Shown here piece by piece: positions 1 through 50,259 of a stretch of 50,259 bases of DNA. The notes beneath the pieces are model-generated. The model did not search any database, was not told where the DNA came from, and saw only the letters and a list, made by a program, of their open reading frames with translations. The position numbers and the translations under genes are program-made. The stretch is from the NCBI GenBank assembly GCA_002701845.1, contig NZXG01000053.1:22195-72453 (forward strand). The letters run 5' to 3'. The stretch comes from Pseudomonadales bacterium. Lineage in GTDB: Bacteria; Pseudomonadota; Gammaproteobacteria; Pseudomonadales; Ketobacteraceae. Positions within the stretch are counted from its first letter, which is position 1. The number at the start of each line of letters is the position of its first letter.

Positions 1-1
1 C

Positions 2-211
2 CCCGCCAAGTCCGGTGATGAAGGCAAGCTGTTCGGTTCCGTGGGCACCAAGGACATTGCCGACGCCATTACCGCCGCCGGGGTGGAAGTGGTGAAAGCG
101 GAAGTGCTGCTGCCCCTGGGCGCTATCCGCAATACCGGTGATTACGAGATCGATCTGCAGATCCATGCCGATGTCACCTCTACCATCAAGGTGTCCGTGG
201 TTCCCGAATAA
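2..211 (+). CDS. rplI: 50S ribosomal protein L9, C-terminal part (partial)
   Basis: The window opens inside this gene; only the last 69 codons and the TAA stop are present. The visible part reads as the C-terminal domain of ribosomal protein L9, with the typical [16 protein letters not shown] stretch at its beginning and a final strand region ending in VSVVPE. L9 binds 23S rRNA at the base of the L1 stalk and helps keep the reading frame during translation. Its position just upstream of dnaB is the usual rpsF-rpsR-rplI-dnaB order in gammaproteobacteria. The start and N-terminal domain lie outside the window. Confidence 0.95.
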
Positions 212-417
212 GCGGTCGTTCCGGCCTATTGACTGCGGTGCCGGATTAAGCCGCGGAACCTGGATCATACCCGATGTCTAGTGCCGGCCCCGCCCTGGGG
301 CTGGCGCCTCCGGCGGGCCCTGGCGCCGTGGGCGCAAGCCCTGGCCCGCTGGTTTGCACGCCGCGGCGGGCAGCCGTTACACTTGTGCAACCGTTCTTCC
401 TGTAAGTACCGATACCC

Positions 418-1812
418 ATGACCGACTCTCCCATTGAATTGATGCTGGATGAGGACCCGGAGTCCGCCGCCATTAAAGTGCCGCCCCATTCCCTGGAGGC
501 GGAGCAGTCGGTGATCGGCGGCCTGATGCTGGAAAACCGCGCCTTTGACGACGTGTCGGAGGTGGTGTCGGAAGTGGATTTCTACCGCCGTGATCACCGG
601 CTGATCTACCGGGCCATCGCCCAATTGTCGGAATTGGGCAAACCCTTTGACGTGGTCACTCTGGGGGAGTCCCTGGACAACGCCGGCTCCCTGGAAGACT
701 GCGGCGGCATGGCCTATCTGGCCCATCTCGCCAAAAACACCCCCAGCGCCAGCAACATCAAAGCCTACGCGGACATCGTCCGGGAGCGTTCTGTGTTGCG
801 GCAGATGATTACCATCTCCAGTGAGATCGCCGAAGCGGCGTTCCGGCCCGATGGCCGCAGTTCCCTGGAGCTGCTGGACGAGGCGGAGCGCAAGGTGTTC
901 GGAATCGCCGAGCAGGGCGCCAAGCAGGGCGGCCCCCAGCCCATCAAGGAAGTGCTTAAAGCCACCGTGGAGCGCATCGACGAGCTGTTCAAGTCCGACG
1001 AAAAGCTCACCGGTATTCCCACCGGCTTTGCCGATCTGGATGAGAAAACCTCAGGCCTGCAGAAAGGCTCCCTGGTCATCGTGGCGGCTCGCCCCTCCAT
1101 GGGTAAAACCAGTTTTTCCATGAACATGGCGGAAAACGCTTTGATTCGCACCGGCAAACCGGTGTTGGTGTTCAGTATGGAAATGCCCGCCGATCAGATC
1201 GTCATGCGGATGCTGGCCTCCCTGGGGCGGATTGATATGTCGCGGGTGAATTCCGGCAAGCTGGAAGAGGATGACTGGCCCCGTTTCAGCTCGGCGGTGA
1301 GCCTGCTGTCGGAGCAGAAGCTGTTTATTGACGACTCCCCCGGTCTCAGCCCCACGGAGCTCCGCGCCCGGGCCCGCCGGGTGGCCCGGGACCAGGGGGA
1401 GCTGGGCCTGATTCTGGTGGATTATCTGCAACTGATGCAGGTGCCCGGCTCGGAAAACCGGGTCAATGAGATATCGGAGATCTCCCGCTCTCTGAAGGGG
1501 CTGGCCAAGGAAATGGACTGCCCGGTGATGGCGCTGTCGCAGTTGAACCGGAGTTTGGAGCAGCGCCCCAACAAGCGGCCGGTGATGTCGGACCTGCGGG
1601 AGTCCGGCGCCATCGAGCAGGACGCGGACATCATCATGTTCATCTACCGGGATGAAGTCTATAACGAGGACTCGGAAGACCGGGGCACGGCGGAAATCAT
1701 TATCGGCAAGCAGCGTAACGGCCCCATAGGCACCGTGCGGCTGGCGTTTCTGGGCCGTTATACTCGGTTCGAGGATCTGGCCAGTACGGCCTATGGAGAC
1801 TACGGCTCTTGA
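418..1812 (+). CDS. dnaB: Replicative DNA helicase DnaB
   Basis: This 464-residue protein is the ring-shaped hexameric helicase that unwinds DNA ahead of the replication fork, loaded by DnaC/DciA-type partners and bound by primase. The N-terminal domain (about residues 20-125) starts with the family signature PPHSLEAEQSVIGGLM. The RecA-like ATPase domain has the Walker A motif ARPSMGKTS at 224-232, a Walker B region LILVDYLQLM, and the later SQLNRSLEQRPNKRP and SDLRESGAIEQDAD motifs. Length is normal and there is no intein. The ATG follows a 206-base GC-rich spacer after rplI, and the stop overlaps the alr start. Confidence 0.97.
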   Translation: MTDSPIELMLDEDPESAAIKVPPHSLEAEQSVIGGLMLENRAFDDVSEVVSEVDFYRRDHRLIYRAIAQLSELGKPFDVVTLGESLDNAGSLEDCGGMAYLAHLAKNTPSASNIKAYADIVRERSVLRQMITISSEIAEAAFRPDGRSSLELLDEAERKVFGIAEQGAKQGGPQPIKEVLKATVERIDELFKSDEKLTGIPTGFADLDEKTSGLQKGSLVIVAARPSMGKTSFSMNMAENALIRTGKPVLVFSMEMPADQIVMRMLASLGRIDMSRVNSGKLEEDDWPRFSSAVSLLSEQKLFIDDSPGLSPTELRARARRVARDQGELGLILVDYLQLMQVPGSENRVNEISEISRSLKGLAKEMDCPVMALSQLNRSLEQRPNKRPVMSDLRESGAIEQDADIIMFIYRDEVYNEDSEDRGTAEIIIGKQRNGPIGTVRLAFLGRYTRFEDLASTAYGDYGS

Positions 1813-2900
1813 GTCGCGGCACCCGGGCTGTTATCGATCTCGACGCGTTGCGCCACAACCTGCGGGTGGCCCGCCAGGCGGCGCCCCACAGCCGGGTGCT
1901 GGCGGTGGTCAAGGCCGACGGATATGGCCACGGTCTGCGGGCGGTGGCCGGCGCTCTGGCGGGGCTGGCGGACGGCCTGGGGGTAGCCACCTTCGACGAG
2001 GGCATGGCTCTGCGCGACAGCGGCGTGGCGGGCACGGTTCTGCTGATGGAAGGGGTGATGAACACGGCCCAGCTGCAGCAGGCCGCCGGGGCCGGACTGG
2101 ATCTGGTGGTGCACCAGCCCTGGCAGGTCAGCATGTTGTTGGCGGCGCGTCTGTCGCGGCCGGTGCGGGTCTGGCTCAAGGTCAACACCGGCATGCACCG
2201 CCTGGGCATGGAGCCCGCCGGTGCCGCTCTGTTCTGGCAGCAGCTGCGGGCCAGCGCCAATGTGACGGACCTGGTATTGATGAGCCATATGGCCTGCGCC
2301 GATGAGCCTGACCATGCCATGAACCGGCAGCAGCAGGAGGGTTTTGCGGCGCTGGTTCAACAGCTGGCCCCCGCGGGCGCCAGCCTGGCCAATTCCGCCA
2401 CCACTCTCAATCTGCCCGGCGGCCATTATCAATGGGTGCGGCCGGGGCTGATGCTCTATGGCGCCAGCCCTTTCGCGAACACCCCCGCGACGGAGCTGGA
2501 CCTGCGCCCAGTGATGCAGCTGGAGGCCCGCGTCATCTCCCGCATGGTGGTGCCCGCCGGCGGTGCCCTGGGTTACGGCGCCACCTGGCAGGCGCCACGG
2601 GATACGCCGGTGGCGGTGGTGGCCATTGGCTATGGGGACGGCTATCCCCGCCATCTGTCGCCGGCGGCTCAGGTACTGATCAAGGGGGTGCGCTGCCCGG
2701 TGGTGGGGCGGGTGTCCATGGATATGATCACGGTGGACGTGTCGGCGCAGCCGGACGCCGGGCCCCATACTTCGGTGACCCTGTGGGGCCCCGGGCTGCC
2801 GGTGGAGGCGGTGGCCGCCTGGGCCAACACGGTCAATTACGAACTCTTGTGTCAGATCACCGGCCGGGTGGAGCGGGAATACCGCGGCGGGGCGGAATAA
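1809..2900 (+). CDS. alr: Alanine racemase
   Basis: A 363-residue PLP enzyme that interconverts L- and D-alanine, supplying D-Ala for peptidoglycan. The PLP lysine lies in the motif AVVKADGYGHG (Lys35), and the C-terminal beta domain carries GALGYGATW with the catalytic tyrosine, RPGLMLYG, and GRVSMDMITVDV. The start is TTG, overlapping the dnaB stop by three bases; a GGAG lies about ten bases upstream, and the family N-terminus (RAVIDLDALRHNL) begins just after it, so no later start is plausible. The overlap suggests translational coupling to dnaB. It could be the constitutive Alr or the catabolic DadX; the replication-gene context favours Alr. Confidence 0.95.
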   Translation: MSRGTRAVIDLDALRHNLRVARQAAPHSRVLAVVKADGYGHGLRAVAGALAGLADGLGVATFDEGMALRDSGVAGTVLLMEGVMNTAQLQQAAGAGLDLVVHQPWQVSMLLAARLSRPVRVWLKVNTGMHRLGMEPAGAALFWQQLRASANVTDLVLMSHMACADEPDHAMNRQQQEGFAALVQQLAPAGASLANSATTLNLPGGHYQWVRPGLMLYGASPFANTPATELDLRPVMQLEARVISRMVVPAGGALGYGATWQAPRDTPVAVVAIGYGDGYPRHLSPAAQVLIKGVRCPVVGRVSMDMITVDVSAQPDAGPHTSVTLWGPGLPVEAVAAWANTVNYELLCQITGRVEREYRGGAE

Positions 2901-3283
2901 TGCCGGTCTGGGTCACCCTCTATGTGGCGTTGATGCTGGTGTCATTGCCGGTGGGCGTCACCATGCTGCGGCGTATTGAGCGGGACTGGCTGCATCCGGT
3001 GGGGGGGATGATATCCACCCTGCTCAGCCTGGGGTTCATTTTTTCCTACTGGTTGCCGGATCTGGTGCCTTTGCATGATCGCTCGGTGCTGCTGCTGTTC
3101 GCCTTTGTGCTGTTCTGGGATCTGTATTCCCTGCGGCGGTTGCGGGACAAGTTGCCGGAATATCTGGGGCTGGAGGAGGATTCCGAACTGCAGCCGGGGT
3201 CCGGCGCCTGGCTCACCGGCATCCTGCTGATGTTGCCCGCTTACTACTTCGCCGCCCTGGTGTGTTTACGAGTGATGAACTGA
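2900..3283 (+). CDS. Small integral membrane protein, conserved hypothetical
   Basis: A 127-residue protein with about four hydrophobic segments (roughly residues 4-23, 37-56, 63-82 and 103-124) separated by short charged loops, so an inner-membrane protein. I recognise no catalytic motif. The ATG overlaps the alr stop (TAATG) and its TGA overlaps the radA ATG, so it is the middle cistron of a tightly coupled alr-orf-radA unit. Similar short membrane proteins occur at this position in related gammaproteobacteria, as far as I recall, but their function is unknown. The two overlaps and the clean hydrophobic pattern make the gene real; the role is unassigned. Confidence 0.85.
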   Translation: MPVWVTLYVALMLVSLPVGVTMLRRIERDWLHPVGGMISTLLSLGFIFSYWLPDLVPLHDRSVLLLFAFVLFWDLYSLRRLRDKLPEYLGLEEDSELQPGSGAWLTGILLMLPAYYFAALVCLRVMN

Positions 3284-4647
3284 TGGCCAAAAGCAAAACC
3301 CAATTCGTGTGCGCGGACTGTGGCAGTGTATTCGCCAAATGGGCGGGACAGTGCGGTGACTGCGGCGCCTGGAATACCCTCAGCGAATTCAACCCGGACC
3401 GGGGCCTGGCCGCCAATCGCGGCAGCGGCAAATCCGGTTGGGCCGGCGAGGCCCGCCCGGTCACCACCATGGCGGAAGTCAATCTGGTGGAGGAGCCCCG
3501 CACCGCCACCGGCTCCACCGAGCTGGACCGGGTGTTGGGGGGCGGCCTGGTGGAAGGCTCGGTGGTGCTGATCGGCGGTGATCCCGGCATCGGCAAGTCC
3601 ACCATTTTGCTGCAGACCATGACCCACCTGGCCGGCCGCCAGACCGCCCTGTACATCACCGGCGAGGAATCCCTGCAACAGGTGGCGCTGCGGGCCAAGC
3701 GGCTGGATCTGCCCATGGATCAATTGCGGCTGATGTCGGAAACCAGCATTGAAAATATTCTCGCCACCGCCCAGCGGGAACGGCCCGCGGTGATGGTGGT
3801 GGATTCCATCCAGACCATCTATTCCGAGGCGCTGAGTTCCGCCCCCGGTGGTGTGTCCCAGGTACGGGAGTGCGCCGCCGCCCTGGTGCGGTTTGCCAAA
3901 CAGTCCGGTACGGCTCTGTTTCTGGTGGGTCATGTCACCAAGGAAGGGGCTCTGGCGGGGCCCCGGGTGCTGGAGCATATGGTGGACAGCGTATTGTATT
4001 TCGAGGGCGAGCAGGACAACCGGTTCCGCATGATCCGGGCGGTGAAGAACCGCTTCGGCGCGGTGAACGAGTTGGGGGTGTTCGCCATGACCGACAAGGG
4101 GCTGCGGGAGGTGAGCAACCCCTCGGCCATCTTTCTGTCCCGCTACGATCAGCCCATCCCCGGCAGTATCGTGATGGTGACCCGGGAAGGCAGCCGGCCA
4201 CTGCTGGTGGAGGTGCAGGCGCTGGTGGACGACAGCCAGCTGGGCAATCCCCGGCGGGTGGCGGTGGGGCTGGATCAGAACCGGCTGGCCATGCTGCTGG
4301 CGGTGCTGCACCGGCACGGCGGAGTGGCGACCCTGGGCATGGATGTGTTTCTGAATGTGGTGGGTGGGGTCAAAGTCCTGGAAACCGGCTCCGACCTGGC
4401 GGTGCTGATTGCGGTGGTTTCCAGCCTGCGTAACCTGCCGCTGGACAGCCAGTTGATCGTGTTTGGGGAAGTGGGGCTGTCTGGCGAGATAAGACCGGTG
4501 CCCAGCGGTCAGGAACGGTTGCGGGAGGCCGCCAAACACGGTTTTACCCGCGCCATTGTGCCCAAGGGCAACCAGCCCAAGGGCGCTATTGAAGGCCTGG
4601 AGGTGGTGGCGGTGTCACGGCTGGAGCAGGCCCTGGACGCCCTCTGA
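3283..4647 (+). CDS. radA: DNA repair protein RadA
   Basis: A 454-residue RecA-like ATPase that promotes branch migration of recombination intermediates and takes part in repair. It has the N-terminal zinc finger (Cys10, Cys13, Cys24, Cys27), Walker A GGDPGIGKST, the RadA-specific KNRFG motif and a C-terminal Lon-protease-like domain. A GTG at 3262 would add seven residues, but the ATG at 3283 gives the family N-terminus MAKSKTQFVCADCG and overlaps the upstream stop as ATGA, so I chose it. It ends 17 bases from the convergent PilZ gene. Confidence 0.96.
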   Translation: MAKSKTQFVCADCGSVFAKWAGQCGDCGAWNTLSEFNPDRGLAANRGSGKSGWAGEARPVTTMAEVNLVEEPRTATGSTELDRVLGGGLVEGSVVLIGGDPGIGKSTILLQTMTHLAGRQTALYITGEESLQQVALRAKRLDLPMDQLRLMSETSIENILATAQRERPAVMVVDSIQTIYSEALSSAPGGVSQVRECAAALVRFAKQSGTALFLVGHVTKEGALAGPRVLEHMVDSVLYFEGEQDNRFRMIRAVKNRFGAVNELGVFAMTDKGLREVSNPSAIFLSRYDQPIPGSIVMVTREGSRPLLVEVQALVDDSQLGNPRRVAVGLDQNRLAMLLAVLHRHGGVATLGMDVFLNVVGGVKVLETGSDLAVLIAVVSSLRNLPLDSQLIVFGEVGLSGEIRPVPSGQERLREAAKHGFTRAIVPKGNQPKGAIEGLEVVAVSRLEQALDAL

Positions 4648-4664
4648 CTCCTGTCCGTTGCGGC

Positions 4665-5033
4665 TTAATGCTGGGCCAGATTAATCAGGGCCTCGAACTC
4701 CCGCTCCAGCAGGGCTTCACTGCCGGTGTTCAGCTCTACAATACGGCGCAGGTGAGAGGCGCTCTCCACGTCCAGATTGTCGCACACCACCCCCATCTGC
4801 TCCTGGCCCACATGGGCCACGTGCCCCTCCATGCGGATTTCCGTGACCTCATCACTGAGCACCAGATAAAGTACCACCGGATCTCCCTCCCGGGGATGGC
4901 CGTCCTTGGGCAATTCCAGCAACGCCCCCTTCAGAGAGATGTCCAACAGCCGGGAGGGCCACTCATCCTCACCCCGAATCAGGCGAGCGCTGGCGTCAAA
5001 GGCGACCCGGGTAAACTGACGTTTTTCGATCAT
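4665..5033 (-). CDS. PilZ domain protein (cyclic-di-GMP binding)
   Basis: A 122-residue single-domain PilZ protein. The c-di-GMP binding signature is present: RQFTR (RxxxR) at residues 5-9 and DISLKG (D/NxSxxG) about 20 residues later. Such proteins act as c-di-GMP effectors for motility, pili or exopolysaccharide. The reading frame extends 16 codons upstream, but the ATG at 5033 starts immediately before the conserved EKRQFTR, as is typical. It faces radA tail to tail. The window also carries GGDEF and EAL proteins that could set the local c-di-GMP level, but a functional link is only inference. Confidence 0.9.
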   Translation of the reverse strand: MIEKRQFTRVAFDASARLIRGEDEWPSRLLDISLKGALLELPKDGHPREGDPVVLYLVLSDEVTEIRMEGHVAHVGQEQMGVVCDNLDVESASHLRRIVELNTGSEALLEREFEALINLAQH

Positions 5034-5374
5034 GGCCCGAACTCTTCTTGTTGTGGTAGTAACAGGTAACTGCATTTTCACAGCATAGCCAATCTTTTAT
5101 AAAAAGCCGAAACCGGGTTTTTTTCAAGCAGCCCCGGTGGGGATTTTGTAACGTTGTGCAATCCCCAGGTACTTGGTTGTTTATTGAATAAGGTGGTCAC
5201 CGAGCATGGTAAAAACATCTAAAAACCCAAAAAATTAACTACAAAAATTTTTGATGCTGCGTTAATAATTAAAAGATGAAAGCCAACGCGCTTTGCGAGA
5301 ACATCCGCCAGCAGAGCTGGTCAAGTACAGGGTTTCAGATCTCAGAACTGTTTAAGCTGTAGAGGTATGGGGTT
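5034..5374. other. AT-rich intergenic region between the PilZ gene and the small acidic gene
   Basis: These 341 bases hold no gene I can support. The centre, roughly 5205-5280, is strikingly AT-rich with repeated A and T runs, unlike the GC-rich surroundings, and should contain the divergent promoters for the PilZ gene (leftward) and the small acidic gene (rightward). Such A-tract DNA is also typical of nucleoid-protein binding, but no specific site can be named. Confidence 0.6.
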
Positions 5375-5590
5375 ATGAGAACAACACCGACATCAGAAAG
5401 CACCCAGTACATCGATGACATCGACGATGAAACCATGGATGACATCGACGGTGAAATTGAGAACCGGCTGCAGACCCGAAGCAAGCGCTCCGGCGATTAT
5501 CTGCGCAAGATCGAGGCGTTAATGGAGGCCCGCCGCCTCAAGCACGATCTGGACGATTACGATGACTGGGACGACTTCGACGACGAATGA
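5375..5590 (+). CDS. Small acidic protein, PA3496-like family
   Basis: A 71-residue hydrophilic protein with acidic ends: an N-terminal Asp/Glu-rich stretch (YIDDIDDETMDDIDGEIE) and an almost purely acidic C-terminus (DDYDDWDDFDDE), around a basic centre with LRKIEALMEARRLKHDL. The layout matches the short PA3496-type family of pseudomonads, which databases label a putative envelope integrity protein; experimental support for that name is unclear to me. No signal peptide or membrane segment is visible. It stands alone, preceded by an AT-rich leader and followed 10 bases after its stop by a strong terminator, so it is a monocistronic gene. Confidence 0.8.
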   Translation: MRTTPTSESTQYIDDIDDETMDDIDGEIENRLQTRSKRSGDYLRKIEALMEARRLKHDLDDYDDWDDFDDE

Positions 5591-5600
5591 ACATGACTGA

Positions 5601-5629
5601 AAAAGCCCTCCCGCTGGAGGGCTTTTTTA
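5601..5629. terminator. Bidirectional intrinsic terminator
   Basis: A perfect 7-bp stem GCCCTCC/GGAGGGC (5605-5611 and 5616-5622) with a 4-base loop is flanked by four A on the left and six T on the right. It ends the small acidic gene on the plus strand and, read the other way, can also end the leftward ettA transcript. Confidence 0.9.
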
Positions 5630-5668
5630 TGTCCCGGGCCTGAGACGGTTGGGCCCTGGCATGGCGGT

Positions 5669-7339
5669 TTATTTCAGTCTTTTATATTTCAAACGTTTGG
5701 GCTGCACCGATTCCTCGCCGTATTTTTTCTTCTTATAGTTCTCATATTCGGTGAAATTGCCTTCAAAGAATTCAATGCCTTCCTCGCCGGCAAAATCCAG
5801 AATATGGGTGGCGATGCGGTCCAGGAACCAGCGGTCGTGAGAGATGACAATGGCGGTGCCGGCGTAAGTGAGCAGCGCCTCTTCCAGGGCCCGCAGGGTT
5901 TCCACGTCCAGATCGTTGGTGGGTTCGTCCAGCAGCAATACATTGCCGCCTTTGCGCAGCAGTTTGGCCAGATGCAGCCGGTTGCGCTCGCCGCCGGAGA
6001 GTTCCCCCACCCGTTTTTGCTGATCCGAACCCTTGAAGTTAAAGCGCCCCACATAGGAACGGGAGGGCATTTCAAAGGAACCCACCTTGATCATGTCCAG
6101 GCCGTCGGAGACCTCCTCCCACACGGTTTTGTCGCCATCCAGATCATCCCGGGACTGATCCACGTAGGACAGGTCCACCGTGCTGCCGATGTTGACCGCG
6201 CCCTTATCCGGTTGCTGCTCCCCCATAATCAGGCGGAACAGGGTGGTTTTGCCCGCGCCGTTGGGGCCGATCACCCCGACGATGGCACCCTTGGGAATGC
6301 GAAAGCTGAGATCGTCGTACAGCACATGGTCATCAAAGCTCTTGCTGACATGGTCGAACTCGATAACCTCATCCCCCAGGCGTTCCGCCACCGGGATAAA
6401 CAGATCCTGGGTCTCGTTACGCTTTTGCGCTTCCTGGCTGGACAGCTCTTCGAACTGGGCCAGGCGGGCTTTGCTCTTGGCCTGTCGGCCCTTGGGGTTG
6501 GAGCGCACCCATTCCAGTTCCGCCTTAATAGCTTTCTGGCGCGATGCCTCCTGTTTCGCCTCCTGGGCCAGACGCTCGTCTTTCTGTTCCAGCCAGGAGG
6601 AATAATTGCCTTTCCAGGGTATACCGTGGCCCCGGTCCAGTTCCAGAATCCATTCGGCGGCGTTGTCCAGGAAGTAGCGGTCGTGGGTGATGGCCACCAC
6701 GGTGCCTTTGTACTCGTGCAGAAACCGCTCCAGCCAGGCCACGGACTCCGCGTCCAGATGGTTGGTGGGCTCGTCAAGCAGCAGCATGTCCGGGCTCGAC
6801 AGCAGCAGCCGGCACAGGGCCACCCGCCGCTTCTCACCCCCGGACAGCTTGCTGACATCCGCTTCCCAGGGGGGCAGGCGCAGGGCGTCGGCGGCAATTT
6901 CCAGAGTCCTGTCAATTTCCCAGCCGTTGCAGGCGTCGATCTGATTCTGCAGTTCCGCCTGCTCTTCCAGCAACGCGTTCATTTCATCGTCGGACATGGG
7001 CTCGGCGAATTTCATGCTGATCTCGTCAAACCGGGCCAGGACGTCCTTGATCTCCCGCACTCCATCCTCCACGTTACCGCGTACGTCCTTGGTTTCGTCC
7101 AGTTGCGGTTCCTGGGGCAGATAACCGATCTTAATGCCCGCGGCCGGCCGTGCTTCGCCGTCGAACTCTTTATCCACTCCTGCCATAATGCGCAGCAAAG
7201 TGGACTTACCGGCGCCGTTCAGCCCCAGCACGCCGATCTTGGCACCGGGGAAAAACGACAACGAAATATCCGAGAGAATTTCGCGTTTCGGGGGTACCAC
7301 CTTGGATACCCGATTCATGGTGTATATGTATTGCGCCAT
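5669..7339 (-). CDS. ettA: Energy-dependent translational throttle protein EttA (ABC-F ATPase)
   Basis: A 556-residue ABC-F protein, essentially the length of E. coli EttA. It binds the ribosomal E site and gates the first steps of elongation according to ATP/ADP ratio. Two ATPase cassettes are visible: Walker [10 protein letters not shown] (residues 39-47) with LSGGEKRR, then GPNGAGKTT with LSGGERNR. Between them is the charged linker with an [14 protein letters not shown] stretch expected of the P-site-tRNA interaction motif. The frame is open 25 codons further upstream, but the ATG at 7339 gives the family start [19 protein letters not shown]. There is no transmembrane segment, so it is not a transporter. 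Confidence 0.95.
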
Positions 7340-7461
7340 AGTTGGGAACGAACACTGAGAGTTGGTGGGAAATGTGGCGTACGCTACCCCAATTGGCAGA
7401 GGGATGCAAACCACTCCCGGGCGGCCTTGTCGCGATGTTGACGTACTTTGTGGGAGTCTGT

Positions 7462-10400
7462 GTGAACGCGGTTAAAAAGTGTTTGATAGGGCTGGTAATG
7501 GTCTGCCTGCCAGCGCTGGTTCAGGCCCAGGTGGGGTTGCCCACCAGTGGCGAACAGGCGCCGGCTCAGGTGGACGCGGTGAGCAAAGAGCTGGAGCTGC
7601 TGCAACGGGAATTGAAACAGCAGGAGCAGCGGGGCGCGGAGCTGCGGCAACAGATTGAGGGGGTTAAACAGGAGATCCAGGCGGCGCCGGAACTGGCCCA
7701 GCAGATGCGCACGGAGATTCGTCAGTTGGAGCAGGCGGATTCAGGGGCCGATCCCGATCTGCCAGCGGCGGCGGACGCCCTGGAGGGTGCCATCAATCTG
7801 CTGGATGCCCAGACCAAAGCCCTGCAGACCAGTCTCTCTTATGTGATGGACCGCATTGGCGAGCAGCAGGCGCTGCCCTCCCAGGCCCGGGAGCAGGTGG
7901 CCGCCGCCCAGAAAGAGATCAAACGCCTGCAGGAACGGCAGGCGGAACTGCAGAACAGCCAGCGAAACGCCGCGCTGAAGAATGTTCAGCTGGAGCTGGT
8001 GCGGCAGCAACTGGACAACGCCAACCTGCGCCGGGATCTGGCCCAGATCCGGCTGGAGGGTTATCAGAAGCTGCTGGATCTTTACACCCTGAACCGGGAT
8101 CTGTTGTTCCTGCGTCTGGGTATGTTGAAGTCAACCCTGGCCCTGTTGCGGGAACAACGGGAGCAACAGCGACTGGATAATGCCGGCCAGCATCAGGACG
8201 GCGCGGTGGCGCTCAGTGGCCGCTACACCGAGGTGCCGCCGGTGCTGGAGACGGCCAGGGACGAGAATCAGCGGTTGCGGGAAATGCTGGTGCAGTTGTC
8301 CCGACAGTTGAATACGGCCAATGACCAGCTGGCTGAGGGCAAACAAAATCTGCAGGATATCCGCTATCGGTTTGAGGTGGCGCGTCAGCAGCTGGAGCTG
8401 ACCCAGTATTACCAGTCGGTGGACGATCAGCTGCTGCGTCAGCGCCAGGCCCTGCAGGCGGCGATCCGGGAGCAGGAATCCGACAGTGACCTGGAAACGG
8501 CGTTGTCTCAGGCCCGCCTGGCGCAGTTCAAACTGGACGGACAGCTGCATCAGGTGCGCACTGATACCTCGCGCCAGAATCTGGTTAACAATGCGCTCCA
8601 ACAGGCCTCGGCTCAATCCGCCATGGTGGCGGAGGATCTGAACCGGCTGTTGCAGGCCCGGGCCGACGTGCTCGGCAAACTGGTGGAGGTGAACGCCGAA
8701 TACGTGGTGGCGCTGACCAACCTGGAGCTGTTACGTCAGGATCAGCTGAGCGCACGGGAAAAATTCTATCAGCTATTGAACGAGCAACTGTTCTGGCGCC
8801 GCAGCGCCACCCCTCTGGACTGGGAGTGGCTGACCCTGCTGCCGGGCAGCGTGCATTGGTTTGTCTTCGAGCATCCCTGGCTGGAGCCGCTGCAGATCTG
8901 GTACCAGGTATACCTGCGCAAAGTGTATCCGGTGGTGGTTCTGGTATTGCTGGGTACGTTGTACTGGGGTGGGCGCCGGCGGATATTACTGCGCTTCACC
9001 CGGGCCCGCGAACAGGTGGGTAAGGTAACCCGGGATCGCTTCCGCTACACCCTGGAAGCCCTGCTGGGCACGGTGCTGCTGGCACTGCCGGCGCCGATAT
9101 TAATGCTGATTCTGGGTGCGCCTCTGGTGCAAAGCGGGGACGCTTCCCTGTTCACCGCCGGCGTGGGCAGTGCGTTACTGGTGCTGGCCCGCTGGGTGTT
9201 TCTGTTTGAGTTTATCCGTGCCCTGATCATGCGCAACGGTCTGGCCCGGGGGCATTTTCGCTGGCGCAAATCCGCGGTGGCCGCGCTCAGCCGCTGGCTG
9301 CCTCTGCTGTATCTGCAGCTCCCCGCCGCCTTTGTGTTTATCGTGGTCTGGCAGGAAGGGGACGAAACCCACGCCGGCATACTGGGGCGGGCGGCGTTTC
9401 TGCTGGTCACCGCGATTTTCATGCTGTTCTGCCTGCGCATGTTTCACCCCCGCACCGGTATCACCCAACAGCCGGAAAAGGGTGAGGCGCATTGGTACCA
9501 GCGCTGGAACCGTACCCTGTTCTGGATCAGTCTGCTGATTCCGGCGGCGTTGTTGCTGCTGTCCAGTCAGGGCTATAGCTTCACCGCCATGGAAACCATG
9601 GTGCTGCTGACCCAGACCATTATGTACGGCTTCTTTGTGTTTGTGCTGCAGCAGGTGCTGGTGCGCTGGTTCGCGGTGATGGAGCGCAAGCTGGCCTACA
9701 GCCGGGCGCTGGCCCGTCGCGACGCCCAGCGCAAAGCCAAGGAGAAGCAGGCGGCGGCGGAATCCTCCGGTGACGCGGTGCCGGAGCTGGAAATTCCGGC
9801 GCTGGATGTGGCCACGGTCAGTGAACAGAACCGGGCCCTGCTGCGCACCCTGGGCTTCACCCTGTTTGCGGTGATCTGCTACCTGAGCTGGCAGGACTTT
9901 TTCCAGGCCATTCAGGTATTCCAGGAAGTGGAACTCTGGCAGTACAACGTCGCCACGGATACCGGCACTGAAATCCGCACCGTGACCCTGAAGACCCTGC
10001 TGGTGATGGTGCTGGCGGTACTGCTGACTTACGCCGGGTTGAAGAACCTGCCAGGTCTGATCGAAGTGTTGATCCTGCAACGGCTGAACGTGGATTTCGG
10101 GATTCGGTTCGCCATCACCACCACCGCACGGTATCTGGTGATCGTGGCCGGGGTGCTGGTGGTGTCCGGGCTGATCGGGCTGGAGTGGAGCAAGCTGGGC
10201 TGGCTGGTGGCGGCCCTGGGGGTGGGGCTGGGTTTCGGGCTGCAGGAAATTTTCGCCAATTTTATTTCCGGCCTGATCATTTTGTTCGAACGCCCCATCC
10301 GCATCGGCGATACCGTCACCATCAATGATCTCAGCGGCACCGTGGCTCAGATCCGCATGCGGGCCACCACCATCACCGACTGGGATCAAAAGGAGATCAT

Positions 10401-10773
10401 CATCCCCAACAAGACCTTTGTCACCAATCAGTTTATCAACTGGACCCTCAGTGACAGCACCACCCGGGTGGTGATCAAGGTGGGGGTGGCTTACGGCTCG
10501 GACACCACCCGGGTCACCGAGCTGCTGCTGGAAGCGGCCCGGGCCAACGGCGATGTGCTGAAAGATCCGCCCCCCACCGCCTTCTTCCTGGCTTTTGGCA
10601 GCAGCTCCCTGGATTTCGAGTTGCGGGTGTTTGTGGCGGAATTCGGCCGTCGTCTGGCGTTGATTCACAGCCTGCATATGGAGATCGACCGGCGCTTCCG
10701 CGAGGCGGGTATTGAGATCGCCTTTCCGCAGCTGGATCTGCACGTGCGAAACCTGCCAAAGGACACTAAATGA
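7462..10773 (+). CDS. Large MscS-family mechanosensitive channel (MscK/KefA- or YjeP-like)
   Basis: With the GTG start at 7462, supported by GGGAG six bases upstream, the product is 1103 residues; an ATG at 7435 would add nine, and the frame stays open to 7342. The N-terminus has a signal peptide ending near VQAQ. A long Gln/Glu/Leu-rich periplasmic coiled-coil region (about residues 30-440) follows, then many membrane segments, and finally the MscS pore and beta domain: [29 protein letters not shown] and a terminal alpha-beta domain. These channels open on membrane tension during osmotic downshock. MscK and YjeP have the same layout and length and cannot be told apart here. It is divergent from ettA. 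Confidence 0.9.
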
Positions 10774-10953
10774 ATTAGGCTGACATGAGGAAAATTGATG
10801 GACACCCGCGCCAGTTTCATGTGCCGTTGCCCGGCGATTTATGTACAATACCCGCCTCATTTCAGGTGGTCGAACCAGCGGCCGCCGGGGTGGTGACCGG
10901 GAGGTCGGGCCATCCTTATTGATGCAGTCAGTGAGCCAAACGCGGGAGAGACC

Positions 10954-12210
10954 ATGTTTTCAGCCGATATGAATATTGCCGATTTTGACCCCGAACTCTG
11001 GGAAGCCATGGAGGCTGAGAAACAGCGCCAGGAACAGCACATTGAGCTGATCGCCTCGGAAAACTACACCAGCCCCCGCGTGCTGCAGGCTCAGGGCTCG
11101 GTGCTCACCAATAAATACGCCGAAGGCTATCCCCACAAGCGTTACTATGGTGGTTGCGAGTACGTGGACAAGGCCGAGGAGCTGGCCATCGAGCGGGCCA
11201 AACAACTGTTCGGCGCCGACTACGCCAACGTCCAGCCCCATTCCGGTTCCCAGGCCAACGCCGCGGTGTATATGGCTTTGTTGAATGCCGGGGACACCGT
11301 GCTGGGCATGAGCCTGGCCGAGGGCGGCCACCTCACCCATGGCGCCAAGGTGAATTTCTCCGGCAAGCTGTACCACGCGGTGCAATACGGCCTCAACCAT
11401 GACACCGGCGAGATCGACTACGATCAGGTGGCGCAACTGGCCCGGGAGCACAAGCCGAAGATGATCCTGGCGGGCTTTTCCGCCTATTCCCGGGTGGTGG
11501 ACTGGCAGAAATTCCGCGACATCGCCGATGAAGTAGGTGCCTATCTGATGGTGGACATGGCCCACGTGGCCGGCCTGGTGGCCGCCGGTGTTTATCCCAG
11601 CCCGGTGCAGATTGCGGATGTGGTGACCACCACCACCCACAAGACCCTGGCGGGTCCCCGGGGCGGTCTGATCCTGGCCCGGAAGAATGAAGAGCTGGAG
11701 AAGAAATTCAATTCCGCGGTATTCCCCGGTGGCCAGGGTGGCCCGCTGATGCATGTGATTGCCGCCAAGGCGGTATGCTTCAAGGAGGCCATGAGCGACG
11801 ACTTCAAAGCCTACCAGCAGCAGGTGATCAAAAACGCCCAGGCCATGGCCGGGGTGTTTATCGAACGCGGCTACGATGTGATTTCCGGCGGCACTGACAA
11901 TCATCTATTCCTGCTGTCCCTGATTAAACAGGATATCACCGGTAAGGACGCCGATGCTGCCCTGGGCCGGGCCTTTATCACCGTTAACAAAAACGCGGTA
12001 CCCAACGATCCCCGCTCGCCCTTTGTTACCAGCGGTCTGCGCATCGGTACCCCGGCGGTGACCCGGCGCGGATTTGGCGAGGCGGAAGTGAAAGAACTGG
12101 CGGGCTGGATGTGCGATATCCTGGCGGATATGGACAATGAAGAGTTGATCGCCCAGGTGCGGGAGAAGGTGAAGGCGGTGTGCGCCAAGCACCCGGTTTA
12201 TGCCGCTTGA
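10954..12210 (+). CDS. glyA: Serine hydroxymethyltransferase
   Basis: A 418-residue PLP enzyme converting serine and tetrahydrofolate to glycine and methylene-tetrahydrofolate, the main source of one-carbon units. Key features are [16 protein letters not shown] near residue 29, [15 protein letters not shown], and the PLP lysine in [14 protein letters not shown] (Lys230). The ATG is preceded by GGGAGAG and gives the family start [15 protein letters not shown] after five residues. The 180-base leader contains a possible -10 (TACAAT near 10850) but no riboswitch I could recognise. Transcription ends at a strong terminator 31 bases after the stop. Confidence 0.97.
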
Positions 12211-12240
12211 TTCTTTCCCTGCCCCCTGGAAACGTTATGC

Positions 12241-12270
12241 AAAAGGCGCTCAAACAGAGCGCCTTTTTTT
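12241..12270 (+). terminator. Intrinsic terminator of glyA
   Basis: A perfect 7-bp stem GGCGCTC/GAGCGCC (12245-12251 and 12257-12263) with a 5-base loop is followed directly by seven T. Four A precede the stem, so it may also work for the leftward peroxidase gene. A 15-base direct duplication follows immediately. Confidence 0.93.
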
Positions 12271-12297
12271 GTGGCCGCCAGTTTTGTGGCCGCCAGT
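12268..12297. repeat. Perfect 15-bp tandem duplication
   Basis: The unit TTTGTGGCCGCCAGT occurs at 12268-12282 and again at 12283-12297 without mismatch. It overlaps the T-tract of the glyA terminator and ends just before the peroxidase stop codon, so it looks like a recent slippage duplication with no evident function. Confidence 0.8.
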
Positions 12298-12301
12298 CAG
12301 C

Positions 12302-13330
12302 TTAGAGCATGTCCCCCGGTGTGGGCGGCAGCCGTGGCATGGTCTGCTCCGGGAACGGCCCGGTCAGTGATTGCAGGAAAGCCACAATATCATTCACCTG
12401 CTGGTCACTGAGCTTTTTGTTCAGCTGGGTGGCGCCCATCACCCGCACCGCTTCGGGCAGGGATTTCACACTGCCGTTATGAAAATAGGGGGCGGTATAG
12501 GTGAGGTTGCGCAGGGTGGGCACCCGCCACAGGTGATTGTCCTGGGTTTTGCCGGTGACCTCGCCACGGCCCTTGTCCGCCTGCAACTGATACTTTTCCA
12601 CGTAAGCGGTGTCGGCATAGGTGGGGAATTTCATGAAAAAACCCTGACCCACGGGTAAGTTCGGACCACTGAAGTTGGCACCGGAATGGCATTGGGTACA
12701 ACCCACATCGTTGAACGCCTGCATGCCCCGTTGCTGAGCGGCGTTAAGGGCCTTGTTATCCCCTTTTACGAAACGATCATAGGCGCTGTTGGGGGTGATC
12801 AGGGTGCGCTCATAGGCGGCAATGGCTTTGGCAATGCTGTCCTCATCAATGGCGACCTTGGGGCCGAAGGCCTGCTCAAAGTAGGGGCGGTACTCCGCGA
12901 TCCGCTGAATGCGTTCCACCGCCATATCCAGATTGGCCATGCCCATTTCGATGGGATTGGTAATGGGGCCCTTGGCCTGGTCCTCCAGGCTGTCGGCGCG
13001 ACCGTCCCAGAATTGCACGGAGAGGAACGCCGCATTCCACACGGTGGGGGCATTGCGGCCGCCGGCCTGACTGTGTACCCCCAGGGAAATGGGGCGGTGA
13101 TCATCGCCACCTTCCATCACATTGTGGCAGGAAAAGCAGGACACGGTACCGGTGGAAGACAGACGGGGATCGAAATAGAGCATTTTCCCCAGTTCCACCT
13201 TGGCTGCGGTGGTGGGGTTGTCTTGCGGCGCGGGGGCGGTATCGGGGAGGGCCTGCCAGTTGGCGGCCTGCCCGTTCATGCTGATACAGAAGGCCGCCAC
13301 AGCGGCCAGAGAATAGGCGGTGGTCTTCAT
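12302..13330 (-). CDS. Periplasmic di-haem cytochrome c peroxidase
   Basis: A 342-residue CcpA/MauG-superfamily protein. A signal peptide (residues 1-22, ending NGQA) directs it to the periplasm. Two CxxCH haem c sites are present: CFSCH at 65-69 and CTQCH at 211-215. The sequence between them includes APTVWNAAF and FWDGRADSLEDQA, typical of bacterial peroxidases that reduce hydrogen peroxide with electrons from small c-type cytochromes. The ATG at 13330 was preferred to one nine codons upstream because it begins the basic n-region MKTTAYSLAAV. It stands alone behind an AT-rich leader; the convergent glyA terminator lies at its 3' end. Confidence 0.92.
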   Translation of the reverse strand: MKTTAYSLAAVAAFCISMNGQAANWQALPDTAPAPQDNPTTAAKVELGKMLYFDPRLSSTGTVSCFSCHNVMEGGDDHRPISLGVHSQAGGRNAPTVWNAAFLSVQFWDGRADSLEDQAKGPITNPIEMGMANLDMAVERIQRIAEYRPYFEQAFGPKVAIDEDSIAKAIAAYERTLITPNSAYDRFVKGDNKALNAAQQRGMQAFNDVGCTQCHSGANFSGPNLPVGQGFFMKFPTYADTAYVEKYQLQADKGRGEVTGKTQDNHLWRVPTLRNLTYTAPYFHNGSVKSLPEAVRVMGATQLNKKLSDQQVNDIVAFLQSLTGPFPEQTMPRLPPTPGDML

Positions 13331-13416
13331 GGTCCAATCCTTGTGGTTTGAATGCACCGCCGATTAAATCAGAAGAATCTTAATTAAAGCTTAAAATTCA
13401 TAAGGTTAAATTTTGC

Positions 13417-15081
13417 TCAAGCCACTTGGGTCTGGCGCTGCACCAGGGCCGCGTTGGCCGCCGCCACGATGGCGTTCATGGAGGCCAGCAGGGTATCTTC
13501 ATGGATGGCGGCCCCCTGATAGCGGTTGCCCAGGCAGTTCACCTGCACCATGGCCGCCGCCTGGCTGTCCGAGGAGTGCTGCAGGCTGTGCTCTTCATAG
13601 TCCAGCACATCCAGTTGCAGGCCAAAGTGCTGGTTCAGCCCGTTGCAGAAGGCGGAAAGGGCGCCGTTGCCGATGGCGTCGATGGTCACCCGTTCCCCCT
13701 GTTGTTCCACCACGAATTGAATCTGTTCGTTCTCCACGTGTTCCAGACGATAGGATTTCACCGCCATGGGTGTTTGCGCCATAAAGTGCTGCTGGAACAG
13801 CTCCCAGATCCGCTGCGAGGAGATCTCCCGGGAGGATTGTTCCGCATCCTGTTGCACCACCCGGCTCAGGGCAATCTGCATCCAGCGGGGAATCACCAGA
13901 CCGTGGTTCTTTTCCAGTACAAAGGCCACGCCGCCCTTACCGGACTGGCTGTTGATGCGCACCACCGCTTCGTAGCTGCGGCCCAGATCCGCCGGATCGA
14001 TGGGCAGATAGGCCACCTCCCAGGGCGCGGCGGGGTCGCGGTTGCTCAGGCATTTGCGGATGGCGTCCTGATGACTGCCGGAGAAGGCGGTGTACACCAG
14101 GTCACCGGCATAGGGGTGGCGCGGATGCAGGTTGATTTTGGTGACGTCCTGCACGGTGGCAATAATCTCGTCCATGGCCGACAGGTCCAGCTGCGGATCC
14201 ACCCCCCGGCTGTACAGGTTCATGGCCATGGTGACAATGTCCATATTGCCGGTACGCTCGCCATTGCCCAGCAGGGTGCCCTCCACCCGGTCGGCGCCGG
14301 CCATGACCCCCAGTTCCGCCGCCGCCACCGCGCAGCCGCGGTCATTATGGGTATGCAGGGACACCACCACATGTTCGCGCCGGTGCACATGACGGCAGAA
14401 GTGCTCAATCTGGTCCGCATACACATTGGGGGTGGTCATTTCCACGGTGGCGGGCAGGTTGATGATCACCGGGTGGCTGGCGTCCGGCTGCCACACATCG
14501 ATCACGGCGTTGCACACGTCCACCGCGAAGTCCGGCTCGGTGCCGCTGTAGCTTTCCGGGGAATACTGGAACTGCCACTGGGTGTGCGGATGCTTTTTTG
14601 CCTCGGCCTGTACCTGGCGGGCCCCTTCCACGGCGATATTGATAATGCCGGTTTTGTCCTGGCCGAACACCTGTTCCCGCTGCACCGGCGAGGTGGAGTT
14701 ATACAGGTGCACAATGGCTTTTTTGGCGCCTTTTAACGCCTCGAACGAGCGTTGAATCAGTTCCGGCCGGGCCTGGGTCAGTACCTGAATGGCCACGTCA
14801 TCCGGCACCATGCCTTCTTCGATAATGGCGCGCACGAAATCAAAATCCGGCTGGGAGGCGGCGGGGAAGCCCACTTCGATTTGTTTGAAGCCCACTTTCA
14901 CCAGCAGGGCGAACAGGCGTTTTTTCTCCGCCACGGTCATGGGGTCGATCAGGGCCTGGTTACCGTCCCGCAGATCCACACTGCACCAGGTGGGGGCCTG
15001 GCTGATCACCTGATTCGGCCAGGTGCGGTCGATCAGTTGAAGGGGCAAATAGGGTTGATATTTGCGGTGGTTGAAGGACAT
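13417..15081 (-). CDS. leuA: 2-isopropylmalate synthase (long, LeuA2-type)
   Basis: A 554-residue enzyme that condenses acetyl-CoA with 2-oxoisovalerate, the first committed step of leucine synthesis. The TIM-barrel catalytic domain has the metal and substrate motif DLRDGNQA near residues 37-43 and SLHTHNDRG in the middle. The C-terminal third is the regulatory domain expected for leucine feedback inhibition. Length and the N-terminus MSFNHRKYQPYLPL match the ~555-residue class seen in many proteobacteria rather than the ~515-residue E. coli form. GGAG lies about seven bases before the ATG. No leucine-rich leader peptide is evident upstream. Confidence 0.94.
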   Translation of the reverse strand: MSFNHRKYQPYLPLQLIDRTWPNQVISQAPTWCSVDLRDGNQALIDPMTVAEKKRLFALLVKVGFKQIEVGFPAASQPDFDFVRAIIEEGMVPDDVAIQVLTQARPELIQRSFEALKGAKKAIVHLYNSTSPVQREQVFGQDKTGIINIAVEGARQVQAEAKKHPHTQWQFQYSPESYSGTEPDFAVDVCNAVIDVWQPDASHPVIINLPATVEMTTPNVYADQIEHFCRHVHRREHVVVSLHTHNDRGCAVAAAELGVMAGADRVEGTLLGNGERTGNMDIVTMAMNLYSRGVDPQLDLSAMDEIIATVQDVTKINLHPRHPYAGDLVYTAFSGSHQDAIRKCLSNRDPAAPWEVAYLPIDPADLGRSYEAVVRINSQSGKGGVAFVLEKNHGLVIPRWMQIALSRVVQQDAEQSSREISSQRIWELFQQHFMAQTPMAVKSYRLEHVENEQIQFVVEQQGERVTIDAIGNGALSAFCNGLNQHFGLQLDVLDYEEHSLQHSSDSQAAAMVQVNCLGNRYQGAAIHEDTLLASMNAIVAAANAALVQRQTQVA

Positions 15082-15173
15082 TGTGGGCTCCGTGTTGCGG
15101 TGGTTAGGTGTTGGTTTTGCGGCGCGGTCTGGGCTTCAGCGCTGAGCCGGCACCGGAGGACTGCGCTTCTCGC

Positions 15174-15281
15174 ACCAGCCCGGGGGCAGTTTTTTCAGGC
15201 ACGCTACAAGCACATCCCTGTGCGCTCGACAGCGGCCGTCCATGGCCGCTGACGTCCTGAAAAAACTGCCCCCGGGCTGGT
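15174..15281. repeat. Long inverted repeat with internal hairpins, likely a dispersed repeat element
   Basis: Two perfect 26-base arms, 15174-15199 and 15256-15281, are exact reverse complements and enclose 56 bases. The arms contain a C/G run and a run of six T or A. The enclosed segment has its own perfect 7-bp stem AGCGGCC/GGCCGCT (15231-15237 and 15244-15250) and a small CACA/TGTG stem. A single copy is present in this window, so the repeat nature elsewhere in the genome is inferred from the architecture. It could be a MITE-like or REP-like element, or a large bidirectional hairpin. Confidence 0.7.
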
Positions 15282-15527
15282 CCTGCGATGCTCGTGGAGG
15301 TCTTGTGGCACCACTTGTCGAAAGCGCCTCGCTATCGACGTACCTGTCCAAGTGCTCCTCAAGTGCTCCTGCCTGGGCCGGGGGTGGGGTAACCTGGCCA
15401 GTCCGCTGCCTTGTGAGCAGGGGTTCCGTTGCCGGCGGGGGGCCTGGTGGGCGATTGACCGGCGGCGGAGTCAGGCGGCGACCTGATGTTGTACAGTGTA
15501 TGGCAGGCCCTGCAGAATTTGATTGCG

Positions 15528-15596
15528 AATATGCCATTATTTTGCGGCAATGGTTTAATATTATTCCATTAAATAAGAAAAAAATGGCATAATATT
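15528..15596. promoter_or_regulatory. Operator-like array of alternating half-sites upstream of the Lrp-type gene
   Basis: Four related half-sites lie in alternating orientation in an AT-rich block: AATATGCCATT at 15528-15538, AATGGTTTAATATT at 15549-15562, AATATTATTCCATT at 15557-15570 and AATGGCATAATATT at 15583-15596. The third and fourth form an inverted repeat matching at 13 of 14 positions with a 12-base spacer, 23 bases before the start codon. Lrp/AsnC proteins commonly bind several such sites and regulate themselves, so autoregulation is the obvious inference. A -10-like CATAAT lies within the last half-site. Confidence 0.65.
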
Positions 15597-15619
15597 GTTT
15601 TTTATTGGGGGAGGCCGCA

Positions 15620-16078
15620 ATGGATAAGTACGATCGCCGTATTTTGGAGGAGCTGCAGGCCGATGGCCGCATCAGCAATCAGGAGCTGGCGGAGCGCATC
15701 GGGTTGTCGCCTTCACCCTGTCTGCGGCGGGTGCGGCAGCTGGAGGAGGACGGGGTCATTGACCGCTATGTCACGCTGGTGGATGCCGACAAGCTGGGCC
15801 TGAAACTGACCGCGCTGATTCAGATCGCCATGGACAAACACACCCCGGAGCGGTTTGCCAATTTCGAGGGCCAGGTAGCGGGTTTCCCGGAGGTGCAGTC
15901 CTGTTATCTGATCACCGGGCAGAGTGCGGATTACATCCTCAAGGTGGTGGTGCGGGATATGGACCACTTTCAAAGTTTCCTATTGGGCAAGCTCACCCGC
16001 ATCGAGGGGGTGTCCGGTGTGCATTCCAGCTTTGTGATGCGTAAGGTGGTGGATAACACGGCGCTGCCAATTGAGTAG
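15620..16078 (+). CDS. Lrp/AsnC family transcriptional regulator
   Basis: A 152-residue regulator. Residues 1-60 form the winged helix-turn-helix, with ILEELQADGRISNQELAERIG and LSPSPCLRRVRQLEEDGVI. The rest is the RAM/AsnC ligand-binding and oligomerisation domain (VQSCYLITGQSADYILKVVVRDM). The ATG at 15620 has GGGGGAGG seven bases upstream; a TTG 15 bases earlier is unlikely. It is divergent from leuA across 538 bases and has operator-like repeats before it, so control of itself and perhaps of leuA is plausible. The sequence does not tell whether leucine or another amino acid is the effector. Confidence 0.92.
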   Translation: MDKYDRRILEELQADGRISNQELAERIGLSPSPCLRRVRQLEEDGVIDRYVTLVDADKLGLKLTALIQIAMDKHTPERFANFEGQVAGFPEVQSCYLITGQSADYILKVVVRDMDHFQSFLLGKLTRIEGVSGVHSSFVMRKVVDNTALPIE

Positions 16079-16140
16079 GATACCGGCGCCAATTTACGGT
16101 ATGATTCGACCACTTTACATCAGGGTCACGGGAACACCTC

Positions 16141-16614
16141 ATGCACTGCCCATTTTGTAATGCCGATGAGACTAAGGTCATCGATTCGCGCCTGGTGGCG
16201 GAAGGCAATCAGGTACGGCGCCGGCGGGAATGCCTGGCCTGTAACGAGCGCTTTACCACCTATGAATCCGCCGAGTTGCTGATGCCCAAGATCGTCAAAT
16301 CCGACGGTACCCGTGAGCCGTTCGACGAACACAAGCTGCGCAGCGGGATTCAGCGGGCGCTGGAGAAGCGGCCGGTGGCGGTGGAGCAGGTGGAGGCCGC
16401 CATTAACAAGATCTGCCATAACCTGCGGGCCAGTGGCGAGCGTGAGTTGTCCTCCCGGGCCGTGGGGGAGGAGGTGATGGATGCGCTGCGGGATCTGGAT
16501 CAGGTGGCTTATGTGCGGTTCGCCTCGGTGTATCGGGATTTTCAGGATATCAGCCAGTTCTCCGACGAGATCGCCCGGCTGCAGCGCAACGGCAAGATAA
16601 ACTCCGTCAAATAA
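16141..16614 (+). CDS. nrdR: Transcriptional repressor NrdR
   Basis: A 157-residue repressor of ribonucleotide reductase genes. The N-terminal zinc ribbon has Cys3, Cys6, Cys31 and Cys34 ([13 protein letters not shown] and [12 protein letters not shown]), followed by the ATP-cone domain that senses ATP/dATP. The length is usual for the family. NrdR upstream of ribD is the common gammaproteobacterial order; glyA is often next to it as well, but here three genes lie between them. It ends before a hairpin that may separate its transcript from the rib genes. Confidence 0.97.
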
Positions 16615-16647
16615 GCGCTATAGCTATAGAAGTTACGCATTAGTGCC

Positions 16648-16680
16648 CGGCCGCCTGTGGTATACTGTGCGGCCGAAATT
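16648..16680 (+). promoter_or_regulatory. Hairpin plus -10-like box between nrdR and ribD
   Basis: A 7-bp stem CGGCCGC/GCGGCCG (16648-16654 and 16669-16675) is followed by AAATTTTT, resembling a weak terminator for nrdR. Its loop contains TGGTATACT, an extended -10-like sequence (TATACT at 16661-16666), so it may instead, or also, carry the ribD promoter. No FMN riboswitch is recognisable here. Confidence 0.45.
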
Positions 16681-16702
16681 TTTCAGTCAGTGGCCAGGTT
16701 TC

Positions 16703-17863
16703 ATGTCCGCAACGCTCTTTACCAGCGCCGATCACCAGTTTATGGCCGAGGCAATCGCCCTGGCCTGGCGTGGCCTGTATACCACCCATCCCAATCCCCG
16801 GGTGGGCTGTGTGCTGGTGAAGGATGGTCAGGTGGTAGGCCGGGGCTGGCATCAGCGGGCTGGCGAGGGCCATGCGGAGGTGTTGGCGCTACATGAAGCC
16901 GGCGCCGCGGCCCGGGGGGCCACCGCTTACGTCTCCCTGGAACCCTGCAGTCATCATGGCAAAACACCCCCCTGTGCCGAGGCGTTGATCGAGGCCGGCG
17001 TGGCCCGGGTGATCAGTGCCATGGAAGACCCCAATCCCCAGGTCGCCGGCGGCGGGCACCGTTTGCTGCAGGCCGCCGGCATCACCACCGCCTGTGGCTT
17101 GCTGGAAGTGCAGGCACGGCAGATTAACCCCGGTTTCAATCGCCGCATGACCCTGGGCCTGCCCTGGGTGATGGTGAAATCCGCCATGAGCGCCGATGGT
17201 CGCACCGCCATGGCCAGTGGCGAAAGCCAGTGGATTACCGGCCCCCAGGCCCGGGCCGACGTGCAGCGTCTGCGGGCCCGGGTGGAGGCCATTATCACCG
17301 GAGTGGAGACGGTGCTGGCGGATAATCCGGCCCTCACTGTGCGCCCGGCGTTGTGGCCCCAGCCCCTTGGCGGGGATCACCCCCATGCCGGCTGGAGCTG
17401 GCCCCCCGACCATGCACCGGTGCAGCCTCTGCGGGTGGTGCTGGATTCGCAATTACGGACCCCAGTGGACGCCGGCCTGCTGCGGCAGCCCGGTGCCACC
17501 CTGATTGTGGGGGCGGTGCGGGATGAGCCCAGGGCGCAGGCTTTGGCGGCGGCTGGCGCCGAGGTGCTGGTGCTGCCCGGTGCCAACGGCCGGGTGGACC
17601 TGCAGGCGTTATTGCGGGAACTGGCGGCGCGGGAAGTGAACGAAGTGCTGGTGGAAGCCGGGGCCGTGGTGGCCGGGGCCTTTCTGCAGCAGGAACTGGC
17701 GCAACGCTGGGTCTGTTATATGGCGCCCAAACTGATGGGCAGCAGTGCCCGCCCGGTACTGGATTTCCCGTTACACCATATGCATGAATCCCGGGCCCTG
17801 GAGCTCACGGACCTGCGCGCTATCGGCCAGGATATTCGCATGACATTCGACTGGAGGCCCTGA
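16703..17863 (+). CDS. ribD: Bifunctional riboflavin deaminase/reductase RibD
   Basis: A 386-residue cytosolic enzyme that deaminates the pyrimidine from GTP cyclohydrolase II and then reduces its ribose side chain, steps two and three of riboflavin synthesis. The N-terminal deaminase zinc site is HAE (His57, Glu59) with PCSHHGKTPPC (Cys82, Cys91). The C-terminal reductase domain begins near residue 145 (PWVMVKSAMSADGRTA) and has GVETVLADNPALTVR. The ATG at 16703 starts the family sequence; the frame is open 20 codons earlier. It leads the ribD-ribE-ribBA-ribH run, with three bases to ribE. Confidence 0.95.
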   Translation: MSATLFTSADHQFMAEAIALAWRGLYTTHPNPRVGCVLVKDGQVVGRGWHQRAGEGHAEVLALHEAGAAARGATAYVSLEPCSHHGKTPPCAEALIEAGVARVISAMEDPNPQVAGGGHRLLQAAGITTACGLLEVQARQINPGFNRRMTLGLPWVMVKSAMSADGRTAMASGESQWITGPQARADVQRLRARVEAIITGVETVLADNPALTVRPALWPQPLGGDHPHAGWSWPPDHAPVQPLRVVLDSQLRTPVDAGLLRQPGATLIVGAVRDEPRAQALAAAGAEVLVLPGANGRVDLQALLRELAAREVNEVLVEAGAVVAGAFLQQELAQRWVCYMAPKLMGSSARPVLDFPLHHMHESRALELTDLRAIGQDIRMTFDWRP

Positions 17864-17865
17864 TT

Positions 17866-18528
17866 ATGTTTACCGGCATTATCGAAGCCGTCGGCACCAT
17901 CGCCAATATGGAACCCCGGGGCGGCGACAAGCGGCTGCGGATTCGCACCGGCAAGCTGGATCTGTCCGATGTGAAACTGGGGGACAGTATCGCCGTCAAC
18001 GGCGTGTGCCTGACGGTGGTGGAACTGCCCGGGGACGGGTTTTGGGCGGATGTGTCGGTGGAGACCCTGACCCACACCAGCTTTAATCAACTGCAGACCA
18101 ACTCGCCGGTGAATCTGGAGAAAGCTCTCACTCCCCAGACCCGTCTGGGTGGGCATCTGGTCTCCGGTCACGTCGACGGCCTGGGGGAGATTCTGTCCCT
18201 GGAGGCGGACGCCCGCTCCATTCACTTCCGGCTGCGGGCCCCGGATGAGCTGGCCCGCTATATCGCCCACAAGGGCTCCATTTGTGTGGATGGCATCAGC
18301 CTCACGGTGAATGCGGTGCATGGGGCGGAGTTCGATCTCAATATCGTGCCCCATACGGAACAGGAAACCACGGTTGGGCAGTGGCGCCCGGGGGTGAAAG
18401 TCAACCTGGAAGTGGATGTGATCGCCCGCTATCTGGAGCGACTGTTGCTGGGGGACAAGGCAGCGGAACCCGGAGCGGAGAGCGGCATCACCATGAGTTT
18501 CCTGGCGCAAAACGGTTATTTAAAGTAA
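17866..18528 (+). CDS. ribE: Riboflavin synthase alpha subunit
   Basis: A 220-residue enzyme that dismutates two 6,7-dimethyl-8-ribityllumazine molecules into riboflavin and the RibD product. It begins with the signature MFTGIIEAVGTI and shows the internal two-fold repeat of lumazine-binding barrels: SIAVNGVCLTVV with HLVSGHVDG in the first and SICVDGISLTVN in the second. It is named ribE or ribC depending on the organism. It starts three bases after ribD and stops ten bases before ribBA, so it is a middle cistron of the rib run. Confidence 0.96.
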   Translation: MFTGIIEAVGTIANMEPRGGDKRLRIRTGKLDLSDVKLGDSIAVNGVCLTVVELPGDGFWADVSVETLTHTSFNQLQTNSPVNLEKALTPQTRLGGHLVSGHVDGLGEILSLEADARSIHFRLRAPDELARYIAHKGSICVDGISLTVNAVHGAEFDLNIVPHTEQETTVGQWRPGVKVNLEVDVIARYLERLLLGDKAAEPGAESGITMSFLAQNGYLK

Positions 18529-18537
18529 GGCAGATTT

Positions 18538-19668
18538 ATGCAACTGAACACGGTAGAAGAACTGATCGAAGATATCCGCCACGGCCGGATGGTGATTCTG
18601 ATGGACGACGAGGACCGGGAGAACGAGGGAGACCTGGTGATTGCCTCCTCCATGGTGCGGCCCGAGGACATCAACTTTATGATCAAACACGCCCGCGGCC
18701 TGGTGTGTATCACCATGACCCGGGAGCGCTGCCAGCAACTGAACCTGCCGCTGATGGTGAGCGGCGCCAACGGCTCACAGTTCGGCACTAACTTTACCCT
18801 CTCCATTGAGGCGGCCGAAGGGGTGACCACGGGTATTTCCGCCGCCGACCGGGCCCGTACCGTGCAGGCGGCGGTGGCGCGGGACGCCAAGCCCAGCGAT
18901 ATCGTGCAACCCGGTCATGTGTTCCCTATTATGGCGCAGCCCGGCGGCGTGTTGCGGCGGGCCGGCCACACCGAGGCGGGCTGCGATCTGGCGCGGCTGG
19001 CGGGACTGGAGCCATCCTCGGTGATTGTGGAGATCATCAATGAAGATGGCACCATGGCCCGGCGCCCGGATCTGGAAAAGTTTGCCCAGGAACACAATCT
19101 GAAAATTGGCACCATCGCCGATCTGATTCATTATCGCACGGTGAATGAACGCACCGTGGAACGGGTGCGGCAGGAAACCCTGCCCACTCAGTACGGGGAA
19201 TTCGGTCTGTATCTGTACCGGGATCTGATTGATCATCAGACCCATCTCGCCCTGGTCAAAGGCGATGTGGAAGCGGTGGCGGCGCCATTGGTGCGGGTCC
19301 ACGTGGCGGATCCGTTGCGGGATCTGTTGCTGGTGGTGAAGGAAAAATCCAGCGGCTGGAGCCTGACCCGGGCCCTCAGTTTTCTGGGCGGTAATGAGGA
19401 GCCCGGGGTGATTCTGTTGCTGGGGGATTCCTTCGAGCGTCATCCCATTGATGATCTGGTGGACGGATTTTTCTCCGGTCGCCAGCCGGCCCGTCCCACC
19501 ACTGGCGACGGTACCGGTATTTATCGCACCATCGGCACCGGCTCTCAGATTCTGCGGGACCTGGGGCTGAGTAAAATGCGACTGCTGAGTTCCCCCATGC
19601 GCTTCAATGCGCTGTCCGGTTTTGATCTGGAGATCGTGGAATACATCGACGCTGATGTGGCGGACTGA
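18538..19668 (+). CDS. ribBA: 3,4-dihydroxy-2-butanone 4-phosphate synthase with degenerate GTP cyclohydrolase II domain
   Basis: The N-terminal half (about 1-200) of this 376-residue protein is an intact RibB domain, making the four-carbon unit of riboflavin from ribulose 5-phosphate: [12 protein letters not shown] near residues 22-32 and [17 protein letters not shown] are present. The C-terminal half aligns in position with GTP cyclohydrolase II but contains no cysteine at all, so the three-Cys zinc site is missing, as is the REGRGIGL-type motif. It is therefore a RibBX-like protein, probably without cyclohydrolase activity. A separate ribA would then be needed elsewhere in the genome. The gene is sometimes annotated ribB. 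Confidence 0.93.
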
Positions 19669-19679
19669 GGTCGAACCGG

Positions 19680-19727
19680 CATCCAGGTGCTCATCCAGGT
19701 GCTCATTCAGGTGCTCATCCAGGTAAT
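19680..19727. repeat. Four tandem copies of a 12-bp unit between ribBA and ribH
   Basis: The unit CATCCAGGTGCT is repeated at 19680, 19692, 19704 (one mismatch, CATTCAGGTGCT) and 19716 (last three bases differ). The array sits in the 98-base gap between ribBA and ribH and starts 12 bases after the ribBA stop. It looks like slippage-derived DNA; copy number could vary between strains. Confidence 0.85.
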
Positions 19728-19766
19728 TAGGCAATCGGCGATTAACGAAAAGCAAAAGGTAATGAC

Positions 19767-20237
19767 ATGACAAACGTAACCGTAGTGGAAGGTGATTTTC
19801 GCGCCTCGGACGCCAGGTTCTCCATCGTGGTGGCGCGCTTTAACAGTTTTGTGGTGGAGAGCCTGCTCAGTGGCGCCATCGATGCGCTCACCCGCCATGG
19901 GGTGGCGGAGAACAACATTGAAGTGATCCGGGTGCCCGGCGCCTTTGAACTGCCGCTGGCGGTGAAGCAGGTGGCCAGCAAACGCAAACCCGATGCGATT
20001 ATTGCCCTGGGGGCGGTGATTCGTGGTGGTACGCCGCACTTCGATTACGTGGCCGGTGAATGCACCAAGGGCGTGGCCAGCGTCATGCTGGACAGCAATC
20101 TGCCGGTGGCCTTCGGCGTGCTCACCACGGACACCATCGAGCAGGCCATTGAACGCTCCGGCACCAAGGCAGGCAACAAGGGCGCGGAAGCGGCCCTGGG
20201 GGCCCTGGAAATGGTCAGCCTGTTGCGCAACCTCTGA
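19767..20237 (+). CDS. ribH: 6,7-dimethyl-8-ribityllumazine synthase
   Basis: A 156-residue lumazine synthase that joins the RibD product and the RibB product in the penultimate step of riboflavin synthesis, assembling as pentamers or icosahedra. Family motifs are present: [42 protein letters not shown] and the C-terminal [16 protein letters not shown] and [11 protein letters not shown]. It starts 98 bases after ribBA, across the tandem repeat, and is followed 19 bases later by nusB. Confidence 0.96.
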
Positions 20238-20256
20238 TACAGAAGCAGGACATCTC

Positions 20257-20715
20257 ATGACTACCGGCTCAGCCAAACCCTCTCCCGCCGCCCGCCGCAA
20301 GGCCCGTCGTTTCACGGTGCAGGCGTTGTACCAGTGGCAGATGACCGGCGCCAATCTGGGGGACATCGAGGCCCAGTTTCGGGTGGACAACGACATGCGC
20401 AAAACCGACGTGGACTACTTTCATGAGCTGCTGCATGAAATTCCCAAGTGTGTTACCGAGCTGGACAACAGCTTTGCGCAATACCTGGATCGCGGTATCA
20501 AGGATCTGGACCGGGTGGAGCTGGCCATTCTGCGCATCGGCACCTACGAACTCAGTAAGCGCCTGGATGTACCCTATCGGGTGGCCATTAATGAAGGCAT
20601 TGAGCTGGCCAAGTACTTCGGCGCCACCGAAAGTCACAAATACGTCAACGGTGTGCTGGACAAGGTGGCCCAGCGGTTACGGGTGGCGGAGAGGGCCGAG
20701 CGAGATTCCCGGTGA
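20257..20715 (+). CDS. nusB: Transcription antitermination factor NusB
   Basis: A 152-residue all-alpha RNA-binding protein that, with NusE (S10), nucleates the antitermination complex on boxA of rRNA operons. It starts with [20 protein letters not shown] and carries the conserved region [15 protein letters not shown] with [14 protein letters not shown] and the C-terminal [11 protein letters not shown]. The ATG at 20257 was chosen because the family N-terminus follows it; the frame is open far upstream inside ribH. ribH-nusB-thiL is a classic order. The stop overlaps the thiL start. Confidence 0.95.
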
Positions 20716-21671
20716 ATGAATTCGCCCTGATCGACTCGGTATTCAAGCGCCTGGAGGCGACCAGCCGGGATGCGCTGACCAGACGCGACGGCGGACTGCC
20801 TCCGGTGTTGGGCATCGGTGACGACGGGGCACTACTGACGGTGCCGCCAGGACAGCAGCTGGTGGTGGCGGCGGACACCCTGGCGGCCGGGGTCCACTTT
20901 CCGTTTAACACCCCGCCGGCGGACATCGGTTACAAAGCGCTGGCGGTAAATCTCAGCGATCTGGCGGCCATGGGTGCCCAGCCAGCCTGGTTTACTCTGT
21001 GCCTGACCCTGCCGCGTCAGGCCTCAGCGGGAATGGAAGCCTGGCTGCGGCAGTTCTGCGCCGGCATGGAGGCGCTGATTGCAGCCGAACCCATCTGTCT
21101 GGTGGGCGGTGACACCACCTCCGGACCCCTGACCATCAGCGTGCAGGTGATGGGTCTGGTGCCCGCAGGTCAGGCGCTGTGCCGGCGCGGGGCCCGGGCC
21201 GGGGATGACCTCTATGTGTCCGGCCAGGTGGGGGCTGCCGCAGCGGCGTTGCAATGGGTGCTGGAGGGCCGGCCGGATCGATGTCCGCCCGCTTTGTTGC
21301 AGCGGCTGAACCGACCCCGGCCCCGGGTGGCACTGGGGCTGGCCCTGCGGGACAAAGCCCATGCCTGTATCGACATATCTGATGGTTTGCTGGCGGACCT
21401 GAATCATGTGCTGGCAGCCAGCGGCTGTGGCGCCAGGCTGGATCTGGCCACGATCCCGGCCGTATCGGAGCTGCCGCTGGAAGCGGCGATCACCGGGGGT
21501 GACGATTACGAGCTGTGCTTTAGCGCTCCGCCGTCGCAGCGGGAGGCGCTACAGGCGTTGGCGGTAACCCTGGATCTGCCCCTGACCCGCATTGGTGAGG
21601 TCTCCGCCGAACCCGGTCTGGTAACCAGCGCCGGTGAGCCGCTGACCGCCAGCGGTTATCAACACTTTTAA
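20712..21671 (+). CDS. thiL: Thiamine-monophosphate kinase
   Basis: A 319-residue PurM-superfamily kinase that phosphorylates thiamine monophosphate to the active cofactor thiamine diphosphate. The N-terminal ATP and metal motifs [24 protein letters not shown] and [15 protein letters not shown] are present, followed by [11 protein letters not shown] and the C-terminal [15 protein letters not shown] and [11 protein letters not shown]. The start is GTG, overlapping the nusB stop by four bases. Unlike thiC or thiE genes it has no TPP riboswitch in front, since it is inside the nusB unit. Confidence 0.95.
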
Positions 21672-21680
21672 GGGCTGCCC

Positions 21681-22163
21681 ATGAACCGCGTACCTTCCAG
21701 CAGCTTTCGCCATCCGGTGCACTTTCTGGCGGTGGGCCTGGGCAGCGGTGCCGCCCCGGTCGCGCCGGGCACCTGGGGCACGCTGGCGGCGGTGCCGTTC
21801 TACCTGCCTTTGAGCCTGCTCGCCCCCTGGGGCTATTTACTATTTCTGTTGGTAACAGCGGTGGCTGGCCTCTATATCTGCGGTAAAACTTCCCGCGACT
21901 GGCGGGTGCACGATCACGCCGGCATCGTTTGGGATGAATTCGTGGGCTTCTGGATCACCATGTTTCTGGTGCCCCTGTCCTGGTACAGCCTGGTGTTGGG
22001 GTTCCTGTTGTTTCGCTGGTTTGATATCTGGAAGCCCTGGCCCATTCGCTATCTTGACCGCAACCTGCAGGGCGGTGCAGGCATCATGGTGGACGACATT
22101 CTGGCGGGGATTCTGGCCTGCCTGGTATTGCACGGCCTGCTCCAGCTGCCGGTTTTGCTATAG
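21681..22163 (+). CDS. pgpA: Phosphatidylglycerophosphatase A
   Basis: A 160-residue inner-membrane phosphatase that converts phosphatidylglycerophosphate to phosphatidylglycerol. Family features are the N-terminal GSGAAPVAPGTWGTLAA, the acidic segment HDHAGIVWDEFVGFW, FDIWKPWPI, and the C-terminal GAGIMVDDILAGI. About four hydrophobic segments surround these motifs. It follows thiL by nine bases, the same order as in E. coli (nusB-thiL-pgpA), and closes this transcription unit. Confidence 0.95.
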   Translation: MNRVPSSSFRHPVHFLAVGLGSGAAPVAPGTWGTLAAVPFYLPLSLLAPWGYLLFLLVTAVAGLYICGKTSRDWRVHDHAGIVWDEFVGFWITMFLVPLSWYSLVLGFLLFRWFDIWKPWPIRYLDRNLQGGAGIMVDDILAGILACLVLHGLLQLPVLL

Positions 22164-22181
22164 CCCGTTCTTGCCTATACT
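22153..22181 (+). promoter_or_regulatory. Possible promoter of the EAL gene
   Basis: A -10-like TATACT (22176-22181) lies 42 bases before the EAL start codon. The -35 region is weak: TTTTGC at 22153-22158 gives 17-base spacing and overlaps the end of pgpA. It would give the EAL gene its own expression independent of the pgpA unit. Confidence 0.35.
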
Positions 22182-22222
22182 GAAAATACTGAGACATTTT
22201 CGGGCAGTAAGGGAGTAACAGC

Positions 22223-22975
22223 ATGAGACCACAGCCGGATTTCCGCGAGCTGGGTTGCAACGAGTGCCAGGGAGCCGGTGTGCTGGGATTCGATTTCAGC
22301 ATGGCATTCCAGCCCATCGTCAACGTGGCCACCAATACCGTCTTTGCCTATGAGGCCTTGTGCCGGGGTCCGGCGGGGGAGTCCGCCGGTTCTGTGTTCG
22401 CCCACGTCAATGAGGGCAATCGTTACCGCTTTGATCAGACCTGTCGGGTGAAGGCCATCGAACTGGCGGCGCGCTTGGGGGTGGACTGTTACGTCAGTAT
22501 CAACTTTATGCCTAATGCGGTGTACAAGCCGGAGGTGTGCCTGCGCACGACCCTGCAGGCGGCGGCGCAGTGGAATTTCCCGGTGGACAGAATTATTTTT
22601 GAGTTCACTGAAACCGAGCAGGTTCAGGATATGGATCATCTGGTGTCCATCATCGACTGCTACAAAGAGCGGGGTTTTAAAACCGCCATCGATGACTTCG
22701 GTTCCGGGTTCGCCGGTCTGTCATTACTGGCGGGCGTGCGCACGGACTTTGTCAAAATTGATATGGATCTGGTGCGCGACGCTGATCAGGATCTGGCGCG
22801 TCAGGTAATTCTGCGCCATACCGTGGCCATGTGCCGGGACTTGGGTATTCAGGTGGTGGCTGAGGGGGTGGAAAGCCGGGCCGAGATTGAAACCCTGCGG
22901 GGCATGGGGGTGGAATTGTTTCAAGGGTTTTATCTGGCGCGACCGGGGTTTGAGGTGTTGCCGGAGGTTGGCTGA
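22223..22975 (+). CDS. Stand-alone EAL domain protein (probable c-di-GMP phosphodiesterase)
   Basis: A 250-residue protein consisting of a single EAL domain with a short Cys-containing N-terminus (CNEC at residues 12-15). The signature EAL is at 44-46, followed by an SINFMPNAV metal-site region, FEFTETE, DDFGSGFAGLSLL and AEGVESRAE with QGFYLARP near the end. The main catalytic acidic residues therefore appear intact, so hydrolysis of c-di-GMP to pGpG is likely. There is no sensor or membrane segment. It is convergent with the DUF6482 gene. Confidence 0.88.
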   Translation: MRPQPDFRELGCNECQGAGVLGFDFSMAFQPIVNVATNTVFAYEALCRGPAGESAGSVFAHVNEGNRYRFDQTCRVKAIELAARLGVDCYVSINFMPNAVYKPEVCLRTTLQAAAQWNFPVDRIIFEFTETEQVQDMDHLVSIIDCYKERGFKTAIDDFGSGFAGLSLLAGVRTDFVKIDMDLVRDADQDLARQVILRHTVAMCRDLGIQVVAEGVESRAEIETLRGMGVELFQGFYLARPGFEVLPEVG

Positions 22976-23073
22976 ATTGGGATGTCGTTTGCTGCCAAGC
23001 GCAATGCTTATCCATAAATATGATTACCCGGATGGCTGTATGCGCCCAGCCAAAACATGGATGGGGCGAATAC

Positions 23074-23421
23074 CTATCGCTTCCCACCCAATTGCCGCAA
23101 CAAACCCCTGGGAGCGATAGCCATGTCGGTTTTTCCTAACGGAATCTCCAGACAATTGTCCCCTTCCCGGGGAGGCTGGCCCACCATTTCGTCGTAGGCA
23201 CTCAGCTGGCGCAGCACTAACTCTTCAACCTCCAGGTTTTCGAACAACGCCTGCAAACCCAACCGGTTACTGTGGCGTACCAGGCGCCCTTTGCGATCGT
23301 ACACCGGTTGCTCTTCGCCATCGCATTCCACCAGCAGCTGATACAGCTGGCAGTGCAGCGACTGGATGATCACTTTTTTAAGCGGCTGCTTTGCGGTCAG
23401 GTCGGATAGATGGATTGCCAT
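23074..23421 (-). CDS. DUF6482-like conserved hypothetical protein
   Basis: A 115-residue soluble protein. The central region (IIQSLHCQLYQLLVEC, YDRKGRLVRHSNRLG) and the C-terminal LRQLSAYDEMVGQP resemble the DUF6482 family of proteobacteria, whose function is unknown. GGAG lies seven bases before the ATG at 23421, which decides the start over an ATG 11 codons upstream. It follows the MEST-like hydrolase gene by 50 bases on the same strand and may be the last cistron of a RimK-like ligase/hydrolase/DUF6482 unit. Confidence 0.75.
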   Translation of the reverse strand: MAIHLSDLTAKQPLKKVIIQSLHCQLYQLLVECDGEEQPVYDRKGRLVRHSNRLGLQALFENLEVEELVLRQLSAYDEMVGQPPREGDNCLEIPLGKTDMAIAPRGLLRQLGGKR

Positions 23422-23471
23422 TGCCGGTCTCCACGCCATTAGGGGTCTATCCATTCAACCCCAGTCCGGGG

Positions 23472-24428
23472 TCACTGGCCAGGGCTGGGCGCGGTGTCTA
23501 GGTTACAGACATAGTTGCCGGGGACCTCCGGTGCCATCACCGCCTGCACGAACTGCAGATAGGCGGCCAGCACCTGGTCCGGTGCTTCCCACTGCGGATA
23601 ATGGCCGATGTCTTCCAGCGACATGATCATCAGGGGGTGGCCCACCACCTCTTTGTAGCGGGCCACCATGTGGGCGCCGGAGATGGGGTCCCGGGCGCCG
23701 TTGATCAGGCCGATGGGAATCGGGCTTTGGGCCAGCGCCTGCACCCAGCGCTCCCGGTGCGCACGACGTTGGGCCATGTAGTCGATCAGTTTGTGCAGGG
23801 CCAGACGGCCGTTATTGTAATTGATCAGCTCCCAGTAACCCGCCACCAGGTCGGAGGTCGGTTGGGAATCGGGGCCGAAGATGGCGGCCAGGGTGTTGTG
23901 TAATCGTTGCGGGGTCATGCGTTTGGCGATAAAAGGCCCCAGGGGCGAGGCCAGTAATCTTTGGGTGAGTCGGGGGCGATGGGTTTCCGGAAACAGGCCA
24001 CCGTTCAACAGGCACAGCGTCAGCCATTGGGGAGTGGCCAGCTCGTTTTGCCGGGCCAGCAGTTCCTGAGCCACGGTATCGCCGTAATCGTGGGCCAGCA
24101 CATGAAACCGGGTCAGCCCCAGATCCGCCACCAGCGCCTCCACCAGGTCCGCCTGCTCCCGGATCTGATAATCGTAGGGGTAGGGTTTTTCCGAGAAACC
24201 AAAACCCAGAAAATCCAGCGCCACCACCCGAAAGCGGGTACAGAGTTCTGGCCAGATGGCCTCCCAGTCCCAGCTGGAGGTGGGGTAGCCATGCAGCAAT
24301 AACAGGGTAGGAGGCTCGCCTGCGCGGGGGGCATCGGGAGGCGCGCCGCTGTCCAGGGTGAAAATATTGTGACCCAACAGGCGCCGGGTGGTGCCGATGT
24401 TTTTCCACTGCCGGGGGGAATAGTTCAT
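23472..24428 (-). CDS. Alpha/beta hydrolase of the MEST/PEG1-like subgroup
   Basis: A 318-residue alpha/beta hydrolase of the epoxide hydrolase/haloalkane dehalogenase type. The oxyanion region is LLHGYPTSSWDW (residues 44-55), the nucleophile is an aspartate in AHDYGD (Asp114), the acid is probably Asp in NGARDPISG, and the base His lies in DIGHYPQWEAP. HDYGDTVAQELLAR and LNGGLFPETHRP closely resemble, from memory, the vertebrate imprinted protein MEST/PEG1 and its bacterial relatives, whose substrate is unknown. There is no signal peptide. It lies 71 bases downstream of the RimK-like ligase and is probably cotranscribed with it. Confidence 0.87.
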   Translation of the reverse strand: MNYSPRQWKNIGTTRRLLGHNIFTLDSGAPPDAPRAGEPPTLLLLHGYPTSSWDWEAIWPELCTRFRVVALDFLGFGFSEKPYPYDYQIREQADLVEALVADLGLTRFHVLAHDYGDTVAQELLARQNELATPQWLTLCLLNGGLFPETHRPRLTQRLLASPLGPFIAKRMTPQRLHNTLAAIFGPDSQPTSDLVAGYWELINYNNGRLALHKLIDYMAQRRAHRERWVQALAQSPIPIGLINGARDPISGAHMVARYKEVVGHPLMIMSLEDIGHYPQWEAPDQVLAAYLQFVQAVMAPEVPGNYVCNLDTAPSPGQ

Positions 24429-24499
24429 AGCCGCTCTTGTTATGTTTTGGCCCAGTAAAGCCGGGGCGGCGGGGGTTTGTCAAACCCCCGTCCGGGGTC

Positions 24500-25984
24500 T
24501 CAGGGGCGGTGGGCGCGGCGGGCCTCGATCCGGTTGATAAATTCCTGCATGATTTGTTCGTACAGCTGCAGCTCCAGGAACTGATCCTCCACCCCGGACT
24601 CAATGCTGGGGTTGTCGTTAACCTCGATGACCATGGCCCGCTTGCCGGACTGTTTGATATCCACCCCATACAGGCTGTTACCGATCGGTCGGGTGGCTTT
24701 CAGGGCGGCATCCAGCACCGGTTTGGGGACTTCGTAGGTGGGCATGGTTTCATAGCCGCCACTGCTGAAACGGCCGTTGCCGGAACCGTGGTTGTAGATC
24801 TGCCAATGGTCTTTGGCCATGTAATAACGGCAGGCATACAGGGGCTTGTGATTGAGTACGCCAATGCGCCAGTCGAAATCCGTGTACAGAAACTCCTGGG
24901 CCAGAACCAATGCCGACTGGCGAAACAGTGCCGTGACCCGGGCCTCGAATTCTTCCGCGTGGTTCACCTTGAATACGCCGCGGGAAAACGCCCCGTCGGG
25001 AATCTTCAGCACAATGGGAAAGCCAATGTCCTCCATCGCCTGCTGCAGCGCCACTTTATCCTGCTTGCTGAGAATATAGGTCTTGGGGGCTGGCACCTTG
25101 TTGACGTTGAACAGGTCGGTGAGATAGACCTTATTGCAACAGCGCAGAATGGAGGTGGAGTCGTCGATCACCACCATGCCCTCGGCCTCGGCTTTCTTGG
25201 CAAAGCGAAACGTATGGTGATCGATGGCGGTGGTCTCGCGGATAAACAGGGCGTCGTATTCCGCCAGTCGTACGTAATCCTTGCGTTCAATCACATCCAC
25301 ATCGATTCCCAGTTTATTACCGGCTTTGATAAACCGTTTGATGGCCTTGGCGTCACTGGGGGGCAGTTTCTCTTCCGGATTGGTGAGTATGGCCAGGTCG
25401 TAACGGTATTGTTTGCGGGCCTTGGGAGAGCGCCAGATTTTGTGACTGAAACGATCCAGGGCCTCGGCAAATTCCGTTTGCTGGGCATCGGTTTTCAGAT
25501 GATGGGGCGACAGGGATTGCAGCGCTGAAATCTGCCAGCGATCGGTGCAGCGCAGGCTGACCTTGAGAATCGGGCAGGGCAGTTTCTCGAACAGGTCCTT
25601 GGCCAGGGACTGCAGTTCCGGATGGCCGGTGGCGCCAAAATAAGTGATAAAGGTGAATTCTTTGTCACGCCCGTTGTCGGCAACAATGTCCGCGGGCAAG
25701 TCCTGTAATTCATCCAGATGCAGTGTATACAGGGATTTCTGGTTGAGGTCGTTGATCACCCGCAGCGAGGGGATCACATGGTGGTCCCGGGCCTCTCCCA
25801 GCAGGGAGCAGTAATAGCCTTTGGACAGGTACTTATAGCTGCGGCAGAGATTGATCACCCGGGTGCGGGTTTTGCGACTGCCATCCGGCCGGGCCAGGTA
25901 ATCATCAAAGGTGATGACATCCTCGGCGGGAAAATACGGGGCCCAATCCTTGAGGGAATCGACCACCACAAGTAGTTGTGACAT
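24500..25984 (-). CDS. RimK-like ATP-grasp ligase with long N-terminal (RLAN-type) domain
   Basis: A 494-residue protein, much longer than RimK (about 300). The C-terminal half is an ATP-grasp domain: GFPIVLKIPDGAFSRG (Lys327), GVDIK (Asp442) and IEVNDNPSIESG (Glu454, Asn456) supply the ATP and magnesium residues. The N-terminal about 200 residues form a separate domain (LLVVVDSLKDWAPYFPAED) as in the RLAN/RimK-like family. Such ligases join an amino acid, often glutamate, to a carboxyl group on a protein or peptide; the substrate here is unknown. It is divergent, across 186 bases, from the DUF2817 and GNAT-C39 genes, an arrangement that recurs for this family as far as I recall. Confidence 0.88.
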   Translation of the reverse strand: MSQLLVVVDSLKDWAPYFPAEDVITFDDYLARPDGSRKTRTRVINLCRSYKYLSKGYYCSLLGEARDHHVIPSLRVINDLNQKSLYTLHLDELQDLPADIVADNGRDKEFTFITYFGATGHPELQSLAKDLFEKLPCPILKVSLRCTDRWQISALQSLSPHHLKTDAQQTEFAEALDRFSHKIWRSPKARKQYRYDLAILTNPEEKLPPSDAKAIKRFIKAGNKLGIDVDVIERKDYVRLAEYDALFIRETTAIDHHTFRFAKKAEAEGMVVIDDSTSILRCCNKVYLTDLFNVNKVPAPKTYILSKQDKVALQQAMEDIGFPIVLKIPDGAFSRGVFKVNHAEEFEARVTALFRQSALVLAQEFLYTDFDWRIGVLNHKPLYACRYYMAKDHWQIYNHGSGNGRFSSGGYETMPTYEVPKPVLDAALKATRPIGNSLYGVDIKQSGKRAMVIEVNDNPSIESGVEDQFLELQLYEQIMQEFINRIEARRAHRP

Positions 25985-26170
25985 GGATGCCTTCTATGGC
26001 TGCTGATGGTTGAACATGGGGGGCGTTTCCGGGCGCCGTCTCCTGCCAAATATTGGATTTAAGCGGGGCCAAATACAAGTCTTCGGCGGGTTAAATTTGC
26101 AGCCCGTCGCTGGCAAAAAAACGGGGGCGGCGTTAGGCTTGAAGATCCGTGATCAGTCAGAGGTTCCTGT

Positions 26171-27283
26171 ATGTTGTCACCGCTGTTTTCCCATCGGGAA
26201 TTGTCGGTCTTTTCCGATACTTATCGGGACGCGGAGCAGGGTTTTCTGGGCGCTCTGGCGGCCTTGGGACACGCCTCCCGACTGCGTACCCTGCCCTACG
26301 AGGGCTTGGGCCCCGACGGAGAGCCCCTGGCCACCCAGCGGGTCTGGATCGGGGACGGCGATGCCGATCAGGTGTTGGTGTTGCTTTCCGCCGTCCACGG
26401 GGTGGAGGGCTTTTCCGGTTCTGCCATTCAGCAGGATCTGGTGCGGCGCCTGGCCAGTGGCCAGGTGATGTTGCCCCAGGGGCTGGCGGTGGTGCTGGTG
26501 CATGCGGTGAACCCCTGGGGTTTTGCCTGGTGTCGGCGGGTGGATGAGCAGGGTATTGATATCAACCGTAATTTTGTCGACTTTTCACAGCCGCCGCCGG
26601 ACAACCCCGGCTATCGGCAACTGGCCCGTGCCCTGGTGCCCGAGCAGGGCATGCCCGACCCGGCGGATCCGCAGCTGGCGGCTTACCTGGCCGAGCATGG
26701 GCAGTATCAGTTTGAGCTGGCGGTCAGTGGCGGCCAGTATGAGTTTGCCGATGGCCTGTTCTATGGCGGGCTTGCGGAATGTCAGGCCCGGGCCAATATG
26801 GAAATCCTGCTGGCGGAGCTGGACTGCGGCAACCGGGCGTTGGCGGTGGTGGACCTGCATACCGGTCTGGGGCCTTACGGCCACGGCGAGATTATCTGTG
26901 ATCACAGTCCGGATTCCCCAGGGATGGAGGCAGCCCGCCGCTGGTACGGCGACGCCGTGACCGTGCCTGAATCCGGCGCCTCCTGTTCGGTGCCGAAAAC
27001 CGGGTTGCTGGATTTCGCCTTTCATCAGCGGATGGGGCCGCACAGCTGTTACGTGACGCTGGAGTTCGGCACTTACCCGATCAGCGAATTAATGCGCTGT
27101 TTGCGGGAGGATCACAGTGTCCGCCGTCCCGGTCAGGAGCCATTTACCGATCCCCGCGCAGAGCAGGTCCGGGAGCAACTGAAACAGATGTTCTACCCGG
27201 CCGAGCCTCAATGGCAAAGCCTGGTGCTGTTTCGGGGTCGCCAGGTGATTCAACTGGCGGTGCAGGGTTTGATGCATGGCTGA
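26171..27283 (+). CDS. DUF2817 zinc carboxypeptidase-like protein
   Basis: A 370-residue M14/aspartoacylase-like protein of the DUF2817 family. Predicted zinc ligands are His76 and Glu79 in SAVHGVEG and His230 in VDLHTGLG; the catalytic glutamate is likely Glu298 in VTLEFGT. HAVNPWGFAWCRR and DINRNFVDF are further family motifs. There is no signal peptide, so it should act in the cytoplasm. It probably hydrolyses an amide or peptide bond next to a carboxylate. It is divergent from the RimK-like ligase and its stop overlaps the GNAT-C39 start by eight bases. Confidence 0.87.
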   Translation: MLSPLFSHRELSVFSDTYRDAEQGFLGALAALGHASRLRTLPYEGLGPDGEPLATQRVWIGDGDADQVLVLLSAVHGVEGFSGSAIQQDLVRRLASGQVMLPQGLAVVLVHAVNPWGFAWCRRVDEQGIDINRNFVDFSQPPPDNPGYRQLARALVPEQGMPDPADPQLAAYLAEHGQYQFELAVSGGQYEFADGLFYGGLAECQARANMEILLAELDCGNRALAVVDLHTGLGPYGHGEIICDHSPDSPGMEAARRWYGDAVTVPESGASCSVPKTGLLDFAFHQRMGPHSCYVTLEFGTYPISELMRCLREDHSVRRPGQEPFTDPRAEQVREQLKQMFYPAEPQWQSLVLFRGRQVIQLAVQGLMHG

Positions 27284-28412
27284 GCCGGCGCTGAGGTTTC
27301 GCTCTGCCGGACAGCATGATCTGAATGCCCTGGTCAACCTGGAGCAACGCTGTTTTGACGCTGACCGGCTCAGTAAGCGCAGCTTCCGCCACCAGTTGCA
27401 GCAGGACCATAATTTGTTTCTGGTGGCGGAACGTGACGCCGAGGTGGTGGGTTATGTACTGGTGTTTCTGCGCCGGGGCACCAGCCTGGCGCGACTGTAT
27501 TCCATTGCGGTGGCACCGGAGGCCCATGGTCTGGGGCTGGGCCGTAAACTGTTGACCGAGGCCGAGCAAATCGCCGCTGAGCGCGGCCGGATGTTTATGC
27601 GGCTGGAGGTGCGTGGCGACAATCAAGCGGCCATCCGCCTGTATCAGACCATGGGATATCGACAATTCGGTCGCTACCCGGATTATTACGAGGATCACAG
27701 CGACGCCCTGCGGTTTCACAAACGGATTATCCCCCGGGAGCGGGTGGAGGAGCATCTTTCCGATCCGGAAGAGCGGGTGGACTACTATGCGCAGACCACG
27801 GAATTCACCTGTGGCGCGGCTTCCTTATTGATGGCGATGCACGATCTGCAGGAAGATGTGGTCTGCGATCAACGGGAGGAGCTGCAGATCTGGCGTGAGG
27901 CCACCACCATATTCATGACCTCGGGGCATGGTGGTTGTGGGCCCCACGGTCTGGCCTACGCCGCGCGCAAGCGGGGCTTCCAGGCGCGGGTATACGTCAA
28001 TCAGCGGGGACCGCTGTTTATGGAGGGGGTGCGCAGCGAAAGTAAAAAGCAGATCCTGGAGCTGGTGCATCAGGATTTTCTCGACAAGTTGAAAGAACAG
28101 GGGGTACCCATCGAATATGGCAGTCTCTCGCTGGTGCGCATGCACAGTTTGCTGGAGGCCAATGCCCTGCTTTTGGTATTAATCAGCACCTATCGTTTCG
28201 ATGGTCGCAAGGCCCCCCACTGGGTGCTGCTGGTGGATATGGACGCTGACTTTGTCTATATTAATGATCCGGATATAGATCAGGATGACGCGGGCTCCCA
28301 ACTGGACAAGCACTATCTCCCAATCCCCCGGGCCAGCTTCGAAATGATGCTGCACTTCGGTCAGAACCGCTTGCGTTGCGCGGTGGTGGTGGAAGCCGGG
28401 AGCAAACCATAA
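27276..28412 (+). CDS. GNAT acetyltransferase fused to a C39-like cysteine peptidase
   Basis: A 378-residue two-domain protein. Residues about 5-150 form a RimI-like GNAT domain with the acetyl-CoA loop EAHGLGLGR (82-90) and AIRLYQTMGYRQFGRYPDYY. Residues about 160-375 form a papain-like C39 domain: Gln173 and Cys179 in QTTEFTCGAA, His315 in APHWVLLV and Asp331 in INDPD make a complete catalytic set. There is no signal peptide or transporter domain, so this is not a bacteriocin exporter. It overlaps the DUF2817 gene by eight bases. Acetylation and cleavage of the same peptide-like substrate is a reasonable inference. Confidence 0.88.
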   Translation: MAEPALRFRSAGQHDLNALVNLEQRCFDADRLSKRSFRHQLQQDHNLFLVAERDAEVVGYVLVFLRRGTSLARLYSIAVAPEAHGLGLGRKLLTEAEQIAAERGRMFMRLEVRGDNQAAIRLYQTMGYRQFGRYPDYYEDHSDALRFHKRIIPRERVEEHLSDPEERVDYYAQTTEFTCGAASLLMAMHDLQEDVVCDQREELQIWREATTIFMTSGHGGCGPHGLAYAARKRGFQARVYVNQRGPLFMEGVRSESKKQILELVHQDFLDKLKEQGVPIEYGSLSLVRMHSLLEANALLLVLISTYRFDGRKAPHWVLLVDMDADFVYINDPDIDQDDAGSQLDKHYLPIPRASFEMMLHFGQNRLRCAVVVEAGSKP

Positions 28413-28434
28413 TAAGAGCAAAGGCTGGTCCCCG

Positions 28435-29499
28435 ATGTTTCAGTTTCCAATTGTCGATCCTCACGTTCACCAGTGGGATGTGGCGCGAACGCCGCGAGTG
28501 CTCACCTGGCCCAAGCGCTTGCTGGGCTGGAACCCCCGTCTTTACGAAAGCCTTCTGAAGCTGGCCGCCAAAGAGGCCGACCGGCATTATGTGGGGCGGG
28601 TGGATTACGTGGCATACGATTATCTGCCCGTGCATTACAGCATGGACGCCGATCGTCTGCCCATTTCCCATGTGGTGCATGTGGAGGCACACTGGCAGGA
28701 CAAATCAGCGCTGGGGCCGGTGGGGGAAACCCGCTGGCTGGAGGAGATTTTTCAGGATTCGCCGGTGGCGCTGGGGGCCATCGTGGGGCAGATTCCGCTG
28801 CAGCATCCCCGGGCGGAAGCCGTGCTCAAGGCGCATCTGCAGGCCAGTGCCCGGTTTCGGGGGGTGCGCCAGATGCTGGCTTTTGATAGCGATCCGGGAA
28901 TCATGAATTTTTGTCCCCGCGCGGAGCTATCCCGGGATCCCCAATGGCGCTCGGGTCTGAGTCTGTTGGCACCGCATAATCTCAGCTTTGATGCCTGGAT
29001 GTTCCACCACCAGTTACCGGAACTGCTGGAGCTGGCGCAGGCGTTTCCGCGACAGACCTTTGTGCTGAATCATCTGGGGACTCCCATCGGTATAGGCGGG
29101 CCCTTTGCCTCCTATGGCCGCACCGCGGAAGCCCGGCAGGTGACCCTGCGTACCTGGCAGATGCATCTGCAGGCACTGGCGGAGCAGCCCAATGTCATGG
29201 TCAAACTGTCGGGGTTGTTTATGCCGGTACTGGGCTGGGGGTTTGAACATCGTAGCCGGGCGCCGGGGCTGCAGGAGCTGCTGGACAAGGCCGGGCCGCT
29301 GATCGAGTTCGGCCTGCAGCAGTTCGGAGTGGAGCGTTGCCTGTTTGCCTCCAACTTCCCTATGGATAAGGTGTCGTTATCGTTGCCACAGCTTTATGAG
29401 TTTTACGCCGCCGTGGTGGCGGGCTATGCAGAAAGCGACCGGCGCAAACTGTTCTATGACAATGCTGCACGCCTCTATGGGATAGGGGGCACGCTATGA
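28435..29499 (+). CDS. Amidohydrolase-family (TIM-barrel) metal-dependent hydrolase
   Basis: A 354-residue protein of the Amidohydro_2 type. It opens with PIVDPHVHQWD (residues 5-15), the HxH metal site after the first strand; FVLNHLGTP in the middle supplies another histidine, and CLFASNFPMDKVS near the end is the expected last-strand motif, with Asn in place of the more usual Gly before FP. Relatives hydrolyse lactones or decarboxylate aromatic acids; no substrate can be named. It starts 22 bases after the GNAT-C39 gene and its stop overlaps the response regulator start by four bases, which places it in the same transcription unit. Confidence 0.85.
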   Translation: MFQFPIVDPHVHQWDVARTPRVLTWPKRLLGWNPRLYESLLKLAAKEADRHYVGRVDYVAYDYLPVHYSMDADRLPISHVVHVEAHWQDKSALGPVGETRWLEEIFQDSPVALGAIVGQIPLQHPRAEAVLKAHLQASARFRGVRQMLAFDSDPGIMNFCPRAELSRDPQWRSGLSLLAPHNLSFDAWMFHHQLPELLELAQAFPRQTFVLNHLGTPIGIGGPFASYGRTAEARQVTLRTWQMHLQALAEQPNVMVKLSGLFMPVLGWGFEHRSRAPGLQELLDKAGPLIEFGLQQFGVERCLFASNFPMDKVSLSLPQLYEFYAAVVAGYAESDRRKLFYDNAARLYGIGGTL

Positions 29500-30194
29500 A
29501 AAGCCCAATGCGTGTAAAAAACGCCTGTGTGTTGCTGGTGGAGGATCATCGGGAGCTGGCGGCCACCACCCTCGACTTTCTGGAGGCAGAGGGGTTTGCC
29601 GCGGACTATGCCGGTGACGGTCTCAGTGCCCTGCAGCTGGCGGCGCAAAATTGCTACGATGCCATTATCCTAGACGTGATGCTCCCCGGTGTGGACGGCT
29701 TCGAAGTCTGCCAGCGCTTGCGACGCGAGGCCGGCCGGGATACCCCGGTTCTGATGCTCACGGCCCGGGATCAGTTGGAGGACAAGCTGCAGGGATTTCA
29801 GGTGGGGGCTGATGACTACCTGGTGAAACCGTTCGATCTGCCGGAACTGGTGGCGCGGCTGGTGGCCCTGATCCGGCGCCAGCGGGGAGACCTGGCGGCC
29901 AATCGGTTGCAGGTGGCGGATCTGGAACTGGATGCCGGCACCCTGGAAGTCTGTCGCGGGGGGCAGCCCATCCAGCTGTCCCCCACCGGTTTTCGCATTC
30001 TTAAAATTCTCATGCGCGAGTCACCACGGCTGGTGACCCGGGAAGCGCTGGAACAGGAACTGTGGGGTGACGCGCCCCCGGACAGCGATACCCTGCGCAG
30101 TCACCTGTACAAATTGCGTCAGGCCATCGACAAACCTTTCCGCCAGCCGTTGCTGCATACGGTGCCGCGACAGGGTTTCAGACTGGCGCCCTGA
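29496..30194 (+). CDS. OmpR/PhoB-family response regulator
   Basis: A 232-residue two-domain regulator. The receiver domain has the acidic pair in LLVEDHREL, the phosphoacceptor Asp60 in IILDVMLPGVDGFE, and the lysine in DDYLVKPFD. The C-terminal winged helix (about 135-230) ends in the typical SDTLRSHLYKLRQAIDKPF and LLHTVPRQGFRLA. It starts four bases inside the amidohydrolase stop and so is the last gene of the DUF2817 unit. The adjacent histidine kinase on the opposite strand overlaps its 3' end by 17 bases. QseB- or PhoP-like by layout; the signal is unknown. Confidence 0.93.
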   Translation: MKSPMRVKNACVLLVEDHRELAATTLDFLEAEGFAADYAGDGLSALQLAAQNCYDAIILDVMLPGVDGFEVCQRLRREAGRDTPVLMLTARDQLEDKLQGFQVGADDYLVKPFDLPELVARLVALIRRQRGDLAANRLQVADLELDAGTLEVCRGGQPIQLSPTGFRILKILMRESPRLVTREALEQELWGDAPPDSDTLRSHLYKLRQAIDKPFRQPLLHTVPRQGFRLAP

Positions 30195-31476
30195 CCTCCA
30201 CCCGGAATCCGGTGCCACGGCCCGGTTCACTTTCCACTGTGATCCCCCAGCCCAGCCGGTTACAGATGCGCTGGACAATGGCCAGCCCCAGACCAAATCC
30301 CTGTTGACGCTGCTGATCCCCACGATAAAACGGCTCGAAAATGCGTTCCATCTGCTGCGCTGTGATGCCGATTCCGGTGTCCTCCACACTGAAGCCGTTA
30401 GCATCAATGGTCACCCTGACCTGACCCTGGTGGGTGTACGCGAGGGCGTTTTTCAGCAGGTTTTGCAACAGGATTTGCACCAGTTTGGGAGAACAGGCCA
30501 CTGCCAGCAGCGCCTGATGCTCAACCGCCAGGGTCACCGCTTCCGGCGCTGTGGTCTCCTGGAATCGATCCACCAGCAATTGCGCCAGATCGTTAACCAA
30601 CAACGGTTCCTGCAATTCGTCCGGGGAGATTTCCCGGGCCAGGGCCAGCAGCGCCTCCAGTAGCGCCTCGATATCCAGCACCGTACTCTGAATGCGCTGT
30701 AGCTGACGTTGCCCTCGCGGACTCAGAGGCTCCTGCGCCAGATTGGCGGCGGAGCCTTTGATGACACTGAGGGGGGTACGCAATTCGTGGCTGGCGTAGC
30801 GGGTGAAATCCCGCTCCCGGTTGACGAAGTCCTCGGACCGGCTCACGAACCGCTGCAGCGCATTGACCAGCACAAAGGTTTCCGCGTCCGCGTCCTGGTG
30901 CAGGTCCTCCAGCTCCAAGCCGGCACCGGGTTGCGGGTTGCGGTTGTGCTGTTCCACCCGGCGCGCCAGTTGAGTGATGGGGGACAGTGCCCGGCGGGCC
31001 TGCAGAAACGTGATGTAAGCCAGCCCGTAAAGTACCAGCAACACCAGCATCAGGGGCACAATCCCGAAAAAGAACGACAGCCGGCTCACCTGCTTTTCAT
31101 CGAACACCAGGTAGAGGGTGTATTGCCCCTGGCGGGAAACGTACACGATAGGCTGTTCCGCCCCCAGTTGCACCCGGCGCATGCTGGGCTGGCCCCCGGT
31201 GGTTTCCAGATTCGCCAGCCAGGTGGGCAGATCGTCGCGCTCACCATTGTGGGTAAGATAGCCACGGAGGTTCAGGGTGTCCGGGAGTGTGCTGTCCGGA
31301 TTACGGCGCCACCGCTCCCAGAAATAATCGGCCTCCCGTTGTAGGGCCTGTTTAATCAGAAACTCTTCGGTGATAAGGGCGGCCGCCAGCACCCCGAATA
31401 TCGTCACCGCGCTGATCAAAAGAATCTGGACCAGAAAAATCTTCAGCAGTTTATTGCGAATGCCCGTGCGTTTCAC
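30178..31476 (-). CDS. Membrane sensor histidine kinase
   Basis: A 432-residue kinase. Two membrane segments (about 12-35 and 133-157) flank a periplasmic sensor region of roughly 95 residues with no domain I recognise. The phosphoacceptor is His230 in RYASHELRTPLS, followed by the ATPase domain: QNLLKNALAYT (N box), VEDTGIGI (G1) and GFGLGLAIVQRI (G2). It is the evident partner of the response regulator, but convergent rather than in tandem, overlapping it by 17 bases at the stop codons. Transcription of each gene would make RNA antisense to the other. Confidence 0.93.
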   Translation of the reverse strand: MKRTGIRNKLLKIFLVQILLISAVTIFGVLAAALITEEFLIKQALQREADYFWERWRRNPDSTLPDTLNLRGYLTHNGERDDLPTWLANLETTGGQPSMRRVQLGAEQPIVYVSRQGQYTLYLVFDEKQVSRLSFFFGIVPLMLVLLVLYGLAYITFLQARRALSPITQLARRVEQHNRNPQPGAGLELEDLHQDADAETFVLVNALQRFVSRSEDFVNRERDFTRYASHELRTPLSVIKGSAANLAQEPLSPRGQRQLQRIQSTVLDIEALLEALLALAREISPDELQEPLLVNDLAQLLVDRFQETTAPEAVTLAVEHQALLAVACSPKLVQILLQNLLKNALAYTHQGQVRVTIDANGFSVEDTGIGITAQQMERIFEPFYRGDQQRQQGFGLGLAIVQRICNRLGWGITVESEPGRGTGFRVEVRAPV

Positions 31477-31597
31477 TTCAGCTCCATCCTGCGGCGGCCC
31501 GTTACAATGGTGATACCCAATACTGGCAGATTAGAAGACTCTAGTATCGTTGTTGTGAACGGGGCGTGAAAGTGCGGGCCCGGTGCGGGGGCGAGGG

Positions 31598-31655
31598 GGT
31601 GAGGGCGCGAGGGCGCGAGGGCGCGCACCAAGTATCCCTGGTCCGCGCCCTCACC
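31598..31655. repeat. GC-rich tandem octamer with flanking inverted repeat
   Basis: Three perfect copies of GAGGGCGC occupy 31601-31624. The segment GGTGAGGGCGCG (31598-31609) is a perfect 12-base inverted repeat with CGCGCCCTCACC (31644-31655), and ACCA/TGGT lies inside. It sits between the chemoreceptor stop and the kinase start, where it could be a transcription barrier after the chemoreceptor; there is no T-tract, so a classical terminator is not shown. Confidence 0.7.
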
Positions 31656-31666
31656 GCTTGAACAGC

Positions 31667-33310
31667 TCAGGCGGTTTTGAAATTGCGTACCGACTTGCGT
31701 AACTGCTGCGCAGCCTGGTTGAGTCCGCGACTGGTGACCAGGTTTTTTTCCGCCATTTCGCTGCTGGTGTCGGAATAGGTCTGAATCTGAGTGAGGTTGC
31801 GGTTGATGTCCTCGGTGACTTCACTTTGCTCTTCCGCGGCGGCGGCGATCTGAATGGTCATCTTGCTGATATTGGTGACCGCTTCCTTGATATCGTCCAG
31901 GGCCGCGCCGGCGCCCTCCGTGGTGGTCACGGTGGTGCGGGCGGATTCACGGCTGCTGTTCATGGCGGCCACCGCGTCCTTTACCCCCTGTTGCAGGTTT
32001 TGCAGCATGCGCTGGATGTCCTGAGTGGATTCCTGGGTGCGGCTGGCCAGGGTGCGTACCTCGTCCGCCACCACCGCGAAGCCACGCCCCTGTTCCCCGG
32101 CCCGGGCCGCTTCAATGGCGGCGTTCAGGGCCAGCAGGTTGGTTTGCTCGGCCACCCCGCCAATCACATCGATTACCGAGTTGACGTTATCCGCCTCTTG
32201 CTCCACATGGGCGATGAGTTCCGCCGCCGATTGCACTTGCTTGGACAGGGCCTGAATCTGACGGATGGTTTCATACACCACTTTCTGCCCCTGCTCGGAC
32301 TGGCCGCTGGCGGACTTGGCTTCCTCTGCCACATCAGAGGTGTTGCGTGCTACTTCATGGATGGCGGAGGCCATTTCGTTCACCGCGGTGGCCACCAGAG
32401 TCAGTGCTTCGTGCTGATATTCATTGGCCTCCCGGTTGGCCTTGGCATCTTCCGCCGCCGCTTCGGTCTGGTCAGCCACGTCTTCGGCAATGGCTTTGGT
32501 CTGGGCCACCAGGGCCTGCATCTTGTCCATCAATTGATTGAAGGCCGTGACGATGACACCGATTTCATCCCGCTGCTGGATATCAAGCCGGGCAGTCAGA
32601 TCCCCTTTGCCGGAAGCAATATCCCGCATGCGCTGACTTAGCAGGCGCAGGGGGTTCACCACCATGGGTGGGATCAGCAGGATGCAGGCGGCGGAAAAGA
32701 TCAGGCCCACCCCCAGCATGGTTATGATGGTGGCGCGGGAGTCGCTGGCCTCTTGCTGAATGCTTGTGGTGATAACGTCACTTAGCGCCACGTGCTTTTC
32801 CTCCAGCTCATTGATAATGCCGCGCATGGTCTGGAACCGCTCCTCACTGGCAGCGATCTGTTCCCGGGCCTGAGGGCTGTCGTCACGGGCACTGCCGGGA
32901 TTGTTCAGCGCCGGCCGGGTCAGCGCCACCCAACTTTCGTAGGCGCGGTTGAAACCCTCCCGGTAGGCTTGCAGTGCCGGCTCCGGCACGGTATTGAAAA
33001 AGCGGCCCATGCGTTCCCGGGCCTGGTCAATGTTTTCCCGATACTGCGCCTTGAGGGTGGCAATCTGTCCATTGTCCGGTGCCAGCAAGGCGATGCTGCG
33101 CTCCGCCACCTGGGCCTGATACAGGTCCCGGTCCGCCTGTAACAGATAGTTGATCTCCTGCAGGTGGCCCTGGCCCACCTGCACCGCCTTTTCCGCCAGT
33201 GACTGGTTGACCAGCAGCCCCACCACGCCTGTCGCGATAAACAGAAGCGCCAGCAAGGCGATGGGCATGACGAATTTCACTTTGAACGGCAGAGTTTTAA
33301 ATGCGGACAT
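31667..33310 (-). CDS. Methyl-accepting chemotaxis protein
   Basis: A 547-residue chemoreceptor. The first membrane segment is at about residues 13-34 and the second at about 193-214; between them is a helical periplasmic region of the four-helix-bundle type (residues 35-190). A HAMP region follows ([24 protein letters not shown]), then the long cytoplasmic coiled coil with the signalling tip [19 protein letters not shown] and [12 protein letters not shown]. It should pass ligand signals to CheA/CheW at a cell pole. No CheB/CheR-binding pentapeptide is visible at the C-terminus. The ligand is unknown. Confidence 0.94.
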
Positions 33311-33544
33311 GGCAGTGCTTTCCAGCTCTCATGGCAACAGGTTATCGGCCCTGACAGGGCAGCGTCTTATTACAAGTAATAGACCAAAAAAAGTGGTTTT
33401 GCTGCCCGCCACGAGATTTCAGGCGCGGCGGCTCCGGGGCCTTGGCGACAGGGGGCCACTGGATCCCCGGTTCCCGGCGGGGTAAAATGTTGATCACTAA
33501 TCAATCAATTTAACCAGAACACATGATTTGTGAAGGAGCTTGTC

Positions 33545-34204
33545 TTGAACTCAAGGAAGTGGATCGGCGTTGGGGCGCTGATAGGGGGGCTGATAGGGGG
33601 CTCGGGGATCGCCAGTGCTGAAATGGGGCAGGTGCGGGTGGAAGGCCTGTTCAAAGGGGCGGCGGTACTCAATATCGACGGTCAGCAGGTGCTGTTAAAG
33701 CAGGGCCGGCGTCATCAGAACGTGGCGCTGATTGATGCCAACGCCCACCGTGCGGTGGTGGAAATCGATGGCCGGCGTCACGAACTGAAACTGCACAGCG
33801 CCATCGGTGGGCGCTACCAGCCGGCGGACCTGACCCAGGTGGTGATCCGTAAAAACGATCGCAATCAATATCAGGTCAACGGCAGCATCAATGGTCAGCC
33901 GGCCCGGTTCCTGGTGGATACCGGTGCCAACACCGTGGCCATGAACGAGATCCAGGCCCGCAGCCTGGGGCTGTTATATAAGATGGAAGGTCGGGAATCC
34001 CAGGTGGTCACCGCCAGCGGTGTTTCCCGCAGCTGGGTGGTTACCCTGGATGCCATCAAGGTGGGGGAGATCCAGGTGCCCAATGTGCAGGCGGTGGTGA
34101 TTGCCGGAGAGTATCCCCAGCAAGTGCTGCTTGGAATGTCCTTTTTACAGTACGTAAAGATCCAGGAGCAGAACAGCGTTTTGATGTTGGAGAAGAAATT
34201 CTGA
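33545..34204 (+). CDS. Retropepsin-like aspartic protease (TIGR02281-like), exported
   Basis: A 219-residue protein starting at TTG, chosen because AAGGAG lies six bases upstream; a GTG at 33530 in the same frame is the alternative. The N-terminus is a signal peptide or anchor (hydrophobic about 6-23, ending SGIASA). The C-terminal domain has the single retropepsin active-site motif LVDTGANTVAMN (Asp125) and the later VLLGMSFLQYV, so it would act as a homodimer in the periplasm. Physiological substrates of this bacterial family are largely unknown. It is followed within five bases by the truncated carboxylase, probably the result of a deletion. Confidence 0.87.
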   Translation: MNSRKWIGVGALIGGLIGGSGIASAEMGQVRVEGLFKGAAVLNIDGQQVLLKQGRRHQNVALIDANAHRAVVEIDGRRHELKLHSAIGGRYQPADLTQVVIRKNDRNQYQVNGSINGQPARFLVDTGANTVAMNEIQARSLGLLYKMEGRESQVVTASGVSRSWVVTLDAIKVGEIQVPNVQAVVIAGEYPQQVLLGMSFLQYVKIQEQNSVLMLEKKF

Positions 34205-34208
34205 TTAA

Positions 34209-37200
34209 ATGGCGGCGGCGGCGGCCCGGGCCCAGGCCTGCGATGGCATCCATCCTGGCTATGGATTCCTCAGTGAAAACAGTGGCTTTGCTCAGGCGTG
34301 CCGGGACGCGGGGTTGGTATTCGTTGGCCCCACTGCGGACAATCTGCGCCAGTTTGGCGACAAAGCCCGGGCCCGGGCCCTGGCCCGGGAATGTCAGGTG
34401 CCGGTGCTGGAGGGGATGGATCACGGCGTGACCCAGGCCCAGGCGGAGGCATTTTTTGCCCGGCTGCCGGAGGGTAGCGCCATGGTGATCAAAGCTGTAT
34501 CCGGTGGCGGTGGTCGGGGTTTGCGGGTAGTGCGTGCGGCCACCGAGATTGCGGAAGCCTTCGCCCGCTGCCAGTCGGAGGCCGCCTCCGCGTTCGGCGA
34601 TAATCAGGTTTACGTGGAGCAGTGGCTGCCCCGGGCCCGCCATGTGGAAGTTCAGGTATTGGGGGATGGCCGGCAGGTGCGGCACCTGTGGGAGCGGGAG
34701 TGCAGCCTGCAGCGGCGCCAGCAAAAAATACTGGAGGTGGCTCCCGCCCCCGATCTGGATCCGGAACTGAGGCAGGCCCTGTTGCAGGCTGCTCTGACCC
34801 TGAGCCGCGGTTGTGGTTTTCTGGGGCTGGGTACCTTTGAGTTTCTGATATTTCCCGGGCCGGACCAGCCCCGGTTCGTGTTTATGGAGGCCAATCCCAG
34901 GATTCAGGTGGAACACACGGTCACCGAGGGATCCTGGGGCTGGATCTGGTGGCGTTGCAGCTGGCAGTGGCTTTCGGAGTGTTTCTGGACAGCCTGGAAC
35001 TGGATCGCTGCCGGCCGCGGGGCTGGGCGCTGCAGGCGCGCATCAACCTGGAAACCGCCAGCGCTGAAGGCGTCATCAAACCGGCGGCCGGCACTATCCG
35101 TCACTGGGATCCCCCGGGGGGCTCCGGGGTACGGCTGGAAAGCTATGTCTACAGTGGCTATCACACCAGTCCCCGTTATGACTCCATGGTGGCGAAACTC
35201 ATTGTGCATACCCCGCAGGACAGCTATCCGCTGGCCCTGCGCAAGCTCTACAACGCCCTGCAGGAATTCCGCATCGACGGAGTGGCCAGCAACCTGCCTT
35301 TGTTGCGCAATCTGGTGCGGCATCCGGAGGTACTGGCCCATCGCATCGATACCGGCTTTATCGACCGCCACCTGGCTGAGCTGGCGGCCAGCCATGCCCC
35401 GGCGTTGTTACCCCAGGTGCCGGCGGGCGACCCTGCTCCGGGCGACCCTGCTCCGGGCAGCCGCCACCGCTGGCAGGTGGAAGCGGATCATCTTACCGCG
35501 CCCATCCAGGGGGTGGTGGCGAGTGTGGTGGTGAGGGCCGGCGCTGAGGTTGCCAGTGGCGCCACCCTGCTGGTACTGGAGGCCATGAAAATGGAACATC
35601 CGATCCCAGCGCCGGGGGCAGGCCAGGTGGTGGAGCTGCTGGTAGCAGCCGGCGATACCGTGGCCGAGGGTCAGCCGCTGTTACGATGGCAGACCCACTC
35701 CGGAGACGACGCCGACACTGCCTCCGCTGAGTCCATCGATCCGGATCATATCCGCCCGGATCTGGCAGAGGCCATTGCCCGTCACGGCTATGGCCTGGAC
35801 GCCAATCGCCCTGAAGCCGTGGCCAGACGCCATGCCAGCGGCCAGCGGACCGCCCGGGAGAATATTGCCGATTTGTGTGATGCCGACAGTTTTATGGAAT
35901 ACGGGCCATTGGTCATTGCCGCCCAGCGGCGGCGCCGACCGCTGCAGGAATTAATGGAGAAAACCCCGGCGGATGGTTTGGTGGCGGGTATCGGCTGCAT
36001 CAACGGGGCGCAATTTGGCGCCCGGGCGGCCCGCTGTGTGGTGCTCAGTTACGATTACACGGTGCTGGCCGGCACCCAGGGCATTCAGAACCATCATAAA
36101 AAAGACCGCCTGTTTGAACTGGCCCGGCGTCAGCAGTTACCGGTGGTGCTGTACAGCGAAGGGGGTGGTGGCCGGCCCGGAGACACCGATGGCCTGGGCT
36201 CGTCAGCGGGTCTGGATTGTCTGGCATTTCTTTATTACGCCCGGTTGTCCGGCCTGGTACCCCTGGTGGGCATCGCCGCCGGACGCAATTTTGCGGGTAA
36301 CGCCGCCCTGTTGGGTTGCTGTGACGTGGTGATTGCTACCCGCAATGCCAACATCGGCATGGGGGGACCGGCCATGATCGAAGGTGGCGGATTGGGTCGC
36401 TACCGGGCGGAACAGGTGGGCCCGGCCCAGGTCCAACACGCCAATGGGGTGATCGATATTCTGGTGGCGGACGAGGCTGAGGCCACCCGAACAGCGCAAC
36501 AATACCTGAGCTATTTTCAGGGGCCACTGGACCAGTGGCAGGCACCGGATGCGCGCTTGCTGCGAACGCTGGTACCGGAGAACCGGCGGCTGGCCTATGA
36601 TATGCGGGCGGTGCTGGAGGGGTTGTTTGACTGCGATTCCTTATTGGAACTGCGAACTGGCTTTGCCCCCGCCATGATTACCGCCCTGGCCCGCATTGAG
36701 GGGCAGCCGGTGGGGGTCATCGCCAACCAGCCCAAGCATCGGGCGGGGGCCCTGGACAGCGCAGCGGCGGATAAGGCCAGTCGCTTTATGCAGCTTTGCG
36801 ATGCCTTTGATGTGCCCCTGGTGTTCCTTTGTGACACCCCCGGCATCATGGTGGGGCCGGAGGCGGAGGCCACCGCCCTGGTGCGGCACGCGGCGCGGAT
36901 GTTTGTCACCGCCGCCAGCCTCAGCGTTCCGTTCTACACCATCGTGGTGCGTCGGGCCTACGGGCTGGGTGCCATGGCCATGGCCGGTGGTTCCCTCAAG
37001 GCGCCCCTGTTCACGGTGGCCTGGCCCACGGCGGAATTTGGCGCCATGGGGTTGGAGGGAGCGGTGCAACTGGGCTTTCGCAAGGAGCTGGAGGCGATTG
37101 CGGATCCGCAGCAGCGGCAGGCACAGTTCGACGCCATGGTGGCCAAGATGGTGGAGCGGGGTAAAGCGGTAAACACCGCCAGCTTTTTTGAATTCGATGA

Positions 37201-37309
37201 TGTCATTGACCCGGCGGACAGCCGACGCTGGCTGGTGGCAGGGTTGCAGTCAGCGCCACCACCGCCTCCCCGCGCGGGGAAAAAACGCCCCTGCGTGGAT
37301 ACCTGGTGA
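34209..37309 (+). pseudogene. Fused biotin-dependent acyl-CoA carboxylase, 5'-truncated and frameshifted
   Basis: The intact relatives are single chains of about 1,100 residues with biotin carboxylase, biotin carrier and carboxyltransferase parts. Here the first recognisable residues are CDGIHPGYGFLSENSGFA, which normally lie near residue 80, so the N-terminal nucleotide-binding segment is gone. A -1 shift follows near 34925-34932: frame one reads VEHTVTEG then nonsense, whereas the next frame resumes as LGLDLVALQLAV. Downstream are the biotin site LEAMKMEHP (about 35575-35600) and both carboxyltransferase halves, intact to 37309. The shift could be a sequencing error, but the missing start could not. 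A shortened product from an internal start (such as the GTG at 34949) would lack biotin carboxylase activity. Confidence 0.85.
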
Positions 37310-37313
37310 GGCG

Positions 37314-38132
37314 CTATTCTCCGCCGGCCACCAGCGCTGCCCGCACTTCCCGCAACTGGCTTTGAATGCGCACGGTATTTTCCGGCCCCAGCCGCCACAT
37401 CAGTTTTTCCAATTCACTGGCCCGTTCCAGTTCGGGATCGGCGTAGGTGTAATACACCGTAGGCCGCTTTAGCTCAATGTGTTGCCGTTGCAGAGGCTCC
37501 ACTGCCAGTATCCGGTCGATGGCGGCCAGCAGCTGATCGTCGAAGCCGGTGGGTTGACCCAGTTCATTGTGGGCCTGTGACAGCAGCGGTTCCCAGGCTT
37601 CCAGATAGCGTGCCAGCAGTTTGGGGTCAAGGGAAACGAACAGATCCACCAGGGGGCGTGCCCGGCGGTAATTGGCGGCCGCCATTTCCCAGTTATCCTC
37701 CGTTCCTTCCACCTGGAACGGCGCCAGATCGAACTGGGCGGGGCGGTTTTTCACGGGTACCTTTCCGGCGGCCACATTATTCACCAGCAACACCCATTTA
37801 CGCACCTGCTCTTCGGGTGTCAGCCATTGGGACAAATCCGCGGCCAGGTCGGTAGCCGCCGCGCGCACATCCATATCGCTGTCGGTCAGTTGTGGGGGTG
37901 GGCCAACGATGGGCTCCGGGGCCGGCGGCGGTTCCGGGGTGGGTACGGGTTCGGCCATTTGGGGTTGCGGTTGTTCTCGCTGGATCGGGCGGCTCTCTCC
38001 CACGGCGTTTTCGGGGGCCGGTTCCACAGCCGTGGGCCGCGGGCTGTGGGCAGCTTCATCGCTCAGCCACAGCCATGCCAGTCCCGCCGCTGCCAGCAGC
38101 AAAATGATGATGGCGGTAATGACTGCTTTCAT
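37314..38132 (-). CDS. DUF3014 family protein, membrane-anchored
   Basis: A 272-residue protein with one N-terminal membrane anchor (about residues 3-23) followed by a Pro/Glu-rich linker (roughly 30-85) and a globular C-terminal domain of the DUF3014 type (VRKWVLLVNNVAAGKVPVKN, RPTVYYTYADPELE). It should sit in the inner membrane with its domain in the periplasm. Function is unknown. The ATG at 38132 begins the basic-hydrophobic anchor; the frame is open 20 codons further. Its stop is five bases from that of the carboxylase pseudogene on the other strand. Confidence 0.82.
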   Translation of the reverse strand: MKAVITAIIILLLAAAGLAWLWLSDEAAHSPRPTAVEPAPENAVGESRPIQREQPQPQMAEPVPTPEPPPAPEPIVGPPPQLTDSDMDVRAAATDLAADLSQWLTPEEQVRKWVLLVNNVAAGKVPVKNRPAQFDLAPFQVEGTEDNWEMAAANYRRARPLVDLFVSLDPKLLARYLEAWEPLLSQAHNELGQPTGFDDQLLAAIDRILAVEPLQRQHIELKRPTVYYTYADPELERASELEKLMWRLGPENTVRIQSQLREVRAALVAGGE

Positions 38133-38210
38133 GGTCAAAGCTCCCCGAGTTGGTATACTGTGCCGACCACTGCACCGGATCAGCTCAAGCATTGATCAGG
38201 ATGCGATGGT

Positions 38211-38258
38211 CATATAGGCTTTCTATCAATCATATAGAAATAATCAACTTTCTATATG
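38211..38258. promoter_or_regulatory. Inverted-repeat operator array upstream of ahpC (OxyR-like)
   Basis: The half-site CATATAGAAA occurs at 38231-38240 and, as its exact reverse complement TTTCTATATG, at 38249-38258 (8-base spacer). Partial copies in the same alternating pattern lie just upstream: CATATAG at 38211 and TTTCTAT at 38220-38226. The central CTAT-N7-ATAG (38223-38237) fits the inner half of the OxyR consensus, but the outer boxes do not keep its exact spacing. With ahpC 59 bases downstream, a peroxide-responsive regulator is the likely binder. Confidence 0.6.
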
Positions 38259-38316
38259 GTAAATCGGAACCTATCATAACACCATCACTAGACAACAGCA
38301 CAGACCAGGAGGAAAT

Positions 38317-38880
38317 ATGTCGCTGATCAACACTGAAATTAAACCGTTCAAAACCACCGCTTTCAAAGATGGGGAATTTGTAGAGATCTCTGACGCGGAC
38401 GTGAAAGGCAAGTGGGCTATTTTCTTCTTCTACCCCGCTGACTTTACTTTTGTCTGCCCCACCGAGCTGGGTGACCTGGCTGATCATTACGAAGAGCTGC
38501 AGAAGCTGGGTGTGGAAGTGTACTCCGTTTCCACTGACACCCACTTCGTGCACAAAGCCTGGCACGATGCCTCCGAAACCATTGGCAAAATCAATTATTA
38601 CATGCTGGGTGACCAGAACGGCAGTATCACCAATAACTTTGGTGTGATGCGTGAAGGTCAGGGCCTGGCGGATCGAGCCACTTTCCTGGTGGACCCTGAA
38701 GGTATCATCCAGGTTATGGAAGTCACTGCGGAAGGCATCGGTCGTAACGCATCTGAACTGATGCGGAAAGTCAAGGCTGCTCAGTACGTGGCGGCCCATC
38801 CCGGTGAAGTCTGCCCTGCCAAGTGGGAAGAAGGTGAAAAAACACTGGCACCTTCCCTGGATCTGGTTGGCAAAATCTAA
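38317..38880 (+). CDS. ahpC: Alkyl hydroperoxide reductase subunit C (peroxiredoxin)
   Basis: A 187-residue typical two-cysteine peroxiredoxin that reduces hydrogen peroxide and organic hydroperoxides in the cytoplasm. The peroxidatic cysteine is Cys47 in [13 protein letters not shown] and the resolving cysteine is Cys166 in GEVCPAKW, one residue on from the E. coli numbering. AGGAGG precedes the ATG by six bases, an unusually strong ribosome binding site that suits an abundant protein. Upstream is an inverted-repeat array likely to bind a peroxide regulator; downstream is ahpF, its reductase. Confidence 0.97.
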
Positions 38881-38895
38881 ACCGGATTCGCAATG

Positions 38896-38928
38896 GGTGG
38901 GTGCCGGAGCCCGTGCCCGGCACCCACC
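38896..38928 (+). promoter_or_regulatory. Hairpin between ahpC and ahpF
   Basis: A perfect 12-bp stem, GGTGGGTGCCGG (38896-38907) with CCGGCACCCACC (38917-38928), closes a 9-base loop. No T-tract follows. Such intercistronic hairpins often protect the upstream message or reduce read-through, which would explain more AhpC than AhpF. Confidence 0.7.
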
Positions 38929-38985
38929 AACAAAACTTGCTCGTTTACAACCCGTTCATTCATCGTAAGTACTCAGGTGTTAGTC

Positions 38986-40563
38986 ATGTTAGATGCAAAT
39001 CTGAAAGACCAGTTGAAGAATTATCTGACCAACGTCAGCAAAGACATCGAGTTGGTGGCGTCCCTGGATGACTCCCCCAAGTCGGAAGAGATGATGGGTC
39101 TGTTGAATGACGTGGCTGGCCTGAGCGACAAAATCAGCGTACGTGAGGCGAATGACGACGATCAGCGCAAGCCTTCGTTTCAGGTGACTCGTCCGGGTGA
39201 AGATATCGGCGTGCACTTCGCTGGTCTGCCCATGGGGCATGAGTTTACTTCGTTGGTGCTGGCGCTGTTGCACGTGGGCGGGCATCCGCCGAAAGAGAAG
39301 CCCGAGCTGTTAGAGCAGATTACCGCGATGGATGGGGAGTATGAGTTTGAAACTTACATATCCCTGTCCTGCCATAACTGTCCCGTGGTGGTGCAGGCCC
39401 TGAATTTGATGGCGGCCCTGAATCCGAACGTAAAACACACCATGATCGACGGTGGGGTGTTCAAGAAAGAAGTGGAAGACCGGCAGATCATGGCCGTGCC
39501 CACTGTGTTCCTGAATGGCAAGGAGTTTGGTGCCGGTCGCATGACGCTGGAGGAAATCCTGGGCAAAGCCGATGACAAGGCCAGTGAGCGGCAGGCGCAA
39601 CAGTTAAACGACAAAGAGCCCTACGATTTGCTGGTGGTGGGCGGTGGCCCCGCCGGTGCGTCAGCGGCGATCTACGCCGCCCGTAAAGGTATCCGCACCG
39701 GCATTGTGGCTGAGCGCTTTGGCGGTCAGGTGATGGATACGCTGGCCATCGAGAACTTTATTTCGGTGCAGGAAACCCAGGGCCCGACGCTGGTGGCGCA
39801 ATTGGAAGAGCATGTGCGTCAGTACGAGGTGGACATTATCACCAATCAGAAGGCAGTGGGCCTGGTAACCGGCGCTCACAAGGGTGTGGAGCTGGAAAGT
39901 GGCGCCACCCTGAAGTCCAAAGCCCTGATGATCGCCACCGGCGCCAGTTGGCGCGAAATGAATGTGCCCGGTGAAAAGGAATATCGTGGCCGCGGCGTGG
40001 CTTATTGCCCGCACTGTGATGGTCCGCTGTTTAAAGGCAAGAAAGTGGCGGTGATCGGCGGTGGTAACTCCGGTGTGGAAGCGGCGATTGACCTGGCGGG
40101 CGTGGTGGAACATGTCACGCTCATCGAATTCGATGACAAACTGCGGGCTGACGCCGTGTTGCAGAAAAAGTTGCACAGTCTGCCTAACGTAAAGGTGATC
40201 GTTTCCGCCCTGACCAAAGAAGTGCAGGGCGACGGTAAAAAAGTCACCGGGTTAACTTACGAGGATCGTACCACCGGTGAAATGCACGAGGTGGAGCTGG
40301 CGGGCGTGTTCGTGCAAATTGGACTGTTGCCCAACAGCGGCTGGTTGAAAGACGTGATCAAGCTGTCGCCGCGCGGTGAAATAGAAGTGGATGCCCAGGG
40401 CCAGACCTCGGTCCCCGGGGTGTTTGCCGCCGGTGACGTGACCACCATTCCTTACAAGCAGATTATTATTTCCATGGGCGAAGGTGCCAAGGCGGCACTG
40501 GGTGCGTTCGATTACCTGATCCGGTCTTCCGTGGAGGAGGACGATCAGAGCAGCGCCGCCTGA
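38986..40563 (+). CDS. ahpF: Alkyl hydroperoxide reductase subunit F
   Basis: A 525-residue NADH-dependent flavoprotein that passes electrons to AhpC. The N-terminal tandem thioredoxin-like domain holds the redox pair Cys129/Cys132 (SCHNCPVV). The thioredoxin-reductase-like part has the FAD motif [12 protein letters not shown] near 217, the second redox pair Cys341/Cys344 (YCPHCDGP), an NADH motif [12 protein letters not shown] and the FAD-contacting [10 protein letters not shown]. The ATG at 38986 gives the family start [14 protein letters not shown]; the frame is open 31 codons earlier, through the intercistronic hairpin. Confidence 0.97.
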
Positions 40564-40578
40564 TACCGGGTTGAATCC

Positions 40579-40620
40579 CCGGTGCGCGGGTCATTTTGAG
40601 CGGGGTGACCCGTGCACCGG
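40579..40620 (+). terminator. Possible terminator hairpin after ahpF
   Basis: Arms at 40579-40593 and 40606-40620 pair over 15 positions with one mismatch around a 12-base loop, 15 bases after the ahpF stop. Only a mixed T/C stretch follows, so intrinsic termination is uncertain; it may simply stabilise the 3' end of the message. Confidence 0.5.
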
Positions 40621-40779
40621 TGCGATTCTTCTTGAACAAAACCTCCCTTCGTACCGCTTGCCTGCCGCTTGCCTCTCCAACCGCAGTACTGCCTTTTTTC
40701 TCAACTGGCTTTTGTTATAGTGGGCCAAGGGAAGGATATGAGAAATCCTGCAACTGGATGCCAATAAGGATACAAACCT

Positions 40780-41724
40780 ATGCGGGCAGATTCACCCCAG
40801 GCCGAGCCTTTCATCACCTGGTCAGCAGCTGACACCCGAATTCTCATTATTGATGACGATGCCGGCAGCGTTAACAACATCAGTCAGGTTATTCGTGATT
40901 ATGGCTCGGTGTATTTTGCCACCACCGGCCAGCGAGGACTGGAGCTGGCGGCCGAGCTGCGACCGGATTTGATTATGCTGGATGTGGAGATGCCCGGTAT
41001 CGACGGCTACCACGTATGCCGCGAACTGAAAGCGGATGCCGCCACCCGGGGCAGTTCGATTATCATGGTAACCGGGCATTCCGCGGTGGCCAACGAGGTG
41101 GCGGCGCTGGAGGCGGGAGCGGCGGACTTTGTCACCAAGCCGCTGAATATTCCCCTGGTGCGGGCCCGGGTGAAAACCCAGTTGTTGGTAAAAAAGCAGG
41201 CCGATGAATTGCAGCGACTGGTGGCACAGGACAGCCTCACCGGCATCAGCAATCGCCGTGCTTTTGAGGAAAAGCTGGCCGCCGAGTGGAGCCGGCATCA
41301 GCGGCAGGGGGAGGCCCTGGCGCTGGCGTTGGTGGATGTGGATCACTTCAAGGCGTTTAACGACGGCTACGGTCATCAGCAGGGGGACCAATGTTTGCGC
41401 GCCGTGGCACAGACCCTGCAGCAGTCGCTGCGGCGACCCGGTGAGGTCGTTGCCCGTTACGGGGGGGAGGAGTTTGTGGTGGTGTTGCCCCATACCCAGG
41501 CCATCGATTGCCCCGGCGTCGGCGCCTGGTTGTGTGAGCAGGTGAGGGCGCTGGCGATTGCCCATGAGTTCTCCCCCACCGCCGCCATGGTGACCATTAG
41601 CGTGGGTGTGGCAAGCCGGGTCCCGGTGGTGGGGGTGGAGTACACCTATCTGTTACATCTGGCGGATCGCGCCCTCTATCAGGCCAAGGCCAGTGGCCGC
41701 AACCGGCCGGTGGTGGCGGTTTAG
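40780..41724 (+). CDS. Response regulator with GGDEF domain (probable diguanylate cyclase)
   Basis: A 314-residue protein. The receiver domain carries the acidic residues in IIDDDAG, the phosphoacceptor Asp68 in IMLDVEMPGIDGY and the lysine in DFVTKPLN. The GGDEF domain begins at DSLTGISNRRAFEE and has the active-site GGEEF at 228-232, so synthesis of c-di-GMP is likely. The inhibitory I-site position reads RPGE (219-222) instead of RxxD, so product inhibition may be weak. It is followed by an Hpt protein, which suggests input by phosphorelay; no kinase lies adjacent. The 216-base upstream gap carries TATAGT-like DNA near 40717. Confidence 0.92.
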   Translation: MRADSPQAEPFITWSAADTRILIIDDDAGSVNNISQVIRDYGSVYFATTGQRGLELAAELRPDLIMLDVEMPGIDGYHVCRELKADAATRGSSIIMVTGHSAVANEVAALEAGAADFVTKPLNIPLVRARVKTQLLVKKQADELQRLVAQDSLTGISNRRAFEEKLAAEWSRHQRQGEALALALVDVDHFKAFNDGYGHQQGDQCLRAVAQTLQQSLRRPGEVVARYGGEEFVVVLPHTQAIDCPGVGAWLCEQVRALAIAHEFSPTAAMVTISVGVASRVPVVGVEYTYLLHLADRALYQAKASGRNRPVVAV

Positions 41725-41742
41725 TTGGGGTGGCCACTACCG

Positions 41743-42327
41743 ATGCAGCCCGGCGTATTTGATCCCACTCCTGTACTGAGGCTGGTGCGGGGCAACGCCA
41801 GTCGCGAGCAGGACGTGATCAATATGATAGAGCGACTGGTGCGGGACGCAGACACACCGGTACGCCGCGGGCGCAGGCTGCTGGCGGCGGGGGAATTGGA
41901 AGCCGCCCGCCGCCACTTCCACTCGCTAAAGGGTTCGCTGGGCAATTTCGGCGCCCAACGGTCAGTGTGGGCGGCGGAGGCACTGGAACAGGCACTGAGC
42001 CAGGATGAGTGCCAGTTCGAGGCTTTGCTGCAGGCATTCGCCGGGGAACTGGCGGCCACCGTGACGGCGGCAAAGGCGTGGCTGCAGAGCTACCATCTGG
42101 GGCGGTCCGGGGCGGCGCCGGTGTTACTGCCGGCGGCGGAGTTTGCCAAGCGGCGTCAGCTGCTGGACAGCCTGCTGGCGGGTTCGGAAATCGCGGCCCT
42201 GGACGTATTTAACGAGCTGGCGCCGCAGCTAGAGCAATGGCTGGCGCAGGAGCGCTATCAGGCGCTGCAGGGGGCCATGGAACAACTGGACTTTGCCCGG
42301 GCCCGGGTTTTATTGAGCGCTGATTAA
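41743..42327 (+). CDS. Hpt (histidine phosphotransfer) domain protein
   Basis: A 194-residue helical protein. The phosphorelay histidine is His60 in [14 protein letters not shown], matching the Hpt signature HxxKG with the glycines that follow. The remaining about 100 residues are helical and unassigned. The ATG at 41743 was preferred; a TTG at 41725 directly after the upstream stop is the alternative. It lies 18 bases behind the GGDEF response regulator and probably exchanges phosphate with that receiver. Its stop overlaps the convergent dxs stop by four bases. Confidence 0.82.
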
Positions 42328-44237
42328 ACCGCGTCCTGCTTGGGCTTGTTGCGGGCCATCAGGGCCAGGCGGCCATTGATGGAGCGCTCGATACCCTCGG
42401 CGTCCAGACCACATTCGGTAATCATTTCCGCCGGTTTGCCCTGTTCCACGAAATAATCCGGCAGCCCCAGGTTCAGCACTGGCACCGCAACCCCATGCTG
42501 GGCCAACACCTCGTTCACCGCCGAGCCGGCACCGCCCATGACCGCGCTTTCCTCCACCGTAACCAGCAGCTCATGCTCTGCGGCCAGCTGCAGAATCAGC
42601 GCCTCATCGATGGGTTTCACAAAGCGCATATCCGCCACGCTGGCATTGAGCTTGTCCGCCACCTGCTGGCAGGCCGCCACCAGGGTACCGAAGCCCAGTA
42701 TGGCCACCCCTTTGCCCTGGCGCACCAGCTTGCCCTTGCCCAGGGGCAGGGCACTCATGTTCTGCTCGATGAGGGCACCAGGGCCGGTGCCCCGGGGATA
42801 GCGCACCGCTGCCGGGCCGGGGTGTTGGAAACCGGTGTAAAGCATCTGCCGGCATTCGTTCTCATCGGAAGGCGCCATCACCACCATGTTGGGAATGCAG
42901 CGCAGGTAATTCAGATCATAGGCGCCGGCGTGGGTGGGGCCGTCTTCCCCCACCAGGCCGGCACGGTCAATGCCGAAGGTTACGTCCAGGTTTTGCAGGG
43001 CCACATCATGAATCAGCTGGTCGTAGGCCCGCTGCAGAAAGGTGGAATAGATGGCCACCACCGGTTTTTGCCCCTCACAGGCCAGGCCGGCTGCCAGGGT
43101 CACCGCATGCTGTTCGGCAATGGCCACGTCCAGATAACGGTCCGGAAACCGGCGCGAGAACTCCACCATACCCGAGCCCTCGCGCATGGCCGGGGTGATT
43201 CCCACCAGGCGCTTATCCTGCTCGGCCATGTCGCACAACCACTGACCAAAAACAGCGCTGAACTTGGGCGGCTTGGGCTTGTTGTCAGCGGTTTTCAGGG
43301 AGGCCTTGGGCTCAATTTTGGTGAGGGCGTGGTAGCCGATGGGATCGGCCTCCGCCGGTTGGAAGCCCCGCCCCTTGCGGGTGTACAGGTGCAGTAAATG
43401 GGGCCCCGGAATGTCCCGCAGCTTGCCCAGATAGGTCACCAGTTTTTCCAGGTTATGCCCGTCAATGGGCCCAATGTAGTTGAAGCCCAGCTCTTCGAAC
43501 AGGGTGCCCGGCGACACCAGCCCTTTCATGTGCTCTTCGGTGCGGCGCACAAACTCCATGGCATTGGGCATATTCTCCAGCACCTTTTTGCCGCCTTCCC
43601 GCAGGGCGTTGTAGGTGCGGCTGGCCCACACCCGGGACAGGTAATTGGAGAGCCCGCCCACATTCTCGGAGATGGACATTTCGTTGTCATTGAGAATGAC
43701 GATCATATTGGCTTTGGTGTGGCTGACGTGATTCAGGGCTTCGAAAGCCATGCCGGCGGTGAGGGCGCCGTCGCCGATAATGGCAATATTGCGGTTGTCC
43801 CGGCCCTGGGCCCGGCTGGCCAGGGCCATGCCCAACGCCGCACTGATGGAAGTGCTGGAGTGACCCACGCCAAAGGTGTCGTACTCGCTCTCCGCGCGTT
43901 TGGGAAAGCCGGACAGGCCGCCCCGCTGCCGCAGGCTGATCATGGCCTCCCTGCGGCCGGTAAGAATCTTGTGGGGATAGGTCTGGTGTCCCACGTCCCA
44001 CACCAGCTTGTCTTCCGGGGTGTTGAACACATAGTGCAGGGCAATGGTCAGTTCCACCACCCCCAGGCCGGCACCAAAATGCCCCCCGGTTCTGCCCACG
44101 GTGTACATCAGGTAGTGGCGCAGTTCCCGGGCCAGTTGCGGCAGCAGTTCCTGATCCAGCGTGCGCAACTGGGCCGGAGTTTCGATTCGGTCCAGCAGTG
44201 GCGTGCCGGGCCGGGTAAGCGGAATCTCGGTAAACAT
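42324..44237 (-). CDS. dxs: 1-deoxy-D-xylulose-5-phosphate synthase
   Basis: A 637-residue thiamine-diphosphate enzyme that condenses pyruvate with glyceraldehyde 3-phosphate, the first step of the MEP isoprenoid pathway. Visible motifs are [18 protein letters not shown], the cofactor motif [16 protein letters not shown], the transketolase-type [16 protein letters not shown] with [12 protein letters not shown], and [19 protein letters not shown]. The ATG at 44237 gives the usual N-terminus; the frame is open 14 codons upstream. It follows ispA by 104 bases on the same strand, in the common order xseB-ispA-dxs. Confidence 0.96.
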
Positions 44238-44341
44238 CAGTGGAGTTGCCTGTTGCTGGTGCGATGGAACATGATGCAAACCGCCATTATACGAGTCTCA
44301 CTGGCAAAACATAACGTCTGACCGGGAATTTGTTAATTTCG

Positions 44342-45238
44342 TCAGTGGGTTCGGACCACAATGTAGGTGGCCAGCGCCCGCAGAGGTTCGGCCTGCGCGC
44401 CGAAATCAGCCAGCGCCGCCACTGCCTGATTGCTCAGTTCCCGGGCAAAATCCCGGGCCTGATCCAGCCCCAGCAAATCGGGATAGGTGACTTTTTTCAG
44501 CGCCCGGTCCGCCCCCTGGTGTTTACCCAGTTGCGCCGTTTCCCCCACCACGTCCAGAATGTCATCCTGCACCTGAAAGGCCAGGCCGACGGCCTGGGCA
44601 TAACGGTCCAGGGCTTCCAGTTGGCGGGCGCTGACCTGGGGATGGGTGAGCGCACCCATGGCCACGCTGGCGCGGATCAGGCAGCCGGTTTTATGCTGAT
44701 GGATCAGCTCCAGCTGCTGCAGATTCAGCGCCGCCCCCTCTGCTTCCAGATCCAGGGCCTGACCCCCGGCCATGCCCCGGGTGCCGCTGTTGCCCGCCAG
44801 CAGCCGGATCAGCTGCAGGCGAGTGCCGTCGGCCATGCTCACCGGTGAGCGGGCGATTACCTCAAACGCCAGGCATTGCAGCGCGTCCCCCGCCAGAATG
44901 GCGGTGGCCTCGTCGAAGGCGATGTGGCAGGTGGGCTGGCCCCGGCGCAGGGCGTCGTTGTCCATGGCCGGCAGATCGTCATGCACCAGAGAATAGGAGT
45001 GCACCATTTCCAGGGCGGCGGCCACGTCATCCGCCCGCACCGGATCGCCCCCCACCGCCGCGGCGGCGGCATAGGCCAGCACCGGTCGCACCCGTTTGCC
45101 GCCATTGAGGGTGGCGTAGCGCATGGCCTCCGCCAGCCGGGGGGCAATGCCGTTCTGTTGTTGCAGCCAGTGCTCCAGGCACCGGTTCACCTGTTGCCGA
45201 CAGCGCTCCAGATACTGGTCCAACTGGTTTGCGTCCAT
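44342..45238 (-). CDS. ispA: Farnesyl diphosphate synthase (geranyltranstransferase)
   Basis: A 298-residue class I polyprenyl synthase that adds isopentenyl diphosphate units to make farnesyl diphosphate, for ubiquinone and undecaprenyl carriers. The first aspartate-rich motif is DDLPAMD at 87-93 and the second is DDILD at 225-229. GGKRVRP near 46-52 binds the pyrophosphate. It begins three bases after the xseB stop, so the two are translationally linked, and it leads on to dxs. Confidence 0.95.
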   Translation of the reverse strand: MDANQLDQYLERCRQQVNRCLEHWLQQQNGIAPRLAEAMRYATLNGGKRVRPVLAYAAAAAVGGDPVRADDVAAALEMVHSYSLVHDDLPAMDNDALRRGQPTCHIAFDEATAILAGDALQCLAFEVIARSPVSMADGTRLQLIRLLAGNSGTRGMAGGQALDLEAEGAALNLQQLELIHQHKTGCLIRASVAMGALTHPQVSARQLEALDRYAQAVGLAFQVQDDILDVVGETAQLGKHQGADRALKKVTYPDLLGLDQARDFARELSNQAVAALADFGAQAEPLRALATYIVVRTH

Positions 45239-45241
45239 GGT

Positions 45242-45487
45242 TTACTCGGGGTCGGAGGGTTCCTGGAAAGGCGCCAGCTGTTCCTCGCCGTTCTGGTTCA
45301 ACAGAATCGCCACTTTCTGCTCCGCTTCCTGCAACGCCTGCTGACATTCCTGGGTCAGCTTGATGCCGCGCTCAAAGGCCTGCAGGGACTTTTCCAGGGT
45401 CAGATCGCCACTTTCCATGGATTCCACCAGTTGCTCCAGGGTCTGCAGGGACTGTTCGAAATCAACCGCGGTTTTCTTCTTTGTCAT
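45242..45487 (-). CDS. xseB: Exodeoxyribonuclease VII small subunit
   Basis: An 81-residue helical protein that joins XseA to form the single-strand nuclease exonuclease VII. The core DFEQSLQTLEQLVESMESGDLTLEKSLQAFERG is the family signature. The frame is open 70 codons upstream, but the ATG at 45487 has AGGAG seven bases before it and gives the normal length. It is the first gene of the xseB-ispA-dxs unit; the large subunit is not in this window. Confidence 0.95.
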   Translation of the reverse strand: MTKKKTAVDFEQSLQTLEQLVESMESGDLTLEKSLQAFERGIKLTQECQQALQEAEQKVAILLNQNGEEQLAPFQEPSDPE

Positions 45488-45684
45488 GGGGTCTCCTGAG
45501 GTCGCGCCGGGAGGCTGTTTCATGAGGGCGCAAGTGTCTGTCATCGGGCTGGGGAGGTCAATGTGCTGCCTTAATAAATCACAAAGCGCCCGATTGCGGA
45601 ATTTCCTCGATTCCTGTCTAGACTTACTGAAGTAGGCCGAATCGCTTGATTTTGTGCGTTTTTTAATCAGTTCGGAGTCGGGGT

Positions 45685-46446
45685 GTGGATTTAGCAACCC
45701 TCATTGGATTAATCGGGGCCCTGGTGATCGTGGTGATGGCCATGGTCACCGGTGGCGATGTGATGATCTTTGTCAACGTGCCCTCCATTTTGATCGTGGT
45801 GGGGGGCACTGTGTTTGCGGTCATGGCCAAATATTCCCTGGGCCAGTTTCTGGGGGCCATGAAAGTGATGGGTAAATCCTTCAAGTTCAAATTGTCCTCG
45901 CCGGAGGAAATCATCGTCGAGGTGGTGGAACTGGCGGACGTGGCGCGCAAGGGCGGGCTGCTGTCCCTGGAGGGCAAAGAGGTCTCCAACGAGTTTCTGG
46001 GCAAGGGCATTCAGCTGCTGGTGGATGGCCATGATCCGGAGGTGGTGAAGAGCATTCTCAGCAAGGATGTGCGGGAGGGCCAGGCCCGCCACTCCACCGG
46101 CAAGGCGATTTTCGTCAATATCGGTGATACCGCCCCCGCCATGGGCATGATCGGTACCCTCATCGGCCTGGTGCAGATGCTGTCGGCCATGGACGACCCC
46201 AAGGCCATCGGCCCCGCCATGGCGGTGGCCCTGCTCACCACCCTCTACGGCGCCATGATCGCCAATATGTTCGCCCTGCCGGTGGCGGACAAGGTGGGGA
46301 TTCGCGCCGAGGAGGAGGCCCGCATTCAGTCCATGATCATCGATGCCCTGCTGGCCATTCAGGCAGGCCAGAATCCACGGGTGATCCAGGGTCTGCTGAA
46401 AACCTACCTGCCCGCCTCCAAACGCGCCAGTGAAGGCGAGGAGTAA
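45685..46446 (+). CDS. pomA: Flagellar motor stator protein PomA (MotA family)
   Basis: A 253-residue stator subunit with four membrane segments: about 4-22 and 29-49, then about 145-170 and 180-200. The GDTAPAMGMIGTLIGLVQML region lines the ion channel. The short length and PSILIVVGGT near residue 33 fit the sodium-type PomA rather than E. coli MotA (295). The cytoplasmic loop between the second and third segments contains the charged residues that touch FliG. The start is GTG at 45685, with GGAG seven bases upstream. It precedes pomB by nine bases and is divergent from xseB. Confidence 0.93.
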   Translation: MDLATLIGLIGALVIVVMAMVTGGDVMIFVNVPSILIVVGGTVFAVMAKYSLGQFLGAMKVMGKSFKFKLSSPEEIIVEVVELADVARKGGLLSLEGKEVSNEFLGKGIQLLVDGHDPEVVKSILSKDVREGQARHSTGKAIFVNIGDTAPAMGMIGTLIGLVQMLSAMDDPKAIGPAMAVALLTTLYGAMIANMFALPVADKVGIRAEEEARIQSMIIDALLAIQAGQNPRVIQGLLKTYLPASKRASEGEE

Positions 46447-46455
46447 GGGAGCGTC

Positions 46456-47628
46456 ATGGCTGACGAAGAAGAATGCGACTGCCCTGAATGCCCCAAAGGG
46501 CTGCCCGCGTATCTCGCCACCTTTGCCGACCTGATGTCGCTGCTGATGTGCTTCTTTGTGCTGCTGCTGGCGTTTTCCGAAATGGATGTGCAGAAATACA
46601 AGCAGGTGGCGGGCTCCATGAAGGATGCCTTCGGGGTGCAGGACAAAATCAAAATGAAGGAGATGCCCAAGGGCACCTCCATAATCGCTCAGGAATTCTC
46701 CCCCGGGCGACCGGATCCCACGCCGCTGAACGAGGTGCGCCAGTCCACCACTGAAACCATGCAGAATACCCTGGACGTACTGTGCGCGCCGGGGCGCAGT
46801 GAACAGCGGGAGGATGCCAAGGATCAGTCCACCAGCAGCTCGGATCACTCCGCGGAAATTCTGGAACGGCTGGTATCCATGACCCAGGCCGACGCGGTGG
46901 AGGTGGCGGCCCGCCTGAAACAGGACATCCAGAGCGGTGCGGTGGAGGTGGAAACCCGCAACCGGCGGATCGTTATCCGGGTCAAGGAAAAAGGCTCGTT
47001 CCCCAGCGGCTCCGCCACCCTGCGGCCGGACTTCCTGCCGATTATGGAAAAAATCCGGGGTGCGATTAAGAATATTGAGGGCATCTATTCGGTGGAGGGT
47101 CACACCGACGATCTGCCCATCGCCACCACCCGTTTCCGTTCCAACTGGGAGCTGTCCTCCTCCCGCGCGGTGTCCGTGGCCCAGGAACTGATGAAGGATG
47201 GTGCTATGGACCCCGCCAAATTCACCGTCAAGGGTTATGCCGATACCCAGCCCATGGTGCCCAACGAAAATGAGGAAAACCGGGCCCGCAACCGGCGGGT
47301 GGAGATCGTTATCGAGCAGGGCACCGAGGATGAAAAATATCTGTCCGGTGAGGAGCCCCTGCCGGAGGATCCGGAATTTAACGCCGCCCTGCTGCGGGAG
47401 GCGGGCATCGAAAATCTGGAGGGCTTCGACCTGCTGCCCGCTGATACGCCGCAGGATGATGCCGAGCCCCAGGATGTAATCAGTGTGCTGGAACCTGCCA
47501 CCGAAGCGGATCCCGAGGCCCCCGCTGAGTCCCCGGATGACGGTGCGCCGGCGGCCTCGCCGTTTGACCTCACCGTGGATCCCTTCGCCCCCCGGCCGGC
47601 ACCGGACCAGGAAGATGAATTCTTCTGA
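46456..47628 (+). CDS. pomB: Flagellar motor stator protein PomB (MotB family)
   Basis: A 390-residue partner of PomA. After a Cys-rich N-terminus (CDCPECPKG) comes one membrane helix with the ion-binding Asp25 in LATFADLMSLL. A plug and linker region follows, then the OmpA-like peptidoglycan-binding domain (about 170-300) with VEGHTDDLPI, NWELSSSRA and NRARNRRVEI. The last about 85 residues form an acidic, Pro/Ala-rich tail ending EDEFF, beyond the usual MotB/PomB end. The pair would form the torque-generating unit; no other flagellar gene is in this window. Confidence 0.92.
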   Translation: MADEEECDCPECPKGLPAYLATFADLMSLLMCFFVLLLAFSEMDVQKYKQVAGSMKDAFGVQDKIKMKEMPKGTSIIAQEFSPGRPDPTPLNEVRQSTTETMQNTLDVLCAPGRSEQREDAKDQSTSSSDHSAEILERLVSMTQADAVEVAARLKQDIQSGAVEVETRNRRIVIRVKEKGSFPSGSATLRPDFLPIMEKIRGAIKNIEGIYSVEGHTDDLPIATTRFRSNWELSSSRAVSVAQELMKDGAMDPAKFTVKGYADTQPMVPNENEENRARNRRVEIVIEQGTEDEKYLSGEEPLPEDPEFNAALLREAGIENLEGFDLLPADTPQDDAEPQDVISVLEPATEADPEAPAESPDDGAPAASPFDLTVDPFAPRPAPDQEDEFF

Positions 47629-47691
47629 CTTGCCAGCCACCGCCGCCTCGGGGTATTGTCTGGTCATTTAGGGCCAAACCCAGGGAATTTC

Positions 47692-48762
47692 ATGTCCAAC
47701 ATTAACCCGTCAGACTGCAATCCCGAGTTGGACCGCCTCAGCGCCAATGCCCTCTATGCGGCGCTGCTGGTGGAAATGCTGGTACAGCGCGGGGTGATTC
47801 TGGCGGAGTTGCTGGCGGGCACCGGGATCTCCCTGGAGGCGTTGAAATCCCTGGAGCAGCGGCTAAGCGCCCGGCAGTACCAGGCGCTGATCGAAAACGC
47901 CTTGCGCCTGGATCCGGACCCTGCCCTGGGATTTAAATTCGGCTTTCAACTCAAACTCTCCACCCATGGCTTTCTGGGATTTGCCGCCATGAGCGCCGCC
48001 ACCCTGGGGGAGGCCCTGGAACTGGCGGTGAAATACTGCCGGACCCGCTTTGATTTTTTCAACCTGCATATCCTGGAGCAGCGGGGCAAGGTGATCCTGC
48101 AGGTGGACCCGCTGGTGGAGTTCGGACCGGCTTCGGCCTTTCTGCTGGAATCGGTGATGGCCAGTTTTGGCACCATGAGCATCAACCTGCTGGGGGAGAT
48201 TCCCAAGGGGGTGCGAATCCGCCGCACCTGTGGCAAGCCGGCGTATTTCGAGGCCATGGAGGACTGGTTTCCGCAGCGGGCGCCGGTGGAGTTTGAGCAA
48301 AGCGCCAACCAGTTGATCTTTGAACAAAACCTGATGCGGCGCCCCCTGAACCTGTCCGACCCGCTGGCCCGGCAATTGGCCGAAGCGCAGTGCCAGAAAG
48401 AGTTACAGACCATTCAGGTGGAGGACGATCTGCTGTACCGTGTCCACAGGCTGTTAAAAGAGGCCGAGCCCGATTACCCCAAGCTGGATCAGGTGGCGGC
48501 ACAGTTGCATCTGTCGTCCCGCACGCTGAAGCGCCGGCTGCAGGAGCAGGGCACCAGTTTTCAGGCCCTGTTGGACCGGGTGCGCATGCACCAGGCCCGC
48601 CAGTTGCTGAAGACCTCCCGCCAGTCGGTGGATGCCATCGCCTCGGCGCTGGGGTATAGCGATGCCTCCAACTTCAGCCGCGCCTTTCGGCGCTGCGAAG
48701 GGTTAACGCCTGCCCGCTACCGGCGCCAGCAACAGGCCAACGCACAGCCCGACAGCCATTAA
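47692..48762 (+). CDS. AraC-family transcriptional regulator
   Basis: A 356-residue regulator. The N-terminal about 200 residues are of the arabinose-binding-like domain found in OruR/ArgR-type AraC proteins (LKLSTHGFLGFAAMSAATLGEAL). The C-terminal double helix-turn-helix contains LDQVAAQLHLSSRTLKRRLQ and DAIASALGYSDASNFSRAFRR followed by GLTPARYRR. The ATG at 47692 was chosen over a frame extension of 12 codons. It is 34 bases upstream of the conserved unknown gene, which may be its target or partner; the effector is unknown. Confidence 0.92.
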   Translation: MSNINPSDCNPELDRLSANALYAALLVEMLVQRGVILAELLAGTGISLEALKSLEQRLSARQYQALIENALRLDPDPALGFKFGFQLKLSTHGFLGFAAMSAATLGEALELAVKYCRTRFDFFNLHILEQRGKVILQVDPLVEFGPASAFLLESVMASFGTMSINLLGEIPKGVRIRRTCGKPAYFEAMEDWFPQRAPVEFEQSANQLIFEQNLMRRPLNLSDPLARQLAEAQCQKELQTIQVEDDLLYRVHRLLKEAEPDYPKLDQVAAQLHLSSRTLKRRLQEQGTSFQALLDRVRMHQARQLLKTSRQSVDAIASALGYSDASNFSRAFRRCEGLTPARYRRQQQANAQPDSH

Positions 48763-48796
48763 CAAAAACCATAGTCTTACCCCTTTGAGGCCCACT

Positions 48797-49822
48797 ATGA
48801 CTGAGCAAACCCAACTGGCTACCCAACTGCAGGAAGCCCATGTGCAATTCGTCCTGAACCGGCTGCGGGAGTCCGGCCTGGAGGCCACCATTGACCGTGA
48901 ACTGACGGCCCTGTGGCAGTGGGGCGCCATTGTCAGTATGAATGATGTACTGGATCGTGAGCTGTTGATCACCAGCATTCTGCGGCTGGTGGAAACCGCG
49001 CCATTCAATCAGGAGCTGCGCAAAATCGTGGTGAAAAGCGTGATCACCGGTATTAAGGCGGAATTCAATGACGGCGCCACCATTCAAAGTCTGGTGCCCA
49101 AGGCCGAATACGACAAGGCCATCGTGCATTACGCCAAGTTTGAAAAAATCCGGGTGGATATGATCCGGATGATTTTGGAAAGCCCCATTTACAGCGAGTT
49201 GATTACCGATGTGCTGTACCAGGGCATCAAGGATTACATCACCACCGAAAACGTGGTGATGAAAAAAATGCCCGGGGTCTCCAAACTGATGAAAGCCGGC
49301 GCCGATCGCCTGAACAAAGCGGTGCCCTCCCTGGAGGCGGCGGCGGAAGGCACCATCAAGCGGTTCATTTCCGGCAATTTGCGCAGCTCCGTGGAGCTCA
49401 GTGAACGAATCCTCAACAATGCCCTGTCGGAAAACAATATCAAAACCATTGCCGATCACTTCTGGACCACCATCAGTGAAAAGGACTTTTCCAATTTCAA
49501 GGAATACGTCACCGACGCGGATATCGATGAAACCATCGCCATCGGTGACGATCTCTGGACCGAACTGCGTCAGGCCGAATACCTGCACAATATGATCCGG
49601 CGTATCGTCGAGCATATTCTGGATGAAAACGGCGATAAGCCCCTGGCCTCGCTGGCCGATGACATTGGCTATGACCAGGCCTATGTGGCCGCCGAATTGA
49701 AACAGATTCTGCCCGGTGCCCTGGCCCGGGAAGCCCTGTGGCAATTGGTGGAGGCCCGGGTCCGGGGCAACCTGGAGGACTTTTACCAGAGTCCGGAGTG
49801 CCAGCAGGCGCTGACGCCGTAG
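48797..49822 (+). CDS. Conserved hypothetical protein, soluble and helical
   Basis: A 341-residue protein I do not recognise. It is predicted mostly helical, with no signal peptide, no clear membrane segment and no known catalytic motif. Features include an early WQWGAIVSMNDVLDRELLI, a Lys/Met-rich middle (VVMKKMPGVSKLMKAGADRLN), and an acidic C-terminal third (TDADIDETIAIGDDLW). The ATG at 48797 was chosen; a TTG 12 bases upstream would add four residues. It follows the AraC regulator on the same strand and ends before a terminator. Confidence 0.8.
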   Translation: MTEQTQLATQLQEAHVQFVLNRLRESGLEATIDRELTALWQWGAIVSMNDVLDRELLITSILRLVETAPFNQELRKIVVKSVITGIKAEFNDGATIQSLVPKAEYDKAIVHYAKFEKIRVDMIRMILESPIYSELITDVLYQGIKDYITTENVVMKKMPGVSKLMKAGADRLNKAVPSLEAAAEGTIKRFISGNLRSSVELSERILNNALSENNIKTIADHFWTTISEKDFSNFKEYVTDADIDETIAIGDDLWTELRQAEYLHNMIRRIVEHILDENGDKPLASLADDIGYDQAYVAAELKQILPGALAREALWQLVEARVRGNLEDFYQSPECQQALTP

Positions 49823-49941
49823 GGCCATTCCAGCCGCTACCGCTTCGGGGCCTGCCGCCGCCCCCGCCCAGGGGAGGGCGTATCTGTGGCAACACCGGTG
49901 GCAAAGTTCTGCCACCTGGTGACACCGGAACCCGTCAAACC

Positions 49942-49982
49942 AAAGCCCGGGTAGCGCCAATCCAGCGCCTCCGGGCTTTTTT
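49942..49982 (+). terminator. Intrinsic terminator after the conserved unknown gene
   Basis: The stem AAAGCCCGG/CCGGGCTTT (49942-49950 and 49971-49979) encloses a 20-base loop that itself contains short complementary GCGCC/GGCGC-type segments. Six T (49977-49982) follow the GC stem. It lies about 120 bases after the stop of the unknown gene. Confidence 0.8.
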
Positions 49983-50064
49983 GCACCTGGCAAAGGGTTT
50001 GCCTATTAACAATGGATAAGAGGGCCATGGCGATCCCGGCCCTGACATGGAGGGAGTGCACAAA

Positions 50065-50196
50065 ATGCGGGGAGTTTCGACCACTGTGAAACGCTGGCTG
50101 CGGCGGCAGCCACCGGCTACGCCGCTGGCGTCGGCCCCGCCGGTGGTGAGCGAGGAAATAGGGGTACTAGGGATTTTCCATCCTAAAAAGACATAA
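50065..50196 (+). CDS. Possible short reading frame, doubtful
   Basis: A 43-codon frame starting with ATG at 50065, preceded by GGAGGGAG about eight bases upstream. The product begins MRGVSTTVKRWLRRQPP, basic and amphipathic, then PLASAPPVVSEE, and stops after an A-rich stretch. I recognise no family. It could be a genuine small protein or the true start of a longer gene broken by a frameshift near the AAAAAG at 50185-50190; equally it could be chance. Confidence 0.3.
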   Translation: MRGVSTTVKRWLRRQPPATPLASAPPVVSEEIGVLGIFHPKKT

Positions 50197-50259
50197 TCCT
50201 CTACAGTCCCCGTGGTTCCTGGCCTCCAGAGAGGCATCAACTTAGACATCTCCTCCATC

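Follow-up and report, generated by a model that had tools for sequence, protein, structure and literature searches.

A gammaproteobacterial RLAN ATP-grasp ligase clustered with a GNAT-C39 fusion and a predicted M14-fold DUF2817 enzyme: a candidate system for reversible modification of a peptide or protein end

An RLAN-type ATP-grasp ligase and an acetyltransferase fused to a papain-like C39 domain form a recurrent gene pair, to which a DUF2817 enzyme, predicted to adopt the M14 fold, is an optional, lineage-specific addition; all three are encoded together in the window, the whole stretch of 50,259 nucleotides of Pseudomonadales DNA that was analysed (Table 1). The ligase probably extends a peptide or protein by amino acids, and the enzymes encoded next to it could trim and acetylate that molecule. 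Starting from the genes and their domains, the intact active-site residues, the clustering, which is conserved, and the M14 fold predicted for DUF2817, we tentatively read the cluster as a writer/eraser module that acts in the cytoplasm on the end of a peptide or protein, at a probability of roughly 0.42.

Table 1. Features of the ligase/DUF2817/GNAT-C39 locus (positions in the window, or residues of the encoded protein)
Feature	Positions	Strand	Details
RLAN-ATP-grasp ligase	24500-25984	-	494 aa; ORF and Pfam
RLAN N-terminal domain	ligase residues 27-174		
RimK-like ATP-grasp domain	ligase residues 284-463		
Divergent intergenic region, ligase / DUF2817 gene	25985-26170		186 bp
DUF2817 protein	26171-27283	+	370 aa; predicted M14 metallocarboxypeptidase fold
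Overlap of DUF2817 and GNAT-C39 reading frames	27276-27283	+	8 bases
GNAT-C39 (GNAT-DUF3335) fusion gene	27276-28412	+	ORF and Pfam
GNAT domain	fusion residues about 15-145		N-terminal-acetyltransferase type
DUF3335 domain	fusion residues 169-372		papain/C39-like

The open reading frames lie where the first-pass annotation had placed them, eight-base overlap included, and its claim that all three active sites are intact is borne out by conservation of the named residues in homologue alignments. Among plus-strand DUF2817/GNAT-C39 pairs, the only ones counted, an in-frame ATG or GTG overlaps the DUF2817 stop in 44/47. Two loci outside that count, L049 and L077, have overlapping genes by coordinates. 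The divergent intergenic region contains no promoter-like match, and neither promoters (3 observed, 2.3 in shuffles) nor terminators (6 and 5.6) are in excess. By eye, none of the three proteins carries a signal peptide.

The ligase matches the Pfam models RLAN (PF14401; 163.8 bits, cut-off 25) and RimK ATP-grasp (PF08443; 35.3 bits, cut-off 21), and K285, K327, D442, E454 and N456, which we take to be the ATP/Mg residues of the ATP-grasp fold, are invariant in 38 aligned sequences (alignment A3: the window protein and 37 of 38 listed ligases). RimK-type ligases add amino acids to carboxyl groups, and the solved structures nearest to the ligase profile are RimK/LysX-type ligases (best E 3e-11). 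Could the target then be a ribosomal or translation protein, modified by a RimK-like ligase and a RimI-like acetyltransferase, with an RMND1-like DUF155 protein in some lineages? This reading would draw on the profile similarity just described, on the GNAT half, which exceeds the equivalog cut-off for RimI, the bS18 N-acetyltransferase (TIGR01575; 96.7 vs 86.4), and on DUF155, which co-occurs with RLAN in 28 genomes (10.8 expected) and lies within 5 kb of it in 9 of 49 DUF155 genomes. It is nevertheless distinctly unlikely: the ligase falls below the NCBIfam RimK models (TIGR00768, 83.1 vs 143.4; NF007764, 36.6 vs 331), the window genome has no DUF155, and elsewhere it encodes both a better RimI match (131.8 bits) and a RimK-domain protein of its own (225.2 bits). 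Because that RimK-domain protein is strong, replacement of RimK by the RLAN ligase is unlikely as well.

GNAT and DUF3335, the latter with a Cys-His(-Asp) site, reside in one chain, which makes the protein a member of the fusion family; Pfam scores are 290.1 bits for DUF3335 (cut-off 25) and 75.9 for Acetyltransf_1 (cut-off 20.7). The C39 residues Q173, C179 and H315 are invariant, and D331 is conserved to at least 90%, in 41 aligned sequences (alignment A5, which took 40 of the 45 GNAT-C39 proteins); a single-sequence search of the PDB with the C39 half returned one match only, a Clp ATPase fragment at E 1.2. An ATP-grasp ligase side by side with a C39-like peptidase calls to mind RiPP maturation, in which a graspetide-like ligase would act with a C39 leader peptidase; ATP-grasp graspetide ligases are described in PMC8939145. 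We regard this as highly improbable: at E 0.01 the fusion matches neither PF03412, the bacteriocin-processing C39 model, nor an ABC transporter domain, and among 1782 small ORFs around RLAN loci the 12 largest groups include no family that spans distant loci, uniting near relatives only or, by eye, overlapping flanking genes. Nor does the ligase/DUF2817 intergenic region contain a small ORF that distant loci share. Judged by the narrow spread of these 12 groups, a cis-encoded precursor peptide seems unlikely.

The third protein matches Pfam DUF2817 at 312.6 bits (cut-off 23), and structure comparison assigns its model to the M14 fold. H76, E79 and H230, presumably the HxxE plus His zinc site, and R123, N132, R133 and E298, which we take to be M14 catalytic residues, are invariant in 63 aligned sequences (alignment A4, which took 62 of 82 DUF2817 homologues); the three zinc-site residues are also invariant in 85/85 members of a wider DUF2817 set, for which 9 of the 13 positions printed are invariant in all. 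The first-pass annotation had called the protein a hydrolase; a predicted M14-fold, carboxypeptidase-like enzyme describes it better than that generic label. The shared fold is no proof of carboxypeptidase activity, since AstE_AspA_cat (PF24827, N-deacylase type) matches 18 of 63 homologues at E 0.01 and Peptidase_M14 (PF00246) matches only 4 (best E 1.5e-4); the window protein scores 24.9 bits on the former (cut-off 25) and has no match to the latter at E 0.01. Judged by sequence, DUF2817 may be kin to the AstE/AspA N-deacylases, or may itself act as an aspartoacylase-type N-deacylase; aspartoacylases are absent from the 50 structure matches listed for the model.

How constant is this company of genes? 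Full-length GNAT-C39 and RLAN occur together in 56 of 57 GNAT-C39 genomes (12.5 expected; hypergeometric P 3e-45, which ignores kinship) and lie within 5 kb of each other in 53; comparison of homologue neighbourhoods thus found the ligase/GNAT-C39 association that the first-pass annotation had proposed to recur, in many families. DUF2817, put forward as a further partner, does accompany the ligase and GNAT-C39 in several orders but is no core member: full-length DUF2817 is present in only 6 of the 57 genomes (adjacent in 5), its co-occurrence with RLAN across 369 genomes is weak and not significant (6 seen vs 3.1 expected, P 0.06), and 28 of 31 genomes with an unlinked DUF2817 have neither RLAN nor a GNAT-C39/DUF3335 partner. 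Dropped from these counts were 5 of 62 DUF3335 genomes, whose matches reached 24.5 bits at most, 19 of 33 DUF2817 genomes, in which no match attained 30 bits, and 2 of 51 DUF155 genomes with scores below cut-off. The 80 loci of the DUF2817 survey are those most similar to the query, which is why 40/80 is no prevalence. Near the ligase of L089 lies a weak DUF2817-like protein (25 bits), which was left uncounted.

The core pair also varies. In 8 of 81 loci the GNAT stands alone, its C39 domain absent, and these 8 genomes contain no full-length DUF3335 match; the proposed cleavage step is therefore not essential. GNAT-C39 is present without RLAN in one genome (G154), DUF3335 without RLAN in the control Methanosarcina acetivorans, and at L139 DUF2817 adjoins DUF155 in a genome that has neither RLAN nor DUF3335. 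The ligase tree was built without 3 of 81 loci, whose ligases were fragments scoring below 500 bits, and without 10 of 38 named-locus ligases that nearly duplicated others. In it, the hand-assigned type C label of L103 is wrong: a contig-end piece of its C39 half is present; none of the numbers given here depends on that label. In other lineages a different zinc hydrolase, an M14 peptidase or an N-formylglutamate-amidohydrolase-like protein (FGase), lies beside the ligase. Profile comparison with DUF2817 is weak for both (for the M14 peptidase of other loci 52%, confined to 33 columns at the Asn-Arg motif; 17% for FGase); we therefore do not count FGase among the homologues of DUF2817. Mere chance or housekeeping proximity of enzymes acting on unrelated substrates would suit the frequent occurrence of DUF2817 without the other two genes, but is very hard to reconcile with a core pair adjacent in 53/57 genomes and a linkage preserved across three relative gene orientations.

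What would such enzymes do together? We infer a common cytoplasmic acceptor for all of them. With ATP, the RLAN ligase would join one or more amino acids, glutamate by analogy, to a carboxylate, probably C-terminal, on a peptide or protein in the cytoplasm. DUF2817 would strip C-terminal residues and thereby reset the length; the GNAT half would acetylate either the acceptor or the product at its N-terminal amine; and the papain-like half would cut the modified species internally or free the tail. In eukaryotes, the tubulin tail cycle opposes ATP-grasp TTL ligases to M14-type cytosolic carboxypeptidases. By analogy, a bacterial counterpart is conceivable yet improbable: RLAN would add an acidic tail to the C-terminus of a cytoplasmic protein, DUF2817 would take it off again, and the GNAT-papain protein would cap the modified end and release it. 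D244, K276 and Y282 are typical of linked DUF2817s (K276 in 50/51 linked vs 6/34 unlinked), and K276 would lie in a putative acidic-residue pocket; shared descent may account for K276 and for the whole pattern.

Alternatively, the cluster might make and turn over a small acetylated peptide without the ribosome, an osmolyte or cofactor, in the manner of the N-acetylglutaminylglutamine amide (NAGGN) pathway; the ligase and GNAT would build it and the C39 and M14-fold enzymes would recycle it. In the NAGGN operon, too, a ligase that acetylates is encoded with a peptidase (PMC8070244), the small-ORF groups described above provide no conserved small protein gene to accompany the cluster, and type B RLAN loci have an added GCS2 ligase, which fits stepwise peptide assembly. 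Here, however, ligase and GNAT are separate proteins, GNAT-C39 scores 30.5 vs 569 bits on the NAGGN synthetase model TIGR03103, which is absent from the best 25 models listed for the ligase, and the GNAT half resembles N-terminal protein acetyltransferases; we consider a small peptide possible but rather unlikely.

For DUF2817, hitherto uncharacterised, the analysis supplies a fold, a likely activity (predicted) and a set of partners, and it reveals alternative zinc hydrolases in RLAN ligase clusters. A ligase set against a carboxypeptidase has the logic of reversible tail modification and, if one substrate is found, several unannotated gene families in many gammaproteobacterial lineages would gain a function. 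Among the literature matches listed, DUF2817 appears in a single paper, on trypanosomatid transcription factors, and the titles and abstract openings of these matches hold no experimental report of what RLAN, DUF3335 or DUF2817 does.

RLAN ATP-grasp genes beside GNAT/papain-like genes were reportedly noted by Iyer, Abhiman and Aravind in 2009; the ligase family and the GNAT-DUF3335 fusion are alike in those neighbourhoods and here. The fusion is attested in PMC10318531, which cites Iyer et al. 2009. In RimK-RimB glutamylation of S6, an ATP-grasp ligase extends a C-terminus that a protease trims (PMC12239564), an opposition that we propose here too. Unlike RimB, a retropepsin-like protease, the candidate trimmers here are M14-fold and papain-like; unlike RimK, the ligase carries RLAN as an additional domain, and its scores fall short of the RimK models; and a GNAT, which the available part of PMC12239564 does not name, is present. 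The M14 metallocarboxypeptidases MpaA and REP34 and the pancreatic carboxypeptidases share fold and active-site residues with the DUF2817 model, and in the alignment MpaA has the same R-to-N spacing of 9 residues; unlike them, the window protein lacks the PF00246 match. The NAGGN operon likewise encodes ligase, acetyltransferase and peptidase together; according to PMC8070244, however, a single enzyme, Ngg, both acetylates and ligates, the operon includes an asparagine synthase, and its peptidase is a glutamyl aminopeptidase. The type B RLAN cluster (C39 - RLAN - GCS2 - FGase) also places a papain-like protein and a zinc hydrolase beside an RLAN ligase, and its C39 is homologous to the fused C39 here (hhalign 95.6%); it differs in having GCS2, a second ligase, in place of GNAT and an N-formylglutamate-amidohydrolase-like protein in place of DUF2817, and its RLAN ligase forms a separate clade in the ligase tree.

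The RLAN ligase and the GNAT-C39 fusion recur side by side well beyond the window genome. In a survey of 369 genomes from the class to which the window belongs (judged by its named relatives to be Gammaproteobacteria), searched family by family (family codes in the RLAN search reach f182), RLAN occurs in 81, with a single match per genome, DUF3335 in 62 (57 of them strong, at least 250 bits) and DUF2817 in 33 (14 strong). The neighbourhood proposed in the first-pass annotation holds for this pair: RLAN is present in 56 of the 57 GNAT-C39 genomes, against 12.5 expected without correction for kinship, and the two genes lie within 5 kb of each other in 53. One genome (G154) has GNAT-C39 without RLAN, and three (G060, G199 and G208) carry them on separate contigs. 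The pairing is not absolute: outside the class, the control Methanosarcina acetivorans has DUF3335 and lacks RLAN.

In the window genome (4.9 Mb, 69 contigs; window at G000:C16:22195-72453), the three genes are as first described: the reading frames are there, Pfam scores are well over the curated cut-offs, the catalytic residues named earlier are invariant in alignments except for a nearly invariant D331, and the DUF2817 and GNAT-C39 frames do overlap by 8 bases. The ligase is separated from this pair by 186 bp, and the cluster's closest named relative is a Ketobacter MAG (L091; DUF2817 72% identical, ligase 81%). The Amidohydro_2 gene is present in a close relative (L092) and absent from the other seven loci with printed gene order; its product is therefore probably not a member of the system. 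By cluster label, the alpha/beta hydrolase is likewise retained in L092 only among these loci. Elsewhere in the genome, a weak DUF2817 match (G000:C24:94275-94490, L002) is part of a 344-aa M14/AstE-like protein whose gene is flanked by methionine-sulfoxide-reductase-like and acyltransferase-like genes, named by eye.

Coordinates of the cluster and flanking genes in the window
Feature	Position	Strand	Remark
DUF6482 protein and alpha/beta hydrolase	23074-24428	-	same strand as ligase, downstream of it
RLAN + RimK-like ATP-grasp ligase	24500-25984	-	494 aa
DUF2817 protein	26171-27283	+	370 aa
GNAT-C39	27276-28412	+	
Amidohydro_2 protein	28435-29499	+	starts 22 bases past GNAT-C39

Is DUF2817 a true third partner? 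When its alignment was scanned against one genome per species and the 80 most similar loci were retained, both partners (RLAN plus GNAT-C39 or part of it) were found in 40, GNAT-C39 alone in 7, RLAN alone in 1 (at a contig end) and neither in 32. RLAN is encoded elsewhere in the genome for six of the seven loci lacking it nearby; in the seventh, which comes from a MAG, DUF2817 is located at the edge of its contig. Linked loci are mainly gammaproteobacterial (Ketobacter, Alcanivorax, HdN1, Methylomicrobium, Methylophaga, Marinospirillum, Thiothrix, Thiomicrorhabdus and Porticoccus among them), with one mariprofundal, one kiritimatiellal and one alphaproteobacterial MAG, and the linked state requires 3 changes on the DUF2817 tree versus 27.0 in shuffles. 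Ligase and DUF2817 are divergent, as in the window, in 33 of 41 loci, co-directional in 6 and convergent in 2; because the convergent loci carry ligases from a remote part of the ligase tree, their assembly appears to have been separate. In a comparison of 49 linked loci, counting the window, no other neighbour approaches the three genes in frequency: the next cluster (example from Methylophaga) reaches 15, and DUF155 7. The proposed partnership is supported as recurrent linkage; co-occurrence is weak: DUF2817 and RLAN share 6 of the 14 genomes with strong DUF2817 hits in the 369-genome survey (3.1 expected, P 0.06; adjacent in 5), and among 31 genomes with unlinked DUF2817 (32 loci), searches for RLAN and DUF3335 found neither in 28 and the two adjacent in the remaining 3. 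DUF2817 therefore leads an independent existence and was recruited to the cluster; at L139 it adjoins DUF155 in a genome without RLAN or DUF3335.

The DUF155 gene (RMND1/Sif2-Sif3-like) also recurs beside RLAN clusters (L011, L015, L031, L044, L049, L055, L072, L077, L080, L094, L103, L106, L109, L126, L136 and L157). It shares 28 genomes with RLAN, against 10.8 expected, and lies within 5 kb of it in 9 of 49 DUF155 genomes.

RLAN has other company too; its neighbourhood was reportedly predicted by Iyer et al. in 2009. Neighbours at 81 RLAN loci (80 plus the window) were clustered without prior choice, typed by home-made profiles and given Pfam names from one example per cluster. GNAT-C39 (type A) accompanies 53. 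In 16 (type B) the partner is a GCS2 ligase, a C39-like protein encoded on its own, or both, and 13 of these also have an N-formylglutamate-amidohydrolase-like protein (FGase). Type C, with a GNAT lacking C39, accounts for 8. Four lack a partner inside 3.5 kb: L017 and L048 are cut by contig edges, the L087 genome has GNAT-C39 on a different contig, and L056 has none. Type B, whose ligases group as a single clade (SH-aLRT 100, with 15 rows of the ligase tree) and whose C39 is homologous to the GNAT-fused one by profile comparison, is a second, uncharacterised RLAN system of two ligases and two hydrolases. The set C39 - RLAN - GCS2 - FGase is seen at L037, L039, L041, L044, L053, L054, L055, L057, L061, L066, L068, L075 and L078. 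At these 81 loci the zinc hydrolases never occur together (DUF2817 in 5 loci, M14 in 6, FGase in 13); M14 may represent one gain, since the ligase tree places all six loci within a single group of 8 rows.

What, then, would these enzymes act on? The GNAT half is nearest by profile to archaeal/eukaryotic N-terminal acetyltransferases and RimI, and at 96.7 bits it clears the threshold of the NCBIfam RimI equivalog model (86.4). Judging from sequence, its likely acceptor is therefore the N-terminus of a peptide or protein, and automated annotation may label the fusion a ribosomal S18 acetyltransferase. A stronger RimI match (131.8 bits) lies elsewhere in the window genome, and a target in the translation apparatus seems to us improbable. 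We favour, at roughly 40%, a writer/eraser module for a peptide or protein end, which the ligase would extend, DUF2817 trim, the GNAT acetylate and the papain-like half cleave. That the product is instead a small acetylated peptide, built and recycled as is N-acetylglutaminylglutamine amide (NAGGN), we regard as rather unlikely.

Literature text searches by family name and accession returned, among the matches listed, no link of DUF2817 (PF10994) to DUF3335 (PF11814) or RLAN (PF14401). The GNAT-DUF3335 fusion is already in print (PMC10318531). The writer/eraser module has known counterparts in RimK-RimB (PMC12239564), the NAGGN operon (PMC8070244) and the Anbu ATP-grasp operon.
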